64,000 nt of DNA. Source: Opitutia bacterium. Lineage in GTDB: Bacteria; Verrucomicrobiota; Verrucomicrobiia; Opitutales; UBA953. How positions within the stretch are numbered: position 1 is the first letter of the stretch; each line of letters begins with the position of its first letter. Where the stretch lies: positions 124,001 through 188,000 of the forward strand of contig CANGFP010000002.1 of assembly GCA_947453335.1 (NCBI GenBank), read 5' to 3'. The notes under the pieces were generated by a model, which saw only the letters and a program-made list of their open reading frames with translations, was not told the origin of the DNA and searched no databases. This document shows, one piece after another, positions 1 through 64,000 of this stretch. Made by a program: the position numbers and the translations under genes.

Positions 1-63
1 CGGACCGCCGACGGCGCCCAGCCGACGTTCAAGGAAACCCGCTCGGCCCGCGTGACCCGCTAA
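1..63 (+). CDS. 3' end of an unidentified protein (partial)
   Basis: An open frame enters from the left edge and stops at TAA 61-63, giving 20 C-terminal residues ending in a basic tail (SARVTR). No domain can be recognised in so short a piece. In many bacteria the gene before clpP is trigger factor (tig), but this tail does not prove or exclude that. A terminator-like hairpin follows, so the gene is probably transcribed separately from clpP. Confidence 0.5.
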   Translation, partial: RTADGAQPTFKETRSARVTR

Positions 64-113
64 ACCACCCCATCCGGCTGACCGGCGGTGTTTTGGGAAT
101 AAAAGCCCCCTCG

Positions 114-139
114 GGACGCTTGCGTCCGCCCCCTTTTTT
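114..139 (+). terminator. Rho-independent terminator before clpP
   Basis: The perfect stem GGACGC/GCGTCC (114-119 with 122-127) is followed by a short C-run and six T (134-139). It lies between the partial upstream gene and clpP. The T-tract is separated from the stem by six bases, so termination may be weak. Confidence 0.55.
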
Positions 140-157
140 GCCAAGTTGACCTCTCCC

Positions 158-766
158 ATGGCTCACGACGACGAAGACGAGGACGAGAAGACCCCCGCCG
201 CCCCCAAGGACGCCTCGCCCAGCGCGATGCTCATCCAGAAGAAGTTCCTGGAGCAGCGTAAGCTCTTCCTCTGGGGCGCCGTGGACGACGCCTCCGCCAA
301 GGACATCGTCGAGAAGCTCCTCTACCTGGAGACCTCCGACCCGGGCAAGGACATCACCTTCTACATCAACACCCCGGGCGGTTCGATCACCGCGGGCATG
401 GCCGTCTACGACACCATCCGCCTGATCAGCTCGCCGGTGACCGTCGTCGTCACCGGCATGGCCGCTTCGATGGGCTCGATCCTCCTCCAGGCCCCCAAGG
501 GCAAGGGCAAGCGCCTCGTCTTCCCCCATGCCCGCGTGATGATCCACCAGCCCCTCATCATGGGACGCATCCAGGCTCCGGCCGTCGACATCCATATCCA
601 AGCCCTGGAGATGGAACGCCTCCGCACCGAGCTGAACGAGATCCTCGCGAAGGCCTCGAAGCAGAAGCTCGAGAAGGTCGTCAAGGACACCGACCGCGAC
701 TTCTACATGACCGCCGAGGAGGCCATCGAGTATGGCCTCGCCGACGAGATCGTGAAGAAGCTCTGA
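158..766 (+). CDS. clpP: ATP-dependent Clp protease proteolytic subunit
   Basis: ClpP family serine protease (S14), 202 aa, the cytoplasmic barrel that degrades proteins fed by a Clp ATPase. The triad is visible: Ser104 in GMAASMGS, His130 in RVMIHQP and Asp181 in DTDRDFY. The oxyanion-loop motif INTPGGSITAG is at 70-80. The N-terminus has an unusual acidic stretch (DDEDEDE) where typical ClpP has a short axial loop or propeptide. ATG 158 is preferred over the in-frame TTG 146. Neither has a Shine-Dalgarno sequence. No clpX follows; instead a rhomboid gene starts 10 nt downstream. Two further ClpP-fold proteins lie at 14.4-17.1 kb, but those are exported. Confidence 0.92.
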   Translation: MAHDDEDEDEKTPAAPKDASPSAMLIQKKFLEQRKLFLWGAVDDASAKDIVEKLLYLETSDPGKDITFYINTPGGSITAGMAVYDTIRLISSPVTVVVTGMAASMGSILLQAPKGKGKRLVFPHARVMIHQPLIMGRIQAPAVDIHIQALEMERLRTELNEILAKASKQKLEKVVKDTDRDFYMTAEEAIEYGLADEIVKKL

Positions 767-776
767 CCGCAGCACC

Positions 777-1694
777 ATGGGCATCGGCGACCGGGCCTAC
801 ATGCGCGCCAGCACGCCGGAACGGCGCCAGCTGACAGCGACGGCTTGGACGCTCCTGGTGCTGCTGGCGTTCGGCATCCTCGGCCTGATCGACTGGAGCA
901 CCCGCTTCAAGGGCTACAGCTTCCTCGAACCCCTTGAGCTCAGCAACGCCGCTCCCCAGGCGTGGCAATGGCTGACCTACGGCCTGGTGCATGGCGGGGT
1001 CTGGCACTTCTTCATGAACGCTTTCGGGCTGTGGTGGCTGGGCAGCCTCGTGGAGGCGTCCTACGGCCGCAGAGCCTACCTGCAGACGCTGCTTGCGGGC
1101 ACCCTCCTCGGCGCCGTCGTCTGGTGGCTCACCGGCGCCGGCGGCCCGCGCGACCACCAGCACCTGCTCGGCATCTCCGGCGGCGTCTACGCGTTGATGG
1201 TCGTCGCCCTGCTCGACCGCCTCGACGACCTCGTCACCCTGCTCATCCTGTTCTTCCCGGTGAACGTCAAGGCCCGCTGGCTCCTGATCTTCGCCACGGG
1301 TGTCGCGGCTTTGGGCTGGGTCTTCCTCGAACTCCCCGGAAGGCACGCCTGGACGTTCTGGAACCCCGCCTGGGCGATGAACACCGAGGAAGCCATCGCG
1401 CATTCGGCCCACCTCGGAGGCCTGGCCGCCGGCTGGGCGATGTGGCGCTGGCTGGGACGGACAATTCCGGCGGCCGGCGGCGCTTATGTGGTGGAGTCCC
1501 AGACGATGTCCGCGCCCGCCACCGAAGAATCCGACGCCGAAGCCCCGGAGCGCCCGACGCGCGGCGGCCTGAGCCCCGCCCAAGCCCGCGCCGAGATGGA
1601 CCGCCTGCTGGACAAGATCTCCGCCAAGGGTTTCGGCTCGCTCACCGAAGCCGAGAAACGTAGGCTCGAGGAACTCAGCGCCCGCCTCCGCTGA
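777..1694 (+). CDS. Rhomboid family intramembrane serine protease
   Basis: A 305-aa polytopic membrane protein of the S54 family, which cleaves transmembrane segments inside the bilayer. Diagnostic motifs are HGGVWHFFMN (72-81), GISGG with nucleophile Ser134, and SAHLGGLAAGW with catalytic His212. About six hydrophobic segments span residues 23-225. A soluble C-terminal tail of about 80 residues ends in a charged helix (LTEAEKRRLEELSARL), common in bacterial rhomboids of this type. It starts 10 nt after clpP and ends 10 nt before tsp, which suggests one transcript. The substrate is unknown. Confidence 0.9.
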   Translation: MGIGDRAYMRASTPERRQLTATAWTLLVLLAFGILGLIDWSTRFKGYSFLEPLELSNAAPQAWQWLTYGLVHGGVWHFFMNAFGLWWLGSLVEASYGRRAYLQTLLAGTLLGAVVWWLTGAGGPRDHQHLLGISGGVYALMVVALLDRLDDLVTLLILFFPVNVKARWLLIFATGVAALGWVFLELPGRHAWTFWNPAWAMNTEEAIAHSAHLGGLAAGWAMWRWLGRTIPAAGGAYVVESQTMSAPATEESDAEAPERPTRGGLSPAQARAEMDRLLDKISAKGFGSLTEAEKRRLEELSARLR

Positions 1695-1704
1695 AACCCC
1701 ATTT

Positions 1705-3903
1705 ATGCGACTCCTCACCCCGTCCCTGCTGGTCCTCGCGTCGGCCCTCGGCTTCGCCCAGGCGCCGAACTACACGACCACGGAGCTCATGCAGAACGAG
1801 ACGCGCGCGACGGTCGCGCTCCTCGAGAAGCTGCACATCAGCAAGAAGGAGATGGCCTCGGTCGACACCGGCGACGTGCTCAAGACCTACTTCGAGAGCC
1901 TCGACCCGGGGAAGATGTACTTCACGCAGAAGGAGGTGGACGAGTTCACGGCCCGCTACGCCAAGAGCCTCGACCTGTATCTCCAGCGGGGCAACCTGAC
2001 CCCGGCGTTCGAGATCTACAAGGCCTTCAAGGCCAAGGTCGGCCTCCGGACCGACGAAGCCTTGGCCGCCCTCAACGGCCCCGTCGACCTCAACCAGCCC
2101 GGCGTCTTCCCCACGGACCGCCGCAAGGGCGCCTGGCCGGCCTCCGACGCCGAAGCCGATGACCTCTGGGCCCGCCGCCTCCGTCTCGACATCCTGTCCG
2201 AGCTCCTCGGCGAGGACAAGCAGGCCACCAAGGACGCCCCCAAGGCCAAACCGACCCATGAGACGACGGCCCCCGTCATCACCCCGGAGAAGGTGAAGGA
2301 AGCCATCGCCCGCCTCAAGAAGCGCTACGAGAAGGTGCGCGTCTACCTCACCTTCGACCCCCAGGAGGTCGAGGAGCTCTTCCTCAACGCCTACTCGACG
2401 CAGTACGACCCGCACTCGATCTTCTTCTCCCAGCAGTCGCTGGAGGAGTTCGAGATCGCGATGCGCAACTCCCTCTGCGGCATCGGCGCCACGCTCGCCG
2501 ACGAGGACGGCTACTGCACGATCAAGGAGATCCTGCCGGGCGGCCCGCTCGACCTATCCAACCAGGTGAAGCCCGGCGACCGCATCATCGCGGTGGCCCA
2601 AGGCGACGCCGGCGAGATGGACGACATCGTCGGCCTCCGCCTGCAGAAGGCCATCAGCCGCATCCGCGGCAAGCAAGGCACGACCGTCAAGCTCCTCGTC
2701 GACACGGCCGGCGCCCGCAAGGTCGTCGCCCTCAAGCGCGACCAGATCAAACTCGTCGGCCAGATGGCCTCGGCCCGCTGCTTCGAGGTCCCCAACGGCA
2801 ACGGCACCGTCCATGTCGGGGTCATCGACCTCCCGGCCTTCTACGGCAAGAACCCCGATGGCACCGGCTCCAGCCCGACCAAGGACGTCGAACAGCTCAT
2901 CGCCAAGCTCAAGAAGCTCGGAATCAAGGCGCTCATCATGGACCTGCGCAAGAACGGCGGCGGCCTCCTGACCGAAGCCGTCGAACTCTCCGGTCTCTTC
3001 ATCCCTAAGGGTTCCGTGCTCCAGGTCCGCGACAGCCAAGGCCGCATCGAGGACTACCGCGACGAGGACGAGAAGGTCGCCTGGAACGGGCCGCTCATCG
3101 TGCTCACGTCCAAGCTCTCGGCTTCGGCCTCGGAGATCTTCTGCGGCGCCATGAAGGACCACCATCGCGCCTTGGTCGTCGGCGACACGACCACCCACGG
3201 CAAAGGCTCGGTCCAGAACATCATCGAGCTCAACCGCGTCTTCCGCGGCCTCGACGTGAAGTCGGCCGTGAAGGTGACCATCCAGAAGTGGTACGCCCCC
3301 AGCGGCTCCTCCATCCAGCTCAAGGGCGTCCCGGCCGACATCGTCGTGCCGTCGGTCTTCTCCGTGCTGCCGGTCGCCGAATCCGACCTCGACCGTCCGC
3401 TGGCTTGGGACTCCATCCCCCCTTCCCTCACCAAGCCCGACGAAGGCGACTGGCTGAAGGCCAAGCTTTCGGACGGGCTCGTCAAGCAGCTCGCCGAGGC
3501 CTCCGCGAAGCGCCAGGCCGAGCTGCCCGAGTTCCTGACGCTGACCCACTCGATCGAATGGACCAAGAGCCGCCAGGCCCGCAAGGAAGTCTCGCTCTCG
3601 CTGGAGCAGCGTCGGCAGGAGCGCAGCGACGACCTCGCCTTCCGCGAGCAGGTGCGCAAGGAACTGACGCAGTTCTCGGCCAAGGCCGCGAAGACGACCG
3701 ACGTCAAGCTGGACGCGGCCCTGGAGCAGGAGAAGAAGGAAGGCCAGGAGTGGATCAACAAGTCGAAGCGCATGTCGCGCGTCCGCGACCCGCTCGAGGA
3801 CGAGGATTGGCCCGACTACGACATCCAGCTCCAGGAGGCGGTGCGCATCGCCGCCGACTGGACGAAGACGCTCGCGACCCAACCGGCCACGGCCGCCAAG
3901 TAA
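1705..3903 (+). CDS. prc: Tail-specific (C-terminal processing) protease, S41 family
   Basis: A 732-aa periplasmic Ser/Lys protease of the Tsp/Prc type. Order of parts: signal peptide (about 1-19, ending GFAQA), TSP N-terminal helical domain with the DPGKMYF motif near 67-73, PDZ domain (about 255-345), S41 catalytic core, and a charged C-terminal domain. The nucleophile is predicted as Ser474 in the SASASE motif and the general base as Lys500 in GDTTTHGKGSVQ. The Ser-Lys spacing is one residue longer than in E. coli Tsp as I recall it, because the loop reads GDTTTHGKG where E. coli has GEPTFGKG. It is the last gene of the protease run and is followed by a strong terminator. Confidence 0.92.
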   Translation: MRLLTPSLLVLASALGFAQAPNYTTTELMQNETRATVALLEKLHISKKEMASVDTGDVLKTYFESLDPGKMYFTQKEVDEFTARYAKSLDLYLQRGNLTPAFEIYKAFKAKVGLRTDEALAALNGPVDLNQPGVFPTDRRKGAWPASDAEADDLWARRLRLDILSELLGEDKQATKDAPKAKPTHETTAPVITPEKVKEAIARLKKRYEKVRVYLTFDPQEVEELFLNAYSTQYDPHSIFFSQQSLEEFEIAMRNSLCGIGATLADEDGYCTIKEILPGGPLDLSNQVKPGDRIIAVAQGDAGEMDDIVGLRLQKAISRIRGKQGTTVKLLVDTAGARKVVALKRDQIKLVGQMASARCFEVPNGNGTVHVGVIDLPAFYGKNPDGTGSSPTKDVEQLIAKLKKLGIKALIMDLRKNGGGLLTEAVELSGLFIPKGSVLQVRDSQGRIEDYRDEDEKVAWNGPLIVLTSKLSASASEIFCGAMKDHHRALVVGDTTTHGKGSVQNIIELNRVFRGLDVKSAVKVTIQKWYAPSGSSIQLKGVPADIVVPSVFSVLPVAESDLDRPLAWDSIPPSLTKPDEGDWLKAKLSDGLVKQLAEASAKRQAELPEFLTLTHSIEWTKSRQARKEVSLSLEQRRQERSDDLAFREQVRKELTQFSAKAAKTTDVKLDAALEQEKKEGQEWINKSKRMSRVRDPLEDEDWPDYDIQLQEAVRIAADWTKTLATQPATAAK

Positions 3904-3909
3904 GACCCC

Positions 3910-3933
3910 GCCCCGCGACCTGCGGGGCTTTTT
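3910..3933 (+). terminator. Terminator after prc
   Basis: Stem GCCCCGC/GCGGGGC (3910-3916 with 3922-3928), 5-nt loop, then TTTTT. It closes the clpP-rhomboid-prc run. Confidence 0.85.
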
Positions 3934-3969
3934 CTTGGCTCAAGCCCGACGGGGCCTCAACTTGTCGGC

Positions 3970-5103
3970 ATGGATTCAGTCCTGATCTTCGCCGCCATCG
4001 CCCTCGCGGGCTGCTTCGCCGCCTTCGGCCGCCGGCGCGTCTCCGGCCACCGCACGCGGCTTCACGGCCTAGTGGACGGCAAGCCGGTCCGCCTGCACCT
4101 GCTGAGCAACGGACGAGGAATGTCCGTCGCCATCAGCGAGTACGGCGCCACGCTCACCTCGGTACGCGTGCCTGACCGCCACGGCAAGGTCGATGAGGTC
4201 ACGCTCGGCCACGATGACGTCGAGGGCTACATCCACCGCAACGCCTACCTCGGCAGCACCGTCGGCCGCTACGCCAACCGCCTGCGCGCCGGCCAGTTCC
4301 GCATCGACGGACAGGACTTCCAGGTCACCCGCAACAACAACGGCCAGCACCTCCATGGCGGCGAGCAGGCCATGCACGCCAAGGTCTGGTCCGCCGAGGC
4401 GCTCGCCGTCCCCGGAGCCACCGCGCTGCGTTTCACGCACGCGAGCCCCGCCGGCGACGAGGGCTACCCCGGCAACCTCAACGTCAGCGTCACCTACACC
4501 CTGCCGGACGACGCGAACGAGCTACGCATCGACTTCGCCGGCACGACCGACGCCGCGACGCTCTGCAACCTCACCAACCACGCGTTCTTCAACCTCGCCG
4601 GCCAAGGCGACGTCCTCGGCCACACGCTGACGATCGCAGCGGACCGCTTCGTGCCGACGGATGCCTCGTTGATCGCGACCGGGGAACTGGCGCCGGTCGA
4701 CGGTACGCCTTTCGATTTCCGTCACGGACGGCGCATCGGGCAGGACATCGATGACGCCCACCTGCAGCTGAAGCTCGCCGGCGGCTACGACCATTGCTTC
4801 GACCTCGGGCTGCCGCGCCAGCTGCGCTTGGCGGCGCGCGTCACCGAAGCCACCTCCGGGCGTTCGCTCGAAGTCCTCACCGACGCACCCGGCCTCCAGT
4901 TCTACGCCGGCAACTTCCTCGACGGCTCGATCCAAGGCCGCTGGCCCCTGCCCTTCGGCTACCGCAACGGCTTCTGCCTCGAGCCCGGGCTCTTCCCCGA
5001 CTCGCCCAACCAGCCTGCGTTCCACAACGCCGGCTACCCCTCGGGGGTGCTGCGGCCTGGGCAGACCTACCGACAGCGGATGGTCTACCGCTTCGGCTTC
5101 TGA
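3970..5103 (+). CDS. galM: Aldose 1-epimerase (galactose mutarotase)
   Basis: A 377-aa GalM-family enzyme that interconverts alpha and beta anomers of galactose or glucose. Seen: SEYGATLTSVRVPDR near the start of the domain, GSTVGRYANRLR, NLTNHAFFNLAG (carrying a conserved catalytic-region His), and FCLEPGLFPDSPN, where the Glu is the expected catalytic base. The first 20 residues are hydrophobic (IFAAIALAGCFAAF), so the protein is probably membrane-anchored or exported, unlike cytosolic E. coli GalM. It stands alone after a terminator. A second, more distant mutarotase-fold gene lies at 36377. Confidence 0.88.
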   Translation: MDSVLIFAAIALAGCFAAFGRRRVSGHRTRLHGLVDGKPVRLHLLSNGRGMSVAISEYGATLTSVRVPDRHGKVDEVTLGHDDVEGYIHRNAYLGSTVGRYANRLRAGQFRIDGQDFQVTRNNNGQHLHGGEQAMHAKVWSAEALAVPGATALRFTHASPAGDEGYPGNLNVSVTYTLPDDANELRIDFAGTTDAATLCNLTNHAFFNLAGQGDVLGHTLTIAADRFVPTDASLIATGELAPVDGTPFDFRHGRRIGQDIDDAHLQLKLAGGYDHCFDLGLPRQLRLAARVTEATSGRSLEVLTDAPGLQFYAGNFLDGSIQGRWPLPFGYRNGFCLEPGLFPDSPNQPAFHNAGYPSGVLRPGQTYRQRMVYRFGF

Positions 5104-5187
5104 ATCGCGTCGCCCAGACGGGCCCGACAGCAGGCGTCTAGGTAATGACTATTAGAGTCTAGTGATTGTTTAATCGTTCGGCGTGCT

Positions 5188-7974
5188 ATGCTGAAGGGGG
5201 TGAAAACCACCCTCCTTCTCTTTTGGGCCGCCACAGCCGGCGTGCTGACGGGCACTTCCGCCATCGCCAGTCAGGCCACACCCACGAATCAAACTACGGC
5301 GAACGCACCCGCGCTTTCGCCGGGGCTAGGTCCTGACGACCTGTTGGTGCGTCTCTCGGATGAGGACGGCGATGGGCTTACGCTGGTCGAGGAACTCATC
5401 GCCGGCACGGATCCAACTCAGGCCGACACCGATGGCGACGGCTACACCGACCGCGAAGAGCTCATGGCCGGCACAGACCCCCTCGATCCGGCCAGCCACC
5501 CGACGCCCAAGGGCGCCTCGACCATTCCGGCGAACCAACGCACCGTCCAACTCACGCGCCAAGCGCTCAACCTGCTGCGCAACGGAGACTTCTCGGCGAC
5601 GGTTAAGCTGAACCGCTCGGCCGGGGCAGGTAGCGGTTACTTTGGCGGCGCCTTCAAATGGGACTACCAAGCCACCGGTGGCGTCAGCGGCTGGAGCGCC
5701 TACCAAGGGACGCAGATCGAGGTGTGGTCGTCCCAAGGCAACCAGTTCGTCGAGCTCGACGCCGCTAAAGGCCACTATGGCATCAAGCAGCGCCTCACCA
5801 CTCTCCGCCCCGGCGGGTACCTGTTGCACTGGCGGCAATGCGGTCGAGGTTCACCGCAGGCCGGCCAGAACGCCTACTGGGTCGCGGTGAAGGACGCTTC
5901 CGGCAAGGAAATCGCCCGCACCGATATGGCCACGACGCCAAGCACCGGCTGGAGCGCGGCGACCTTGGCCTTCTCCCTGACGGAGGCCCAAGCGACGGCG
6001 GGGGTGACCATCAACTTCGTGCCTGTGGCCAACACGACCTTCGGTTGTTTGATCGACGACGTCTCGCTGGTCACGGCCATGCTCGAAGTCGATGCCAACC
6101 GCGACGGCGTGATCTCCGCCGGCGAAACCCCTGACGCCGGCAAACCCTGGCGCCTCTGGATCAACGACGATACCGACTTCGGCGACCATCAGGACAACGA
6201 TGCGGACGTACCGGAGCGCCCCATGAAATGGTACACCGACGACCATAACCCCGTCGACCAAACCCCCAGCTACACGACGCATTACAACAACTTCACGGAA
6301 CCAGGCATCCAAGGCCAACGCGACCTCGTTGATTTCTTCCCGTTGAACCTGGCCATCGCGGAGGTGCTGCGGCTCCTCCCGACGACCGATGGGTACCGCT
6401 ATCGGCTCCATCAGCCGGACTTCGCCGTCAACGTCGTGCTCACATCTTTGCAGCCGAAGGATGCGCGCCTCATCCACACCACGCCTAACCTGAAGGTCTT
6501 CGGCCCGAACCTGGATGGCGACGTCAACCGGGCGCAGGTGTTGAACCTTGATGCGGCCGGCAACCTCGAGCTTCCGGAAGCCTGGCTCACCCGTATCGAG
6601 AAAATCGGCCATGGAGTCATCCTGCTGGAAGGCCGCGGCGGGGCGCCGAACCCGCTGGAACTTCAGGTCACCAAAGCCGGCCAAGTCGTGGCTTCCATCC
6701 CCCTGAAGATCGCCGTGGACAACGTCACGAACATGTTCCGGCACATCGATCTCACCCGCGTCTGCACGGACACCGCCGGTCGCAACCTCGTCACTCCGCC
6801 AGGCAACGCCCGGCCGACGGCCACGGGTTCGCCCCAAGGGCTGCCCGACGACGAAAGCTCGGGCCAGTGGATCGTCTTCATCCACGGTTATAACGTGGAC
6901 TGCGACAAGGCCAAGGGCTGGCAGGCCGAGACCTTCAAGCGCCTCTATGCACTGGGCAGCAAAGCCCGCTTCGTGGGCGTGACCTGGCATGGCGACACCG
7001 GCCTCGACTACCACAAGGCCGTCTTCCACGCCTTCCAGACCGGCGACGCCCTGAACGCCTCCATGGGCTTCCTGGACATCGGCAAGACCACCCTCATGGC
7101 GCACAGCCTCGGCAACATGGTCGCCTCGCACGCCCTCCAAGAGAGCAAGGCCATCCCCCACCGCTACCTCATGGTGAACGCCGCCGTCGCCGCCGAGGCG
7201 TATGGGTATCAAAACCCTGGCCAATACCTCGAGATGATTGAGGAAAATTGGCGTAATTTAAATCCGCGCCTCTTCGCTTCGGAATGGCATAAACTCCCCT
7301 TCCCAGCCGGAGACCGCAGGATGATGATAAAGTGGCGCAATAGGTTTCTCTCAGTCACCCAAGGCAACTACGCCCGCAACTGCTACTCAGGAGGAGATGA
7401 GGTGGTCGCATGTCCCGAAGACATGGTGAACGCCGGCCTCTGGGAGGTCATCAGCCGTTGGGGCGAGGGCGCGTGGAAGACTCAGGAACTCATCAAGGGC
7501 AACCGCAGCCTCCCGGCGCTGGGGATGTCTGAACTTCAAGGCGGCTGGGGACGAAGCGGCTACTGGAACGACCTTTCGCCCGATCAAATCGAAACGGACG
7601 TCACCAACTACCATCTCATCGGTGCGCCTTACTTCCGAAAGTTCAACACCGATGCATTGCACTACTACGTCGGCATGCTGCATCAGACCGACTGGGCGCT
7701 CGATCGCAAGAACACTTGGTATGACGTACTGGCCCGCGGAATCCCCGCCAGCACCTACGCGGCCGGGGGCATCCCGCTCTTGATCTCGGAAAAGCCTATG
7801 GTCGAACTAATCCCGAACTATGCCTTGGAGGAAAACGGACGGATGGCCAACTGGCCGACCCAAGGTCACAACGACAAAAAGACGAAGGGACGATGGCTTC
7901 ATAGCGACTTCAAAAACGTCGCCCTGCCCTACGTGCATCGGTTCTTCAGCTATACCATCGAACAAAGCCGATGA
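5188..7974 (+). CDS. Large secreted protein: calcium repeats, lectin-like region and alpha/beta hydrolase
   Basis: A 928-aa protein with a signal peptide (about 1-28). Two thrombospondin-3-type calcium repeats follow ([19 protein letters not shown] and [19 protein letters not shown], about 53-110). Next is a beta-rich segment resembling DUF642/choice-of-anchor galactose-binding folds (about 125-295), then an EF-hand-like loop (DANRDGVIS). Near 565-670 is an alpha/beta-hydrolase core with IVFIHGYN and a nucleophile elbow AHSLGN, closest in style to DUF900 hydrolases. The last roughly 250 residues match nothing I recognise. The gene is less GC-rich, with more mixed codons, than its neighbours. 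It overlaps the next gene as ATGA. Substrate unknown. Confidence 0.7.
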
Positions 7975-9137
7975 GCCTACTGCGTAAATTCAGCTTGGTC
8001 ATGGTATGTGTGGCCACACAGCCAGAATGCCGCTCGGAGACGATGGACGAGAGAATGGCCGCAACTAGGGCCAAATCAGAAGCGAATCGGGCCAGCCCCA
8101 GGGTCATCAACCTTCAGATAGTCGACGAGGATGGCGCAGCCATCGCACGTGCAGCCACCAGTAGCATCCAATATAGCATCAAGTTGCAGACCGGACGGGA
8201 GGAAATCGTCGCGACCGACACGTCTGGCGCCGCCATCCACCGCGTGCCTCCTTATTTCGCCGCACGCGATATCTACGTAGACCTGAATGAAGAAGCCAAA
8301 GTCGCCGGCTGGACAGCCTACAAGGTGCATCTAGAACAACAGGATTTCCTCAGATACGAGCCACTGGCTCAGTCGTTCCGACTCACCCTGCCTTTGGTCC
8401 GCCACCCTATTCCGCTGAAGGCGAAGTTGGAGGTGCTTTCGCATCGCCGGGTCAACGACCCCAAGGATGGACTGCCTGTCGACCCGAGGTTGCCTGATTT
8501 GGCGGTCACCGAGATCGGTTACGACGCCGAACTGCTTGAGCCCATGCCTCCTCACGGGAACGGCAAGCGCGTCGATTTCATCGTGAAGATCACCAGCACT
8601 TTCCTGGGATTCAAAGATGCGTGGACCAGACGCAGCGCCGAAGTAGATGTGGAAACCCGCACCCGCACCTTCGACGAAGGCAAAGTCCGGTACGGCAACT
8701 GGACCCACTCGGTGACGTACCGTTTCCCGAACACAGGCGACGGCGTGCTCCTGAGTCCGCAGTTCTGGCCCTACTGCAAACTCAAGATGCCCCACAAGGC
8801 GCCGGAGGACGGCTATGCGCAGGAGATCACGCTGACGGAAACCCAGGATAATTCCGGCATTCGACCGGACCTAGCACACTGCCGCGAGCACATGGTCAAC
8901 AACGGCCTGTATCTCCGCGTCCGCACCCAGCTGGACAAGGACGGCAACGTCGTCTCGGCGAACTACGCCAAAATCGTCGAACCCCAAGGAAGCGGCTTCG
9001 ACATCTTCTACAACCCCACCCCGAACGACCGTAACCTGGAGTACGACCTGAAGAACAACCTGCGCTGGCAGGAACTCCACCCGCTCTCAAAGGAGCCCCT
9101 ACCATGGGATAGGACCTACCACCTGATCTCAAACTAA
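7971..9137 (+). CDS. Hypothetical protein co-transcribed with the secreted hydrolase
   Basis: A 388-aa protein I do not recognise. The N-terminus ([15 protein letters not shown]) looks like a short signal sequence. Residues about 40-130 look like an Ig-like or carboxypeptidase-regulatory beta sandwich ([14 protein letters not shown], later alternating beta strands). The rest is predicted mostly beta and ends in a Trp/Tyr-rich segment. It overlaps the hydrolase gene by ATGA, shares its mixed codon use and is followed by a strong bidirectional terminator, so the two form a closed two-gene unit. It could be a partner, chaperone or second effector of the hydrolase; none of these is shown by sequence. 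Confidence 0.6.
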
Positions 9138-9160
9138 CCCTGCCTGAGTGACGGCAAACA

Positions 9161-9189
9161 AAAGGGGCCGGCGAATGCCGGCCCCTTTT
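9161..9189. terminator. Bidirectional terminator between convergent genes
   Basis: Perfect stem GGGGCCGGC/GCCGGCCCC with a GAAT loop, flanked by A-run on the left and T-run on the right. It serves both the plus-strand gene ending at 9137 and the minus-strand symporter ending at 9209. Confidence 0.92.
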
Positions 9190-9208
9190 TCTGCGTCAGA
9201 GGTTCAGG

Positions 9209-11122
9209 TCAGGCCTGCTTGGCCTTGGCGTCTTCGCGGGCCTCGGCGGCGGAGCTGTCGGCCCAAAGCTGCTGGGTGACCTTGAGGAGCACGTAGGCGC
9301 TGACCGCGAACACCCCCGTGAGGATCCAAGCGTTCTTGAGGCGCGAAGGGTCGCCCGAAGAGTAGAGGAAGTTGCCGATGGCGAAGAGCGACGACCAGAT
9401 GACCGCGCAGCCGGCGACCCAGCCGAGGAAAGCCGCGCCGAGACGGTTCTCCCTCGAGACCTCTTCCTCCGAGATGCCTGCCTCGGCGCGGATCGCCGCC
9501 CAGCCCGGGCCCGCCGGCTTCACCTTGCGGTAGAACGAAATCAGGGTCGCCTTGTCGGTCGCGGGACCGACGAACGCCGTGGCCAGCCAAGCCAAGGTCG
9601 TGATGCCCACCTGAACGATCGTGCGCGTCGCGAAGTCGGCATGCGGCATGGCCAGAGGGACCAGCAGCGAGGTCAGCAGCGACATGACCATCGCCACGAT
9701 CTCGCACCAGGCCGAGACGCGCCACCAGAACCAGCGGGCGATGTAGATCAGGCCGGTGCCGGCGCCGATGGAAAGGAGCACCTCGAAGGCCTGCTGGGCC
9801 GAGGTCATGAAGAGGCTGAGCACCGCCGCGAAGACGTAGAGCACGACGGTGGAGACGCGGCCCACGTTGACGTAGTGGCCCTCCGTCGCGTCGGTCCTGA
9901 TGAAGCGGCGGTAGAAGTCGTGCACGAGGTAGGAGGAGCCCCAGTTCAGGTGCGTGAGGATGGTGGAGGAGTTCGCCGCGATGAGGCCGCCGACCATGAG
10001 GCCGACGAAGCCGACGGGCAGGAACTTGAGCATCGCCGGGAAGGCCGAGTCATGGCCGATGAGCGAGGCGTCGGCCGCCGGGAAGGCCGCCTTGATCGAG
10101 GCCAGGTCAGGGTAGATGATTATCGAGCAGAGCGCGGTGATGATCCACGGCCACGGACGGAGCACGTAGTGCGCGATGTTGAAGAAGAGCGTGCCGCCGA
10201 GGGAGTCCTTCTCGGACTTGGAGGCCAGCATGCGCTGGGCGATGTACGAACCGCCGCCCGGCTCGGCGCCAGGGTACCAGTTGGCCCACCAGCTGATGGC
10301 GATCGGCAGGATGAAGATCATCAGCGCGAGCTCGGACATCGTGAAGTTCGGGAGCATGTCCAAGAACGGCTGGCCCGCGCCGTTGACGGTGGACATCACC
10401 GGCTGCGCGCCGGCGGGGGTGACGACCTGCTGGGTCGAAAGCTTCTCGACCAGGGCCTTGAGGCCGGCCCAACCGCTGTCGTCGTGGACGAGGCGACGGC
10501 CGACTTCCTTGAGGGAGAACCAGGCGGCCGCGAAGACGGCGGTCATCTTGATGAAGAACTGCACCATGTCGATGACCAGCACGCCCCAGAGGCCCGAGTG
10601 CGCGGCGAAGACGACGTTCAGCACGCCGCAGATCACGATCGTCTGCCAGGCCGGCATGCCGAAGAGGATGTTGGCGATCTTGCAGGCGGCCAAGGTGACC
10701 ATCCCCATGATGAAGCAGTTGAAGAAGAAGCCCAGGTAGACGGCGCGGAACCCGCGGACCAGCGAGGCGGCCTTGCCCGAGTAGCGGTGCTCGTAGAACT
10801 CGAGGTCGGTCATGACGCCGGAACGGCGCCAGAGGCGGGCGAAGAAGAAGACGGTGGCGATGCCCGTCAGCACGAAGGCCCACCACTGCCAGTTGCCCGC
10901 CACGCCGTACTTGCGGACCTGCTCCGTCACCCAGTTCGGGGTGTCCGAGGAGAAGGTCGTGGCGACCATCGAGAGGCCGGCGAGCCACCACGGCACCGAA
11001 CGGCCGGAAGCGAAGAACTCCGAGGTGCTTTCGCTCGAGCGCTTGGCGTAGAAGAGCGCCGGCACGAAGCAGATCAAAATCGAAGCGGCGACGATGGCCC
11101 AATCAATCCAGGTGATGTTCAT
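9209..11122 (-). CDS. Sodium:solute symporter (SSS family)
   Basis: A 637-aa integral membrane protein of the SSS family, coupling sodium entry to uptake of an organic solute, probably a sugar or sugar derivative. It has about 13 hydrophobic segments starting with WIDWAIVAASILICFVPALF. The family-typical region RSSESTSEFFASGRSVPWWLAGLSM (about 26-50) carries the periplasm-to-membrane GRSVPWW signature. ATG 11122 is chosen because the in-frame upstream extension adds a polar, non-membrane segment. It lies downstream of the propeller and cytochrome c genes on the same strand, suggesting shared use of an external substrate. The solute cannot be read from sequence. Confidence 0.88.
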   Translation of the reverse strand: MNITWIDWAIVAASILICFVPALFYAKRSSESTSEFFASGRSVPWWLAGLSMVATTFSSDTPNWVTEQVRKYGVAGNWQWWAFVLTGIATVFFFARLWRRSGVMTDLEFYEHRYSGKAASLVRGFRAVYLGFFFNCFIMGMVTLAACKIANILFGMPAWQTIVICGVLNVVFAAHSGLWGVLVIDMVQFFIKMTAVFAAAWFSLKEVGRRLVHDDSGWAGLKALVEKLSTQQVVTPAGAQPVMSTVNGAGQPFLDMLPNFTMSELALMIFILPIAISWWANWYPGAEPGGGSYIAQRMLASKSEKDSLGGTLFFNIAHYVLRPWPWIITALCSIIIYPDLASIKAAFPAADASLIGHDSAFPAMLKFLPVGFVGLMVGGLIAANSSTILTHLNWGSSYLVHDFYRRFIRTDATEGHYVNVGRVSTVVLYVFAAVLSLFMTSAQQAFEVLLSIGAGTGLIYIARWFWWRVSAWCEIVAMVMSLLTSLLVPLAMPHADFATRTIVQVGITTLAWLATAFVGPATDKATLISFYRKVKPAGPGWAAIRAEAGISEEEVSRENRLGAAFLGWVAGCAVIWSSLFAIGNFLYSSGDPSRLKNAWILTGVFAVSAYVLLKVTQQLWADSSAAEAREDAKAKQA

Positions 11123-11210
11123 AGAAACGCTGAGGGGGTATGCCTCCGGTTTCCCAGAAACACACCCCCTTGGCAACAGTCTTCCCCCTGAGGGGAAAGA
11201 CCGATAACGA

Positions 11211-12731
11211 TTATTTAGCCGGGATCTCGTTCAGCGTGTACCAACCTTCGTTGTGCCAGAGCGCATCACCGGCCTTGTCGCGCACGCCGTCGGCGACGAG
11301 GTGGTGGATGTGGCCGCGCACGAGGCCGTCGACGACGAGGCGCACCTTGAGGCCGTCGGCCGAGACGGTCGCGGACTTCACGGTGGGCTTGGTCTGGTCG
11401 ACCTCGGGGCTGCCGTAGCTCGACTGGTAGATGTACGTGAAGGTATCGAGCTCGTAGCTGGCGACGTCGCCGGCGGTGGCGGCGTCCACGGGATGCGTGA
11501 AGGTCACCTCGAAGCCGTCGGGGCGCGCGGAGATGTCATGCATCTCGAACGGCACCTTGCCCTTGAAGCGCACGCGCTCGAAGGTGAACGGCTGCGAACC
11601 GCGCGAACCCCAGCCGCGGTTGGTGCCGCCGACGAAGAGCGTGCCGTCCTCCTGGTCCATGCGCACGGGGACGAGACCGGCCTCGAAGCCCTGCAGGAAG
11701 TGGAAGCAGGCGCCCTGATAGAGACCGTTGACGAACTCGAGGTTGATGCGCTGGACCTGCGAGGCGGTCTGCTCGCCGACGAACATCTGGTTGGCCCACG
11801 GACCCCACTTGCCCTTGGTCTGGTCGCAGGCGATGCCGGAAGGCGAGTTGCCGACCCGGCCGTGCGGCAGGATCACGGAAGGCGGGACGAACTCCGGGAA
11901 CTTCAGGCGCTCCGTCAGGATGCGCGAACCGCTCTGGGGTTCGGGCGGCGCGGGGAAGTTGGCGAGGGCCGCCGACTTGTTGCCCGTCGGGTTGCCCTGG
12001 AAGGAACCCGGGCGCAGCCACTTGAGCGCCGAGGAGCCGTTCCATACGCCTTGGTTGTCGGTGTAGAACATGTCGCCCTTCTCGTTCGTGCCGATGCCGC
12101 CCGGGGAACGGATGCCCGAGCAGGTCGGGATCATCTTGCCCTCGGGGGTCACGCGCACGCACCAACCGCGCCACGGCGAGTAGGCGTGGAACGAGCCGGT
12201 GAGGCAGAGCACGACCCAGACGTTGCCGTCCTTGTCGGGCTCGGAGCCGAAGGCGTATTCATGGTAGTCGCCGTTGATGCCCCACTTCGCGCAGATGGTG
12301 TCGAAGACGTCGGCCTTGCCGTCGCCGTCGGTGTCCGTCAGGCGCGTGAACTCGGCGCGCTGGGCGAGGTAGAACGAGCCGGCCTTGTAGAACATGCCGA
12401 GGGGTTCGTGCAGGTTGGAGGCGAACTTGGTCCACTTGACCTTGGAGAGGTCGGCCTCGTAGGCGCCCTCGCAGATCCACACGTCGCCGCGCCGGGTCGA
12501 GATGGCGACCTTCTTGCCGGGCATGAGCGCGATGGACGAGACCTCCACGACCTCGCCGGGCGGGGTCGGGATCTGCACGCGCTCGTAATACTTGTCCTGC
12601 AGCGCCAACGCTTCGGGACCAGCCACGGACTTCTTCGCCGCGGGCTTGGCATCCGCCTTCTTCTTGGCCTGGGCTTCCGCGAACGGAGCCAGGGCGAGCA
12701 AGGCCAGGAGAGTGAGGGTCAGTTTTTTCAT
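11211..12731 (-). CDS. Secreted beta-propeller protein (PQQ-dehydrogenase/DUF7133-like)
   Basis: A 506-aa exported protein with signal peptide MKKLTLTLLALLALAPFAEAQ. The repeated pattern (GEVVEVSSIALMPGKKVAISTRRGDVW, NEKGDMFYTDNQG, RMDQEDGTLFVGGTNRGWGSRG) resembles the sorbosone-dehydrogenase-like propellers often paired with cytochrome c in planctomycetes and verrucomicrobia. A calcium loop DTDGDGKAD is present. The C-terminal about 110 residues look like an Ig-like domain. The gene begins 21 nt downstream of the cytochrome c gene, so both are likely co-transcribed. No substrate or cofactor can be assigned with confidence. Confidence 0.72.
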   Translation of the reverse strand: MKKLTLTLLALLALAPFAEAQAKKKADAKPAAKKSVAGPEALALQDKYYERVQIPTPPGEVVEVSSIALMPGKKVAISTRRGDVWICEGAYEADLSKVKWTKFASNLHEPLGMFYKAGSFYLAQRAEFTRLTDTDGDGKADVFDTICAKWGINGDYHEYAFGSEPDKDGNVWVVLCLTGSFHAYSPWRGWCVRVTPEGKMIPTCSGIRSPGGIGTNEKGDMFYTDNQGVWNGSSALKWLRPGSFQGNPTGNKSAALANFPAPPEPQSGSRILTERLKFPEFVPPSVILPHGRVGNSPSGIACDQTKGKWGPWANQMFVGEQTASQVQRINLEFVNGLYQGACFHFLQGFEAGLVPVRMDQEDGTLFVGGTNRGWGSRGSQPFTFERVRFKGKVPFEMHDISARPDGFEVTFTHPVDAATAGDVASYELDTFTYIYQSSYGSPEVDQTKPTVKSATVSADGLKVRLVVDGLVRGHIHHLVADGVRDKAGDALWHNEGWYTLNEIPAK

Positions 12732-12752
12732 GTCGAAGATGCGTCTTGGGGA

Positions 12753-14321
12753 TTAGCGGAGCGAGTAGCCGAGCACGGCGGTCTCGCCGGGCTTGAGGGT
12801 GAGCGTGAGGCCGTCGGCGGAAGCGACGGGCGCGGCGCCGGAGACGGCGCGGAGGACGAGGCGCGGGCCTACCTCGAAGGCGCCGGCCTTGGCCGTCACC
12901 GCGAGGCCACGGGCCAGGACGATGGTCACCGGCTGCTCGCCGGAAGCCGTCACGGTGCGCGTAAGGCTGCGTTCGGCGTCCGGCTTCCAGGCGTCGGTGA
13001 AGGCGAAGCCTTCGCCGGCGACCTTGAAGGTCGGGTTGCCGTTCTTGTCGAGCTGGTAGCCCTTGAACTCGGCGGCGATGGCGACGGCCTTGAAGGTGCT
13101 GTCCTTGCCCGCGTCCTTGTTCACCTGGTAGGCGACGAGGCGGCCGCTCGGGGCGGTCGGGCCGGACACCGCGAAGGAATCGGAAAGCTTGACGACGCCT
13201 TCGCCGGCGGGCGGCTCGTTGCCGGCGCCACGGTCGGTCCAGTGGTGCGAGCCATCCATGAACCTGCCGGTCCAAAGGAGTTCGACGGCGCAGTCGTCGG
13301 CGCTGTAGGCGAGGTTGGTCGCGTTCGGGAAACCAAAGCCGATGGCGCGCGGCGTGGTGCCGGCGATGAAGTTGCGGTAGACCGCGGCGTAGCCGTCCTT
13401 CGCCTCGATCGGGATGGGGGTGCGCTTGACGGCGGCCTTGCCGGCGCCCCCGGCCTTGGCGTTGGAGAGCCACCGGTAGTCCTTGTCCTTCGGGCCCTTG
13501 TAGCCGAGATGGATCACCTGCTGGCCCGCGACCTGCACGTACTCGAGGCGGAAGGGGACCGCGCCGGCCTTGAGCAGGACGGGGACCTCCTTCTTGCGGC
13601 CGCCGATCGGGGCGATGCCCTTCACCTCGGCGATGCGCTCGCCGTTGACGTAGAGCGCGCCGAAGTCGTCGCAGTCGAAGTAGAAGGTGTACTTGCCCTC
13701 CTCCTTGGCCTCGAACTTCGCCTCCCAGACCATCGCGAAGTTCTTGTTCAGGCCCGACTGCTCGGGGCTGACGACGCCGGTGTTCTCATCCTCGATCTGC
13801 GCGGGCTTGAGCTTGGCGAAATCGGGGAGCTCCTTCCACTCGCCCTTGTAGAGCGTGCCGACAAGGTTGACCAAGGCGGTCTTCGGCAACGGGAAGGGGT
13901 GGTCCTTGAGGAGCTCGGCGGCGGTCCAAGGCGTCGCGCGGTTGGCGGTCGCGGCGCGGACGGACTTCACGAGGTCGGGCGTGAGGGCCCCCGCGTTGCC
14001 GGCGAAGGTCTGGCGGACATAGGTGAGGGCCGCGGCGATCTTCTCGTCGCTGAGGACGGCGCCCTGCGGCGGCATGTCGATGTTGTAGGCCTTGCCGGCG
14101 ACCTCGACGGGTCCGGTGAGGCCGTTGAGGACGATCTTGATGGAGCGTTCGGCCTGGCCCTTGGGCCAATCGCTGCCGACCAGCGGCGGCAAGCCGTTGA
14201 GGCCCTTGCCGTCGGGGCCGTGACAGGCCACGCAGAGGGAGTTGTAGACCTGCGCGCCGTCTTCGGCGGCGAAGGCTGCGGAGGAATAGGCCGCGAGGGC
14301 CAGGAGCGCGGGGAATCGCAT
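12753..14321 (-). CDS. Cytochrome c with PA14 domain
   Basis: A 522-aa exported protein. After a signal peptide (1-19), a monohaem c-type domain carries CVACH (30-34) and a candidate axial Met in NIDMPPQG (near 85). About residues 155-275 match a PA14-type beta-barrel (YTFYFDCDDFGALYVNGERI), a carbohydrate-binding fold. The C-terminal 200 residues are beta-rich and unassigned. The combination suggests electron acceptance next to a carbohydrate-binding module, fitting a periplasmic oxidation of sugars with the neighbouring propeller protein. This role is inferred from domain pairing and context only. Confidence 0.78.
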   Translation of the reverse strand: MRFPALLALAAYSSAAFAAEDGAQVYNSLCVACHGPDGKGLNGLPPLVGSDWPKGQAERSIKIVLNGLTGPVEVAGKAYNIDMPPQGAVLSDEKIAAALTYVRQTFAGNAGALTPDLVKSVRAATANRATPWTAAELLKDHPFPLPKTALVNLVGTLYKGEWKELPDFAKLKPAQIEDENTGVVSPEQSGLNKNFAMVWEAKFEAKEEGKYTFYFDCDDFGALYVNGERIAEVKGIAPIGGRKKEVPVLLKAGAVPFRLEYVQVAGQQVIHLGYKGPKDKDYRWLSNAKAGGAGKAAVKRTPIPIEAKDGYAAVYRNFIAGTTPRAIGFGFPNATNLAYSADDCAVELLWTGRFMDGSHHWTDRGAGNEPPAGEGVVKLSDSFAVSGPTAPSGRLVAYQVNKDAGKDSTFKAVAIAAEFKGYQLDKNGNPTFKVAGEGFAFTDAWKPDAERSLTRTVTASGEQPVTIVLARGLAVTAKAGAFEVGPRLVLRAVSGAAPVASADGLTLTLKPGETAVLGYSLR

Positions 14322-14366
14322 GGGGATGGGTGACAGTCAGCCCTCCAGCGGGTTCCCAGCAAATAA

Positions 14367-14396
14367 AAAAGGCCGCGGCGGAAGCCGCGGCCTTTT
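14367..14396 (-). terminator. Terminator after the first exported ClpP-like gene
   Basis: Stem GGCCGCGGC/GCCGCGGCC (14371-14379 with 14384-14392), GGAA loop, with A and T runs on both sides. By position it ends the minus-strand gene 14415-15806 and separates it from the cytochrome c operon. Confidence 0.9.
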
Positions 14397-14414
14397 AAAA
14401 CCCGTCAATTGGCC

Positions 14415-15806
14415 TCAGCGGACCCGGTATTGGCCGCGCGGATCGTAGATCCACCAGGCGTCGAACGGATTCGAAAGCGCCGGGAGCTCGAAGTACGCGC
14501 GCCCTTTCTCGTCGGTCTTCTGGACCACGCCGGAAGCCTCGGCCGCGGCGGTGCGGGGCAGCGGCGACCCCTGGACGGACGGCGCCGGGGGCAGGAGGTC
14601 GAGCACGGCGGTCTCCTCGATGCGTTCGACCACGTGGTCGATCCATTTCAACTCCTTGGCCTTCTCGCCGAAGGCCTGCCAGTCGCCGGTGGAGTCGTTG
14701 GCGTACATCTGCTTCACGAACTCGGGGAGCGTGAGGCCCATCTTCTTCGCCACCGGCGTGCCGAGGCGTTCGAACCAGCGGTTGGTGAACTCGACCTGCT
14801 CCTTGAGGACGGTCATGTTGCCGCGCGCGGAGTTGGAGACCTGGTGGTGCAGGATGACGGTGTTAGGGTAGCAGTAGGAGCGCTCGGCGAGCGTCGCGAT
14901 CACGGCCGTCATCGAGGCGGCGAAGCCCTTCACGACGACGAAGACCGGAGCCTTCGAGGCCGCCATGGCCTTCTGGATCTGGTAGCCGGCGGCGACGGAA
15001 CCGCCGGGGCTGTTGTCGACGACGATGAAGATCGGGAATTCCGGGGACTGGTTGTTGTAGAAGCTGATGCGCTGGCAGACGTAGTCGGCCAGGCCTTCGG
15101 TCACGGCGCCGTTGAAGGCGATGCGGCGGTCGCTGATGTAGAGGGTGCCGTCGACGAGGGGTTCCTTCAGGTACTTCGGCTTGGCCTTGGTGGCGACCTT
15201 GCGGGCCTCCTCCTCCTTCTGGAAGCGGGCGATCTCGTTCGTCAGGCGGGCGATGGTGTTCGCGGCCTCGAGCTGCAGTTGCTTGGCCTCGGCCTCCAGT
15301 TCGCGGATCTTGTTGTTCCGCTCGGACAGCCGGGCCGTCGAACGGGCCGCCTCCAGCGCGGCCTGGCGTTCGAGCTTGGCGCGTTCGTCCTCGAGCGCGG
15401 CGGCTTCCGCGGCGGCCTTCGCGAGGCGCAGGGCGCGCTCGGCGGCGAGCTTGGCGGTCTCGGCGTTCAGCGGGGCGAGCTCCTCGGTGCGCTTCGCCTC
15501 GGCCAGCGCGACCTCGGCGTCGATGCGCGCCTTCTCGGCGCGCATGCGGTCGGCTTCCTTCAGCGCGGCCTTCTGCTCGGGACTGAGTTCCTCGCGGCTG
15601 ATGCCGGGGCCGGGCGCGACGGTGGTCGGACCTGGCTGCGCGGTCGGCAAGGAGCCGCCCGCGGGGGCCGCTCCCGCGGCGCCGGCGTTGGCGGACGCCG
15701 GCGCGGCGGCGGCCGGGACGACGACGACGCGGCGGGTCTGCGCAAGCGCAGGCGCGGTGACCAAGCTGGCCAACGCGAGGAGACGGAAGACGGAGGGGAG
15801 GTTCAT
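14415..15806 (-). CDS. Exported ClpP-like serine protease with coiled coil
   Basis: A 463-aa protein with a signal peptide (1-22), an Ala/Pro/Gly-rich linker (25-70), a long Ala/Glu/Lys/Arg coiled coil (about 75-205), then a ClpP-fold domain. The triad appears intact: Ser298 in GFAASMTA, His321 in VILHHQ, Asp375 in STGDWQ; the PGGSVAAGYQ motif is at 267-276. The C-terminus ends with WWIYDPRGQYRVR, a motif shared with the neighbouring paralogue. Bacterial ClpP is cytoplasmic, so an exported version cannot use a Clp ATPase. It probably acts alone or in a complex in the periplasm or at the membrane. Substrate unknown. Confidence 0.78.
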   Translation of the reverse strand: MNLPSVFRLLALASLVTAPALAQTRRVVVVPAAAAPASANAGAAGAAPAGGSLPTAQPGPTTVAPGPGISREELSPEQKAALKEADRMRAEKARIDAEVALAEAKRTEELAPLNAETAKLAAERALRLAKAAAEAAALEDERAKLERQAALEAARSTARLSERNNKIRELEAEAKQLQLEAANTIARLTNEIARFQKEEEARKVATKAKPKYLKEPLVDGTLYISDRRIAFNGAVTEGLADYVCQRISFYNNQSPEFPIFIVVDNSPGGSVAAGYQIQKAMAASKAPVFVVVKGFAASMTAVIATLAERSYCYPNTVILHHQVSNSARGNMTVLKEQVEFTNRWFERLGTPVAKKMGLTLPEFVKQMYANDSTGDWQAFGEKAKELKWIDHVVERIEETAVLDLLPPAPSVQGSPLPRTAAAEASGVVQKTDEKGRAYFELPALSNPFDAWWIYDPRGQYRVR

Positions 15807-15831
15807 GGTGAAGGGAATGGAAGGGAACGGT

Positions 15832-17052
15832 TCAGCGCAGGATGTATTCCACGGTGGGGTCGTACATCCACCAGAGGTCGCAGGGCGCGGCCGGCGGCAG
15901 CTCCTGCTGGACCTTGCCTTGCGCGGACAGCGGATTGGTGTCGCCGAAACCGGTCGTCGGCAACGGCGCCGGGGCCGGGGCGGCCGCGCCGGAGGTGACG
16001 CCGTCCTCGTTCATGCGCTCGACGACGTCCGTCACCCACTTGCGGCGGCCGGCCTCGTCGCCGTGCACCTTCCAATCCCCGGTGACGGTGGCCTTGTACA
16101 TGTCGGCGATGAAGTCCTCGAGCGGCACGCCGATGCGCTTGGCGACCTTGATGAAGATGCGTTCGCACCAGACCTTGCTCCACTTGAGCTGCTCCTGCAT
16201 CTGCGTCATGTTGCCGCTGACACCCGTGGAGGCCTGGTGGTGCAGCACGATGGTCTGCGGGTAGACGAAGGAGCGCTGCGCGAGCGTGGTGACAATCGCG
16301 GCCATCGAGGCGCAGTAGCCCTTGACGACGACGAACACAGGGGCCTTCGAGGCTTCCATGGCCTGGAGGATCATGTAGCCCGACATCACCGAACCGCCCG
16401 GCGAACGGTCGATGACGATGAAGATCGGGGCTTCCGGGTCCTGCGCGTTGAAGAACGCGATGCGGTCGCAGACCGAACGGGCGAGCGCGTCGTTGACGAC
16501 GCCGTTGAAGGGGATGCGGCGGTCGCTGATGTGCAGGACGCCGTCGATGAGCGGATCCTTGGGGTAGGTCATCTTCGCCTGGCTGACCTGCTCGGAGGTC
16601 TTCTGCTGGAGGCGCGCGATGGCGGCGACGGAGGCCACCTTGGCGTATTCGAGCGTGACCTGCGCGAGCGCAAGCTTGGCGTCGGCCTCGAGTTCCGCGC
16701 GGGCGCGTTCCTTGTCGGCGGCGCCGGCGGTGCCACGGGCGTAGGCGACGGAGGCCTCCAGGCCAAGGCGGGCGCGTTCGGCTTCCTGCGCCGCCGCGGC
16801 GGCGTCGGCGCGGGCGGACCGCACCTGCGCCTCGGCTTCGAGCTTGCGCAGTTCGAGGCTGCCGGGAAGTTCGGCCAAACGGCGCTTGGCGGCGGCCAGG
16901 TCCAGGCGCGCCCGGATGACCTCGGCGTCCACCTCGGCCTGGATGGTCTCGGGAGATTTCCGGATGGACGACTGCTGCGCGGGGAGCGCGACGGCCAGGA
17001 ACAAAAGGGCAAGGGCCAGGCGGAGCATGGGAGGGGTAGTCCGTTTTGTCAT
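15832..17052 (-). CDS. Exported ClpP-like serine protease with coiled coil (paralogue)
   Basis: A 406-aa paralogue of the gene at 14415, 25 nt upstream of it and probably in the same operon. Signal peptide about 1-27 (LALALLFLAVALPAQQ), coiled coil about 33-160, ClpP-like domain about 165-350. Ser249 in GYCASMAA, His272 in IVLHHQ and a TGDW motif preserve the triad; SPGGSVMSGY matches the oxyanion loop. The tail WWMYDPTVEYILR mirrors the paralogue. ATG 17052 is chosen because AAGGGA lies 9 nt upstream, one of few clear Shine-Dalgarno sequences here, and because it places the signal peptide at the N-terminus. The linker is much shorter than in the paralogue. Confidence 0.76.
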   Translation of the reverse strand: MTKRTTPPMLRLALALLFLAVALPAQQSSIRKSPETIQAEVDAEVIRARLDLAAAKRRLAELPGSLELRKLEAEAQVRSARADAAAAAQEAERARLGLEASVAYARGTAGAADKERARAELEADAKLALAQVTLEYAKVASVAAIARLQQKTSEQVSQAKMTYPKDPLIDGVLHISDRRIPFNGVVNDALARSVCDRIAFFNAQDPEAPIFIVIDRSPGGSVMSGYMILQAMEASKAPVFVVVKGYCASMAAIVTTLAQRSFVYPQTIVLHHQASTGVSGNMTQMQEQLKWSKVWCERIFIKVAKRIGVPLEDFIADMYKATVTGDWKVHGDEAGRRKWVTDVVERMNEDGVTSGAAAPAPAPLPTTGFGDTNPLSAQGKVQQELPPAAPCDLWWMYDPTVEYILR

Positions 17053-17096
17053 ATAAATGGTTCCCTTGAAGCCCATTTTTCGCAAATCTGCCCGCC

Positions 17097-18002
17097 ATGG
17101 ACGCCGATGCCCCCATCCGCCTGCGCAACCGCCACACCGGCGCCGAGGAGATCGAGAAGGTCTACGGCGAGGCTTGGCTCAAGCGCATCTACGGCAACCC
17201 CTTGGGCCAGCTGACGCTCCACGCCGCGGCCAAACGCTCGTTCGTCTCCCGTTTCTACGGTTGGTCCGCCGATCGGCCCGCCAGCGCCAAACGCGTGAAA
17301 CCCTTCATTCGGGACTTCGGCCTCGATACCGCCGAGTTCGCCGACCCGGACCCGGATTCCTACAAGACCTTCAATGAGTTCTTCTACCGGAAGCTGAAGC
17401 CCTCCGCGCGACCCGTCGACCCGCGGCCCGAGATGGCCGTGCTGCCCGCCGACGGCCGGCACCTGGGCTTCCCCGACGCCAGCCGCGTGCGCGGCATCTT
17501 CGCGAAGGGCCAGACGTTCGACATCCCCGCGCTCGTCGGCGACCGCGCGCTGGGCGAACTTTACCGTAATGGGACCGTGGTCTGCTCGCGGCTTTGCCCC
17601 GTCGACTACCATCGCTTCCACTTCCCGGTCGCCGGCACGCCCGGCGAGGCGGTGCTCACCAACGGCTGGCTCTACTCGGTCAACCCGATCGCGCTCCGCC
17701 GCAACGTCGCCTACCTCTGGGAAAACAAGCGCCAGCGCGTCACGCTCGACGCCGGCCCGTTCGGCACCGTGACCATCGTGGCGATCGGCGCCACGAACGT
17801 CGGCACCATCGTCGAGACCTACCGCCCCGGCGTCGCCGTGGCGAAGGGCGACGAAAAGGGCTACTTCCGCTTCGGCGGCTCCTTCCTCGCCACGCTGTTC
17901 GAACCCGGCCGCATCCGCCTGGAGGACGACCTCGCGCAAGCCGGCGAATCCGGCGTCGAGCTCTACGCCAAGGTCGGGTCTCCGCTCGGACGATTGGCCT
18001 AA
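17097..18002 (+). CDS. psd: Phosphatidylserine decarboxylase proenzyme
   Basis: A 301-aa pyruvoyl-dependent enzyme that converts phosphatidylserine to phosphatidylethanolamine at the inner membrane. Seen: PADGRHLGF (118-125), the HRFHFPVAG motif near 172-180, and FGGSF, where self-cleavage between Gly261 and Ser262 would create the pyruvoyl group on the alpha chain. The residue after the Ser is Phe rather than the common Thr or Ser. It is transcribed divergently from the exported ClpP-like genes, with only 44 bp between start codons, so their promoters must overlap. Confidence 0.9.
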   Translation: MDADAPIRLRNRHTGAEEIEKVYGEAWLKRIYGNPLGQLTLHAAAKRSFVSRFYGWSADRPASAKRVKPFIRDFGLDTAEFADPDPDSYKTFNEFFYRKLKPSARPVDPRPEMAVLPADGRHLGFPDASRVRGIFAKGQTFDIPALVGDRALGELYRNGTVVCSRLCPVDYHRFHFPVAGTPGEAVLTNGWLYSVNPIALRRNVAYLWENKRQRVTLDAGPFGTVTIVAIGATNVGTIVETYRPGVAVAKGDEKGYFRFGGSFLATLFEPGRIRLEDDLAQAGESGVELYAKVGSPLGRLA

Positions 18003-18061
18003 GTCCCACGCAAAGCGCTTGCCAGCAGGCCGCGGGCCGCAAACCTTCCCGACGCAGGCTC

Positions 18062-18142
18062 GCTCGGGTGGTGGAATGGCAGACACACCAGATTTAGGTT
18101 CTGGCGCCGCAAGGTGTGCGGGTTCGACCCCCGCCCCGAGCA
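18062..18142 (+). tRNA. tRNA-Leu (anticodon TAG)
   Basis: Acceptor stem GCTCGGG/CCCGAGC (18062-18068 with 18135-18141) and discriminator A18142. The anticodon stem CCAGA/TCTGG encloses the loop TTTAGGT with anticodon TAG (18095-18097), reading CUN leucine codons. A variable arm and the T-arm GGTTCGACCC are present, as expected for a class II tRNA. The CCA end is not fully encoded (the discriminator is followed by CCC). Confidence 0.95.
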
Positions 18143-18332
18143 CCCTGTTCTTCACGATAGATCCGCGCCATGGCCGGATAGCGTACCGTCGCCCCACCGG
18201 GAGGAAAGCCCGCTTCCGCGGTCCCAAGGCGCGCCATCAGCAGGTCGCGAGCACCCCGCCCTACCCTTATAGGTTCCGCCTAACGGTTCCTCCACTCTTG
18301 CCCCGGCCCAAGGTAAGGTTCAATCTTGGGTC
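18143..18332. other. Intergenic region after tRNA-Leu, no gene seen
   Basis: 190 bp between the tRNA and the HAD gene, the longest gene-free stretch in the window. I see no convincing hairpin-plus-T terminator, open frame or RNA-family signature. It presumably holds the promoter for the HAD-Rrf2 pair. Confidence 0.4.
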
Positions 18333-18878
18333 ATGTTCGCTTGGTTGCGCAGCCTCTTCGCCCCGAAGGCCTCGGGCCCTGACCTGTCCCAAGCCCCTGA
18401 CGAACCTGTGCCGCAGGAACGCGTGGCCAGCACCCGCCCCAAGGACTTCAAGCCTTGGATCGGCGTCGACCTCGATGGCACGCTCGCCGAAGCGACGCCG
18501 TGGCAAGGGATCGAGCACATCGGTCCGCCGGTCCCCCTGATGCTGCGCCGCGTGCAGGCTTGGGTCGCGAAGGGCGTCCGCATCAAGATCATGACCGCGC
18601 GCGCCGGCGACCCCCTCGGCGTCGCCGCCACCCAGAAGTGGCTCGCCGCCCAAGGCCTGCCCGCGCTCGAAGTGACCGACCGCAAGGACTTCGGGATGAT
18701 CGAGCTCTGGGACGACCGCGCCATCCAGGTCGTGCAGAACACGGGGATGTGCTTCCTCGGCACTTCGTACTTCGCCCGACCCAAGGCGCCCATCCTGCCC
18801 GACGAGGCGGCCGACCGCACGTTCATCCACGTCGGCCCCGACGCGCGCCCCGCCCCTTCCGCCAGACACTCCGCATGA
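18333..18878 (+). CDS. HAD-like hydrolase family protein
   Basis: A 181-aa protein with a HAD phosphatase motif I (GVDLDGTLAE, nucleophile Asp46 and Asp48) and a motif II-like Thr in IMTARAG. A late acidic pair in ELWDDRAIQVV may stand for motif IV. The first 40 residues are a Pro-rich, non-conserved leader. The size is close to the small HAD phosphatases found in phages and bacteria that act on nucleotides or small phosphates; the substrate is unknown. It overlaps the following Rrf2 gene as ATGA, so the two are co-translated. Confidence 0.72.
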   Translation: MFAWLRSLFAPKASGPDLSQAPDEPVPQERVASTRPKDFKPWIGVDLDGTLAEATPWQGIEHIGPPVPLMLRRVQAWVAKGVRIKIMTARAGDPLGVAATQKWLAAQGLPALEVTDRKDFGMIELWDDRAIQVVQNTGMCFLGTSYFARPKAPILPDEAADRTFIHVGPDARPAPSARHSA

Positions 18879-19288
18879 AAGCCTCCCTCAAGCTCGAATA
18901 CTCCCTACGCGTCCTCGCGCAGCTCGCCCGCCGCAACAAGGGCGCGACGGTGACGCGCATCGAGGAGCTCGCCCGGCTCGAGGACATCCCGCAGAACTAC
19001 CTCGTGCAGCTGCTCAACGAACTGCGCGAGGGCGGCCTGGTCGACTCCAAGCGCGGCAAGACCGGCGGCTACCGCCTCGCGCGCCCGGCCGAAGACATCT
19101 CGCTGAAGCAGGTGCTCGCGGTCGTCGAACCCGACCTCGTCGCCACCAAGATCACCCTCAAGGGCGCGTCGGGACCTCAGGTCGCGACGCTCTGGCGCGA
19201 ACTGTCCAAGCGCTTCGAGAAGTCGCTCGCCGGCTTCAACGTCGCTCAATTGGCGCAGTCCGAGACGAGCGGCGACTGGGAGATCTGA
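18875..19288 (+). CDS. Rrf2 family transcriptional regulator
   Basis: A 137-aa winged-helix regulator of the Rrf2/IscR family. The N-terminal recognition region is intact (YSLRVLAQLARR, IPQNYLVQLLNELREGGLVDSKRGKTGGYRLAR). There is no cysteine anywhere in the protein, so it cannot bind an Fe-S cluster through the Cys ligands used by IscR, NsrR or RsrR. It must sense something else or act without a ligand. ATG 18875 is chosen because the family N-terminus begins exactly there and it overlaps the preceding stop. Confidence 0.88.
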   Translation: MKASLKLEYSLRVLAQLARRNKGATVTRIEELARLEDIPQNYLVQLLNELREGGLVDSKRGKTGGYRLARPAEDISLKQVLAVVEPDLVATKITLKGASGPQVATLWRELSKRFEKSLAGFNVAQLAQSETSGDWEI

Positions 19289-19342
19289 AGCCGCGGCGCG
19301 CGTTTCGGTTGCAGGCGGGGCGGTCGGCGGCTTCTCTGCGGC

Positions 19343-21493
19343 ATGTCCCCGCGTCCGCTCCTCCTCGCCGTCCTCGCCGCGCTTACGGCCTCCGCCCAGA
19401 CCGAACCCTTCCGCGACACCCAGCTGCCCGTCGACCGGCGCGTGGCCGACCTGCTCGGCCGCCTGACGCCCGAGGAGAAGGCCATCGTCCTCGACCACCG
19501 CGGTCCGACGATCGCGCGCTTCGGGATCGTCGAGGACAACTGGAACCAATGCCTGCACGGCGTCTCCTGGGACGGCGGCCCGACGACGCTCTTCACGATC
19601 CCGACCGGCCTCGCCGCGACGTGGGATCCGCCGCTCGTGAAACAGGTGGCCGACGCCATCTCGACCGAGGCCCGCGCCATCAACAACGCGTGGAAGGACC
19701 ACCCGGAGACGTTCAAGGGCACGCGCAAGGGGCTCATCTACCGCGCGCCGGTCATCAACGTCCTGCGCAACCCCTACTGGGGGCGCAACAACGAGGCCTG
19801 GAGCGAGGACCCGTTCCTCTGCGGGCGCATGGGCGTGGCGTTCGTGCAAGGCCTCCAGGGCGACGACCCTCGCCACCTCAAGCTCGCCGCGACGCTCAAG
19901 CACTACGCCGTCAACAACGTCGAGGCGAAACGCACGTCGCTCAACGCCATGGTGCCCGAACGCTGGTTGCGCGAATACTGGCTGCCGCACTTCCGCGACG
20001 CGGTCGTCGAAGGCAAGGCGCAGTCGCTGATGGCTTCCTACAACGCCATCAACGGCACGCCGAACAACGTCAACCGCTGGCTGCTGACCGACCTCCTGAA
20101 GGGCGAATGGAAGCACGAGGGATTCGTGGTTTCCGACCTCGGCGGCGTCCGCACCATGGTCACCGGACATGAAAAAGGCGCGATGAACTACGTCGACGCG
20201 GTCGCCAGGTCGCTCATGGCGGGGACCGACTTCTCGGACAAGGAATACCGGGTCAACATCCCGGAAGCGGTGCGCGCGGGCAAGCTGACGAACGAGCGCC
20301 TGGACGACGCCGTGCGGCGCGTGCTGACGGTCCGCTTCCGCCTCGGGGAATTCGACCCGGCCGCGCAGGTCCCTTATCGGGCCATCCGGGCCGACAAGAT
20401 CGGCGCGCCCGAACACCGCGCGCTCTCGCTCGAGGCTTCCCGCCGGTCGATCGTGCTCCTCGAAAACCGCGGCCTGCTGCCGCTCGACGGGGCCAAGCTC
20501 AGGCGTGTCGTCGTCCTGGGCCCGCTCGCGAACGTTCCGGTCGCCGGCGACCCGAGCTACATCGGCAAGTCCCCCCGGCAGATCACCTCCATCGTCCAGG
20601 GCCTCCGCGACCGCCTGCCGCAGGCCGAGGTCGTCTTCGCGAAAGGCGCCTACGCCGACCCGAAGATGAAGGACGTGAAGCCCGACAAGGGGCACTCCCG
20701 CGACGAGGCCGTCGCGCTGGCCAGGTCGGCCGATGCCGCCATCCTCTGCGTAGGTACGGTGCTCGCCAACGAACATGAAGGCATCGACCGCACCTCGCTC
20801 AGCCTGCCCGGGAACCAGCAGGAACTCGTCGACGCCGTGCTTGCGGCGAATCCCCGCACCGTGGTCGTACTCTGCAACGCCGGTCCTTTGACCGTCCCGA
20901 CGATCCAAGCCCAAGCGCCGGCCGTGCTCGCCGCCTGGTGGAGCGGCGAAGCCCAAGGCCTGGCCGTGGCGGACGTCCTCCTGGGGGCCGTCAACCCGGC
21001 GGGGCGCCTGCCGTACACGGTCTACGCTTCGGAAGCCCAAGTGCCCTCGCGCGACGTCTACGACATCTCCCAGGGCTTCACCTACATGTACCTCAAGGGC
21101 AAGCCGCTGTGGGCGTTCGGCCATGGGCTCAGCTACACGAAGTTCGCCTACAGCCAACTCACGCTGCCCACCGGCGTCCCTACCCTCGGGCAAACGCAGA
21201 CCCTGACGGTGGAAGTGAAGAACACCGGCGAACGCGACGGCGAAGAGGTCGTGCAGGCGTACGTCAGCGGCCACGGGCCGGTCGTGCGCCCGCATCGCCA
21301 GCTCGTCGCGTTCCGGCGCGTCGCGCTGAAGGCCGGCGAAAGCAAGGTCGTCAGCCTGACCTACAAGCCCGACACGTTCGCGACCTGGGACGAGTCCGCG
21401 CACCGCTTCACGCTCTTCCCGGGCGAGGAGAAGGTCGAGGTCGGCGCCTCCTCCGAGGACATCCGCCTCACGGGCGCGCTCACGAAACGCTGA
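19343..21493 (+). CDS. Glycoside hydrolase family 3 (beta-glucosidase/xylosidase type)
   Basis: A 716-aa exported GH3 enzyme. Signal peptide about 1-18, GH3 N-terminal barrel with the nucleophile motif GFVVSDLGGV, a GH3 C-terminal sandwich (SADAAILCVGTVLANEHEG), and a fibronectin-III-like C-terminal domain (VEVKNTGERDGEEVVQAYVS). The Asp in VVSD is the expected nucleophile. It would release terminal sugars from beta-glycosides in the periplasm. The usual Trp after the nucleophile Asp (SDWG) is Leu here, so sugar specificity is uncertain. It stands alone; its 3' end overlaps the convergent lysE-type gene by 14 nt. Confidence 0.9.
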   Translation: MSPRPLLLAVLAALTASAQTEPFRDTQLPVDRRVADLLGRLTPEEKAIVLDHRGPTIARFGIVEDNWNQCLHGVSWDGGPTTLFTIPTGLAATWDPPLVKQVADAISTEARAINNAWKDHPETFKGTRKGLIYRAPVINVLRNPYWGRNNEAWSEDPFLCGRMGVAFVQGLQGDDPRHLKLAATLKHYAVNNVEAKRTSLNAMVPERWLREYWLPHFRDAVVEGKAQSLMASYNAINGTPNNVNRWLLTDLLKGEWKHEGFVVSDLGGVRTMVTGHEKGAMNYVDAVARSLMAGTDFSDKEYRVNIPEAVRAGKLTNERLDDAVRRVLTVRFRLGEFDPAAQVPYRAIRADKIGAPEHRALSLEASRRSIVLLENRGLLPLDGAKLRRVVVLGPLANVPVAGDPSYIGKSPRQITSIVQGLRDRLPQAEVVFAKGAYADPKMKDVKPDKGHSRDEAVALARSADAAILCVGTVLANEHEGIDRTSLSLPGNQQELVDAVLAANPRTVVVLCNAGPLTVPTIQAQAPAVLAAWWSGEAQGLAVADVLLGAVNPAGRLPYTVYASEAQVPSRDVYDISQGFTYMYLKGKPLWAFGHGLSYTKFAYSQLTLPTGVPTLGQTQTLTVEVKNTGERDGEEVVQAYVSGHGPVVRPHRQLVAFRRVALKAGESKVVSLTYKPDTFATWDESAHRFTLFPGEEKVEVGASSEDIRLTGALTKR

Positions 21494-22109
21494 GCAGCTT
21501 CCAAGCCTGCGCCAGCAGCAGGCCGCCCAAGACGACCCATAGCCAGCCGGTCAGGAGGTCCACCCGGCGGACGAGCGCGCCTTCGCGCAGCAGCGGACGC
21601 AGGGTCGCGGCGAGCAAGGCGTAGCCGGTCATCACGACGAGTTCGGAGAGCAGCATGCAGCCGAGCAGCCCACCGGCGACCGACCAGGCGAAGGCGTCCG
21701 TCGGGACGCGCGCGAGCTGGATGATGGCCAGCATCCACGGGAGGGACTTCGGGTTGGCGAGGTTGACCATCAAGCCCCGAAGGAAGAGCCGCGTCGGCGA
21801 ACCTTCCAAGGCCTCGCCTTCGCCCAGGTCGGTGCGCGGGCGCAGGAGGAGGCCCCATGCCAACCAGAAGAACCAAAGCGCGCCGGCCAGGGCCACGACG
21901 CCGCGGACGAAGGGGAACCCGCCGAGCACCCAGATCGAAGCCGCGAGACCGACCAGCACATGGGGCGCGAGACCGGCGACCAGGCCAAGCGTATGCCAGA
22001 ACGAACGCGCCGGGCCATGGCGCAGCGATGTCTCCAGCGTCGAGAGCACGGCCGGTCCGGGCGAAACGCTCGCGGTCAGGCAGGCGGTCATCAGGAGCCC
22101 GAACTCCAT
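21480..22109 (-). CDS. LysE family amino-acid exporter
   Basis: A 209-aa membrane protein with five to six hydrophobic segments. The family N-terminus is clear: ASVSPGPAVLSTLETSLRHG (about 13-32). It is expected to export an amino acid or related metabolite. It begins 9 nt after the stop of argH on the same strand. This adjacency to argininosuccinate lyase hints at, but does not prove, an arginine- or lysine-related substrate, since the canonical LysE exports lysine and arginine. Confidence 0.85.
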   Translation of the reverse strand: MEFGLLMTACLTASVSPGPAVLSTLETSLRHGPARSFWHTLGLVAGLAPHVLVGLAASIWVLGGFPFVRGVVALAGALWFFWLAWGLLLRPRTDLGEGEALEGSPTRLFLRGLMVNLANPKSLPWMLAIIQLARVPTDAFAWSVAGGLLGCMLLSELVVMTGYALLAATLRPLLREGALVRRVDLLTGWLWVVLGGLLLAQAWKLLSVS

Positions 22110-22118
22110 CCGGGGACC

Positions 22119-23525
22119 TTAGCGGAGCGACTGCTTCCAGCGGGCGAGCTCGCGGGCGACGGCCTTGGGGCCGGGCATGCCCGTGTTCTCGCGCGCGGCG
22201 AAGCCGCGCGCCAGGCTGAACACCTCGCGCCAGCCCTTCGTGAAGGCGGCGTCGGCGGTCTGCGCGGCGGCGTCGGAGAGCTTGTCGAGCGGCGTGCCGG
22301 TCTTCTCGGCGAGCGCGACGAGGCGGCCCACGGCGTGGTGCGCGTGGCGGAAAGGCATGCCCTTGCGCACGAGCCAGTCGGCGAGGTCGGTCGCGAGCAG
22401 CGCGGGGTCGGAGGCCGCGGCGAGGCAGCGCGCGCGGTGGAACTTCGTGCCCCGCAGCGTGGCGGCGGCGACGTCCAGCGAAAGCAGCACCTGGTCGGCG
22501 GCGTCGAAGAGCGGCGGCTTGTCGTCCTGCAGGTCGCGGTTGTACGTGAGCGGCAGGCCCTTGGTCAGCGTGAGGAGATGCGTCAGCGAAGCCTGGAAGC
22601 GCGCCGCCTTGCCGCGGAGGAGCTCCATGGAGTCGGGGTTGCGCTTCTGCGGCATCAGCGACGAACCCGTGGAGAACTCGTCGGGCATGCGCGCGAAGCC
22701 GAACTCGGCGCTCGACCAGAGGATCATGTCCTCCGCGAGGCGGGACAGGTGCACGCCGCAAAGCGCCGCGGCGAAGCAGAACTCCGTCGCCGGATCGCGG
22801 TCCGCGACGGCGTCCATGGAGTTCGTCGTGACCTGCGGGCGGCCCTTGGCGTCGACGAAGCCGAGGAGCTTCGCGGTGAGTTCGCGGCGGATGGGCAAGG
22901 TGGTGCCGGCGATGGCCCCGGAGCCGAGCGGGCACCAGTTGGCGGACGCCGCCGCGGCGGCGAAGCGGCGGCGGTCGCGGCCGAACATCTCGGCGTAGGC
23001 GAGGAGGTGGTGCGCGACGGAGACCGGCTGCGCGCGCTGCAGGTGCGTGTAGCCGGGGAGGATGACGTCGGCGTTCGCGGCGGCGAGGTCCACGAGGGCG
23101 CGCAGCAGCGCGGCGAGCGCGGCGTCGACCAAGGCGCACTGGTCCTTGATCCAGAGACGGACGTCGGTCGCGACCTGGTCGTTGCGGGAGCGGGCGGTGT
23201 GGAGCTTCGCGGCGGCGGGCACGCGCTTCGTCAGCGCGCTCTCGATGTTCATGTGCACGTCCTCGAGCGCCTCGCTCCAGGCGAACTTGCCGGCGGCGAT
23301 CTCGCGGGCGATGCCATCGAGACCCTTGACGATGGCCGCGCGTTCGCGGTCGGTCAGGATGCCGGCCTTGGCCAGCATGGTCGCGTGCGCCTTGGAGCCG
23401 CGGATGTCCTGCGCCCAGAGGCGGCGGTCGAAGGAGACCGACTCGCCGAAACGGAGCATGAGTTCGGCGGGGCCGGCGCTGAACCGGCCACCCCAGGTCG
23501 CTTGAGCCTTCTTACGTGCGGACAT
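22119..23525 (-). CDS. argH: Argininosuccinate lyase
   Basis: A 468-aa enzyme of the fumarase/aspartase superfamily, catalysing the last step of arginine synthesis (argininosuccinate to arginine and fumarate). Seen: the N-terminal [49 protein letters not shown], and the superfamily signature [16 protein letters not shown] with the catalytic Ser region. ATG 23525 (MSARKK) is preferred to a further upstream start because the family begins there. No other arg genes are nearby. Confidence 0.95.
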
Positions 23526-23570
23526 GGCTGATGAATGCCCGCGACGGAGCCCGCAGGCAAGCAAGGACGC

Positions 23571-23939
23571 TTAGCGCTGGCCGGCCGGCTTGGCCGGGGA
23601 CGCCGTCGGCGCGGGCTGCGCGAGGGCCGCGCCACCGTCGAGGCGGATGACGACCTCGCCGGCCTCGGCGACGCCGAGGCGTTCGCGGGCCTGGTCGCGC
23701 ACGAATTCAGGGTCGCGCGTGAAGCGGTCGATGTAGCGGGCGGTCTGTTCGCGCTGGCGCTCGATGCCGTTGAAGGTGTCCTCCTTGCGTCGCTCGGCGA
23801 GGCGCATCGTTGCGAGACGTTCGTCCTCTTCCTGATAGGTGGAGTAGACGAAACCGACCACCGTGCAGAGCAGGAGGAAACAGCTCCAGAGGATCAGCTT
23901 CTCGGTCTGCGGATTGGCGGGTCGCTCCAGGCTCTCCAT
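23571..23939 (-). CDS. FtsB/DivIC-like septum formation initiator
   Basis: A 122-aa bitopic protein: short cytoplasmic N-terminus, one membrane segment (LILWSCFLLLCTVVGFVYS, about 15-33), a periplasmic coiled coil (about 36-75) and a conserved short motif (FTRDPEFVRDQARERLGVAEAGEVVIRL). This matches the FtsB/DivIC family that links FtsL and FtsQ in the divisome. It lies just upstream of argH on the same strand. Confidence 0.82.
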   Translation of the reverse strand: MESLERPANPQTEKLILWSCFLLLCTVVGFVYSTYQEEDERLATMRLAERRKEDTFNGIERQREQTARYIDRFTRDPEFVRDQARERLGVAEAGEVVIRLDGGAALAQPAPTASPAKPAGQR

Positions 23940-23994
23940 AAAGGTAGGCGGAGTGAAACCCGAATGCCCATCGCGGGCGAGGGGAAAATGGCGG

Positions 23995-24474
23995 TCAGGG
24001 AGCCTTGGCCGCCGCGGCGGCCAGCGAGCCGCTGAACTCCATGAAGGCCCAGACGACCACGCCCGTCACGGAGACGTAGAGCCAGACCGGGAAGACCCAT
24101 TTCGCGAGGCGCTTGTGCTCCTCCAGCCGACCGGCCTTGGCCAGCTTGACCGCCCAGAGGATGAAGGGGGTCACGCCGATGGCCAAGGCGATGTGGGGGA
24201 AGAGGACGAGGTAATAGAGGACCTTGTCCCAGGTGAGGCCGACGCCGTCCCGGTAGATGATATTGGTCTTCCCCAAGGCCACCCACAGGTGAACCTTGGA
24301 CGCTAGGTAGAGGGCGAGGAACAGGGCCGAGGTCACCACGGCGGCCGCCATAGCCTTGCCGTGGCCGACCCGGTCGCCGGCCTTGATCCGCAGGATGCCG
24401 ACCGCGAGGAAGACGGTGGCGAGCGCGTTCATGCCCGCGACGGAGCGGGAGAGGATTTCGGTGGTGGAGGCCAT
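23995..24474 (-). CDS. DUF420 membrane protein
   Basis: A 159-aa protein with four to five membrane segments and conserved His positions (KVHLWVAL, LFPHIALAIG, EEHKRLAKW) typical of DUF420. This family is often found with cytochrome oxidase or haem-related genes, though none are visible here. ATG 24474 (MASTTEI) is preferred over an upstream start that adds a non-conserved leader. Function is not established. Confidence 0.78.
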   Translation of the reverse strand: MASTTEILSRSVAGMNALATVFLAVGILRIKAGDRVGHGKAMAAAVVTSALFLALYLASKVHLWVALGKTNIIYRDGVGLTWDKVLYYLVLFPHIALAIGVTPFILWAVKLAKAGRLEEHKRLAKWVFPVWLYVSVTGVVVWAFMEFSGSLAAAAAKAP

Positions 24475-24573
24475 GGATAGGGGATAAAAAGGTGGTTCGG
24501 CCTGAAAAAGCAATGCGGCGGGCTCTTAATCTTCGCTTAAGTCCGAAGTTGGTATCATTTTGGGCACCCCCGC

Positions 24574-25632
24574 ATGAAACCCCTGCTCACCTTAGCCTTC
24601 GGGTTCGCCCTCGGCACCGTCGTCGGCCACGCCGCCGACGCCAAAGCGACCGGACCGGCGCTCCTCAAGGCCGACAACGAAGCCCCCGCCGCCAACAAGG
24701 TGACCATCATGGTCAAGGGCGACAAGCGCATCATCGAATCCAACGGCCTGCCCGACCACAAGGTCGCCAAGTTCCCGAACCGCGGCAACCCCAACCCGAT
24801 CTCCGAGCAGAAGTACCACCTCGAGGTCCCGGCCAACCCCCAGCCGGTCAAGGGCGGCGGCGTCGCCCGACCGATGTCCGCCTGGGGCGTCGCCCTGAAC
24901 GGCGTCGTCTTCGACCCAGGCACCGCCGAGATCTACAACGACGGCGAACGCAGCAACCCCTGGCGCTACGAGGCGCTGACGAGCAACACGACCATGGGCA
25001 CCACCCCGAAGATCCGCGGCGGCCTCGGGCTCGACGAAAACCACGCCCACGTGCAGCCCAACGGCGCGTACCATTACCATGGCCTCCCCACCCTGCTCTT
25101 CGAACGCCTCTCCGGCGGCGAGAAGAAGATGACCCACGTCGGTTGGGCCGCCGACGGCTACCCGGTGTACGCGGTCTACGCCTACGCCAACGCGGAGGAT
25201 CCGAAGAGCCCGCTCAAGAACATGAAGAGCAGCTACCGCCTGAAGACCGCCGACCGCGGCGGCGACGGCAAGACGACGCCGACGGGCAAGCCCGACGGCT
25301 CCTTCGCCCTCGACTTCGAATACGTCGCCGGCGCCGGCGACCTCGATGAGTTCGGCGGCCGCGCCGGCGTGACGCCCGAGTTCCCGAAGGGCACCTACTA
25401 CTACGTGCTGACGGAGGACTTCCCGTTCATCCCGCGCAAGTTCAAGGGCACGCCCGACCCGTCCTTCAGCAAGCAGAACATGGATCCGCACGCCAACCTC
25501 GGCGGCCAGGCCGGCGGACCAGGCCAACGCAAAGGCGGGCCCGGCATGCGCAAAGGCGGGCCCGGCGGCCCAGGCGGTCCGCCGCCGTTCGACGGCCCGC
25601 CGCCCGGTGGTCCGGGCGAAGCCCCGAAGTGA
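24574..25632 (+). CDS. YHYH-domain exported protein
   Basis: A 352-aa exported protein. Signal peptide about 1-20, then a YHYH domain with the diagnostic GAYHYHGLPTLL. A conserved region before it (MSAWGVALNGVVFDP) resembles the usual YHYH entry. The C-terminus (about 305-352) is a Gly/Pro-rich low-complexity tail with GGPG and KGGPG repeats. YHYH proteins are of unknown role, possibly metal or calcium related. It is transcribed divergently from the DUF420 gene (99 bp between starts). Confidence 0.8.
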   Translation: MKPLLTLAFGFALGTVVGHAADAKATGPALLKADNEAPAANKVTIMVKGDKRIIESNGLPDHKVAKFPNRGNPNPISEQKYHLEVPANPQPVKGGGVARPMSAWGVALNGVVFDPGTAEIYNDGERSNPWRYEALTSNTTMGTTPKIRGGLGLDENHAHVQPNGAYHYHGLPTLLFERLSGGEKKMTHVGWAADGYPVYAVYAYANAEDPKSPLKNMKSSYRLKTADRGGDGKTTPTGKPDGSFALDFEYVAGAGDLDEFGGRAGVTPEFPKGTYYYVLTEDFPFIPRKFKGTPDPSFSKQNMDPHANLGGQAGGPGQRKGGPGMRKGGPGGPGGPPPFDGPPPGGPGEAPK

Positions 25633-25641
25633 CCGAAAGCA

Positions 25642-25667
25642 AGAGGCCTCCGTTTCCGGAGGCCTCT
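25642..25667. terminator. Bidirectional terminator between convergent genes
   Basis: Stem AGAGGCCTCCG/CGGAGGCCTCT (25642-25652 with 25657-25667) with a TTTC loop. The flanking T-run is short (CTTCG on the plus side), so it may be stronger as an RNA-processing or convergence hairpin than as a terminator. Confidence 0.7.
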
Positions 25668-25688
25668 TCGTTGACGGAGCGGAAGGGC

Positions 25689-26753
25689 TTACGCGCCTTC
25701 CTTCGGGTCGCGCTTCTTCTTCGGGCGCTCGGGCTCGGCGGTGCCTTCGGGCTTTTTGCCGGACCGCAGGCCCTGGATGGAGAACGCAGAGCCTTCGACG
25801 AGCTTGAGGCGGTCGCGGACGGCCGCCGGCAGGTTCGCGCGGTCGGCGTCGGTGGTGACGTCGCCATCGAAGGTGACGTTGCCGTCCTTGTCCTTGATGA
25901 CGGCGTGCTTCTTGCCGTCCTTCTGCTCAAGGGAGACCGTGCCTTGGTCGTCCGAGGCGACGGAGCTCGAGGAGGTCGTGGCGCCCGGGCCGCCGAGGCT
26001 GAACGAGAACGACTGCGTCCGCTGCTGGGTCGTGGCGCCAGCCGCGTTGGGGTCGACCTGGATGGCGCCGGGCAGGGCCAACGGCGGGATCGGGAGACCG
26101 CGCGAGCGCATCTCCTCGAGCTGCTTGAGGACTTCGGGCGGCAGGCCTTGGTTGGGGCCGATGATGACGACATGGCCGGGGCCGACCTGGGTGACGGTGC
26201 CGTTGCCGCCGGGGATGTTGCCGAGGTCGATCTGCTGGCCGTTCACGGTGATGCGGGCCGAGCCGCCGTTGCCGCCGGAGGGCTGCGCGCCGGCGACACG
26301 GGCCGAGGGCGTGGCGCGTTCGACGACGGACTTCTCCGCGAGCTCGACCTCGATGGTCTTCACTTCGGCGTCGCGGACGGCGACGAGCTTGACCTTGTCG
26401 CCGGGCTTGCGCATGCGCACCAAGGCGCGGAACTGGTCCGGCGTCACGAGCACCTGGTCGTCGAGCCGCGTGAGGATGTCGCCGGCTTCGACCTTGCCGG
26501 CCGACGGGCCCTTGGGGTCGACGACGACCACGTTGACGCCGACGCCGTCGGGGATCGCCACGCCGGCCTTGGAGCGGAGCTCTTCGTTGAGGTAACCGAC
26601 GTTGAGGCCGATGTAGGCCTGCGGAGCGACGGCGGCCTTCTTCGGGGCGGCGGCGGGGGGCGAGGGCGCGACGGCCTGATCCTGGGCGCTCAACGGGCCG
26701 ACGAGTCCGGCGAGCAGGAGGACGTGGAGCGGGATGCGGTGGAGGGCATGCAT
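25689..26753 (-). CDS. Exported PDZ-domain protein
   Basis: A 354-aa exported protein: signal peptide about 1-23, Pro/Ala linker, then a single PDZ domain (about 45-135; AYIGLNVGYLNEEL, GKVEAGDILTRLDDQVL). The C-terminal half is Ser/Gly-rich with no recognised fold. No protease motif is visible, so it is more likely a binding or scaffold protein. It follows the ECF sigma and anti-sigma genes on the same strand (49-bp gap), which suggests it may sense or scaffold periplasmic signals for that pair. This role is inferred. Confidence 0.72.
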   Translation of the reverse strand: MHALHRIPLHVLLLAGLVGPLSAQDQAVAPSPPAAAPKKAAVAPQAYIGLNVGYLNEELRSKAGVAIPDGVGVNVVVVDPKGPSAGKVEAGDILTRLDDQVLVTPDQFRALVRMRKPGDKVKLVAVRDAEVKTIEVELAEKSVVERATPSARVAGAQPSGGNGGSARITVNGQQIDLGNIPGGNGTVTQVGPGHVVIIGPNQGLPPEVLKQLEEMRSRGLPIPPLALPGAIQVDPNAAGATTQQRTQSFSFSLGGPGATTSSSSVASDDQGTVSLEQKDGKKHAVIKDKDGNVTFDGDVTTDADRANLPAAVRDRLKLVEGSAFSIQGLRSGKKPEGTAEPERPKKKRDPKEGA

Positions 26754-26802
26754 AGGTTCGATATGGGCTTTATGGATGAGCGGGGCCGGAGGCCGGATTT
26801 GT

Positions 26803-27225
26803 TCAATAGGTTTCCAAGGGGATGAAGCCGAACTGCTCGCTCGGCGAGTAGTTGATCAGCTTCGTGTTCGTCCGGCGGTCCTCCCAATGGGTCTCGTTGC
26901 TCCAGCGCACGCGGACGGGACGCACGAACGAACCGTCGTCGAGGCGCAACGGCGCGAAGACGTCCACGGCGGCCGGGGGCTGCTCGGCGCGGACGAGCTG
27001 GTAGGCCGGCGCCAAGGCCTCGTCCGCCTGGCGGAAGAAGAGGAAACCGAGCAGGCAGGCGGCCGCCGCGGCGGCGGCCGAGAACCAGGCGATGACGCGG
27101 CCGCGGCCGGGCGAGGCCGCCGGGGCGTCGAGTTCGCGGGCGAGGCCCGCGACCACGGCGGGGCCAGGGGCGCGTGGGCGCAAGGCCCGCAACGCGGATT
27201 CGAGGTCGGAGTGTTCGTTATTCAT
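26803..27225 (-). CDS. Putative membrane anti-sigma factor (no zinc motif)
   Basis: A 140-aa protein with an N-terminal cytoplasmic region of about 40 residues, one membrane helix (VIAWFSAAAAAAACLLGFLFF, about 44-64) and a periplasmic C-terminus of about 75 residues. It overlaps the sigma gene by 8 nt. Size, topology and position are those of an anti-sigma factor, but the zinc HxxxCxxC motif of ZAS-type anti-sigmas is absent. The N-terminus is short for a sigma-binding domain, so the role is inferred from context. Confidence 0.62.
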   Translation of the reverse strand: MNNEHSDLESALRALRPRAPGPAVVAGLARELDAPAASPGRGRVIAWFSAAAAAAACLLGFLFFRQADEALAPAYQLVRAEQPPAAVDVFAPLRLDDGSFVRPVRVRWSNETHWEDRRTNTKLINYSPSEQFGFIPLETY

Positions 27226-27721
27226 AAGTGCGGGCGGTCACGAGGCGGCGCAGCGCCTCCATGGCATAGCGCCACCGGGAGGCGGCGGTGTTCGGGGAAA
27301 TGGCGAGCTGTTCGCCGATCTGCTCGAAGGTGAGGTCGCCCCAGACCTTGAGCACGACGACTTCGCGCTGTTCGGCCGGCAGCGACGGCAACGAGCGGGC
27401 GAGCGCCTGCAGGCGGGGGTCGGCTTCCGGTTCGAAAGCGGCGAAGACCTCGGCGTCGGCCGCGACGGACTGCTCGCGCAAGGCCCGGCGGTCGCTGCGG
27501 CGGTGCAGGTCGAGCGCCGCCCGGCGGATGGAGGTCACCACGAGGGCGTTCGGGTCGCCCGGAAGGTGGCGTTGATGCTTCCAGAAGCGCACGAACGCCT
27601 CCTGCAGGACATCGTCGGCATCGGCGTCCGAACGGGTCCATTGGCGCGCGATCAACCGGAGCCTGGCGCCGTGTTCGGCGAACCAGGCCCGCCAGTCCTG
27701 CTCGGCGTGGGCATCGGTCAT
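27218..27721 (-). CDS. ECF-type RNA polymerase sigma factor
   Basis: A 167-aa sigma-70 family protein with sigma region 2 (DADADDVLQEAFVRFWKH) and sigma region 4 (LTFEQIGEQLAISPNTAASRWRYAMEAL), no region 1 or 3. It is the first gene of an operon with an anti-sigma candidate and a PDZ protein. The divergent neighbour at 27846 begins the lipid-modification island. In Rhodobacter sphaeroides the RpoE/ChrR system controls a similar FAD oxidoreductase-DUF1365-CFA gene set, making this sigma a candidate regulator of that island. Confidence 0.88.
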   Translation of the reverse strand: MTDAHAEQDWRAWFAEHGARLRLIARQWTRSDADADDVLQEAFVRFWKHQRHLPGDPNALVVTSIRRAALDLHRRSDRRALREQSVAADAEVFAAFEPEADPRLQALARSLPSLPAEQREVVVLKVWGDLTFEQIGEQLAISPNTAASRWRYAMEALRRLVTARTYE

Positions 27722-27775
27722 GAGGCTTCGTAAGGGAGCGGCGGTACGGGGCTGATTTGTCTAACCGCGGAACGA

Positions 27776-27804
27776 TAAGCTAACCCCTCCCTTAAAATGG
27801 TCAA
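27776..27804 (-). promoter_or_regulatory. Candidate promoter for the ECF sigma operon
   Basis: On the minus strand TTGACC (27799-27804) is followed after 17 nt by AGCTTA. The -35 match is good, the -10 match weak. On the plus strand, GGAAC at 27769-27773 resembles an ECF -35 but has no good GTC-type -10 at 16-17 nt. Neither is verified. Confidence 0.25.
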
Positions 27805-27845
27805 AGCAGTTGCGAACGCCCCCGAGCCCCGCTAACTCGCCCTAG

Positions 27846-28823
27846 ATGTCCAACCCGCCCTCTTCCCCGACCGACAGCGGCCTGTTCCGCTCGTTGGTCC
27901 GTTGGTTTGACGCGGACCACATCCCGGAAGGCGTCGAGACGCTGCAGAACACCCCGAAGAAGGTCGATTGGGTGCGCTCCATCCCCTTCATCATCCTCCA
28001 CCTGGCCTGCCTCGGCGTCTTCTGGGTCGGCGCCAGCCCCATCGCGGTCTGGACCGCGGTCGGCCTCTATTTCTTCCGCATGTTCGCCGTCACGGGCTTC
28101 CTGCACCGCTACTTCTCGCACAAGACCTATGCGACCTCGCGGGCCTTCCAGTTCGTGATGGCCGTCTGGTCGGCCTTGGCCGTGCAGCGCGGCGCCCTCT
28201 GGTGGGCTTGCACGCACCGCCACCACCACAAGCACTCCGACGAGGAAGAGGACAAGCATTCGCCCGTGGTCGACGGGTTCTGGTGGGCCCACATCGGCTG
28301 GATCACGTCGAAGAAGAACTTCCCCACCGACTACGCCAAGATCCCCGACCTCGCGAAATACCCTGAGCTGGTCTTCCTGAACCGCTTCGACGTCTTCATC
28401 CCTCTGCTTGCCGCCGGCGCCACCTATGGCGCGGGCGCTTGGCTCGGAGCCCACGGCTACGACACCAATGGACCGCAACTCCTCGTCTGGGGCGTCCTTT
28501 CGACCGTCGTGCTGTTCCACGGCACCGCGTGCATTAATTCGCTGGCCCACGTCTGGGGCGTCCAGCGCTTCCGCACCACGGGAGACCAGTCGCGGAACTC
28601 GTTCCTGCTCACCCTCATCACGCTCGGAGAGGGCTGGCACAACAACCACCACCGCTACCAGGCGACGACGAAGCAGGGCTTCTACTGGTGGGAGTTCGAC
28701 CCGACCTACTACGGGCTCAAGGTCCTCTCCTGGACGGGCCTGATCTGGGGCCTCAAAGGCGTGCCCGACTCCATCTACGCGGAAGCGGAACAAGAGCGAC
28801 GGGAAGGACCTCCGCGTGCGTGA
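27846..28823 (+). CDS. Fatty acid/acyl-CoA desaturase
   Basis: A 325-aa membrane di-iron desaturase of the delta-9 type. The three histidine boxes are present: HRYFSH (87-92), HRHHH (124-128) and HNNHH (265-269), with paired hydrophobic segments between them. It would introduce a cis double bond into saturated acyl chains. As first gene of the lipid island it would supply the unsaturated substrate for the downstream CFA-type methyltransferases. It overlaps the following FAD oxidoreductase by 8 nt. A second desaturase lies at 38079. Confidence 0.92.
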   Translation: MSNPPSSPTDSGLFRSLVRWFDADHIPEGVETLQNTPKKVDWVRSIPFIILHLACLGVFWVGASPIAVWTAVGLYFFRMFAVTGFLHRYFSHKTYATSRAFQFVMAVWSALAVQRGALWWACTHRHHHKHSDEEEDKHSPVVDGFWWAHIGWITSKKNFPTDYAKIPDLAKYPELVFLNRFDVFIPLLAAGATYGAGAWLGAHGYDTNGPQLLVWGVLSTVVLFHGTACINSLAHVWGVQRFRTTGDQSRNSFLLTLITLGEGWHNNHHRYQATTKQGFYWWEFDPTYYGLKVLSWTGLIWGLKGVPDSIYAEAEQERREGPPRA

Positions 28824-30093
28824 ACGGATCGCCATCGTCGGCTCCGGCATCGGCGGCCTCGGCTGCCTGCGGTTCCTGTCCGCCCATCATGACGTGACGG
28901 TCTTCGACCGCGACACCCGCCCCGGCGGCCATGCGCACACGATCGACGTGCCGCGCGGCGCCACCGGCGAGACGCAACCGATGGACACCGGGTTCATGGT
29001 GTTCAACGAGGTGACCTACCCCCACCTTTGCCGCCTGTTCAAGGAACTCGGCGTCGCCTGGAAGAAGGCCCCGATGTCCTTCTCGGTCCGCCACGACCCG
29101 ACGGGCATCGAGTGGTGCGGATCGTCCGTGCGCCATCTTTTCGCGCAGAAGCGCAACCTGTTCAGCCCGCGCTTCTGGCGGCTGCTCCTGCAGGTCAACC
29201 GCTTCAACCGGCTCGCCCGCGACGGCTGGCGCTCGCCCGCCGCGGAGACGACGTCGCTGCGCGACTGGTGCGCCGGCCACGGACTGGGGGCGGACTTCCT
29301 CGAGCTCTACCTCATCCCGATGAGCTCGGCGGTGTGGTCGACGCCGCCCGAGAAGATGCTGGGGTTCCCCGCGGCGGCGCTGCTGCGCTTCTTCCATAAC
29401 CACGGCTTCCTCGGGCTCGACACGCAGCACCAATGGCTGACGCCGGTCGACGGGTCGCGCACGTACGTGCGGCAGCTGCTCGCGCGCCATCCCGCCACGC
29501 TCCGCCTCGGCCACGCCGTGCGCGGCGTGCGCCGCGACGGCGACCGCGTCCTCGTCGCCACGGACGGCGGCGAAGAGGCCTTCGACCGCGTGATCCTGGC
29601 CAGCCACGCCGACCAGTCGCTGGCGCTGCTCGCGGACGCGGATGCGGCCGAACGCGGAATCCTCGGGGCCTTCGCCTACAACGCCAACGTCGCGACGGTG
29701 CACTCCGACCCTGGCCCGATGCCTCGCGCGCGCCTCGCGTGGTCGGCCTGGAACTACCAGACGTGGCGCGCCGCGGAGGGCGAACGGACGTCGACGCACT
29801 ACTGGATGAACGCGCTCCAAGGGCTCGCCCCGGACCGCCCGTACTTCGTGACGATCAACCATCCGGAGAGGATCGCGCCGGAGCGGACGCTGCTTCGGAT
29901 GCCGGTCGAACATCCGCTGTTCTCGCTCGAGGCCCTCGCCGCCCAGGGCAAGGTGCAGGCGCTCAACGAACGCCCCGGGGCGCGCGTGCATTTCGCCGGG
30001 GCCTGGCAACGCTACGGTTTCCACGAGGACGGCCTCTGGTCCGCCCACCGGCTCTGCAGCGCCCTGCTGGGCCGCGACGCCTGGACCGCCTAG
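28816..30093 (+). CDS. FAD-dependent oxidoreductase (flavin amine oxidase fold)
   Basis: A 425-aa protein with a Rossmann FAD motif at the N-terminus (IAIVGSGIGGLGCLRFL) and RPGGHAHTIDV, the GG doublet of the family; the C-terminus has HFAGAWQRYGFHEDG. It starts at GTG 28816, with GAAGGA about 8 nt upstream inside the desaturase gene, and is translationally coupled to it. The same class of gene is linked to DUF1365 and CFA synthase in many proteobacteria, where it is thought to modify membrane lipids. Its exact reaction is unknown. Its TAG stop shares CTAG (30090-30093) with the convergent gene. Confidence 0.88.
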   Translation: MRERIAIVGSGIGGLGCLRFLSAHHDVTVFDRDTRPGGHAHTIDVPRGATGETQPMDTGFMVFNEVTYPHLCRLFKELGVAWKKAPMSFSVRHDPTGIEWCGSSVRHLFAQKRNLFSPRFWRLLLQVNRFNRLARDGWRSPAAETTSLRDWCAGHGLGADFLELYLIPMSSAVWSTPPEKMLGFPAAALLRFFHNHGFLGLDTQHQWLTPVDGSRTYVRQLLARHPATLRLGHAVRGVRRDGDRVLVATDGGEEAFDRVILASHADQSLALLADADAAERGILGAFAYNANVATVHSDPGPMPRARLAWSAWNYQTWRAAEGERTSTHYWMNALQGLAPDRPYFVTINHPERIAPERTLLRMPVEHPLFSLEALAAQGKVQALNERPGARVHFAGAWQRYGFHEDGLWSAHRLCSALLGRDAWTA

Positions 30094-31382
30094 CGCGGGA
30101 ACGCGACGTCCACCGGACCGCGTTCGAAGCCGGCGGCCACGAACAAGTCCGCGGGCCGCATGGACGCGAGACGGGCCACGTAGGCGTCCGGGATCCGCTC
30201 GAGGCGCGTGTTGTAGAAGGTCGTGATGTCGTTGGCGTAGGCGCGCGCCAAGGCGATGCGGTCCTCCGTCTCGGCAAGCTGCTTGCTCAGCGCGCGGAAG
30301 CTCTCGTCGGCCTTCAGCTCGGGGTAGCGCTCGGCCACGGCCACCAGCGTCGGCGCGACCGCCGCCACGGACGCGGCCGCTCCCATCTGGGCGCGCAGGG
30401 ACGCCACGCCCGCCTGCAGGTCGGCCTCGTGCCGACGGAAACCCTGGAGGCAGGCCACCAGCGGCGGGATGAGGTCGGCGCGGCGCTTCAGCTGCACGTC
30501 GATGAGCGAATGCGCCTGGCGGACGCGGTTGCGCAAGCCGATGAGGCTGTTGAAGACCATCCACACCCACCCGGCGGCCCAGGCGAGGAAATAGCCGAGC
30601 AGGAGGAGGTAGGCCCAGGGGTTGCCCGGTCCGCCGAAGAGGCTGCAGGCCGCCGCCACCGCCAAGGCGCCGAGGATGTTGCAGAGCCAATACGTGGTGT
30701 CCTTGCCGGCGCTGACCTCGCTCTCCTTGCGCGGCGTGATGATGAACATGTCCGCCTTGGGGTCCTGCACGATCTGCGGCGCGACGATGTCCGGGCGCTC
30801 GGACGCGCGCCCACGCACGAAGAGCTGCGTGCCGACCGGCAAGCCGGACTCCCGGAAGCGCCGGCGTCCGGTCGAATCGGCGATCTCATCGTCGGGGCCC
30901 TTGGCGAAGTAGAGCTGCTCGCGGCGCGACACCGTCTCGTAGAACAGGCTCAGGGTCTCGAGGTCCGCGCCGCGGGGGTGGACCCAGAGGAAACCGAACT
31001 CATCCTTCAGGTAGAAACCCTGCGTGTGGTCGTTGCCCGCGACGGTCGTCCACCCGCTGCGGAGGACCTGCCGCGTCCGGGTGTTCCCGTCCTTGTCCGT
31101 ATAGGTCTCGGTCTCCCAGCGCTGCCATTCCTCGTCGACGCTCCAGTCGTAGAGGACGCACATCCGCTCCGAAAGGTGGGCCCGGAAGGGCGTGCTGGTC
31201 ACGCAGACGCCCGTGACCTCGACCTCGCCGATGAAGACGCCAAGGGTCTTGCTCAAGGGCGTGTCGTCGAGCAGCCGCCGCTTGCGGCCGGCGTTCAACC
31301 CGCACAGCAGCAGCACGAAACCCACGGCCAAGGGCAGGATCCCGGAGGGGTTGAGGGCGGCGGCGGACACGCGGGCCAGCAT
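30090..31382 (-). CDS. GIDE-domain/LemA fusion membrane protein
   Basis: A 430-aa protein: N-terminal membrane segment (about 11-27); a GIDE domain (about 35-225) related to the non-RING half of the mitochondrial E3 ligase MUL1; two membrane segments (about 232-280); then a LemA domain (about 283-430; GLRNRVRQAHSLIDVQLKRRADLIPPLV and ITTFYNTRLERIPDAYVA). No RING domain is present, so ubiquitin-ligase activity is not expected. LemA is a helical, membrane-associated domain of unknown function. It is encoded opposite the lipid island, between its two halves, and its start is 71 bp from the divergent DUF1365 gene. Confidence 0.78.
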   Translation of the reverse strand: MLARVSAAALNPSGILPLAVGFVLLLCGLNAGRKRRLLDDTPLSKTLGVFIGEVEVTGVCVTSTPFRAHLSERMCVLYDWSVDEEWQRWETETYTDKDGNTRTRQVLRSGWTTVAGNDHTQGFYLKDEFGFLWVHPRGADLETLSLFYETVSRREQLYFAKGPDDEIADSTGRRRFRESGLPVGTQLFVRGRASERPDIVAPQIVQDPKADMFIITPRKESEVSAGKDTTYWLCNILGALAVAAACSLFGGPGNPWAYLLLLGYFLAWAAGWVWMVFNSLIGLRNRVRQAHSLIDVQLKRRADLIPPLVACLQGFRRHEADLQAGVASLRAQMGAAASVAAVAPTLVAVAERYPELKADESFRALSKQLAETEDRIALARAYANDITTFYNTRLERIPDAYVARLASMRPADLFVAAGFERGPVDVAFPR

Positions 31383-31453
31383 GCGCCGCCGGCCGCCCTT
31401 GGCAAGCGCTGGCGGCGCTTGCGCCGGCGGGCTTTCCTCCCAACCTGCGGGAG

Positions 31454-32305
31454 GTGGTCCGTCTCTACGATGCGCAGGTCATGCACGCGCGGCTTTGGCC
31501 GAAGCGGCACGGCTTCACGCACGCCGTCTTCTGCTTCGCAGTAGAGACCACGGACTTCGGGGCGATCAGCCAAGGGCTGGCCCTGCTCGGGGAAAGGGGC
31601 TGGGCTCCCTACCAGCTCCGTCAAGCGGACTTCCTCCCAGCCGCGGACGTCCACGCGCCCGAAGGGACGCCGCAGGCCTTCGGGGCGCCGGGCGCCGGCC
31701 TCGACGCCCGCGTGCGCTCGTTCTGCGCGGCCCATGGCGAGACCTTGGCGCACGACGCGCGGATCACGCTGGTCGCCATGCCCCGCGCGTTCGGCCACGG
31801 CTACAACCCGGCCGTCTTCCTCCTGGTACACCAAGGGGGGCGTCTGCACTGCGGCATCGCCGAGGTCCACAACACCTTCGGGGAGCGCAAGGCCTGGTTC
31901 CTCGGGCCGGCCTGCCGCCGGACCGGCGACGATGGCGCGGACGCGCTCGTGCTCCGCACCCCGAAGCGGTTCTATGTCTCGCCGTTCTCGGGCCTCGACA
32001 CGGAGTTCGAGTTCACGCTCCGCGCCCCCGGCGACCGGCTCGCGCTCGCGGTCGACCACTACGAAGGCGGAAGGAAGACGCTCGTGAGCGCCTGGACCGG
32101 ACGGGCGGTGCCGCTCAGCGACGCGCGGTTGCTCTGGCTCACCTGCAAGGTCCCGCTGCTCATCCTCAAGGTCGTCGCGCTCATCCATGCGCACGCCGCC
32201 TGGCTCTGGCTGGCGAAAAGGCTTCCGTTCCGCCGCAAGGGGGATGACATCGCCCTGCAGCGTTCCCTGCGCCACCCCACCGCCGAGCTCCTCCGCAAAG
32301 AATGA
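31454..32305 (+). CDS. DUF1365 family protein
   Basis: A 283-aa protein with the family start (MVRLYDAQVMHARLWPKRHGFTH), the centre GHGYNPAVFLLVH and the motif AEVHNTFGERKAWF, followed by KRFYVSPFSGLD. DUF1365 proteins occur next to CFA synthase and FAD oxidoreductase genes and are probably part of a fatty-acid modification pathway. The start is assigned to GTG 31454, but the only good purine tract (GGGAGG, 31449-31454) overlaps it and lies in a hairpin with CCTCCC (31436-31441), so the start is uncertain. It overlaps the CFA synthase gene as ATGA. Confidence 0.85.
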   Translation: MVRLYDAQVMHARLWPKRHGFTHAVFCFAVETTDFGAISQGLALLGERGWAPYQLRQADFLPAADVHAPEGTPQAFGAPGAGLDARVRSFCAAHGETLAHDARITLVAMPRAFGHGYNPAVFLLVHQGGRLHCGIAEVHNTFGERKAWFLGPACRRTGDDGADALVLRTPKRFYVSPFSGLDTEFEFTLRAPGDRLALAVDHYEGGRKTLVSAWTGRAVPLSDARLLWLTCKVPLLILKVVALIHAHAAWLWLAKRLPFRRKGDDIALQRSLRHPTAELLRKE

Positions 32306-33555
32306 CCCACCCCACCACCCTCAGCCTCGACGAAGCCGGCGCCCGCGGCGGCCTCGCGCGACGGCTCGTCCTGCGCGAACTCCGCGGGATGCGCCGCTCG
32401 CAGCTCCGGCTGACGCTGCCGACCGGCGAGACCGTCGTCCTCGGCGACCCGGCCTTCGCCGGCGTCCCGGCCGAGATCCGCGTGTCCGACGAGGACTTCT
32501 TCCGGCGCATCGTGCTCGCGGCGGACATCGGGCTGACGGAATCCTACATGGATGGGGAGTGGGATTCGCCCGACCTCCGCGCGGTCATCGGCTTCTTCAT
32601 CGAGAACGTGGACCACACTCCCGGCATGTCTGGCTCCGCCGTCCGCGGCGCCGCGCTCGGCGTGCTCCGGATCGCCGACCGCGTCGGCCACCTGCTCCGT
32701 CCGAATTCCCGGAAGGTCGTCCGCCGCAACATCGCCGAGCACTACGACGTCTCCAACGACTTCTTCCGCCTCTTCCTCGACCCGTCGATGATGTACTCGT
32801 CGGCCCGCTGGGAAGGCGCGACCACGCTCGAGGCCGCGCAGGCGAACAAGAACGACGCGCTCTGCCGGTTCCTGCAGCTCAAGCCGACGGACCATGTCAT
32901 CGAGATCGGGACCGGCTGGGGCGGCTGGGCCCTGCATGCCGCGCGCAAATATGGCTGCCGGATCACGTCGCTCACGATCTCCCGGGCGCAGCATGACCTC
33001 GCCGTGGAACGCATCCAGGCCGCGGGGCTCGCCGACCGCGTCAGCGTGCGGCTGGAGGACTTCCGGGACCATCGAGGCCGCTACGACAAGTGCGTCTCGA
33101 TCGAGATGATGGAGGCGCTCGGACACCGGTACCTCCCGGCTTTCTGCGCGTCCATCGGACGGCTCCTGAAGCCGGAAGGCATCGCGGCCTTCCAGTACAT
33201 CACCTGCCCGGACAGCCGCTACGAGGAGTTCCGACGCGGCGTCGATTTCATCCAGAAGCACATCTTCCCGGGTTCGCTGCTGCTCTCCATCAACCGCGTC
33301 AACCAGCTCATGACCGCCGAGAGCGGCTTCCAGCTCCACCGCCTCGAGGAGTTCGGCCTGGACTACGCCCGCACGCTGGACGCCTGGTGCCGCGCCTTCG
33401 AGGCCCGCCTGGACGAGGTGCGCGCCATGGGCTTCGACGAACGCTTCATCCGCAAGTGGCGGCTGTACTTCCGCTACTGCGAGGCCGCCTTCGCGCACCG
33501 CAACATCGGCGTCGTGCAGGCCGTCTACGTCCGCCCCAACCATCCCGAGATCTGA
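32302..33555 (+). CDS. cfa: Cyclopropane-fatty-acyl-phospholipid synthase family methyltransferase
   Basis: A 417-aa SAM-dependent enzyme that adds a methylene bridge, or a methyl group, to the double bond of phospholipid acyl chains. Seen: N-terminal lipid-binding region (about 1-145), AEHYDVSNDFFRLFLDP (CFA signature), SAM-binding motif VIEIGTGWGGWALHAARKYG, TLTISRAQHDLA, and SIEMMEALGHRY. It is translationally coupled to DUF1365. The product (cyclopropane, methyl or furan precursor) cannot be told from sequence. Confidence 0.9.
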   Translation: MTHPTTLSLDEAGARGGLARRLVLRELRGMRRSQLRLTLPTGETVVLGDPAFAGVPAEIRVSDEDFFRRIVLAADIGLTESYMDGEWDSPDLRAVIGFFIENVDHTPGMSGSAVRGAALGVLRIADRVGHLLRPNSRKVVRRNIAEHYDVSNDFFRLFLDPSMMYSSARWEGATTLEAAQANKNDALCRFLQLKPTDHVIEIGTGWGGWALHAARKYGCRITSLTISRAQHDLAVERIQAAGLADRVSVRLEDFRDHRGRYDKCVSIEMMEALGHRYLPAFCASIGRLLKPEGIAAFQYITCPDSRYEEFRRGVDFIQKHIFPGSLLLSINRVNQLMTAESGFQLHRLEEFGLDYARTLDAWCRAFEARLDEVRAMGFDERFIRKWRLYFRYCEAAFAHRNIGVVQAVYVRPNHPEI

Positions 33556-33560
33556 CCGCC

Positions 33561-33944
33561 ATGAAAGCCCGCCCCATCCTCACCGCCTACTTCATCCTCG
33601 TGCTCGCGGCCATGACCTGGGTGTCGTGGTACGCCTGCACCGCGCCGTCCGTGAGCGGACTCGCCGCCTACGCCGGCAAGCCACAGAACGTGCTCGGCGG
33701 CTACGTCACGGTCTGCAGCGAACCCTGGGGCCTGGCCACGATGTTCGACGCCTACTTCGGCTTCCTGGCCTTCTGGCTCTATGTCGCCTGGCGCGAACGC
33801 TCCGCCTGGGCCCGCGCCGCGTGGTTCGTCGCGCTGATGCTCCTCGGCAACTTCGCCATCGCCGGCTACGCCCTCGCCTGCCTCTACGCGGCGCCGGCGG
33901 ACGCCGACCTCGGCCAGGTCTTCTTCACCCGCAAGCCGGCCTGA
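33561..33944 (+). CDS. Small membrane protein (DUF1475-like)
   Basis: A 127-aa protein with three membrane segments (ILTAYFILVLAAMTWVSWYA, AYFGFLAFWLYVAW, AWFVALMLLGNFAIAGYAL). The pattern EPWGLATMFDAYFGFL resembles DUF1475. It begins 5 nt after the CFA gene and overlaps the next start by one base (TGATG). The position inside the lipid island suggests a membrane-lipid role, otherwise unknown. Confidence 0.65.
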   Translation: MKARPILTAYFILVLAAMTWVSWYACTAPSVSGLAAYAGKPQNVLGGYVTVCSEPWGLATMFDAYFGFLAFWLYVAWRERSAWARAAWFVALMLLGNFAIAGYALACLYAAPADADLGQVFFTRKPA

Positions 33945-34429
33945 TGGGACGCGTCGCAGACTGGCTGAAGCGCCGGGTCAAGGACCCGCTCCTCGCCGAG
34001 CTCAAGCAGGGGCTCTCGGCGGAGCAGCTCTCCGCGGCCGTGACCGTCAGCCTCGCGATCGCGATCAACCCCGTCATCGGGACGACGACCGTGCTCTGTC
34101 TGCTCGCCGGAAAGGTCTTCCGCCTGAACCACGTCGTGATGCAGACCGTCAACCACCTGACCTACCCGCTGCAGCTCGCGTTGCTCGTCCCGTTCGTCCG
34201 CCTGGGAGAGAAGGTCACCGGGGCCGAACCCCTTCCGCTCAGCCCCAGCCTGCTCATCGCGGAGTTCCAGAAGTCCTTCGGCGGCTTCGTCGCCAAGTTC
34301 GGGCTGGCCTACCTGCACGGCCTGCTGGGATGGGTGATCGTCGTCCCGCTCTCCGGAGTCGCGCTGCACCTGATCCTGACCCGCCTGTTCCGCCGCCTGC
34401 GCCCGACCCCCGCCCCCCAGACCCCATGA
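33944..34429 (+). CDS. DUF2062 membrane protein
   Basis: A 161-aa protein with two or three hydrophobic segments and the DUF2062 core (LAIAINPVIGTTTVLCLLAG, NHLTYPLQLALLVPFVRLGE). The family is found in lipid and polysaccharide contexts, function unknown. It overlaps both neighbours (TGATG before, ATGA after), so it belongs to the same operon as the CFA synthase and the DUF1295 gene. Confidence 0.75.
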   Translation: MGRVADWLKRRVKDPLLAELKQGLSAEQLSAAVTVSLAIAINPVIGTTTVLCLLAGKVFRLNHVVMQTVNHLTYPLQLALLVPFVRLGEKVTGAEPLPLSPSLLIAEFQKSFGGFVAKFGLAYLHGLLGWVIVVPLSGVALHLILTRLFRRLRPTPAPQTP

Positions 34430-35238
34430 ACCCGCTCGCGACCCTGCTCTTCGACTTCTGCTACGTACTTTTCTTGGCCGGGCTGTTCTTCAGCGCGACC
34501 TGGGTCGTGGCGCGCCTGCTCGACAACTGGTCGATCGTCGACGTCGCCTGGGCCTACGGCTTCGCGCTCGTCGGCCTCTGGATCCTCGCGACCTGCCCGT
34601 GGTCGGCCGCCGACCCCTTCCTCTGGCTCGCCGCCGCGACCACCCTGTGGAGCCTCCGGCTGGGGACGCACCTCGCCATCCGCGTGCTCGGCCACCTCGA
34701 CCGCGAAGACGGCCGCTACCAGAAGATGCGGGTCGAATGGGGGGCCGCGACGGCGTGGAAGATGTACCGCTTCTACCTTTACCAAGCCATCGCCTTGGCG
34801 CTGCTGCTGCTCCCCCTCATCTCCGCCGCCCACGCGCACCCGACCGAGGCCGGAAGGATGGCCCCTTGGCATTGGCTCGGCCTCGCCGTCTTCGCCGGCG
34901 CCATGATCGGCGAAGCCATCGCCGACGCCCAATTGGCGGCTTTCAAGCGCGACCCGGGCAACCGCGGCCAAGTCTGCGACCGCGGCCTGTGGGCATGGAC
35001 CCGGCACCCGAACTACTTCTGCGAATGGCTGATCTGGGTCGGGTTCGCGCTGCTGGCCTGCAACCAGACCTACTGGGGCATCCCTGGGTGGGCCTGCGCG
35101 GCCGTCATGTTCCATCTATTGACCAAGGTCACGGGCATCCCCCTCACCGAGGTCCAGCTCCTGGCCTCGAAGGGCGCGGCCTACGCGGAATACCAGCGGC
35201 GGGTGCCGGCTTTCTGGCCACGCCCGCCCCGCGGCTGA
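34426..35238 (+). CDS. DUF1295 (steroid 5-alpha-reductase-like) membrane protein
   Basis: A 270-aa polytopic protein with the family C-terminal motifs GLWAWTRHPNYFCEWLIWVGFAL and the end KGAAYAEYQRRVPAFWPRPP. DUF1295 shares its fold with steroid reductases and isoprenylcysteine methyltransferases. It often sits beside CFA synthase genes, so reduction or methylation of a lipid is plausible. The reaction is not established. Confidence 0.85.
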   Translation: MNPLATLLFDFCYVLFLAGLFFSATWVVARLLDNWSIVDVAWAYGFALVGLWILATCPWSAADPFLWLAAATTLWSLRLGTHLAIRVLGHLDREDGRYQKMRVEWGAATAWKMYRFYLYQAIALALLLLPLISAAHAHPTEAGRMAPWHWLGLAVFAGAMIGEAIADAQLAAFKRDPGNRGQVCDRGLWAWTRHPNYFCEWLIWVGFALLACNQTYWGIPGWACAAVMFHLLTKVTGIPLTEVQLLASKGAAYAEYQRRVPAFWPRPPRG

Positions 35239-35289
35239 TTTCCGAGGCCGTGGGTTGCCTCCGGCGGACGAATCGCCACGTTCGGGGAC

Positions 35290-36324
35290 GTGCCGCTCAT
35301 CGACACCATCCTCGCCAAGGACCTCCTGCCTGACGCCGCGATCCGCTGGGGCATCCGCCGCCTGCTGAAGCAGCGCCTCCGCGACGAACGCCCGGACGAC
35401 AACGTCGCGCGCGCGCAGCAGGTCGACCGTTTCGCCGACCAGCTGCGGACGCTGCCCGTCGCCGTCGAGACCCAGGCCGCCAACGACCAGCACTACGAAG
35501 TCCCCGCCGCGTTCTACCGCCTCTGCCTCGGCCCGCGCCTCAAGTACTCGTCCTGCTACTACCCCGTCGGCCAGGAGACGCTCGCCCAGGCCGAGGAGAC
35601 GATGCTCGAGCTGACCTGCCGCCGCGCGGAGCTCGCCGACGGCCAGGAGATCCTCGAGCTCGGCTGCGGCTGGGGCTCGCTCACCCTTTGGATGGCCGAG
35701 AAGTACCCCCGCGCCCGCATCACCGGCGTCTCCAACTCCGCCTCCCAGCGCGCGCACATCGAAGCCGAATGCGCCCGCCGCGGCTTCCGGAACGTCCGCA
35801 TCCTCACGCAGGACATGAACCACTTCGCCGCCGAAGCCGGCCGCTTCGACCGCGTCGTGTCCGTCGAGATGTTCGAGCACATGAAGAACTGGGCCGAGCT
35901 CATGCGCCGCATCGCCGGCTGGCTCAAGCCGGGCGGCAAGCTCTTCTTCCACGTCTTCACGCACCGCGACATCGCCTACCACTTCGAGCCCAAGGACGGC
36001 TCCGACTGGATGTCGCGCCACTTCTTCACCGGAGGCATCATGCCCTCCAACGACCTCGCGATGCGCTTCCAGGACGACCTGCGTCTCGAGACGCACTGGG
36101 AGGTCGAAGGCCGCCATTACGGCCAGACCGCCGAACATTGGCTCCGGAACACCGACGCGCACCGCGCGGAGGTCCTCCGCATCTTCGCGGAGACCTACGG
36201 CCCGGCGCACGCGCGCAAGTGGCTCGCCTACTGGCGCGTCTTCTTCATGGCCTGCGCCGAACTCTGGAACTTCCGGGGCGGCGCGGAGTGGATGGTCTGC
36301 CACTACCGGTTCGCCAAGAAATGA
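35290..36324 (+). CDS. Second CFA synthase-like SAM methyltransferase
   Basis: A 344-aa enzyme starting at GTG 35290. Seen: [27 protein letters not shown] (a CFA-like substrate motif), the SAM motif [20 protein letters not shown], and [11 protein letters not shown]. It lacks the N-terminal domain of the first CFA protein and is closer to CFA/coclaurine-N-methyltransferase-like enzymes. It lies 51 nt after the DUF1295 gene and is probably the last gene of the island. Substrate unknown: a lipid or a small amine. Confidence 0.85.
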
Positions 36325-36376
36325 TCCGCGGAAAGTCCGCGTTTGCCTCCGGACCCGCCTTCGGTTTGCTCGCCGC

Positions 36377-37306
36377 ATGCAGAGCTACGAAGAGAACGGC
36401 GTGCCCTTCGAACGGTGGACCATCGGGGCCTCGACCTTCGAGACCTGCCTGACCCGCGGCGCGCGCCTGCTGCGCTGGCGGCTCCGCCTCCCCACGGGCG
36501 ACCGCGAGGTCCTGCATTGGCCCGCCGGCGCCGACTTCGCGCCCGACAAGATCGGCCTGGTGCGCGGTGGGAACCCGATCCTCTTCCCGTTCATGGGCCG
36601 CAACTACGCGGACGGCGAGAAGTTCGCCTGGAAGGACGCCGAAGGCGTGAAGCGGCCGATGCCGCAGCATGGCTTCGCCCGCGACTGCCGCTTCGAGCTC
36701 GTCGAGACCAGCGACCGGCACGCGGTCGTGCGCCTCGTGCCCGACGAGCGCGCCCGCGCCTGCTACCCCTTCGCCTACGAGTTCCGGGTCCGCTACGAGT
36801 TCCGCGAGCTCTTCCTGCGCTGCACGTTCGAGTTCGAGAACCGCGACGCGCGCCCGCTGCCGTGGTGCGCCGGACACCACTTCTACTTCACCCTGCCTTG
36901 GCACGCCGGGCTCGCCCGCCGCGACTACCTGCTCAAGGTCGCCTCCCGGAAGCAGTGGCGCCACGCCGCCGACGGCAAGCTCATCCCCTTCGGCGAACTG
37001 AAGGGACGGACGGAGCTGTCGTTCGACGACCCGCACCTGCCCGACTGCATCTTCACGAACCTCAAGGACGCGACGGTCTCCTTCGGCCCGCGCTCAGGCG
37101 AGGAGAACGTCACGGTCAAGGTCGGCGAGGAGCCCATCCCCGACGCATGGACGACGGTGGTGACCTGGACGCCCGACGCGGAGGCGCCGTTCTACTGCGT
37201 CGAACCTTGGATGGGCCCGCCCAACAGCCCTGAACACAAGAACGGGCTCCGTTTCGCGGAGCCCGGTCGGGTCGAGACCTTCGTCACCGAGGTCTCGCTG
37301 CTGTAA
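36377..37306 (+). CDS. Aldose epimerase family protein
   Basis: A 309-aa galactose-mutarotase-fold protein. Residues around ILFPFMGRNYADGEKFAW, MPQHGFARDC (conserved His), GHHFYFTLPW (second conserved His) and FYCVEPWMGPPNSPE (conserved Glu) match the D-hexose-6-phosphate epimerase/YeaD-like branch more than GalM. It would interconvert anomers of a sugar or sugar phosphate in the cytoplasm; there is no signal peptide. It stands apart from the lipid island. Confidence 0.82.
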   Translation: MQSYEENGVPFERWTIGASTFETCLTRGARLLRWRLRLPTGDREVLHWPAGADFAPDKIGLVRGGNPILFPFMGRNYADGEKFAWKDAEGVKRPMPQHGFARDCRFELVETSDRHAVVRLVPDERARACYPFAYEFRVRYEFRELFLRCTFEFENRDARPLPWCAGHHFYFTLPWHAGLARRDYLLKVASRKQWRHAADGKLIPFGELKGRTELSFDDPHLPDCIFTNLKDATVSFGPRSGEENVTVKVGEEPIPDAWTTVVTWTPDAEAPFYCVEPWMGPPNSPEHKNGLRFAEPGRVETFVTEVSLL

Positions 37307-37317
37307 GCCGCTTGGGC

Positions 37318-37569
37318 TTACTTGTTGCCGGCGTTGTTGCCGATCGGCAGCTTGCCGGTCGACTTCTTCGCCGAGGAGGCCTTGGTGGCCTTGGGGGCCG
37401 GAGCCACGGGGGTCACGGGAACCGGGGCGACAGGGGTCAGGTTGTCCACGACGGCCGGGCCGTTGAAGACCGGAGCGCCATCGGTGACGGGGCTCGGGGC
37501 CTTCTCCGGGCCGAAGCAGCCGACGAGGACGAGGGAAAGGGCGGAGAGAACGAACAGGTTGCGTGCCAT
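37318..37569 (-). CDS. Small Pro/Ala-rich lipoprotein
   Basis: An 83-aa protein with a lipoprotein signal ending in LVGC (lipidated Cys18), followed by a Pro/Val/Ala-rich low-complexity stretch (VAPVPVTPVAPAP) and a basic Lys/Ser tail. No known domain. Likely an outer-membrane-anchored linker or filler lipoprotein. It is divergent from the phosphatase-like gene, with 35 bp between starts. Confidence 0.7.
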   Translation of the reverse strand: MARNLFVLSALSLVLVGCFGPEKAPSPVTDGAPVFNGPAVVDNLTPVAPVPVTPVAPAPKATKASSAKKSTGKLPIGNNAGNK

Positions 37570-37604
37570 GACGGTGGAGTTAGGTTAGCCGGACTTTACC
37601 GAGC

Positions 37605-38075
37605 ATGTCCTCCCGCTCAAGCGCAGATTCTCATCCCCAAGTGCTGTTCATCTGCACGGGCAACTTCTACCGGAGCCGCCATGCGGAGGCCTTGTTCAAC
37701 TGGCATGCCCGCCGGGACGGCCTGCCGTTCCGGGCCTTTTCCCGCGGCCTCCTGACGTCCATGGTCGCGGATGAGCCGACCCGGATCTCGGTGGATACCC
37801 GCGCCCGGCTCAGGTTCCTGGGCATCCCCGAGGACCACACCGGACCTGAACCCGTGCAGCTTCGTCCCGAAGACCTCGCCCGGGCCCATCGGTCCATCGC
37901 GCTGAAGAAGGACGAGCACCATGCGATGATGCTCAAGGCCCACCCCGAGTGGGCGGACCGCATCGAATACTGGCATGTGCACGACATCGACTGCGCCCGG
38001 CCGGCGGACGCGCTCCCGCAGATCGAGGCGCAGGTCCTCGGTCTGGTGGAGTCGTTCCGCCGCGGCGGGAACTGA
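37605..38075 (+). CDS. Low-molecular-weight phosphatase-like protein
   Basis: A 156-aa protein with the LMW-PTP P-loop CTGNFYRSR (Cys17 nucleophile, Arg23 binding phosphate), near the N-terminus as in that family. A late Asp in HVHDID could be the general acid. It differs from canonical LMW phosphatases by the unusual FYRSR after CTGN. Substrate may be a phosphotyrosine protein or arsenate; neither can be decided. Confidence 0.72.
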   Translation: MSSRSSADSHPQVLFICTGNFYRSRHAEALFNWHARRDGLPFRAFSRGLLTSMVADEPTRISVDTRARLRFLGIPEDHTGPEPVQLRPEDLARAHRSIALKKDEHHAMMLKAHPEWADRIEYWHVHDIDCARPADALPQIEAQVLGLVESFRRGGN

Positions 38076-38078
38076 CGC

Positions 38079-39266
38079 TTAGGCCGCCGCGCCGGCGTCC
38101 GCGCGGCGCAGCGATTCCAGCATCTCGGCGGCTTCCTGCAGGAGACCGCGCAGCTCGGCGAGGGTCTCGGTCCCGACATCGGCCTTCGTGAGCGCGGCTT
38201 CCTTGAGGGCTTCGGCGCGCACGGCGAGTTCCTTGGCGAGCTCATGCGCGGCGGCGATGGTGCGGGCCTTGAGCTCGCGGGTGCGGGCGTCGAGGCGAGC
38301 GGCGAGCTTGTCGACGTCCATGCCCAGCGTACGGCTCTTTTCCTTGAGCTCGGCGGCGAGGATGCGGGCGTCGGGCACGCGACGGAGGTCCTGCACGAGG
38401 CCGACCTTCTCGAGGGACCAGATGATCCACTTGGTCGGGTCGAACTGCCAGGCTTTCACGCCGTTGCGGTAGTCGTGCTGGAACTCGTGGTGGTAGTTGT
38501 GGTAACCCTCGCCGAAGGTGAGGAGGGCGACGGACGCGGAGTCGCGGGCGCTATGCGTGGTGGAGTACGGCTGGCGGCCGACCATGTGGCAGAGCGAGTT
38601 GATGCAGAAGGTGCCCTGCTGGACGACGACCGTGCGGAGGAGGCCGGCGATGAGGAAGCAGGCCAAGGCCGTCATCCAAGGGCTCTCGAAGCCGCTAAGG
38701 GAGCCGTAAGCCCAGCCCAACAGGGTCGGGACGACGAAACCGACGACGAAACCAATCCACTGCACGTAGCGGTGCTGCCACATGACGAGGGGGTCGGCTT
38801 CGAGGTCCTTGACGTTGGTGACGGGGGGCTTCGGCTTCAGACGGAAGAGCAGCCAGCCGATGTGGGCGTAGAAGAAGCCCTTGGAGATGTCGTACGGATC
38901 CTCGTCCTCGTCGACGTGCTTATGGTGGATGCGGTGGTCGGCGGACCAATCGAGGGCCGAGTTCTCGAAGGAGGCGGCGCCGAAGAGCAGGACAAAGAGC
39001 TTCACGGGCCACTTGGCCTTGAAGGACAGGTGGGAGAACAGGCGGTGGTAGCCGAGGGTGATGCCGAAGCCGGTCGCGTAGTAGTAGAACACGAACAAGG
39101 CCCAGACGAAGCCCCAGCCCTGGACCTTGCCCGGCTGGCCGGCCGCGAGGTGGTACTGGGTCCACAGGAACCACGGCACGACGGTCAAGGCAAGCAAAGC
39201 GGTCCCGATCAAGAAGATGGAGGTGATCCACTCGATGCGGTAGATCGGAAAATTCCTAAACTTCAT
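38079..39266 (-). CDS. Acyl-CoA desaturase with C-terminal coiled-coil extension
   Basis: A 395-aa desaturase. Histidine boxes: HRLFSH (74-79), HRIHH (111-115), HNYHH (256-260); four membrane segments. Residues about 300-395 form a charged helical tail (LAAELKEKSRTLGMDVDKL, ARTRELKARTIAAAHELAK), absent from typical delta-9 desaturases. ATG 39266 is used; an in-frame GTG lies 6 nt earlier. It ends 4 nt from the convergent phosphatase-like gene. Confidence 0.9.
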   Translation of the reverse strand: MKFRNFPIYRIEWITSIFLIGTALLALTVVPWFLWTQYHLAAGQPGKVQGWGFVWALFVFYYYATGFGITLGYHRLFSHLSFKAKWPVKLFVLLFGAASFENSALDWSADHRIHHKHVDEDEDPYDISKGFFYAHIGWLLFRLKPKPPVTNVKDLEADPLVMWQHRYVQWIGFVVGFVVPTLLGWAYGSLSGFESPWMTALACFLIAGLLRTVVVQQGTFCINSLCHMVGRQPYSTTHSARDSASVALLTFGEGYHNYHHEFQHDYRNGVKAWQFDPTKWIIWSLEKVGLVQDLRRVPDARILAAELKEKSRTLGMDVDKLAARLDARTRELKARTIAAAHELAKELAVRAEALKEAALTKADVGTETLAELRGLLQEAAEMLESLRRADAGAAA

Positions 39267-39362
39267 ACGCACCGAGGTTGCGGAACCCGCACGGCGGAAG
39301 CGAGAGCAATCGAGGCTGCGGAAAAGCGCCGGATTGCACCGAAAAACAACCTGGCTCCTCCG

Positions 39363-39387
39363 AAAAACGCCCCCAATGCGGCGTTTT
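39363..39387 (-). terminator. Terminator after the 147-aa conserved protein
   Basis: Stem AAAACGCC/GGCGTTTT (39364-39371 with 39380-39387) with an 8-nt loop, reading into a T-run on the minus strand. It ends the gene at 39423 before the desaturase promoter. Confidence 0.75.
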
Positions 39388-39422
39388 CAGGATAATGCCC
39401 GACATTAGTCCGCGAAATGAAA

Positions 39423-39866
39423 TCAGTCTTCGCGCGCGCGGCGGCGGCCGAGCGTGTTCTTCACCGCGAAGATGCGCACCGGCTCCCGGGTCTTCACCCA
39501 GACGTTCTTCTCCTTGAGAAGCTTCGGCGGCAGGCTCTGGCAAGCGTCGCCGAAGGAAGTCACCGGCACGCGTTCGCCCTTCGGCGTGTTGTTGAAGGCC
39601 GAAGCCGTGTCGGCGATCTTGGCCGCGACCTCGCGGGGATCGTCGTCCTCGAGGATCTGCACCACCCAGCCGACAAGGTCCTTGGGCAAACCTTCCTCAG
39701 GTTCGCTCACGAGCACGAGGTGCTGCTTCTTGGCGGGTTTCTCGCGTTCGACGACGTCCTCGGCGGCGGCTTCCCGGATCTGGTTGAGGATCGCGGCGGC
39801 CAGACGGACGTCCACGCCGTTTTCCTTGAGGACCTTCTGCACGAGTTCGATGTCGACCTTGGCCAT
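39423..39866 (-). CDS. Conserved hypothetical protein
   Basis: A 147-aa soluble protein I do not recognise. The N-terminus (KVDIELVQKVLKENGVDVRLAAAILNQIREAA) is helical and UBA- or HTH-like in length; the C-terminus is basic (TLGRRRARED). It contains PKDLVGWVVQILEDDDPREVAAKI, also helical. No signal peptide or membrane segment. It is divergent from trmB, with an own terminator. Function not assigned. Confidence 0.5.
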   Translation of the reverse strand: MAKVDIELVQKVLKENGVDVRLAAAILNQIREAAAEDVVEREKPAKKQHLVLVSEPEEGLPKDLVGWVVQILEDDDPREVAAKIADTASAFNNTPKGERVPVTSFGDACQSLPPKLLKEKNVWVKTREPVRIFAVKNTLGRRRARED

Positions 39867-39980
39867 AGGGCCCAAACAGAGACCAAGCGCCCCGCCATGG
39901 GAAGCCGGAGTTATTCGCAGGTCCGCCCCGCCCCCGCTGCCTCCTTGCCACCCCGCCCCTTCCCCTTCTTAACCAAGGGA

Positions 39981-40586
39981 ATGCCGGAACACAGCAAAGT
40001 CATGGGCAAGGACTGGGCCGCCGACCGCCGGAAGGCGAACGTGGCCCGCCTCGGCGCGGCCTTGGCGGAGGCGTTGGCCGGCCGCGACGAGCTGACCTTC
40101 GAGATCGGCTGCGGCCATGGACACTGGCTCGCGGCCTACGCCGCCGCGCATCCCGCCGAATACTGCGTCGGCATCGACCTCATCACCCACCGGGTCGAAC
40201 GCTCGCAGCGCAAGCAGCGGCTCGGCCAGCTGGCCAACGTCGCGTTCTTCAAGGCGGAGGCGACGGAGTTCCTCGACGCGCTCGCGCCCGGGCAGAAGCT
40301 CGCGAAGGTCTTCATCCTCTATCCGGATCCGTGGCCGAAGAAGCGGCACCACAAGAACCGCTTCATCAACGAAGCGAACCTGGCGCGGCTCGCCGCGCAC
40401 GCGCCGACCGGGGCGACGCTGCATTTCCGCACCGATGACGAAGCCTACCATGCGTGGACCAGGGAGCATCTGGAACGGCATCCGCAGTGGCGCCTCGTCG
40501 CGGACGCGCCCTGGCCGTTCGAACGGACGACCTTCTTCGAGGACATGATGAAGGCGAAGCGCGACCTGACCGCGGTCCGCCGCTAG
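39981..40586 (+). CDS. trmB: tRNA (guanine-N7-)-methyltransferase
   Basis: A 201-aa SAM enzyme that makes m7G46 in tRNA. Seen: the SAM motif TFEIGCGHGHWLAAYA, GIDLITHRVERSQRK, and the catalytic-region motif ILYPDPWPKKRHHKNRFI, which is diagnostic for TrmB. The start may be ATG 39981 or ATG 40002; neither has a well-spaced Shine-Dalgarno (AAGGGA directly abuts 39981). Confidence 0.92.
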   Translation: MPEHSKVMGKDWAADRRKANVARLGAALAEALAGRDELTFEIGCGHGHWLAAYAAAHPAEYCVGIDLITHRVERSQRKQRLGQLANVAFFKAEATEFLDALAPGQKLAKVFILYPDPWPKKRHHKNRFINEANLARLAAHAPTGATLHFRTDDEAYHAWTREHLERHPQWRLVADAPWPFERTTFFEDMMKAKRDLTAVRR

Positions 40587-40684
40587 CGATTGGGTCAATG
40601 TTTGCCCCATGACGGGATGGTTAAAGTCCCGCGCACGGCCTGCTTTCCCTTGCCTCGAGGGCCTTCATATCTAGTCATTTAGCC

Positions 40685-42130
40685 GTGAAGTCCTCCTTCC
40701 GCCATACTCGCATCACCTTTACGATCGGCCCGGCCACCGAATCGGAAGCCAACCTGGAAGCGGTCATCGCCGCCGGCGCCGACGTAGTCCGCCTGAACAT
40801 GGCCCACGCCGACCACGCCTGGGTCCGCGCGACCGTGGCCCGGGTCCGCAAGGTCAGCCAGAAGGTCGGCAAGGAACTGGCTGTGATGATGGACATCAAG
40901 GGTCCCGAGATCCGCACGGGGGCCCGCACCGAGGCCGCCCAACTGACCACGGGCCAGCTCGTCGACGTGACGGGCACCGCCGACGCCAAGGCCGACGGCG
41001 AGATCCTCGTCATCCCCACCAACTACCCGAAGATGATCACGGCGGTCCCGGTCGGCGGGGTCGTCCTGGTCGACAACGGCCTCATCCAGCTCCGCGTGCT
41101 CGAGCAGAAGGCCGACCGCCTCCGCTGCAAGGTCGAGCAGCCCGGCCCTCTCGGCAGCCGCCGCCATATCAACCTCCCCGGGGTCAAGGTCGACCTCCCC
41201 GCCCTCACCGACAAGGACCGCGCCGACGTGGCCGTGGGCTGCGAGGTCGGCGTCGACTTCTACGCGCTGTCGTTCGTCCGCGAGGCCGCCGACGTCGCCG
41301 CCCTCCGCGCCCTGCTCGTCGAGCACCGCTCCAAGGCCCACATCATCTCCAAGATCGAGGACCAGTCCGCCATCGAGCACCTCGGCGCGATCCTCCAGGC
41401 GACCGACGCCCTCATGGTGGCCCGCGGCGACCTCGGCATCGAGATCCCCTACGAGACCCTGCCGCTCATCCAACGCAAGGCCGTCGCCATGGCCATCGCC
41501 GCCCGCAAGCCGGTGATCGTCGCGACGCACATGCTGGAATCGATGATCCAGAACCCCGTGCCGACCCGCGCCGAGGTGACCGACGTCTCCAACGCCGTCC
41601 TCGAGCTCGCCGACTCGGTCATGCTCTCGGGCGAGACGACCACCGGCAAGCACCCCGTCCGCTGCGTCGAGGTGATGTCGCGCATCTCCTCCACGACCGA
41701 ACGCGAGCTGCCGATGGTGCTTTCGCCGGAACAGCCGAACGAGACGCCGAAGATCAAGCTGCTTCGCGCCGCCGCCAGCCTCGCCCAGGACCTCGGCAAC
41801 ACCGGCATCATCGCCTTCACGCACAACGGCGACGTGCCCCGCACGCTGTCGTCGCTGCGCCCGGTGGGCTGCCCGATCTACGCCTTCATGCAGGACGAGG
41901 CCGTGCACCGGAAGATGTCCCTGCTCTGGGGCGTCGCCTCCTTCCAGATGCCGTTCAGCCCGAAGGCCGACGAGAACATCACGGCGGCGCTCGTCCGCCT
42001 CCGCAACGAAGGGCTCTGCCAGCCGGGACAGGTGCTCGTCATCGTGACGAACGTCATCCTGGGGCCGCAGGTCATCGACAGCGTGCAGCTGCGCGCGGTG
42101 CCGCCGCCCGAAGGCACCGAGCTGAGCTAG
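40685..42130 (+). CDS. pyk: Pyruvate kinase
   Basis: A 481-aa glycolytic enzyme converting phosphoenolpyruvate and ADP to pyruvate and ATP. Seen: FTIGPATESEANL, ADVVRLNMAHADH, MDIKGPEIRTG, the active-site signature HIISKIEDQSAIEHL, DALMVARGDLGIEIPYE and SVMLSGETTTGKHP. The usual RxNxSHG reads RLNMAHA, so the conserved Ser is Ala. It begins at GTG 40685 with no Shine-Dalgarno. Its TAG stop shares CTAG (42127-42130) with the convergent dehydrogenase. Confidence 0.93.
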   Translation: MKSSFRHTRITFTIGPATESEANLEAVIAAGADVVRLNMAHADHAWVRATVARVRKVSQKVGKELAVMMDIKGPEIRTGARTEAAQLTTGQLVDVTGTADAKADGEILVIPTNYPKMITAVPVGGVVLVDNGLIQLRVLEQKADRLRCKVEQPGPLGSRRHINLPGVKVDLPALTDKDRADVAVGCEVGVDFYALSFVREAADVAALRALLVEHRSKAHIISKIEDQSAIEHLGAILQATDALMVARGDLGIEIPYETLPLIQRKAVAMAIAARKPVIVATHMLESMIQNPVPTRAEVTDVSNAVLELADSVMLSGETTTGKHPVRCVEVMSRISSTTERELPMVLSPEQPNETPKIKLLRAAASLAQDLGNTGIIAFTHNGDVPRTLSSLRPVGCPIYAFMQDEAVHRKMSLLWGVASFQMPFSPKADENITAALVRLRNEGLCQPGQVLVIVTNVILGPQVIDSVQLRAVPPPEGTELS

Positions 42131-42984
42131 GCCAGCTCGAAGTAGCGGCGGACCAACGCCTGCGTCCCGAGGTCGCCGTCGCCCGCGGCGAGCGTCTCCT
42201 CGTACATCCGCGCGGCGAGCTCCAGGCCGGGCAAGGCGAGGCGCTGCTCGCGGCAGACGTCGAGCGCCAGGCGCAGGTCCTTCACGAAATGCTTCACGTA
42301 GAAGCCGGGGGCGAGGTCGCCCTTGAGCACGCGCGGGGCGAGGTTCAGCAGGGCCCAGCTCGAGGCGCCGCCGCCGGAGAGGGCCTTCAGGACGGCCTCG
42401 AGGTCCAGACCGTTCGCGCGCGCGAAGGCGAGCGCCTCGGCCATCGCGACCATGCCGGAGGCGATCGCGATCTGGTTGGCGAGCTTGCAGAGCTGGCCGG
42501 CGCCCGGACCGCCCTGCAGCGAGATGGTCTTGCCCATCGCCTCGAACAGCGGACGCGCCGCCGCGAAATCGGCTTCGGCGCCGCCGACCATGATGGTGAG
42601 GGTGGCCTCGCGCGCGCCGCGGTCGCCGCCGGACACCGGGGCGTCGAGCGGACGGCAACCGCGCGCGGTCGCGGCGGAGGCCAGCTGACGGGCCAAGGCC
42701 GGACTGGAGGTCGTCATGTCGACGAGAAGGCAGCCGGGACAGGCCGTCGAAAGGAAGCCCTGCCAGACTTCCTCGACGTCGTGCGGGTAGCCGACCATGG
42801 AGATGGCCGCATCGGCGCCGGTCGCGGCGACGGCGGGCGAATCGGCCCAACGGGCGCCGGCGGCGAGGAGATCCGCGGCCTTGGCCTTGGTGCGGGTGTA
42901 GACCACGACCTCGTGACCGGCCTTGAGGAGATGCCCGGCCATGCTCTTGCCCATGACCCCGGTGCCGACGAATGCGATGCGCAT
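42127..42984 (-). CDS. NAD(P)-dependent beta-hydroxyacid dehydrogenase
   Basis: A 285-aa enzyme of the 3-hydroxyisobutyrate/tartronate-semialdehyde reductase family. Seen: Rossmann motif IAFVGTGVMGKSMAGHLL, DAPVSGGDRGAREATLTIMVGG (substrate-binding signature), GAGQLCKLANQI with the catalytic Lys, and SGGGASSWALLNLAP. It reduces or oxidises a short beta-hydroxyacid; which one cannot be told. ATG 42984 is preferred because the family starts with the MRIAFVG strand. Confidence 0.85.
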   Translation of the reverse strand: MRIAFVGTGVMGKSMAGHLLKAGHEVVVYTRTKAKAADLLAAGARWADSPAVAATGADAAISMVGYPHDVEEVWQGFLSTACPGCLLVDMTTSSPALARQLASAATARGCRPLDAPVSGGDRGAREATLTIMVGGAEADFAAARPLFEAMGKTISLQGGPGAGQLCKLANQIAIASGMVAMAEALAFARANGLDLEAVLKALSGGGASSWALLNLAPRVLKGDLAPGFYVKHFVKDLRLALDVCREQRLALPGLELAARMYEETLAAGDGDLGTQALVRRYFELA

Positions 42985-43071
42985 GCGGGCATTCAAGGCC
43001 GCGCGGCGGCTTCCTCAAGCGGAGAAAGCCGCTTCCTTGCCAAGGGACGCCGTTTGCCCCATGACTGACCC

Positions 43072-44259
43072 ATGGCCACCTCGGCGCCCCTTTCCGTCAG
43101 CGAACTCTCCGACGTCCTCAAGGGGCACGTCAACGGGTTGGGCACCATCGAGGTGCAGGGCGAGATCTCGGGCTACAAGACGTACCCTTCCGGACACCAT
43201 TACTTCTCGCTGAAGGACGCCGAGGCCAAGGTCGATTGCGTGCTCTACGGCTTCCAGGCGCGTTGGCTCAAGGCGCCGCTGCGCGACGGCCTGAAGGTCG
43301 TGATGAAGGCCAAGGTCGATTTCTACGGCAAGAGCGGGAAGCTCTCGCTCATCGTCGACTCGGTCAAGCCGGCCGGCGAAGGCGACCTGTTCAGGCAGTT
43401 CACCGAACTGCTCGCGAAGCTGAAGGCCGAAGGGCTCTTCGAAGAAGGCCTGAAGCGCCCGCTGCCGGAATTCCCCAAGACCGTGGCGTTCGTGACCTCC
43501 GAGATCGGGTCGGTCTGGCATGACTTCACCGAAGTCCTCAAGACTCGCGGCTGGCGCGGCACGGTCTGGCTCGTGCCGGCGCGCGTCCAAGGCGAATCCT
43601 GCCCGGGGTCCGTCATCAGCGGACTCAAGCAGGCCAACGCCATCCCCGGCATCGACCTCATCGTCGTCGGCCGCGGCGGCGGTTCGCTCGAGGACCTCTG
43701 GGGCTTCAACGACGAGGCCCTCGTCCGCGCGGTCCGCGCCAGCGCCACGCCGGTGATCTCCGCCGTCGGCCACCAGACCGACTTCACCCTCTGCGACTAC
43801 GCGTCCGACCGCCGCGCGGAAACGCCGACCGCCGCGGCCGAGCTCATCGCATCGGGGCAGACGAAGCTGCGCGAGCGGCTGCGCCTCCTGGAGTCCGAAC
43901 TGCAGCGCCACTCGCCCAAGGCGAAGCTACAGTCCTGGTACCGCGACCTCGACCTGCTCTACGCCCGTCTCGAAGGCACGGCCGAAGAGTTCCTCGCCGA
44001 CCGCCGTCACCGGCTCTCCGAGCTCGGCGGCGACCTGCACCGGCTCTCGCCCAAGGCCCGCCTCGGCGTCTCGCGCGAGAAGCTCGACCAGCTCGGGAAG
44101 CGCCTGAAGTCGGCCGGGTTCGAATCGGTCCTCGCGCGCGGCTACAGCATCGTGCGCGCCGCCGACGGCACCGTCATCAGCGCCAGCAAGGACGTGACCA
44201 CGGGCCGCAGGGTGCGTCTCCGCTTCGCCGACGGCGAAGCCGAAGCGACGGGCGCTTAG
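43072..44259 (+). CDS. xseA: Exodeoxyribonuclease VII large subunit
   Basis: A 395-aa DNA-processing enzyme subunit. It has the N-terminal OB fold (LSVSELSDVLKGHVNGLGTIEVQGEIS), the catalytic middle (PKTVAFVTSEIGSVWHDF, DLIVVGRGGGSLEDLWGFNDE, PVISAVGHQTDFTLCDY) and a C-terminal helical region of reduced length. The family is usually 400-460 aa. The small subunit xseB is not seen next to it. The 3' end overlaps convergent proS. Confidence 0.92.
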   Translation: MATSAPLSVSELSDVLKGHVNGLGTIEVQGEISGYKTYPSGHHYFSLKDAEAKVDCVLYGFQARWLKAPLRDGLKVVMKAKVDFYGKSGKLSLIVDSVKPAGEGDLFRQFTELLAKLKAEGLFEEGLKRPLPEFPKTVAFVTSEIGSVWHDFTEVLKTRGWRGTVWLVPARVQGESCPGSVISGLKQANAIPGIDLIVVGRGGGSLEDLWGFNDEALVRAVRASATPVISAVGHQTDFTLCDYASDRRAETPTAAAELIASGQTKLRERLRLLESELQRHSPKAKLQSWYRDLDLLYARLEGTAEEFLADRRHRLSELGGDLHRLSPKARLGVSREKLDQLGKRLKSAGFESVLARGYSIVRAADGTVISASKDVTTGRRVRLRFADGEAEATGA

Positions 44260-45785
44260 TAGGCCTTCGCCATCACCACGCGGCGGGCGCTGGGCTCGCC
44301 GGTGACGACGCACTTGCCGGGCTCGTCCTTGGCGTCGAGCGGGATGCAGCGGATGGTGACCTTGAGCTCTTCCTTGAGGCGCTTCTCGACTTCCTTGCTG
44401 CCGTTCCAGTGGCAGAGCGCGAAGCCGCCGTGGATCTCGGGGCGCTCGGGGTTCTGCGCGGTGAAGTAGGCCTTGAGCTCCTCCCAGGTGTCGATCTCGC
44501 GCGTGTGCGCGGCGCGGTGCGCCTTGGCGCGGGCGAGGAGGTTGTCCTGGATGGCCTGCAGGCGGGCGACGACGGTGGAGACGAACTCGGCGCGCGGGAC
44601 GCCGGCCTTCTCGCCGGTGTCGCGGCGGGCGACGAAGACGGCGTTGTTGGCGAGGTCGCGCGGGCCGACCTCGACGCGGAGGGGGACGCCCTTCTTGATC
44701 CAACCCCAGGCCTTGTCGCCGCCGCGGATGTCGCGGTTGTCGATGGTGACGACGAGCTTGCGCTCGTGGAAACGCTGGGCGGCGAGCTCCTTCTGGAGCG
44801 TCTGGCAGTACTCGAGCACCTGCGCCTTGGTGGCGTCGTCCTTGTAGATGGGCATGATGACCACGTGCTGCGGGGCGAGGCGGGGCGGAGCGACGAAGCC
44901 GTCGTCGTCGGAGTGGGTCATGATCATGCCGCCGATGAGACGGGTGGAGACGCCCCACGAGGTGGTGTGCGCGTACTGCTGCGTGGCGTTCTCGTCCTGG
45001 AAGCGGATGTTGCAGGACTTGGCGAAGTTCTGGCCAAGGTAGTGGGAGGTGCCGGCCTGCAGGGCCTTGCGGTCCTGCATCATCGATTCGATGCAGAGGG
45101 TGTCGACGGCGCCGGGGAAGCGCTCACCCTCGGTCTTGCGGCCCATGATGACGGGCATGGCCATGTAGTTCTCGGCGAAGTCGGCGTAGACGCGGAGCAT
45201 CTTGTTGGTCTCCTCGACGGCCTCGGCCTCGGTCGCGTGCACGGTATGGCCTTCCTGCCAGAGGAACTCGGCGGTGCGCAGGAAGAGGCGCGTGCGCATC
45301 TCCCAGCGGACGACGTTGGCCCACTGGTTGATGAGGATCGGGAGGTCGCGGTACGACTGCACCCACTTGGAGTAGGTCTCGCCGATGATGGTCTCGGAGG
45401 TCGGGCGGACGATGAGGGGCTCCTCGAGCTCGCCCGCAGGCACGAGCTTGCCGTCGGCGCCGGCCTCGAGACGCGAGTGCGTGACGACGGCGCATTCCTT
45501 GGCGAAGCCGTCGACGTGCGCGGCTTCCTTCTGGATGTAGCTGACGGGGATGAAAAGCGGGAAGTACGCGTTCACGTGGCCGGTCTCCTTGAAGAGGGCG
45601 TCGAGGTCGCGCTGGATGTTCTCCCAGAGGGCGTACCCCCAGGGCTTGATGACCATGCAGCCGCGGACGGCGCTGTTCTCGGCGAGGTCGGCGTGCTTGA
45701 TGACCTGGAGGTACCACTCAGGGTAGTCTTCGGCGCGGGTCGGCGTTATGGCGGTCTTGGGCTTGGCGGCGGGCTGCTGGGACAT
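44256..45785 (-). CDS. proS: Prolyl-tRNA synthetase, archaeal/eukaryal type
   Basis: A 509-aa class II synthetase charging tRNA-Pro. Motif 2 is RWEMRTRLFLRTAEFLWQEGHT and the class II motif 1 region is PLFIPVSYIQKEAAHVDGFAKE. The C-terminal extension ends in MAKAY, typical of the short archaeal/eukaryal-type ProRS; the editing insertion of the long bacterial form is absent. ATG 45785 (MSQQ) chosen; a further start adds 12 unconserved residues. Confidence 0.93.
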   Translation of the reverse strand: MSQQPAAKPKTAITPTRAEDYPEWYLQVIKHADLAENSAVRGCMVIKPWGYALWENIQRDLDALFKETGHVNAYFPLFIPVSYIQKEAAHVDGFAKECAVVTHSRLEAGADGKLVPAGELEEPLIVRPTSETIIGETYSKWVQSYRDLPILINQWANVVRWEMRTRLFLRTAEFLWQEGHTVHATEAEAVEETNKMLRVYADFAENYMAMPVIMGRKTEGERFPGAVDTLCIESMMQDRKALQAGTSHYLGQNFAKSCNIRFQDENATQQYAHTTSWGVSTRLIGGMIMTHSDDDGFVAPPRLAPQHVVIMPIYKDDATKAQVLEYCQTLQKELAAQRFHERKLVVTIDNRDIRGGDKAWGWIKKGVPLRVEVGPRDLANNAVFVARRDTGEKAGVPRAEFVSTVVARLQAIQDNLLARAKAHRAAHTREIDTWEELKAYFTAQNPERPEIHGGFALCHWNGSKEVEKRLKEELKVTIRCIPLDAKDEPGKCVVTGEPSARRVVMAKAY

Positions 45786-45867
45786 GGGTTGAGTAAAGAG
45801 GGAAGGAACGCCGAAGGGCAAGACGGGTTCTCATCGCGAGGCCCGGCCGGAGATCTCGGCGGCGCGC

Positions 45868-46713
45868 CTAGGCCTTCTTCGCCCGCCAGAAACGCGGCCG
45901 ACCGCTCATGTCCGGCAGGCCAACGGCTTCCGCATAACCCAAGCGGGTCGAGAGGGCCGCCAAGGCCGCGTGCTGCCCGATGCCCGTCTCGCAGAGGACC
46001 CAGCCTCCGGCCCGCAGATGGCGATGCGCGCCTTCGAGGATCTGCCGTAAGTCGGCCAAGCCGTCCTCCGGCGCGACCAGCGCGGAGCGCGGGTCGAACT
46101 GCCGGACTTCTGGTTCCGCCTCGGCGACTTCGGCGTCGGTCAGGTAAGGGGGGTTCGAGACGATGAGGTCGTACGCGTCGGTGACGGCCGCAAACCAATC
46201 CGAAGCGGCGAAGGCGACCCGTGCCTCGAGGCCGCAACGCGCGGCGTTCTCGCGCGCCAACGCCAAGGCGTCTTCCGAACGGTCGACGGCTTCGACCGAC
46301 CAAGCCGGACGTTCGGCCGCCAACGCCAAGGCGATCGCACCGGAACCCGTGCCGAGGTCGAGCACGCGCACGGCCTGCTCGGCGGGGAACAGCGCCAACG
46401 CGAGGTCGATGAGCTCCTCGGTCTCGGGGCGCGGGATGAGGGCGCGCTTGTCCGACTTCAGGACGAGGTCGCGGAACTCGACCAGGCCGACGATGTGCTG
46501 CAGCGGTTCGCGGTTGCCGCGGCGCACGGTGAGCGCGCGCAGCTTTTCGACTTCGGCGTCGGTCAGCAGGCGATCGAACTGCAGGTAGAGGTCGAGGCGC
46601 TTGAGGCCGAGGCCGGCCGCGAAGAGATGCTCCGCCTCGGCGCGCGGCTTCTCCAAGCCCTTGCGCGCAAGGAAGTCAGTCGCCTTCTTCAGCGTCTCGA
46701 GGAGGTTCTGCAC
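45868..46713 (-). CDS. prmC: Peptide chain release factor N5-glutamine methyltransferase
   Basis: A 281-aa SAM methyltransferase that modifies the GGQ glutamine of RF1/RF2. Seen: the family start (LLETLKKATDFLARKGLEKPR), the N-terminal helical PrmC region, RPETEELIDLAL, the SAM motif VLDLGTGSGAIALALA, and NPPYLTDAEVAEAEPEV carrying the active-site NPPY. The start is placed at GTG 46713, 4 nt downstream of the tsaC stop, where the conserved N-terminus begins. Same strand as tsaC and probably co-transcribed. Confidence 0.92.
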   Translation of the reverse strand: MQNLLETLKKATDFLARKGLEKPRAEAEHLFAAGLGLKRLDLYLQFDRLLTDAEVEKLRALTVRRGNREPLQHIVGLVEFRDLVLKSDKRALIPRPETEELIDLALALFPAEQAVRVLDLGTGSGAIALALAAERPAWSVEAVDRSEDALALARENAARCGLEARVAFAASDWFAAVTDAYDLIVSNPPYLTDAEVAEAEPEVRQFDPRSALVAPEDGLADLRQILEGAHRHLRAGGWVLCETGIGQHAALAALSTRLGYAEAVGLPDMSGRPRFWRAKKA

Positions 46714-46717
46714 GGCT

Positions 46718-47734
46718 TCAGCGCGCGGCGGCGCGGGTGAGACGATCGTTATAGGCGACGCCGATGCCCACGGGTTCGGCCAGTTCGGCCTGGATGACGT
46801 CGAAGCCGCGCGCGTCGAGCTGGCGCAGGAGGTCGAAGAGATGGCGCGCGCCTTCCTCGGCGGAACCAGTCTCGGATAGGTGGAAATCCTCGGCCGGCGC
46901 GACGGACGGGCGGCGGGAAAGGAAGAGCCGCGCGACCTTGCCGGCGGCGGGCGGGGGATTGGAGCCGCGAGCGAAGAGCACGACCTTCGTCGCCGGGCTA
47001 TAGTGACGTTCCAGCATCCCCGGGGCGTCCTGGGCGACCTGCTGATGGGCGGCGCGTGTGACGACCTCGATCGGGCCCAGCTTGGCCTGCAAGGCTTCCA
47101 GCGTGATGGGTCCGGGGCGCAGCAGGCGCGCGCGCCCGGGCGTCGAGAGGTCGAGGATCGTCGATTCGACGCCATGCGCGCAGGGTCCACCGTCGACGAT
47201 CCACGGACAGCGCGCCCCCAAGGAGTCGGCCACGTGCGCGGCCTTCGTCGGGCTGACATAGCCGAAAGGATTCGCGCTAGGGGCAGCCAGCGGACGCCCC
47301 GCCAGCCTCAGCACCTCGCGGAAGACCGGATGAGCCGGCAGCCGGACCGCGACGGTCGGCTTGCCCGCGGTGACGAGATCGGGCACGCAGGCGCGCCGAC
47401 GCAGGACGACGGTCAGCGGACCTGGCCAGAAACCCGAGACGGCGGCGAGACGTTCATCCGGTTCGGCGATCTCCGCCAACGCCGCGAGGTCGAGCACGTG
47501 CACGATCAACGGATCGAGCAGCGGACGGCCCTTTATGGCGAACACCTGCGCCAGGGCCGTCGGATCCAAAGCGTCGGCGGCCAGACCATAGACCGTCTCC
47601 GTAGGCAGCGCCACGCATCGCCCGGAACGCAAGAGCTCGGCCGCGCGCGACAGGTCGGTCGGCGACGAGGAAAGGAAACTGGCGGCAGGCGACGGCAAGG
47701 CAGCGGACTGTGCGGAAAGCCGGCGGGTCGGCAA
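46718..47734 (-). CDS. L-threonylcarbamoyladenylate synthase (TsaC/Sua5)
   Basis: An enzyme of tRNA t6A37 synthesis of the longer Sua5 type: YrdC domain (CVALPTETVYGLAADALDP, the KGRP motif, PTVAVRLPAHPVFR, PLAAPSANPFGYVSPTKAAHV) followed by a Sua5 C-terminal domain (GMLERHYSPATKVVLFARG). The start is uncertain. An in-frame ATG at 47782 lies before the rpsR terminator (47747-47770), so a start after the hairpin is likelier; TTG 47734 is the first in-frame candidate, giving about 338 residues. The YrdC domain itself begins near Asp/Leu of TDLSRAAELL. Confidence 0.87.
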   Translation of the reverse strand: MPTRRLSAQSAALPSPAASFLSSSPTDLSRAAELLRSGRCVALPTETVYGLAADALDPTALAQVFAIKGRPLLDPLIVHVLDLAALAEIAEPDERLAAVSGFWPGPLTVVLRRRACVPDLVTAGKPTVAVRLPAHPVFREVLRLAGRPLAAPSANPFGYVSPTKAAHVADSLGARCPWIVDGGPCAHGVESTILDLSTPGRARLLRPGPITLEALQAKLGPIEVVTRAAHQQVAQDAPGMLERHYSPATKVVLFARGSNPPPAAGKVARLFLSRRPSVAPAEDFHLSETGSAEEGARHLFDLLRQLDARGFDVIQAELAEPVGIGVAYNDRLTRAAAR

Positions 47735-47746
47735 CCTCCGGACAAC

Positions 47747-47770
47747 AAAAAGGCCGCCCAGAAGGCGGCC
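47747..47770 (-). terminator. Terminator after rpsR
   Basis: Stem GGCCGCC/GGCGGCC (47752-47758 with 47764-47770), 5-nt loop, then a T-run on the minus strand (A-run 47747-47751 on plus). It separates rpsR from tsaC and sits inside the longest possible tsaC frame. Confidence 0.85.
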
Positions 47771-47793
47771 CGGAGAAAGCATCGGGTGACCGA

Positions 47794-47988
47794 TTACTTC
47801 ATCGTGATCATATTCCGGGCGCGCTTGACGGCCTTCGAAATATGACGCTGCTGGCGGGCGGTGAGGCCGGTCAGCTTACGGGGCAGGATCTTGCCCGTCT
47901 CGGTGACGTAACGCGTCAGGGCCTCGGGTTCGGTGAAATCGAAGTCGAGGGGGTTGCGGGAACGCTTGAGCTTACCTTCGGTAGTCAT
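47794..47988 (-). CDS. rpsR: Ribosomal protein S18
   Basis: A 64-aa small-subunit protein, shorter than the about 75 residues of E. coli S18. Core motifs: ITMK at the end, [42 protein letters not shown]. It stands alone, with its own terminator, rather than in the usual rpsF-ssb-rpsR-rplI cluster. The ATG is preceded by CCCTCCC and no Shine-Dalgarno. Confidence 0.95.
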
Positions 47989-48092
47989 GGGAGGGTTTTA
48001 GGTAAGCGAAGCAGGGGTTTGGGCAAGAAGGAAAAGGTGGCCAGCAGTACCAGCGGGGGAAATCACCCCTAAACCTGCAAAAAAGCGGCTTT

Positions 48093-48863
48093 TCAGGCCT
48101 TGGATGCGGCCTTTTTGGCCAGACCAATCAAGAATTCCTTGTTCCCCTCCCCTCCCTCAATCGGGGAAGGAATGACCCCGAGGACCTCCGCCCCGGGCAG
48201 GTCGCGGCTCAAGGCGGTGAGTCCGTCGACCACGCGGGCATGGATGGCCGGATCCCTGATGATACCCCGGCCTTTGTCGGCCTCGGCCTTGGTGGCCTCG
48301 AACTGCGGCTTGATGAGCGCGACGAGATGGCCGCCCGGGGCGACGCGCACCCAAGCGGCCGGCAACACCAGGCCCAACGAGATGAACGACAGGTCCATGA
48401 CAACGATGCCATAAAGGTCGTGCGGAAGCCTGGCCGTGGGCAGTTCCCGGGCGTTGAACTTCTCGAAGTTCACCACGCGCGGGTCGGCGCGCAGCTTCTG
48501 GTGCAGCTGCGCCGTCCCGACGTCGACGCAGGTCATGCCGGCGACGCCGCGCTGCAGCAGGCAGTCGGTGAAACCGCCCGTCGAAGCGCCGACGTCGAGC
48601 CCTTGGCGACCGGCGACGTCGATGCGGAAGTGCTCCAGGGCGGCGTCGACCTTCTCCCCTCCGCGCGAGACGAAACGCGGCGGCTGATCCACGCTGAGGA
48701 CGGCGTCCTCCGGGAAGGACTGCGAGGCCTTCTGCACGACGCTGTCCGGCCCCGACCGCACCTTCCCCGCGAGGATCAGCGCCTGCGCCACCGAACGCGA
48801 CGGCGCGAGGTTGAGCTTAAGCAACAGCTCGTCGGCGCGGAGACGTCCGGGCTTCGCGGCCAT
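48093..48863 (-). CDS. tlyA: TlyA family rRNA 2'-O-methyltransferase (hemolysin A family)
   Basis: A 256-aa protein with an N-terminal S4 RNA-binding domain (about 1-60; [22 protein letters not shown]) and a Rossmann SAM domain with [19 protein letters not shown] and [14 protein letters not shown]. TlyA methylates cytidines in 16S/23S rRNA. It ends the downstream side of the thiamine cluster, 3 nt after thiG. Confidence 0.9.
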
Positions 48864-48866
48864 GGG

Positions 48867-49637
48867 TCAGTCGAGGAAACCCGTCAGCGGCGACGTCGGT
48901 TGCGCGGCGACGGAACCCGCGCCGAGACCGGCTTCACGCGCGCGGCGGCCCGCCTGCACGGCGAGCGCGAAGGCCTGGGCCATCGCCACGGGGTCGCCGG
49001 CGGAGGCGATGCCGGTGTTCACCAGCACGGCGTCGGCACCCAGCTCCAAGGCCTCGGCCGCATGGGACGGCGCGCCGAGGCCGGCGTCGACGACGACGGG
49101 GACGCGGGCCTGTTCGACGATGATGCGGAGGAAGTCGCGCGTCAGCAGCCCGCGGTTGGTGCCGATGGGCGCGCCCAAGGGCATGACCGCGGCGGCGCCG
49201 ACCTCTTCGAGCCGCTTGGCGAGGACCGGGTCGGCATGGATGTAGGGCAGGACCGTGAAGCCCTTCTTCACGAGCTCGCGGCAGGCTTCGAGCGTCTCGA
49301 CCGGATCGGGCATGAGGTACTTCGGGTCGGGATGGATCTCCAGCTTGAGCCACGAGGTCCCGAGCGCCTCGCGCGCGAGTTCGGCGGCGAAGACCGCCTC
49401 CTTCGCCGTGCGCACGCCGGACGTGTTCGGCAGGATGAGGTGCTTCTTCGGATCGAGCGCGGAGAGGATGCCGTCGTCCTTCGCCCCGAAGCGCACCCGC
49501 TTGACCGCGACCGTCACGACCTCGGCGCCGGAGGCGTCGAGCACCGCCCGCAGCGCGGCGGCGGAGGCGTACTTGCCCGTGCCCGTGAAGAGGCGCGAGG
49601 CGAAGGTGCGGTCGGCGATGCGGAGAAGGTTCGACAT
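48867..49637 (-). CDS. thiG: Thiazole synthase
   Basis: A 256-aa TIM-barrel enzyme that forms the thiazole ring of thiamine from DXP, ThiS-thiocarboxylate and an imine. Seen: [23 protein letters not shown] with the catalytic Lys region, [58 protein letters not shown]. It lies in the same-strand group thiS-TenI-like-thiE-thiG. No thiH or thiF is visible in this window. Confidence 0.94.
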
Positions 49638-49692
49638 CCGGCTTCCGACAATCCGAGCCGCGGCCGAATTGTCCAGCCCTCGCGCGCGGAAG

Positions 49693-50313
49693 CTACGCGG
49701 AAACGGCCGCCACGAGGGCCCGGGCCGCTTCGACGGGGTCCGGGGCCAAGGCGATGGCGCCGCTGACGGCGATCCCGCAGGCGCCCTGGGCCCGCAACGC
49801 GGGGAAGTCGGCCGCCGTCACGCCGCCGATGGCGTAGCATGGCAACGGCGCCGCGGCGGCGATGAGCGCGGCCAGCGATTCCGGCGTGTGCACCGGGGCG
49901 AGCTTGGCCTTGCTGGCCGTCGCGCGCACGGGGCCGACGCCGGCGTAGTCGACCTGCGCGCCGCGCAGGCGCTCGAGATGAGCCGGGAAATTGAGCGTCA
50001 CGCCCACCACGGCGTAGGCGCCCAAAAGCTGCCGGGCCTCCGCGGGCGAGGGGTCGTCGGGCCCGAGGTGCACGCCGTCGGCTTCCGCCGCCAAGGCGAC
50101 GCGCGGCGAATCGTTGACGATGAACGTGGCGCCGAAGTCCCGGCAGAGCTCCGCGATCGCCGCGGCCTCCGCGATCGCCGCCGGTCCGGCGAGGACCTTC
50201 GTGCGGAACTGGATCCAGCGGACACCACCCTCGAGCGCCGCGAGCGCCTGGGCGCGGTGGCCGAGCGGCGACGCGTCGAGCGTGAGGAACTGCAGGCGCG
50301 CCAGGCCGGCCAT
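49693..50313 (-). CDS. thiE: Thiamine-phosphate synthase
   Basis: A 206-aa TIM-barrel enzyme joining HMP-PP and thiazole-phosphate. Seen: FRTK (QLR-K-like), the motif [24 protein letters not shown] containing the phosphate-binding Asn-Asp and Gly-Pro loops, and [14 protein letters not shown] 50313 overlaps the stop of the preceding TenI-like gene as ATGA. Compared with E. coli ThiE it is of usual length. Confidence 0.9.
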
Positions 50314-50990
50314 CAGTGCTTGCGCTTGAGCTGGCGGGCCTGCTTGCCCGACCACGCGCGCTCGAGCTCGAGGAACGCGTGGACCGGCTGGGACTGCTCC
50401 CAGACGGACCCGATGAAGGCCATGCCGTCGAAGCCGAGCTCGCGCACGCGCGCGGCGTTCTTCGGGGTGATGCCACCGAGGCCGTAGACCGGGCAGCCGC
50501 CCTCGGCGCGCCAACGCTCGACGATCACCTGGAACTCGCGCGGCGTGCGCTGCGGGACGTAGTCGCGCTTGGAGACGGACGGGAACAGCGGGCTCAGGAA
50601 GACGTAGCGGCAGGCCTTGGGCGTGCTCCGCATCTCGTCGTACGAGTGGCACTTCATGCTGAGCGCGGCCGACTTGGGCCAACGCGGCGGGACGCGGTCG
50701 CCGGGCAGCATCTGGAAACCCCCGAGCTGATGCGAGAGGACGAGGTCAGGCTGCTCCTCGAGGACGATGCGGTTCCAGAAGACCTGCGGGACCTGCTTGA
50801 GGAACGCCTCGTACTGTCGCGTCTTCCAGTCGCGCTGCGACTGGACGTGCAACCGGCCGAGGCCGGCGTCGAACAGCTTGGCGACCGTCTTGGCATCCCA
50901 CGCCGAGCGCGTCGGCGTGAAGAGCACCAGGTTGTCCGGGGCCGGGAGCTCCGGTTCGGATTTGAAGAGGCCTTTGATGAACTTGAGCAT
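50313..50990 (-). CDS. TenI/ThiE-like TIM-barrel protein
   Basis: A 225-aa second member of the ThiE/TenI family. The final strands match (VYGLGGITPKNAARVRELGFDGMAFIGSVW), and the middle has YVFLSPLFPSVSKRDY, a TenI-type substrate loop. It lacks the ThiE motif FIVND. It is probably a thiazole tautomerase or a degenerate thiamine-phosphate synthase rather than an active ThiE. Coupled to thiE and 3 nt from thiS. Confidence 0.72.
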   Translation of the reverse strand: MLKFIKGLFKSEPELPAPDNLVLFTPTRSAWDAKTVAKLFDAGLGRLHVQSQRDWKTRQYEAFLKQVPQVFWNRIVLEEQPDLVLSHQLGGFQMLPGDRVPPRWPKSAALSMKCHSYDEMRSTPKACRYVFLSPLFPSVSKRDYVPQRTPREFQVIVERWRAEGGCPVYGLGGITPKNAARVRELGFDGMAFIGSVWEQSQPVHAFLELERAWSGKQARQLKRKH

Positions 50991-50993
50991 GAA

Positions 50994-51194
50994 TTAACCG
51001 CCTTGGGCGGCGCGGATGACGAGGACCTGGGCGCCGGCGACGAGGGCGTGGGCGGACCAGCGGGCGCGGGGGACGACCTGGCCATCGACGGCGGCGGCGA
51101 CGGCCGGCTCCTGGGCGCAGCCCAGTTCCTCCAGCAGGGCCGCGAGGGTCCCGGCGGCGGTTTCCCGAGGCTCATCGTTGACGATCACGCGCAT
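50994..51194 (-). CDS. thiS: Sulfur carrier protein ThiS
   Basis: A 66-aa ubiquitin-fold sulfur carrier ending in GG, required for thiocarboxylate formation. Start MRVIVNDEPRE and C-terminus VLVIRAAQGG are typical, and the length is close to the usual about 66 residues. The frame continues upstream without a stop, so only the family alignment sets the start at ATG 51194. It is the first gene of the thiamine group; no TPP riboswitch is seen upstream. Confidence 0.88.
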   Translation of the reverse strand: MRVIVNDEPRETAAGTLAALLEELGCAQEPAVAAAVDGQVVPRARWSAHALVAGAQVLVIRAAQGG

Positions 51195-51285
51195 ACCAGT
51201 GGGGGTGAACGTGGCCCCCTCGGGGCAGGCTGGCAAGCGGAGGTTTGGGGTTGCGGCGACGCCCTGTCCGCTTTGGCTTCGAGCC

Positions 51286-51915
51286 ATGAAATCCCTTCGC
51301 CTGCTCGCCTCGTGCCTCCTTGGCCTGGCCCTCGCCCACGCCGCCGAAACCCCTTCCACCAACATGAAAGAATCCACCGACCCGAAGGCCGCCCCCCGCG
51401 CCATCATCCATACCACCTACGGCGACATGACCGTCGAGTTCTGGCCCGACGTCGCCCCCCGCACCGTGGACAACTTCCTCAAGCTCGCCCGGGAAGGCTT
51501 CTATGAAGGCACCTGCTTCCACCGCATCATCAAGGGCTTCATGATCCAGGGCGGCTGCCCCAACTCCAAGCTCGGCGCCCGCGGCCAGCCCGGCACCGGC
51601 GGCCCCGGCTACCAGATCAAGGCCGAGTTCAACAACCGCTCCCACACCAAGGGCGTCCTCTCGATGGCCCGTTCGTCCGACCCCGACAGCGCCGGCAGCC
51701 AGTTCTTCATCTGCCACGGCGACGCGTCCTTCCTGAACAACAAGTACACCGCCTTCGGCAAGCTCGTCGACGGCGAGAAGGTCCTCGACAAGATCGCCGC
51801 CATCGCCTGCGTCGGTCCGGAACGCTCCAGCCCGACCGAACGCGTGGAAGTCACTAGCGTGGAAGTGGTTGGGGAAAAGAAGGAAGCGAAGAAGTCCGAC
51901 GGAAAGGCGAAGTAA
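51286..51915 (+). CDS. Periplasmic peptidylprolyl isomerase (cyclophilin)
   Basis: A 209-aa cyclophilin-type PPIase that catalyses proline cis/trans isomerisation during folding. Signal peptide about 1-19, then GDMTVEFWPDVAPRTVDNF, FHRIIKGFMIQGGCP (active-site Arg) and GSQFFICHGDASFLNNKYTAFGKL. A Lys-rich tail ends the protein. ATG 51286 lies 91 bp from divergent thiS, with no Shine-Dalgarno. It precedes an OMP gene, a natural client. Confidence 0.92.
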   Translation: MKSLRLLASCLLGLALAHAAETPSTNMKESTDPKAAPRAIIHTTYGDMTVEFWPDVAPRTVDNFLKLAREGFYEGTCFHRIIKGFMIQGGCPNSKLGARGQPGTGGPGYQIKAEFNNRSHTKGVLSMARSSDPDSAGSQFFICHGDASFLNNKYTAFGKLVDGEKVLDKIAAIACVGPERSSPTERVEVTSVEVVGEKKEAKKSDGKAK

Positions 51916-51971
51916 GCCCTCCCCTTCATCCTTTACACAATAAAGCCCTCCTTCAACCTAACGACCTCCCC

Positions 51972-52475
51972 ATGAAATCCCTACGCCCCCTCCTCCTCCT
52001 GCCCTTGGCCGCCGTCGCCGCCCAGGCCTACACCCTCGAGCTCGAACTCGGCCGCAACCACCCGACCGGTGGCCAGAACAGCAGCGTCGTCGGCCTCACC
52101 GTCGCCACGCAGGTCAACGAGAGCTTCGGCCTCGGTCTGAACCTCAACTCCCGCGGCGTGACCAACAGCACGTTCGACCTGACCGCCCGCACGGCCCTCG
52201 CCGAGCTCACCTACGACCTCAACTCCCGCGGCGGCATCCGTCCGTTCATCGGCGCCGGCGTCGGCTACTCCTGGCTCTCCGGCACGGGCGCTTCGTCGAA
52301 GTCGGTCCTCGCGACCGATGTCTTCGCCGGCGTTCGCTTCGCCCTCTCCGAGAACCTCGAGCTCTCCCTGGGCGTCAAGAACACCGAGTTCATCGGCATC
52401 AAGAACACCGCCCGCACGACGAAGACCTCGATCAACGACTGGTCCCAGTCCGTCGGTCTCCGCCTGAAGTTCTAA
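51972..52475 (+). CDS. Outer-membrane beta-barrel protein
   Basis: A 167-aa exported protein (signal peptide about 1-19). Alternating strands, Gly/Asn-rich turns (GIRPFIGAGVGYSW) and a terminal Phe (LRLKF) match the OmpA/opacity-family barrel of about eight strands. Function is structural or unknown. It follows the cyclophilin gene by 56 nt and ends in a terminator. Confidence 0.78.
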   Translation: MKSLRPLLLLPLAAVAAQAYTLELELGRNHPTGGQNSSVVGLTVATQVNESFGLGLNLNSRGVTNSTFDLTARTALAELTYDLNSRGGIRPFIGAGVGYSWLSGTGASSKSVLATDVFAGVRFALSENLELSLGVKNTEFIGIKNTARTTKTSINDWSQSVGLRLKF

Positions 52476-52497
52476 GCGGATCGCCGCCCAACGAAAA

Positions 52498-52522
52498 GGC
52501 CGCCCTTTGGGCGGCCTTTTTT
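52498..52522. terminator. Bidirectional terminator after the OMP gene
   Basis: Stem GGCCGCCC/GGGCGGCC (52498-52505 with 52509-52516), TTT loop, A-run before and T-run after. It serves the OMP gene and the minus-strand esterase gene. Confidence 0.9.
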
Positions 52523-52539
52523 ATTGCCCCCCTCCGGGC

Positions 52540-53391
52540 TCAGGGCGCGAGGATGCCGCGGTCCTTCAGCCAGGCGCCGAGGACATTGGTCCATTCGCGC
52601 GCGGCAAGGCAACGGTCGCTGGCGCCCCAGCCATGGCCGCCCTTGGCCCAGACGTGCACCTCGGCGCTGCCGCCCAGGGACTTCAGCTTGGCGGCCAAGG
52701 CCATGGAGCCTTCGGCGGGATAGGGGTCGTCAGCGCTATGCGCGAAGAAAGCGGGGATGGGCTTCGCCCCCTTCGCCGGGACGACGCCGTCGGGCCCGTC
52801 GCGCAGCACGCTGTCGGGCTTGTCCTTCTCGAAGAGATAGGCCGGGTAGACCATGACCGCGAAGTCCGGCCGCGCCGCGCCGGCCTCGGCCGGCGAGTAG
52901 GCCACGCGCGCGGCGAGGTTGCCCCCGGCGGAAAAGCCGAGGATGCCGATCTTCTTGGGGTCGGCGTTCCATTCGACGGCGTGGGCCCGGACCAGATCGA
53001 GGGTCTTGCGGGCGTCCAGGACCGGCACGACCCATGGCTTGTCGTTGTCGCGGCGCGGCACGCGGTAGCGCAGCACCACCGCGCCGACGCCTTGGGCGTT
53101 CAGGCGGCGCGCGACCTCGGCGCCTTCATGTTCCTCGGCGAGGATGTTGTAGCCGCCGCCGGGGCAGACGACGATGCACGGGGAAGCGGGCTTGGCGGCG
53201 GGCCAGACGACGAACTCGGGGATGAGCACGTCGGTGCGGTGGCCAGCCTTGTTGAGGATGCCCTTCGGGTCCTGGCCCGGCTTGGCCGCGAGCGTCTCGG
53301 CGGGAGGAGAACCATCCCAGACGGGGGCGGGAGGCAGAGGGACGGCGCCCAAGGTGGCGGCGAGGAGACCGGCGAGGAGGGGTGTCTTCAT
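52540..53391 (-). CDS. Exported alpha/beta-hydrolase (esterase-like)
   Basis: A 283-aa exported enzyme. Signal peptide about 1-19, oxyanion hole in CIVVCPGGGYNILAEEHEG, nucleophile elbow GFSAGG (Ser) and the late acid/His pair SADDPYPAEGS and GGHGWG. This is the BD-FAE/acetyl-xylan-esterase-like fold. It likely deacylates sugars or other esters in the periplasm. It starts 28 nt after the ABC permease stop, so it may share its transcript. Confidence 0.82.
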   Translation of the reverse strand: MKTPLLAGLLAATLGAVPLPPAPVWDGSPPAETLAAKPGQDPKGILNKAGHRTDVLIPEFVVWPAAKPASPCIVVCPGGGYNILAEEHEGAEVARRLNAQGVGAVVLRYRVPRRDNDKPWVVPVLDARKTLDLVRAHAVEWNADPKKIGILGFSAGGNLAARVAYSPAEAGAARPDFAVMVYPAYLFEKDKPDSVLRDGPDGVVPAKGAKPIPAFFAHSADDPYPAEGSMALAAKLKSLGGSAEVHVWAKGGHGWGASDRCLAAREWTNVLGAWLKDRGILAP

Positions 53392-53419
53392 GGGGTGGGG
53401 CAAAAGGGAGCGGACGCCG

Positions 53420-54712
53420 TCATTCGTGGCGGAGGGCTTCGATCGGATCCAGATTGGCGGCGCGCACCGCCGGATAGACGCCGGCGACCAGGCCGACGAC
53501 GACGGAGAACGAAAGCCCCTGCAGCATGATGACCCAGTCGAACTTGGCCACCACGCCGGTCGGGACCGCCTGCATCAGCACGTAGTTCATGATCCAGACG
53601 ATGCCCATCGAGACCGCGAGGCCGATGAGCCCGCCGAGCACGGAGATGGCGGCGGCCTCGGACAGGAACTGCAGGAAGAGGTCGGAGCCGCGCGCGCCCA
53701 CGGCCTTGCGCACGCCGATCTCGCGGATGCGCTCGTTGATCGAGGCGAGCATCACGTTCATGATGCCGATGCCGCCGACGAAGAGCGAGATGCCGGCGAC
53801 GCCGCCCAAGGACAGCTTGAACGCGGTCTCGGTCTTCCTGAAGTCCTCGAGGGTCTGCTCGTTGGTCGAGATGGAGAAGTCCTTGAGACGGTTGTGCGTC
53901 TGCAGGAGCGTCCGCTCGACCTGCTCGACGGCGAAGTTGAGGTCGTCGCCCGAGGCCACCTGCAGGCCGAGGCCGCTGAGGCGGTCGTTGCCGTTGAACT
54001 TCGCCGTGGCCGTGGAGATCGGGATGTAGACGCCGCTGTTGCGCCAGCGCCACATGCCGCCGCCGCCCTTGCCCTTGCCGCCGGCGGATCGGACCTCCAT
54101 GCCCTGGGCCTCGATGTTGTTGAGGAGCCCGATCACGGTGAAGCGCTTGCCCTTCACGCGGATGACCTTGCCGAGGGGGTCGACGTTGGGCGGGAAAAGG
54201 TCGTTGGCGATGGAGGAACCCAGCACGCAGACATCGGTCTTATGCAGGATGTCGAGGTCGCTGATGAAGCGGCCCTGCGTCGGATCCACCCACCGCTTCG
54301 CGACCGGCAGGTAGTCGGGCGTCACGCCGTTGATCATCGTGTAGACCTCGCGGCCCTCGCAGACGAGCTTCTCGAAGCCCACGCGGGCCTCGGGCGAGAC
54401 GTAGCGGACGATCGGGATCGTCGCCTTGATCTGCTCGACGTCGCGCATCGTAAGGCCTTCGGAGAGCTCGGCGAGGTGCTCCTGCTCTTTCGGCAGGGCC
54501 TGCTTCTCGACGGTGATCTTCTCGATGCCGCCCATGGCGTCGACGAACTGGCGGAAGTTGCCCACCATGCCCTGAACGACGGTGACCATCGCGACGAGCG
54601 AGGCCACGCCGAGGATGATGCCGGACATCGACAGCAGCGAGCGGACCTTGTTGGCCTGGAGCTCGCGGAAGCCGTTGACGACGGCCGCGCGGATGCGGAT
54701 GAGCAGCCTCAT
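53420..54712 (-). CDS. MacB-like ABC transporter permease
   Basis: A 430-aa permease with an N-terminal membrane segment (VRSLLSMSGIILGVASLVAMVTVV), a large periplasmic MacB-PCD domain (about 45-290) and three C-terminal membrane segments, ending in DPIEALRHE. It is the membrane part of a split MacB. It overlaps the ATPase gene by 4 nt. With the adaptor and TolC-like gene it forms a tripartite exporter of unknown substrate. Confidence 0.9.
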   Translation of the reverse strand: MRLLIRIRAAVVNGFRELQANKVRSLLSMSGIILGVASLVAMVTVVQGMVGNFRQFVDAMGGIEKITVEKQALPKEQEHLAELSEGLTMRDVEQIKATIPIVRYVSPEARVGFEKLVCEGREVYTMINGVTPDYLPVAKRWVDPTQGRFISDLDILHKTDVCVLGSSIANDLFPPNVDPLGKVIRVKGKRFTVIGLLNNIEAQGMEVRSAGGKGKGGGGMWRWRNSGVYIPISTATAKFNGNDRLSGLGLQVASGDDLNFAVEQVERTLLQTHNRLKDFSISTNEQTLEDFRKTETAFKLSLGGVAGISLFVGGIGIMNVMLASINERIREIGVRKAVGARGSDLFLQFLSEAAAISVLGGLIGLAVSMGIVWIMNYVLMQAVPTGVVAKFDWVIMLQGLSFSVVVGLVAGVYPAVRAANLDPIEALRHE

Positions 54713-55395
54713 TGGCGACGGTCCTCCTGGACCTGGCCCGAACGCATCGAGATCACCCGCTTGGCCTTGGCGGCCACGGAAAGGTCGTGCGTGACGAGGA
54801 CGACCGTGATGCCCTCGGCCAGCAACGAGCCGAGGAGCTCGAGGATCCGGTCGACGTTCCGGACGTCGAGGTTGCCGGTGGGCTCGTCGGCGAAGACGAT
54901 CGCGGGGCGGGCGACGATCGCGCGGGCGATCGCGACGCGCTGGCGCTCGCCGCCGGAAAGCTGCGTCGGGCGGTGCGTCAGGCGATGCGACATGCCGACG
55001 CGCTCCAACGCGACCTTCGCGGCCTCCTCGCGGGCGGACTCGGAGTAGTCCTCGCGGTAGAGCAACGGGAGCGCGACGTTCTCCAGCACGCTCAGGCGTG
55101 GCAGGAGGTTGAAGGACTGGAAGACGAACCCGACGCGGTGCGAACGGTACCACGCGCGCCGGTCGGCCCCGAGCCCGGCGACCTCCTCGCCCTCGAAGAG
55201 GATGCTGCCCTCCGTCGGGGTGTCCATGAAGCCGAGGATGTGCATGAGCGTCGACTTCCCGGAGCCCGAAGGCCCGAGGATCGCCACGTATTCGCCGCGG
55301 TCGAAATCGAGGTCGACGCCGGCCAGCGCATGGACGGTCTCGTCGCCCATGACGTACGTCTTGCGCAGGCCGCGGATGGTCGCCAAGGAACCCAT
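54709..55395 (-). CDS. ABC transporter ATP-binding protein (LolD/MacB type)
   Basis: A 228-aa ATPase. Walker A GPSGSGKST, Q-loop QSFNLLPRL, signature LSGGERQRVAIARA, Walker B IVFADEPTGNLD and H-loop VTHDLSVA are all seen. It is separate from the permease, unlike fused E. coli MacB. It starts 2 nt after the adaptor gene and overlaps the permease. Confidence 0.93.
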   Translation of the reverse strand: MGSLATIRGLRKTYVMGDETVHALAGVDLDFDRGEYVAILGPSGSGKSTLMHILGFMDTPTEGSILFEGEEVAGLGADRRAWYRSHRVGFVFQSFNLLPRLSVLENVALPLLYREDYSESAREEAAKVALERVGMSHRLTHRPTQLSGGERQRVAIARAIVARPAIVFADEPTGNLDVRNVDRILELLGSLLAEGITVVLVTHDLSVAAKAKRVISMRSGQVQEDRRQ

Positions 55396-55397
55396 GC

Positions 55398-56513
55398 TCA
55401 GCGCTGGCCCGCGGCGCGGACGAGGCTCACGGTCTCGCCGACCTGCACGCCGGTCTTCACCTGGGTGTAGCCCGAATCGCTCAGGCCGAGCTTCACGGCG
55501 CGGCGTTCCCACTCGCCGCCCTCGGCCTTGACGTAGACGTAGCGGTCGTTGCCTTCGACGAAGATCGCCGAAACGGGGACCGTGAGGCAGCCGGCCTCGC
55601 GGGCGACCAGCACCGAGAGGTTGGCGCTGATGCCCGGGCGGGCGCCATCGCCCGCGGCGAAGGACACCTGGCAGGGGAACACGCGGAGGTCCGGCGTCTT
55701 CGCGTCCGCCGTGCCGAACGGCGCGAGGAAAGTGACCTTGCCCTTCTTGGTGAGGCCCGGCAGCGAGTCGAACGTGATCGTCGCCTCGCGCCCCAGGGCC
55801 AGGCGGGTGGCCGAGAACTCGTTGAGGTTCACGTCGACGCGGAGGACCGAGATGTCGGAGATGCGCAGCAGGAGCGTCCCGTTGTTGATGGCCTGGGCGC
55901 CGATGACGACCTGGCCCTCGACGAGGACGTTGGAATCGGACACCATGCCGTCGTGCGGGGCCACGAGCACGGTCTTGCGGACGTTCTCCTGGGCCTTCTC
56001 GAGCCGCGACTGGGCGACGTCGCGCTGCAGCCTGCTCACCTCGAACGCGGTGCGGGCGTCCTGGAGTTCGCGGTCCGAGACGAAGCCTTTCTCGCTCAAG
56101 GCGGAGGCGCGCTTCAGGTCGCGCGTGGCCTTCTCGAGGTTGAGCGTCTGGAGCTGCACGTTGCGGCTGGCCTCGTCCTCGTCCGCCTTGACGAGCAAGG
56201 GGTCGAGCTCGACGAGCACCTGGCCTTTCTTCACCATCTGGCCGTCCTTCACGTGGATCTTCTCGATCTTGCCGCTGACCTCGGCCTTGACGTCGCTGTA
56301 GACGACCGGGCGCACGTAGCCGGCCGCGTCGACGGTCTCCTCGATGTCGCGCACGGCGACCACGGCCTCGAGCGGGTTCTGGGGGGTCGAGGTCCCGGCG
56401 GCTCCGGGGCGGCGGTTAGCCCCCTTCTTGGCGTCGGTCTGCAGCAGGGGCCAAAGGAGGCCGGCGGCGACGGCCACCACGGCGGCGATGATCAGTTTCT
56501 TCTTTAGGCTCAT
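55398..56513 (-). CDS. Periplasmic adaptor (HlyD/MacA family)
   Basis: A 371-aa membrane-fusion protein with an N-terminal membrane anchor (LIIAAVVAVAAGLLWPLL), a lipoyl/biotinyl domain (VRPVVYSDVKAEVSGKIEKI, KKGQVLVELDP), a long coiled-coil hairpin (about 105-180), and beta-barrel and membrane-proximal domains (LRVDVNLNE). It links the ABC permease to the TolC-like channel. It overlaps the TolC gene stop as ATGA. Confidence 0.9.
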   Translation of the reverse strand: MSLKKKLIIAAVVAVAAGLLWPLLQTDAKKGANRRPGAAGTSTPQNPLEAVVAVRDIEETVDAAGYVRPVVYSDVKAEVSGKIEKIHVKDGQMVKKGQVLVELDPLLVKADEDEASRNVQLQTLNLEKATRDLKRASALSEKGFVSDRELQDARTAFEVSRLQRDVAQSRLEKAQENVRKTVLVAPHDGMVSDSNVLVEGQVVIGAQAINNGTLLLRISDISVLRVDVNLNEFSATRLALGREATITFDSLPGLTKKGKVTFLAPFGTADAKTPDLRVFPCQVSFAAGDGARPGISANLSVLVAREAGCLTVPVSAIFVEGNDRYVYVKAEGGEWERRAVKLGLSDSGYTQVKTGVQVGETVSLVRAAGQR

Positions 56514-58051
56514 GGGGTTTCGGACAGCGGGGGCAGAGGATCGAGGGGCGGGAGTTCGGAGGCGGCCTTGGCTTCGGCGGACTCGAGCGTGAAGCCGTGG
56601 CGCGCCAGCAAGGTACCGTCGAGGCGGGCGACGCGCGCGGACGCGGAACGCGCGGCGAGCAGGGACTGGATCCAGTTCAGCTGGGCCGCATCCAAGGCGG
56701 CCTGCGCCTGGAGGACGCGGAGGATGTCGGACTGGCCGGCGGCGTAACGGGCGCGCTCCCCTTCGTAGGATTGGCGCTGCAGCTCGAGGCCGGAGGTCGC
56801 GGAGTCGACGCGGGCGCGGGCGGCCTCCAGGTCCCGCCAGGTGGCGCGGGCGTTGAAGACGAGGTTCTGGCGGACGTCGGCCACGCGGAGCTCGGCCTGG
56901 CGGCGCGCGCGCGCGGCGAGGCGCAGCGAGGCCTCCGACTCGCGGGAGCCGAGGGGCAAACGGTAGGTGAGGCTGATGCTGTTGCTCCAACCGGCGGAAT
57001 CGCGGAGTCCATCGTAGGCCTGATGCAGACCCGCCACGGACGGACCGTAGTTCGCGCCGGCGACGGTGAGGTCGAGCTGCGCCGAATCGTTTTGCCGGGC
57101 GGCCGCGAGCGCGGCGTCCGCCTGCGCGAGGGACGAGAGCTGGATGGCGGTGTCGAAGTCGAACGCCGCGGCGGTCCGGACCCAGGCGGCGAAGGGCGCC
57201 GGCGCCGCCACCGGGGTCGTCGGGAGCGCGGCCACGGGCACGGCCTGCTCGATGTCGGCCGCGTCGCCGCGGCCCAGCTTGCGACGGAGGGCCATCTCGG
57301 CGCCGTCGACCGCCTGACGGGCGTCGAGCACCGCGACCTTCTGGTTGGCGACGTCCGCGGAGGCCTGCAGCTCCTCCAACGCGGTGGCGTCGCCCAGCTG
57401 CCGCTTGGCGCGGACCTGTTCGAGCAGCGACTCAGCCGAACGCAGGCTGGTCTCGCGCAACGCGACCAAGGTGCGGGCGCCGGCCAGGTTCCAATAGGCG
57501 ACCTCGGTGTCGCGGATAATGTCCAACGCGGCGGCCCGCAGGAGGAGGCGGCTGCGCGTCGCGCCTTCCTTGGCGGCGATCAGCGCGCTGAGGTTGACCG
57601 CGCGGCCGGCGCCGGCCAGCAGCGGCTGCGTGTAGCTGAGGCTGGTGCTGAGGTCGAAGCGCGAGGCCGTCGAGTTGACGTCGCCGCCATCGGACCACAG
57701 ACGGGTCAGGCCCGTACCGAGGGTAAGGGTGCCGCCCCAGCTGAACTTGCGCGAAAGGCTGAGGTCGGAGCTGAAGTCCTGGGCCGCGGGGTTGCCGAGC
57801 TGACGATCGAGCGCGGACTTGCCGCCGCCGAGGCTGTTCGTCCAACCGAAGACCGTGTCGAACTGCGCTTCCGCCTTGTCGACGTATTCGAGGGAGTTGG
57901 CGGCGTCGAGGCGCGTGACGGCCAAGCCGAGGTTGCGGGCGAGGGCCTGGTCGATCGCCGTCGACAAGCCGACCACCGGGACGGGCGCGACCTCCGCCGC
58001 CCTCAGGAGGGAGGCGGCGACGAGGAACGCCGCGGGAAGGAGCACGCGCAT
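56510..58051 (-). CDS. TolC family outer-membrane channel
   Basis: A 513-aa exported protein with a signal peptide (about 1-19) and the internal duplication of the OEP fold: AIDQALARNLGLAVTRLDAA, repeated helical pairs, and LTYRLPLGSRESEASLRLAARA in the second half. It is the first gene of the exporter operon and provides the outer-membrane exit for the MacAB-type pump. Confidence 0.9.
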   Translation of the reverse strand: MRVLLPAAFLVAASLLRAAEVAPVPVVGLSTAIDQALARNLGLAVTRLDAANSLEYVDKAEAQFDTVFGWTNSLGGGKSALDRQLGNPAAQDFSSDLSLSRKFSWGGTLTLGTGLTRLWSDGGDVNSTASRFDLSTSLSYTQPLLAGAGRAVNLSALIAAKEGATRSRLLLRAAALDIIRDTEVAYWNLAGARTLVALRETSLRSAESLLEQVRAKRQLGDATALEELQASADVANQKVAVLDARQAVDGAEMALRRKLGRGDAADIEQAVPVAALPTTPVAAPAPFAAWVRTAAAFDFDTAIQLSSLAQADAALAAARQNDSAQLDLTVAGANYGPSVAGLHQAYDGLRDSAGWSNSISLTYRLPLGSRESEASLRLAARARRQAELRVADVRQNLVFNARATWRDLEAARARVDSATSGLELQRQSYEGERARYAAGQSDILRVLQAQAALDAAQLNWIQSLLAARSASARVARLDGTLLARHGFTLESAEAKAASELPPLDPLPPLSETP

Positions 58052-58099
58052 GGAAAGGGGATACCTCTGCAGGTGTAGTTTGTTCCCCCCATAAAGCAA

Positions 58100-58123
58100 G
58101 CGACGCACCATTAGGTGCGTCGC
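58100..58123 (-). terminator. Hairpin after the FKBP gene
   Basis: Perfect 10-bp stem GCGACGCACC/GGTGCGTCGC (58100-58109 with 58114-58123) and ATTA loop. On the minus strand it is followed by TTGCTTTATG, a weak T-tract, so it could be a terminator or a stability hairpin for the FKBP transcript. Confidence 0.6.
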
Positions 58124-58143
58124 GGAAGCCGACCGGGAGCCGG

Positions 58144-58923
58144 TTACTTGACGATTTCGACCAGTTCGACCTCGAACTCGAGGACCGAGTTGGGCGGGAT
58201 CGGGCCTTGGCCGTTTTCGCCGTACGCGATGTTGGCCGGAGCGACCAGGAGGATCTTGCCGCCCTTGCCGATCAGCGGCACGGCTTCGGTCCACGCGGCG
58301 ATCACGCCGTTCAGGGGGAACTCGGCGGGCGCGTTGCCGCGGCCGGAGGTCGAATCGAACACCTTGCCGTCGCAGGTCTTGCCCGTGTAGAGGCACTTGA
58401 CGGTGCTGGCGGCGGTGGGCTTAGGGTCGGTGCCGGGGACGACGACCTTGTAGCGGAGACCGGAAGCGGTCTTGGTGAAGCCCTTGTCGGCGTCCACCTT
58501 GGCGAGATAGGCTTCGTTCTGGGCGGTCCAGCGCTTGGCCTTACCGGCGACGCGTTCGCCGATCATCTTCTCGGCGCCGGGGATGATCTCCTCGGCCTTG
58601 AACTTGGGCGTCTCGTTCTTGAGGGCGGCGCGCATACCGTCGAGGAGCGCGTTCACCTCGTCATCGGAGAGCTCGAGTTCGGTGGCGATGGACGCCCATT
58701 GAGCCTGACGGACCAGGAAGAATCCCTGGAGGAAGAAGGCCTGTTTCTGTTGTTCGGGGGTGAGGTCTTTCACGGGAGCGGGAGGAGTGGGAGCGGCGGG
58801 TGCGGTGGTGGTAAGGGCGGGCGGGGCGCCGGGGGTGACCGTGGCGGGGTCGACCTTGGCGGCGTCGGCGGCGTGAAGGGACGCGGCAGCGAAGGCCAAC
58901 GCGGCGAGGGCGGGGAGTTTCAT
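58144..58923 (-). CDS. Exported FKBP-type peptidylprolyl isomerase
   Basis: A 259-aa protein: signal peptide about 1-20 (LPALAALAFAAASLHAADA), a Pro/Ala/Thr-rich linker (40-65), an FKBP N-terminal helical dimerisation domain (about 68-150) and an FKBP catalytic domain (TASGLRYKVVVPG, TGKTCDGKVFDSTSG, PPNSVLEFEVELVEIVK). It resembles Mip/FkpA chaperones that assist folding in the periplasm. ATG 58923 gives the signal peptide. Confidence 0.88.
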   Translation of the reverse strand: MKLPALAALAFAAASLHAADAAKVDPATVTPGAPPALTTTAPAAPTPPAPVKDLTPEQQKQAFFLQGFFLVRQAQWASIATELELSDDEVNALLDGMRAALKNETPKFKAEEIIPGAEKMIGERVAGKAKRWTAQNEAYLAKVDADKGFTKTASGLRYKVVVPGTDPKPTAASTVKCLYTGKTCDGKVFDSTSGRGNAPAEFPLNGVIAAWTEAVPLIGKGGKILLVAPANIAYGENGQGPIPPNSVLEFEVELVEIVK

Positions 58924-58945
58924 GGGGAAGTCTTTCGTAGCCGAA

Positions 58946-62188
<3,243 letters not shown>

Positions 62189-62296
62189 AGTGTTCCACGG
62201 ACTGTCAGCGACCCTTGGAAGGGTGGTCAAGAGGGGACTGCACACATTTGCGGGAAGGCGCTTGCGCGGACGGGCGGAGGAGGCATTCATCGTCCC

Positions 62297-62659
62297 GTGG
62301 ACATCATCAGGATCAGCGGGATTCGGTCGTTCGGCCACCATGGCGCCTTGCCCGAGGAGAAGCGTCTGGGCCAGCGTTTCACCGTATCCGTCGACCTCGA
62401 AGTCGACACCCGTCCGGCCGCCGCGGCCGACGACCTGAAGCTGACCGTGGACTATGCGGAAGTCATCCGCACGGTGGAGGGACAGCTGACCGGCAAGCCG
62501 GTCTACCTGATCGAGACTTTGGCCCAACAGATCGCCGCCCGCATCCTCGGGACTTTCCCGGTGGTCAAGGCGGTCACGGTCGAGGTAACCAAGCCGTTCG
62601 CCCCCGTCGCCGCCGATTTCGAGGCGATTTCCGTTAAAATCCGCCGGGAACGGGTGTGA
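62297..62659 (+). CDS. folB: Dihydroneopterin aldolase
   Basis: A 120-aa folate-pathway enzyme cleaving dihydroneopterin. Seen: [21 protein letters not shown] (the HGxLPEE active-site motif), VDYAEVI and [13 protein letters not shown] 62297 is used; no ATG with the family N-terminus exists. It is divergent from carB (108 bp) and coupled to folK by a GTGA overlap. Confidence 0.88.
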
Positions 62660-63192
62660 AACCCGCCCCTCGCCAGTACCTACTGGGCCTGGGGAGCAAC
62701 CTCGGCGATAGGGTCTACTATATAGAGCAAGCCATCCAAGGACTGTCTGCGCTCCCTTCGGCTAAGATCATCGCGATTTCCGAGGCTTTTGACTCGGATC
62801 CGGTCGGCTACAAGGACCAAGGAAATTTTTTAAATATTTGTTTATCAATATCTTGTGAATTAAATCCTCGGGATTTATTGACCCAAGCTATGGCCATAGA
62901 GGGCAGACTCGGGCGGGTCCGCACAATCAAAGACGGACCGCGGACGGTCGATATCGACCTGTTGTTCAGTCAAGAGGGGTGTGTCGACCTACCGGAACTC
63001 ACCCTGCCCCACCCCCGCTGGTCTGAGCGCGGGTTCGTCATCTTACCCCTGAGGCAACTGCTTCAAGCCCCGGCCCTCGCCAAAGACCCGACCTGGGATT
63101 GGCTTCGGGCTAAGGTCGCCACGTTGCCCATCGATGGGTCCGGCCTTCGCCCATGGCAAGGACCGACCCCCTGGAACCACCCGACCTGCTGA
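62656..63192 (+). CDS. folK: HPPK (2-amino-4-hydroxy-6-hydroxymethyl-dihydropteridine pyrophosphokinase)
   Basis: A 178-aa folate enzyme that pyrophosphorylates hydroxymethyl-dihydropterin with ATP. Seen: [30 protein letters not shown] (ATP/substrate-binding signature) and [16 protein letters not shown]. Residues 56-75 are encoded by an anomalously AT-rich stretch (62821-62880). The whole gene is less GC-rich than its neighbours. Start GTG 62656. Confidence 0.9.
62821..62880 (+). other. AT-rich codon patch inside folK
   Basis: In this 60-bp block of folK I count 14 G/C bases (23%), against a clearly GC-rich surrounding. It reads in frame as 20 codons including four TTA and several other A/T-ending codons. 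It may be a residue of recombination, an internal promoter region for comEC, or a slow-translation segment. Confidence 0.6.
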
Positions 63193-64000
63193 AGCACGGT
63201 CGCTTCGGACACGCCCCCGCGCTCTGGCTGGCGCTCCCCTTGCTCGCGGGCTGCGCATGGGATGCGTACGCGCACCCACCGCTGGTCCCCTTGCTCGGAC
63301 TGGGCCTGGCCGCCACGGCCGCGCTCTGGCTGCTCGCCGACCGCACCGTCACCGCGGGCATCCTCCTCGTCGTCGCGGGCTGCGCCTGGGGCGCGGCCTG
63401 GCATCAGGCCAAGCTGCCGCCGCAGACCCCGCTCAAGTCGGTGCGGCGTTTCGACGAGCTTTCCATCCTGGTCGAAACGGCGACGCCGCGGCGCGACGGA
63501 GAGGGTTGGACGGGCTTGGGCCTCGTGACGGACAAAGGACCGCTCTTCCGGCGGCGTCTCGCCTTGGCCGTGAAGGGCCCCACCCCGGCCCGCGGCTGCG
63601 AACTCAAGATCGCCGGACACCTCGGGGTCGTGCCGCCCGCGCCCGTGGGGTACGACGCGTGGATCGCCGCGCAAGCGGCGACGCTCAAGCTCTCCGGAGG
63701 ACGGACGCTCGGGGTGCTCGCGCCGCCTTCCGGCTTCGCGCTCTGGTGCCAACGCAGCCAGACGCACCTCGAACGGTGGTTGCGCACGCTGCCATGGTCG
63801 GACGACGAAGGCGGCGCGTTGCTCGCGGCCACCATGCTGGGGCGCACGGCGCTGCTGCCGGACGACGCCAAGGCGGCCTTCGCGGCGACAGGCACGCTGC
63901 ATCTGTTCGCGATCAGCGGGCTGCATATCGCGGGCATGGCCGCCGCGCTCCTCTGGGCCGCGCGCCGTTGCCGCCTGCCGACCCGAACCGCCGGGGTCGC
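63153..64000 (+). CDS. ComEC/Rec2 family competence membrane protein (5' part)
   Basis: The frame starts at ATG 63153, inside the end of folK, and runs open through the right edge (282 codons seen, no stop). Three hydrophobic segments (about 24-85) precede an OB-like/DUF4131 region, and near residue 250 lies HLFAISGLHIAGMAAALLWAA, the ComEC core signature. ComEC is the inner-membrane DNA channel for transformation. Only the N-terminal third is present; the C-terminal metallo-beta-lactamase part is out of view. The exact start is uncertain because there is no Shine-Dalgarno. Confidence 0.85.
   Translation, partial: MARTDPLEPPDLLKHGRFGHAPALWLALPLLAGCAWDAYAHPPLVPLLGLGLAATAALWLLADRTVTAGILLVVAGCAWGAAWHQAKLPPQTPLKSVRRFDELSILVETATPRRDGEGWTGLGLVTDKGPLFRRRLALAVKGPTPARGCELKIAGHLGVVPPAPVGYDAWIAAQAATLKLSGGRTLGVLAPPSGFALWCQRSQTHLERWLRTLPWSDDEGGALLAATMLGRTALLPDDAKAAFAATGTLHLFAISGLHIAGMAAALLWAARRCRLPTRTAGV

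Follow-up and report, generated by a model that had tools for sequence, protein, structure and literature searches.

ClpP is the textbook protease chamber, and it has little activity without a cytosolic AAA+ unfoldase. The window analysed here, a stretch of 64,000 nucleotides from a freshwater Opitutia bacterium of the order Opitutales (Verrucomicrobiota), contains two neighbouring genes for ClpP-like proteins with predicted export signals. The locus raises the question of how a ClpP-type protease could work in a compartment that has no Clp ATPase.

Two tandem genes encode ClpP-like proteins with predicted export signals

A first-pass annotation of the window had described a tandem pair of paralogous ClpP-like genes, whose products carry export signals and share a C-terminal WW-YDP motif. 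Both open reading frames were confirmed, and both start with ATG; an alternative in-frame TTG for P0002 is located at 17085. The two proteins are about 46% identical, and the gap from P0002 to P0001 is 25 bp.

15832–17052, minus strand: upstream gene P0002, putatively exported ClpP-like protein of 406 aa (ORF, Pfam, alignment, AlphaFold2)
14415–15806, minus strand: downstream gene P0001, putatively exported ClpP-like protein of 463 aa (ORF, Pfam, alignment, AlphaFold2)
14367–14396, minus strand: intrinsic terminator-like hairpin with a 13-pair stem and a T tract, 3' of P0001

Shuffles of the hairpin region contain 2.8 such sites on average, and the assignment as a terminator is based on its position just past the stop codon and its 13-pair stem rather than on the site count. 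With the hairpin 3' of P0001, the two genes appear to form a closed unit. Past the hairpin, the minus strand continues with a gene for a cytochrome c/PA14 protein (12753–14321).

On the other side of the pair, a phosphatidylserine decarboxylase gene (17097–18002, plus strand) is divergently oriented, with its start 44 bp away. This adjacency is kept in the genus of the window and in two sister genera. A canonical ClpP2-type gene is located at 146–763 (plus strand), directly upstream of a gene for a rhomboid protease with a DUF6576 domain (777–1691, plus strand). The same genome also encodes a canonical ClpP1 on another contig, besides ClpP2 and the exported pair.

Domain architecture and predicted structure

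P0001 and P0002 have the same domain order: a Sec-type hydrophobic N-terminus, a helix, a ClpP domain, a low-complexity linker, and a C-terminal tail. The stretch that follows the N-terminus is charged and Ala-rich, with few Pro or Gly residues.

16978–17052, minus strand: P0002 predicted signal peptide region, residues 1–25, MTKRTTPPMLRLALALLFLAVALPA (sequence)
15738–15806, minus strand: P0001 predicted signal peptide region, residues 1–23, MNLPSVFRLLALASLVTAPALAQ (sequence)
16585–16953, minus strand: P0002 predicted long helix, residues about 34–156, no clear heptad signal (AlphaFold2)
15198–15581, minus strand: P0001 predicted long helix, heptad-patterned, residues about 76–203 (AlphaFold2, periodicity)
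16015–16533, minus strand: P0002 ClpP domain, triad S249, H272, and D326, approximate limits (Pfam, alignments)
14622–15143, minus strand: P0001 ClpP domain, triad S298, H321, and D375, approximate limits (Pfam, alignments)
15835–15888, minus strand: P0002 C-terminal tail, APCDLWWMYDPTVEYILR (sequence)
14418–14471, minus strand: P0001 C-terminal tail, NPFDAWWIYDPRGQYRVR (sequence, AlphaFold2)

AlphaFold2 models were built on an alignment of 50 relatives. In each model a single helix (128 residues in P0001, 123 residues in P0002) is followed by a ClpP fold. The pLDDT of the ClpP core is mostly above 90 in both models, and the linker is poorly defined. The tail is also predicted to be folded, with pLDDT of 86–89 in P0001 and of 82–86 in P0002, where the last residues are lower. 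Foldseek searches against the PDB retrieved ClpP structures of many species, with best E-values of 6.8e-16 and 3.9e-14 for the two models and target TM-scores mostly of 0.8–0.89.

Long coiled coils had been assigned to both proteins. The long helix is predicted in both, and the heptad pattern is present in P0001 and absent in P0002. Specifically, the hydrophobicity repeat along the helix is 3.52–3.54 residues in P0001 and in the family average, close to the 3.5 residues of a heptad coiled coil, and the family-average periodicity power is 2.1 compared with at most 1.35 in 100 shuffles. Analysis of hydrophobicity periodicity gave no heptad peak for the P0002 helix. Of the two window proteins, a coiled coil is supported by sequence periodicity for the P0001 helix only. 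The helix ends about 24 residues ahead of the first core strand, at the site of the pore loop of E. coli ClpP. At 1.5 Å per residue, the predicted 128-residue helix would be about 19 nm long, which is of the order of the periplasm.

The WW-YDP tail is present in both proteins and is conserved across the family described below. The reading of the tail as a separate module was rejected, as only P0001 and P0002 carry it within the genome of the window (assembly 63% complete).

The pair belongs to the ClpP (S14) superfamily

P0001 and P0002 match Pfam CLP_protease with 75.8 and 75.6 bits (cut-off 20.2; E-values 5.2e-21 and 6e-21), as do 25 of the 25 family members scanned. Scores for the ClpP equivalog model TIGR00493 are 48.9 and 56.4 bits against a cut-off of 308.6, which the canonical ClpP2 of the genome also fails to reach (196). 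In the phylogenetic tree, members of the exported family form a single clade with support of 100/99, whose stem is 3.3 changes per column long; ClpP1, ClpP2, E. coli ClpP, and phage ClpP branch elsewhere. The separate clade indicates that the exported pair did not arise by recent duplication of the canonical ClpP1 or ClpP2 of this genome. The profile match, the triad, and the predicted fold make the pair a branch of the ClpP (S14) superfamily, outside the ATP-dependent ClpP group.

An NfeD-type or SppA-like placement had been considered from the outset; ClpP (S14) scores over its cut-off, and NfeD1b, SDH, and SppA score under theirs. Specifically, Pfam NfeD1b_N gives 25.7 bits against 40 for P0001 and no match for P0002, and no transmembrane or OB region follows the ClpP domain, the models ending in the linker and the short tail. 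The SppA (S49) profile gives 21.3 and 18.6 bits against 155, with no Pfam S49 match. The NCBIfam model of phage head maturation proteases likewise scores under its cut-off (53.7 bits against 120). A phage or plasmid origin was rejected: the full architecture is absent from 50,697 phage and 72,556 plasmid records, where matches are confined to the ClpP domain, at about 30% identity. Two further ClpP-domain proteins, L238 (genome G263, 383-residue frame) and L239 (genome G349, 434-residue frame), form long branches beside the family and are possibly phage head-maturation proteases.

The active site is kept and ATPase-related residues are changed

E. coli ClpP, with the sequence of PDB 1TYF, was used as the alignment reference. 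Both window proteins align to its S97, H122, and D171, so the intact Ser-His-Asp triad noticed at first reading is retained on proper alignment. Equivalents of the three residues and of Gly67-Gly68 occur in all 50 aligned relatives, and the triad is intact in 158 of the 160 distinct family proteins. The remaining two have G/E/Q and G/S/E at the three positions, and each adjoins an intact copy. The joint loss of all three residues suggests that they have a single shared purpose. A dead copy beside an intact one would fit working triads together with a ClpR-like partner, and the pairing recalls ClpP/ClpR cores, for which the chloroplast CLPPR core is our comparison (PMC6508832). The triad-less copies are located at L065:65–1462 and L059:3009–4328; the L065 copy also has a lipobox.

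The roles of the hydrophobic sites, axial N-terminal loops, oligomerisation sensor, and QxT motif of ClpP have been described (PMC9035409). In the ATPase docking pocket, Tyr62 is replaced by Val and Met92 by Lys in 50 of 50 aligned relatives, Phe82 is replaced by Ser, Ala, Thr, or Gly (50/50), and Leu48 is kept in none of the 50, its place being taken by Asn, Ala, Tyr, and others. The sensor residue Arg170 is Gly or Ala (50/50), and a change of Gln131 to Asn (50/50) turns the ring-stacking QxT motif into NxT. Pocket residues also vary in canonical ClpPs, as in the ClpP2 of this genome with its Thr at position 92 and Leu at position 82, and the pocket argument therefore depends chiefly on Tyr62, on Leu48, and on the Lys at position 92. 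This Lys and the Asp of the tail are conserved like the active site, in the dead copies as well. The conserved changes match the loss of an ATPase partner. A cytosolic Clp ATPase had been considered unsuited to an exported pair, and the docking pocket, being changed as well, points the same way.

The family recurs in Verrucomicrobiota

The search of other genomes that the first-pass annotation had suggested found the architecture, tail included, in 160 distinct proteins, so it extends beyond this genome, and such recurrence argues that it is not a product of chance. In the genus of the window, a protein search was positive in 22 of 24 other genomes, usually with a tandem pair; the two negative genomes are 74% and 82% complete. 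The same search found one further relative, in another family. A profile search was positive in 26 of 223 genomes of the order and in 33 of 388 genomes drawn from the phylum. The tandem pair is the rule in the window's family of Opitutales, with gaps mostly of 9–45 bp, and other Verrucomicrobiota mostly have a single copy. Separate duplications are found in two genomes of the same class, in tandem in G481 and apart in G409.

For a GTDB scan, taxon names were taken from the best 80 of 368 stretches. Among these 80 are Opitutae (UBA953-type freshwater bacteria, Puniceicoccales, gut Opitutales including Candidatus Spyradosoma, and Opitutaceae), Verrucomicrobiaceae, and Haloferula. One carrier, Haloferula sp. 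BvORR071, is an isolate. The sole member from outside Verrucomicrobiota among the best 80 of 368 is on a 6.9 kb Phycisphaerales MAG contig (L179); its protein nests within the Verrucomicrobiota branch of the tree, and its presence there is a case of transfer or misbinning.

Literature searches on exported, periplasmic, or Verrucomicrobial ClpP, with subscription papers mostly outside their coverage, found no description of such proteins. Provisionally, the exported stalked ClpP family is undescribed.

Export signals and gene neighbours

Signal peptides were judged by sequence composition rather than with a trained predictor. A hydrophobic N-terminal segment, as in P0001 and P0002, is present in 144 of the 154 scored family proteins, in line with the signal peptides first proposed; of the remaining ten, several are truncated at a contig end or carry an ordinary signal peptide that the rule missed. 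In the gut-genus pairs, the downstream gene encodes a clear lipobox (LMFAGC, LLLGGC, LVLSGC, or VTLAGC), and the upstream gene, where complete, encodes an ordinary signal peptide with no lipobox. The reverse, a lipobox upstream only, was never seen in these pairs. A further group, with the N-terminus MKTPSS...ACLACAS, fits the lipobox rule, doubtfully. P0001 and P0002 have no lipobox.

In relatives from Verrucomicrobiales, the gene directly upstream of the exported ClpP gene encodes an unnamed protein that probably has two transmembrane segments and whose extracytoplasmic domain is about 200 aa long.

L184:9121–10005 and L177:6924–7799, also in L171, L175, L185, L186, and L188: two-transmembrane neighbour, no Pfam match

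This protein was not found in relatives from the genus or order of the window, in a search set that contained no positive control. No neighbour is common to the whole phylum; other families show heme genes, a helicase, or the two-transmembrane protein. The idea that a conserved neighbour might point to the substrate was rejected, as the neighbours differ between families of the phylum.

Proposed mechanism and alternatives

We consider it somewhat better than an even chance that the pair forms a ClpP-type envelope peptidase that works without ATP, is possibly hetero-oligomeric, and bears helices above its pore. Both proteins would be exported by Sec to the periplasm, where their ClpP domains would form a ring, probably one that mixes the two paralogues or a stack of their rings, and the Ser-His-Asp sites would cut peptides or unfolded segments within the chamber. 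In the models, the long N-terminal helix emerges from the ClpP core at the position of the axial pore loops of canonical ClpP, so a ring would be expected to bear helices around its pore. Gathered above the pore, the helices would set the distance to the membrane and restrict entry to short or unfolded chains, and would thereby stand in for the Clp ATPase. The WW-YDP tail may be a structural or docking element that packs against the ClpP core or a neighbour.

In the family of the window, the tandem pairs, the dead-beside-live copies, and the one-sided lipobox suggest that two paralogues possibly share one assembly. Relatives outside this family mostly have a single copy, and their function therefore does not require two subunits. 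Lipidation signals are seen in relatives only, and self-assembly and membrane tethering, both proposed earlier for the window proteins, are properties that P0001 and P0002 may have. The presence of canonical ClpP1 and ClpP2 in the genome besides the pair counts for the proposal. Some points count against it. Deprived of its ATPase, cytosolic ClpP degrades hardly anything larger than small peptides; the changed ring-stacking residues could mean that a double ring does not form; and the lack of heptad periodicity in P0002 weakens a stalk made of a simple helical bundle. The fullest version of the model, a self-compartmentalised, ATP-free ClpP machine of the envelope, whose helices replace the unfoldase and which in some lineages has two subunits, one of them lipid-anchored, is put forward tentatively, at a little under even confidence.

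The main rival explanation is a site-specific envelope processing protease with an SppA- or NfeD-like role, positioned on a partner by its stalk and tail and acting on signal-peptide remnants or on one particular membrane protein. Non-cytosolic ClpP-fold proteases such as SppA and NfeD1b act on membrane proteins or peptides, which favours this explanation, and its best hint is the two-transmembrane protein gene directly upstream in several Verrucomicrobiales genera. However, the search of relatives from the genus and order of the window did not find that neighbour, and no neighbour is kept across the phylum. The family also has the ClpP Ser-His-Asp triad rather than the Ser-Lys dyad of SppA and NfeD1b, and the genome of the window has its own SppA. 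We regard a processing protease as rather unlikely.

The conservation of the tail Asp and of the Lys at 92 to the same degree as the active site, even in both dead copies, together with the changed ring-stacking residues, would instead suit a structural or chaperone-like envelope scaffold of a ClpP ring and long helices, for which proteolysis is secondary. Such a scaffold is quite improbable, given that the triad is whole in 158/160 proteins, that the Gly-Gly oxyanion motif is kept in the aligned proteins, and that both dead copies accompany a live one. The ClpP-like fold and triad could also mean that P0001 and P0002 are ordinary ClpP subunits working with cytosolic Clp ATPases, their hydrophobic N-terminal stretch not being a signal peptide. 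Against this stand the Sec-type N-termini of the family, some with a lipobox, the helix in place of the N-terminal pore loops, the changed docking-pocket residues, and the separate canonical ClpP1 and ClpP2 of the genome, and we give it hardly any weight.

Comparison with known ClpP-fold systems

The proposed envelope peptidase resembles cytosolic ClpP (S14) in its fold (target TM-score up to 0.89), triad, Gly-Gly oxyanion motif, and handle helix. Unlike cytosolic ClpP, the family of the window is predicted to be exported, has a helix of 120–130 residues for the pore loops and a WW-YDP tail, carries a one-residue insertion before SPGG, has a changed ATPase pocket, sensor Arg, and QxT motif, and forms a separate long-stem clade. 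As in the mixed ClpP/ClpR and ClpP1P2 cores of cyanobacteria, chloroplasts, and Mycobacterium, the paralogues are encoded together, and in two genomes a catalytically dead copy is located beside a live one. The window pair, known from genes and models, differs from these cores in its export signals, in its stalk, and in the lack of a Clp ATPase in the compartment, and both of its copies look active.

NfeD1b is also a ClpP-fold membrane protease outside the cytosol, and its SPFH/stomatin partners supply coiled coils. The two are encoded in NfeD1b-SPFH operons (PMC2636767). The family of the window, in contrast, keeps the triad His and Asp and shows no SPFH neighbour. SppA (S49) is a membrane-anchored ClpP-fold oligomer that works outside the cytosol without ATP; it uses a Ser-Lys dyad, unlike the window family, and is encoded separately in the window's genome. 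The ClpP-like head maturation proteases of phages likewise use the ClpP fold without an ATPase, but the proteins of the window belong to a chromosomal type that is kept throughout a bacterial family.

The family is of interest because its conserved changes match the loss of an ATPase partner and because it recurs across the phylum; its function is one that we infer. If correct, the proposed envelope peptidase would show how the ClpP chamber can be rewired for ATP-free work, and would be an unrecognised proteolysis system for Verrucomicrobiota, whose envelope biology is poorly known.

Other features of the window

ARAGORN reports a 77-base tRNA-Leu at 2029–2105 (minus strand), inside a long plus-strand ORF. 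This call is probably false, being short for a tRNA-Leu. A normal tRNA-Leu is located at 18062–18144 (plus strand).
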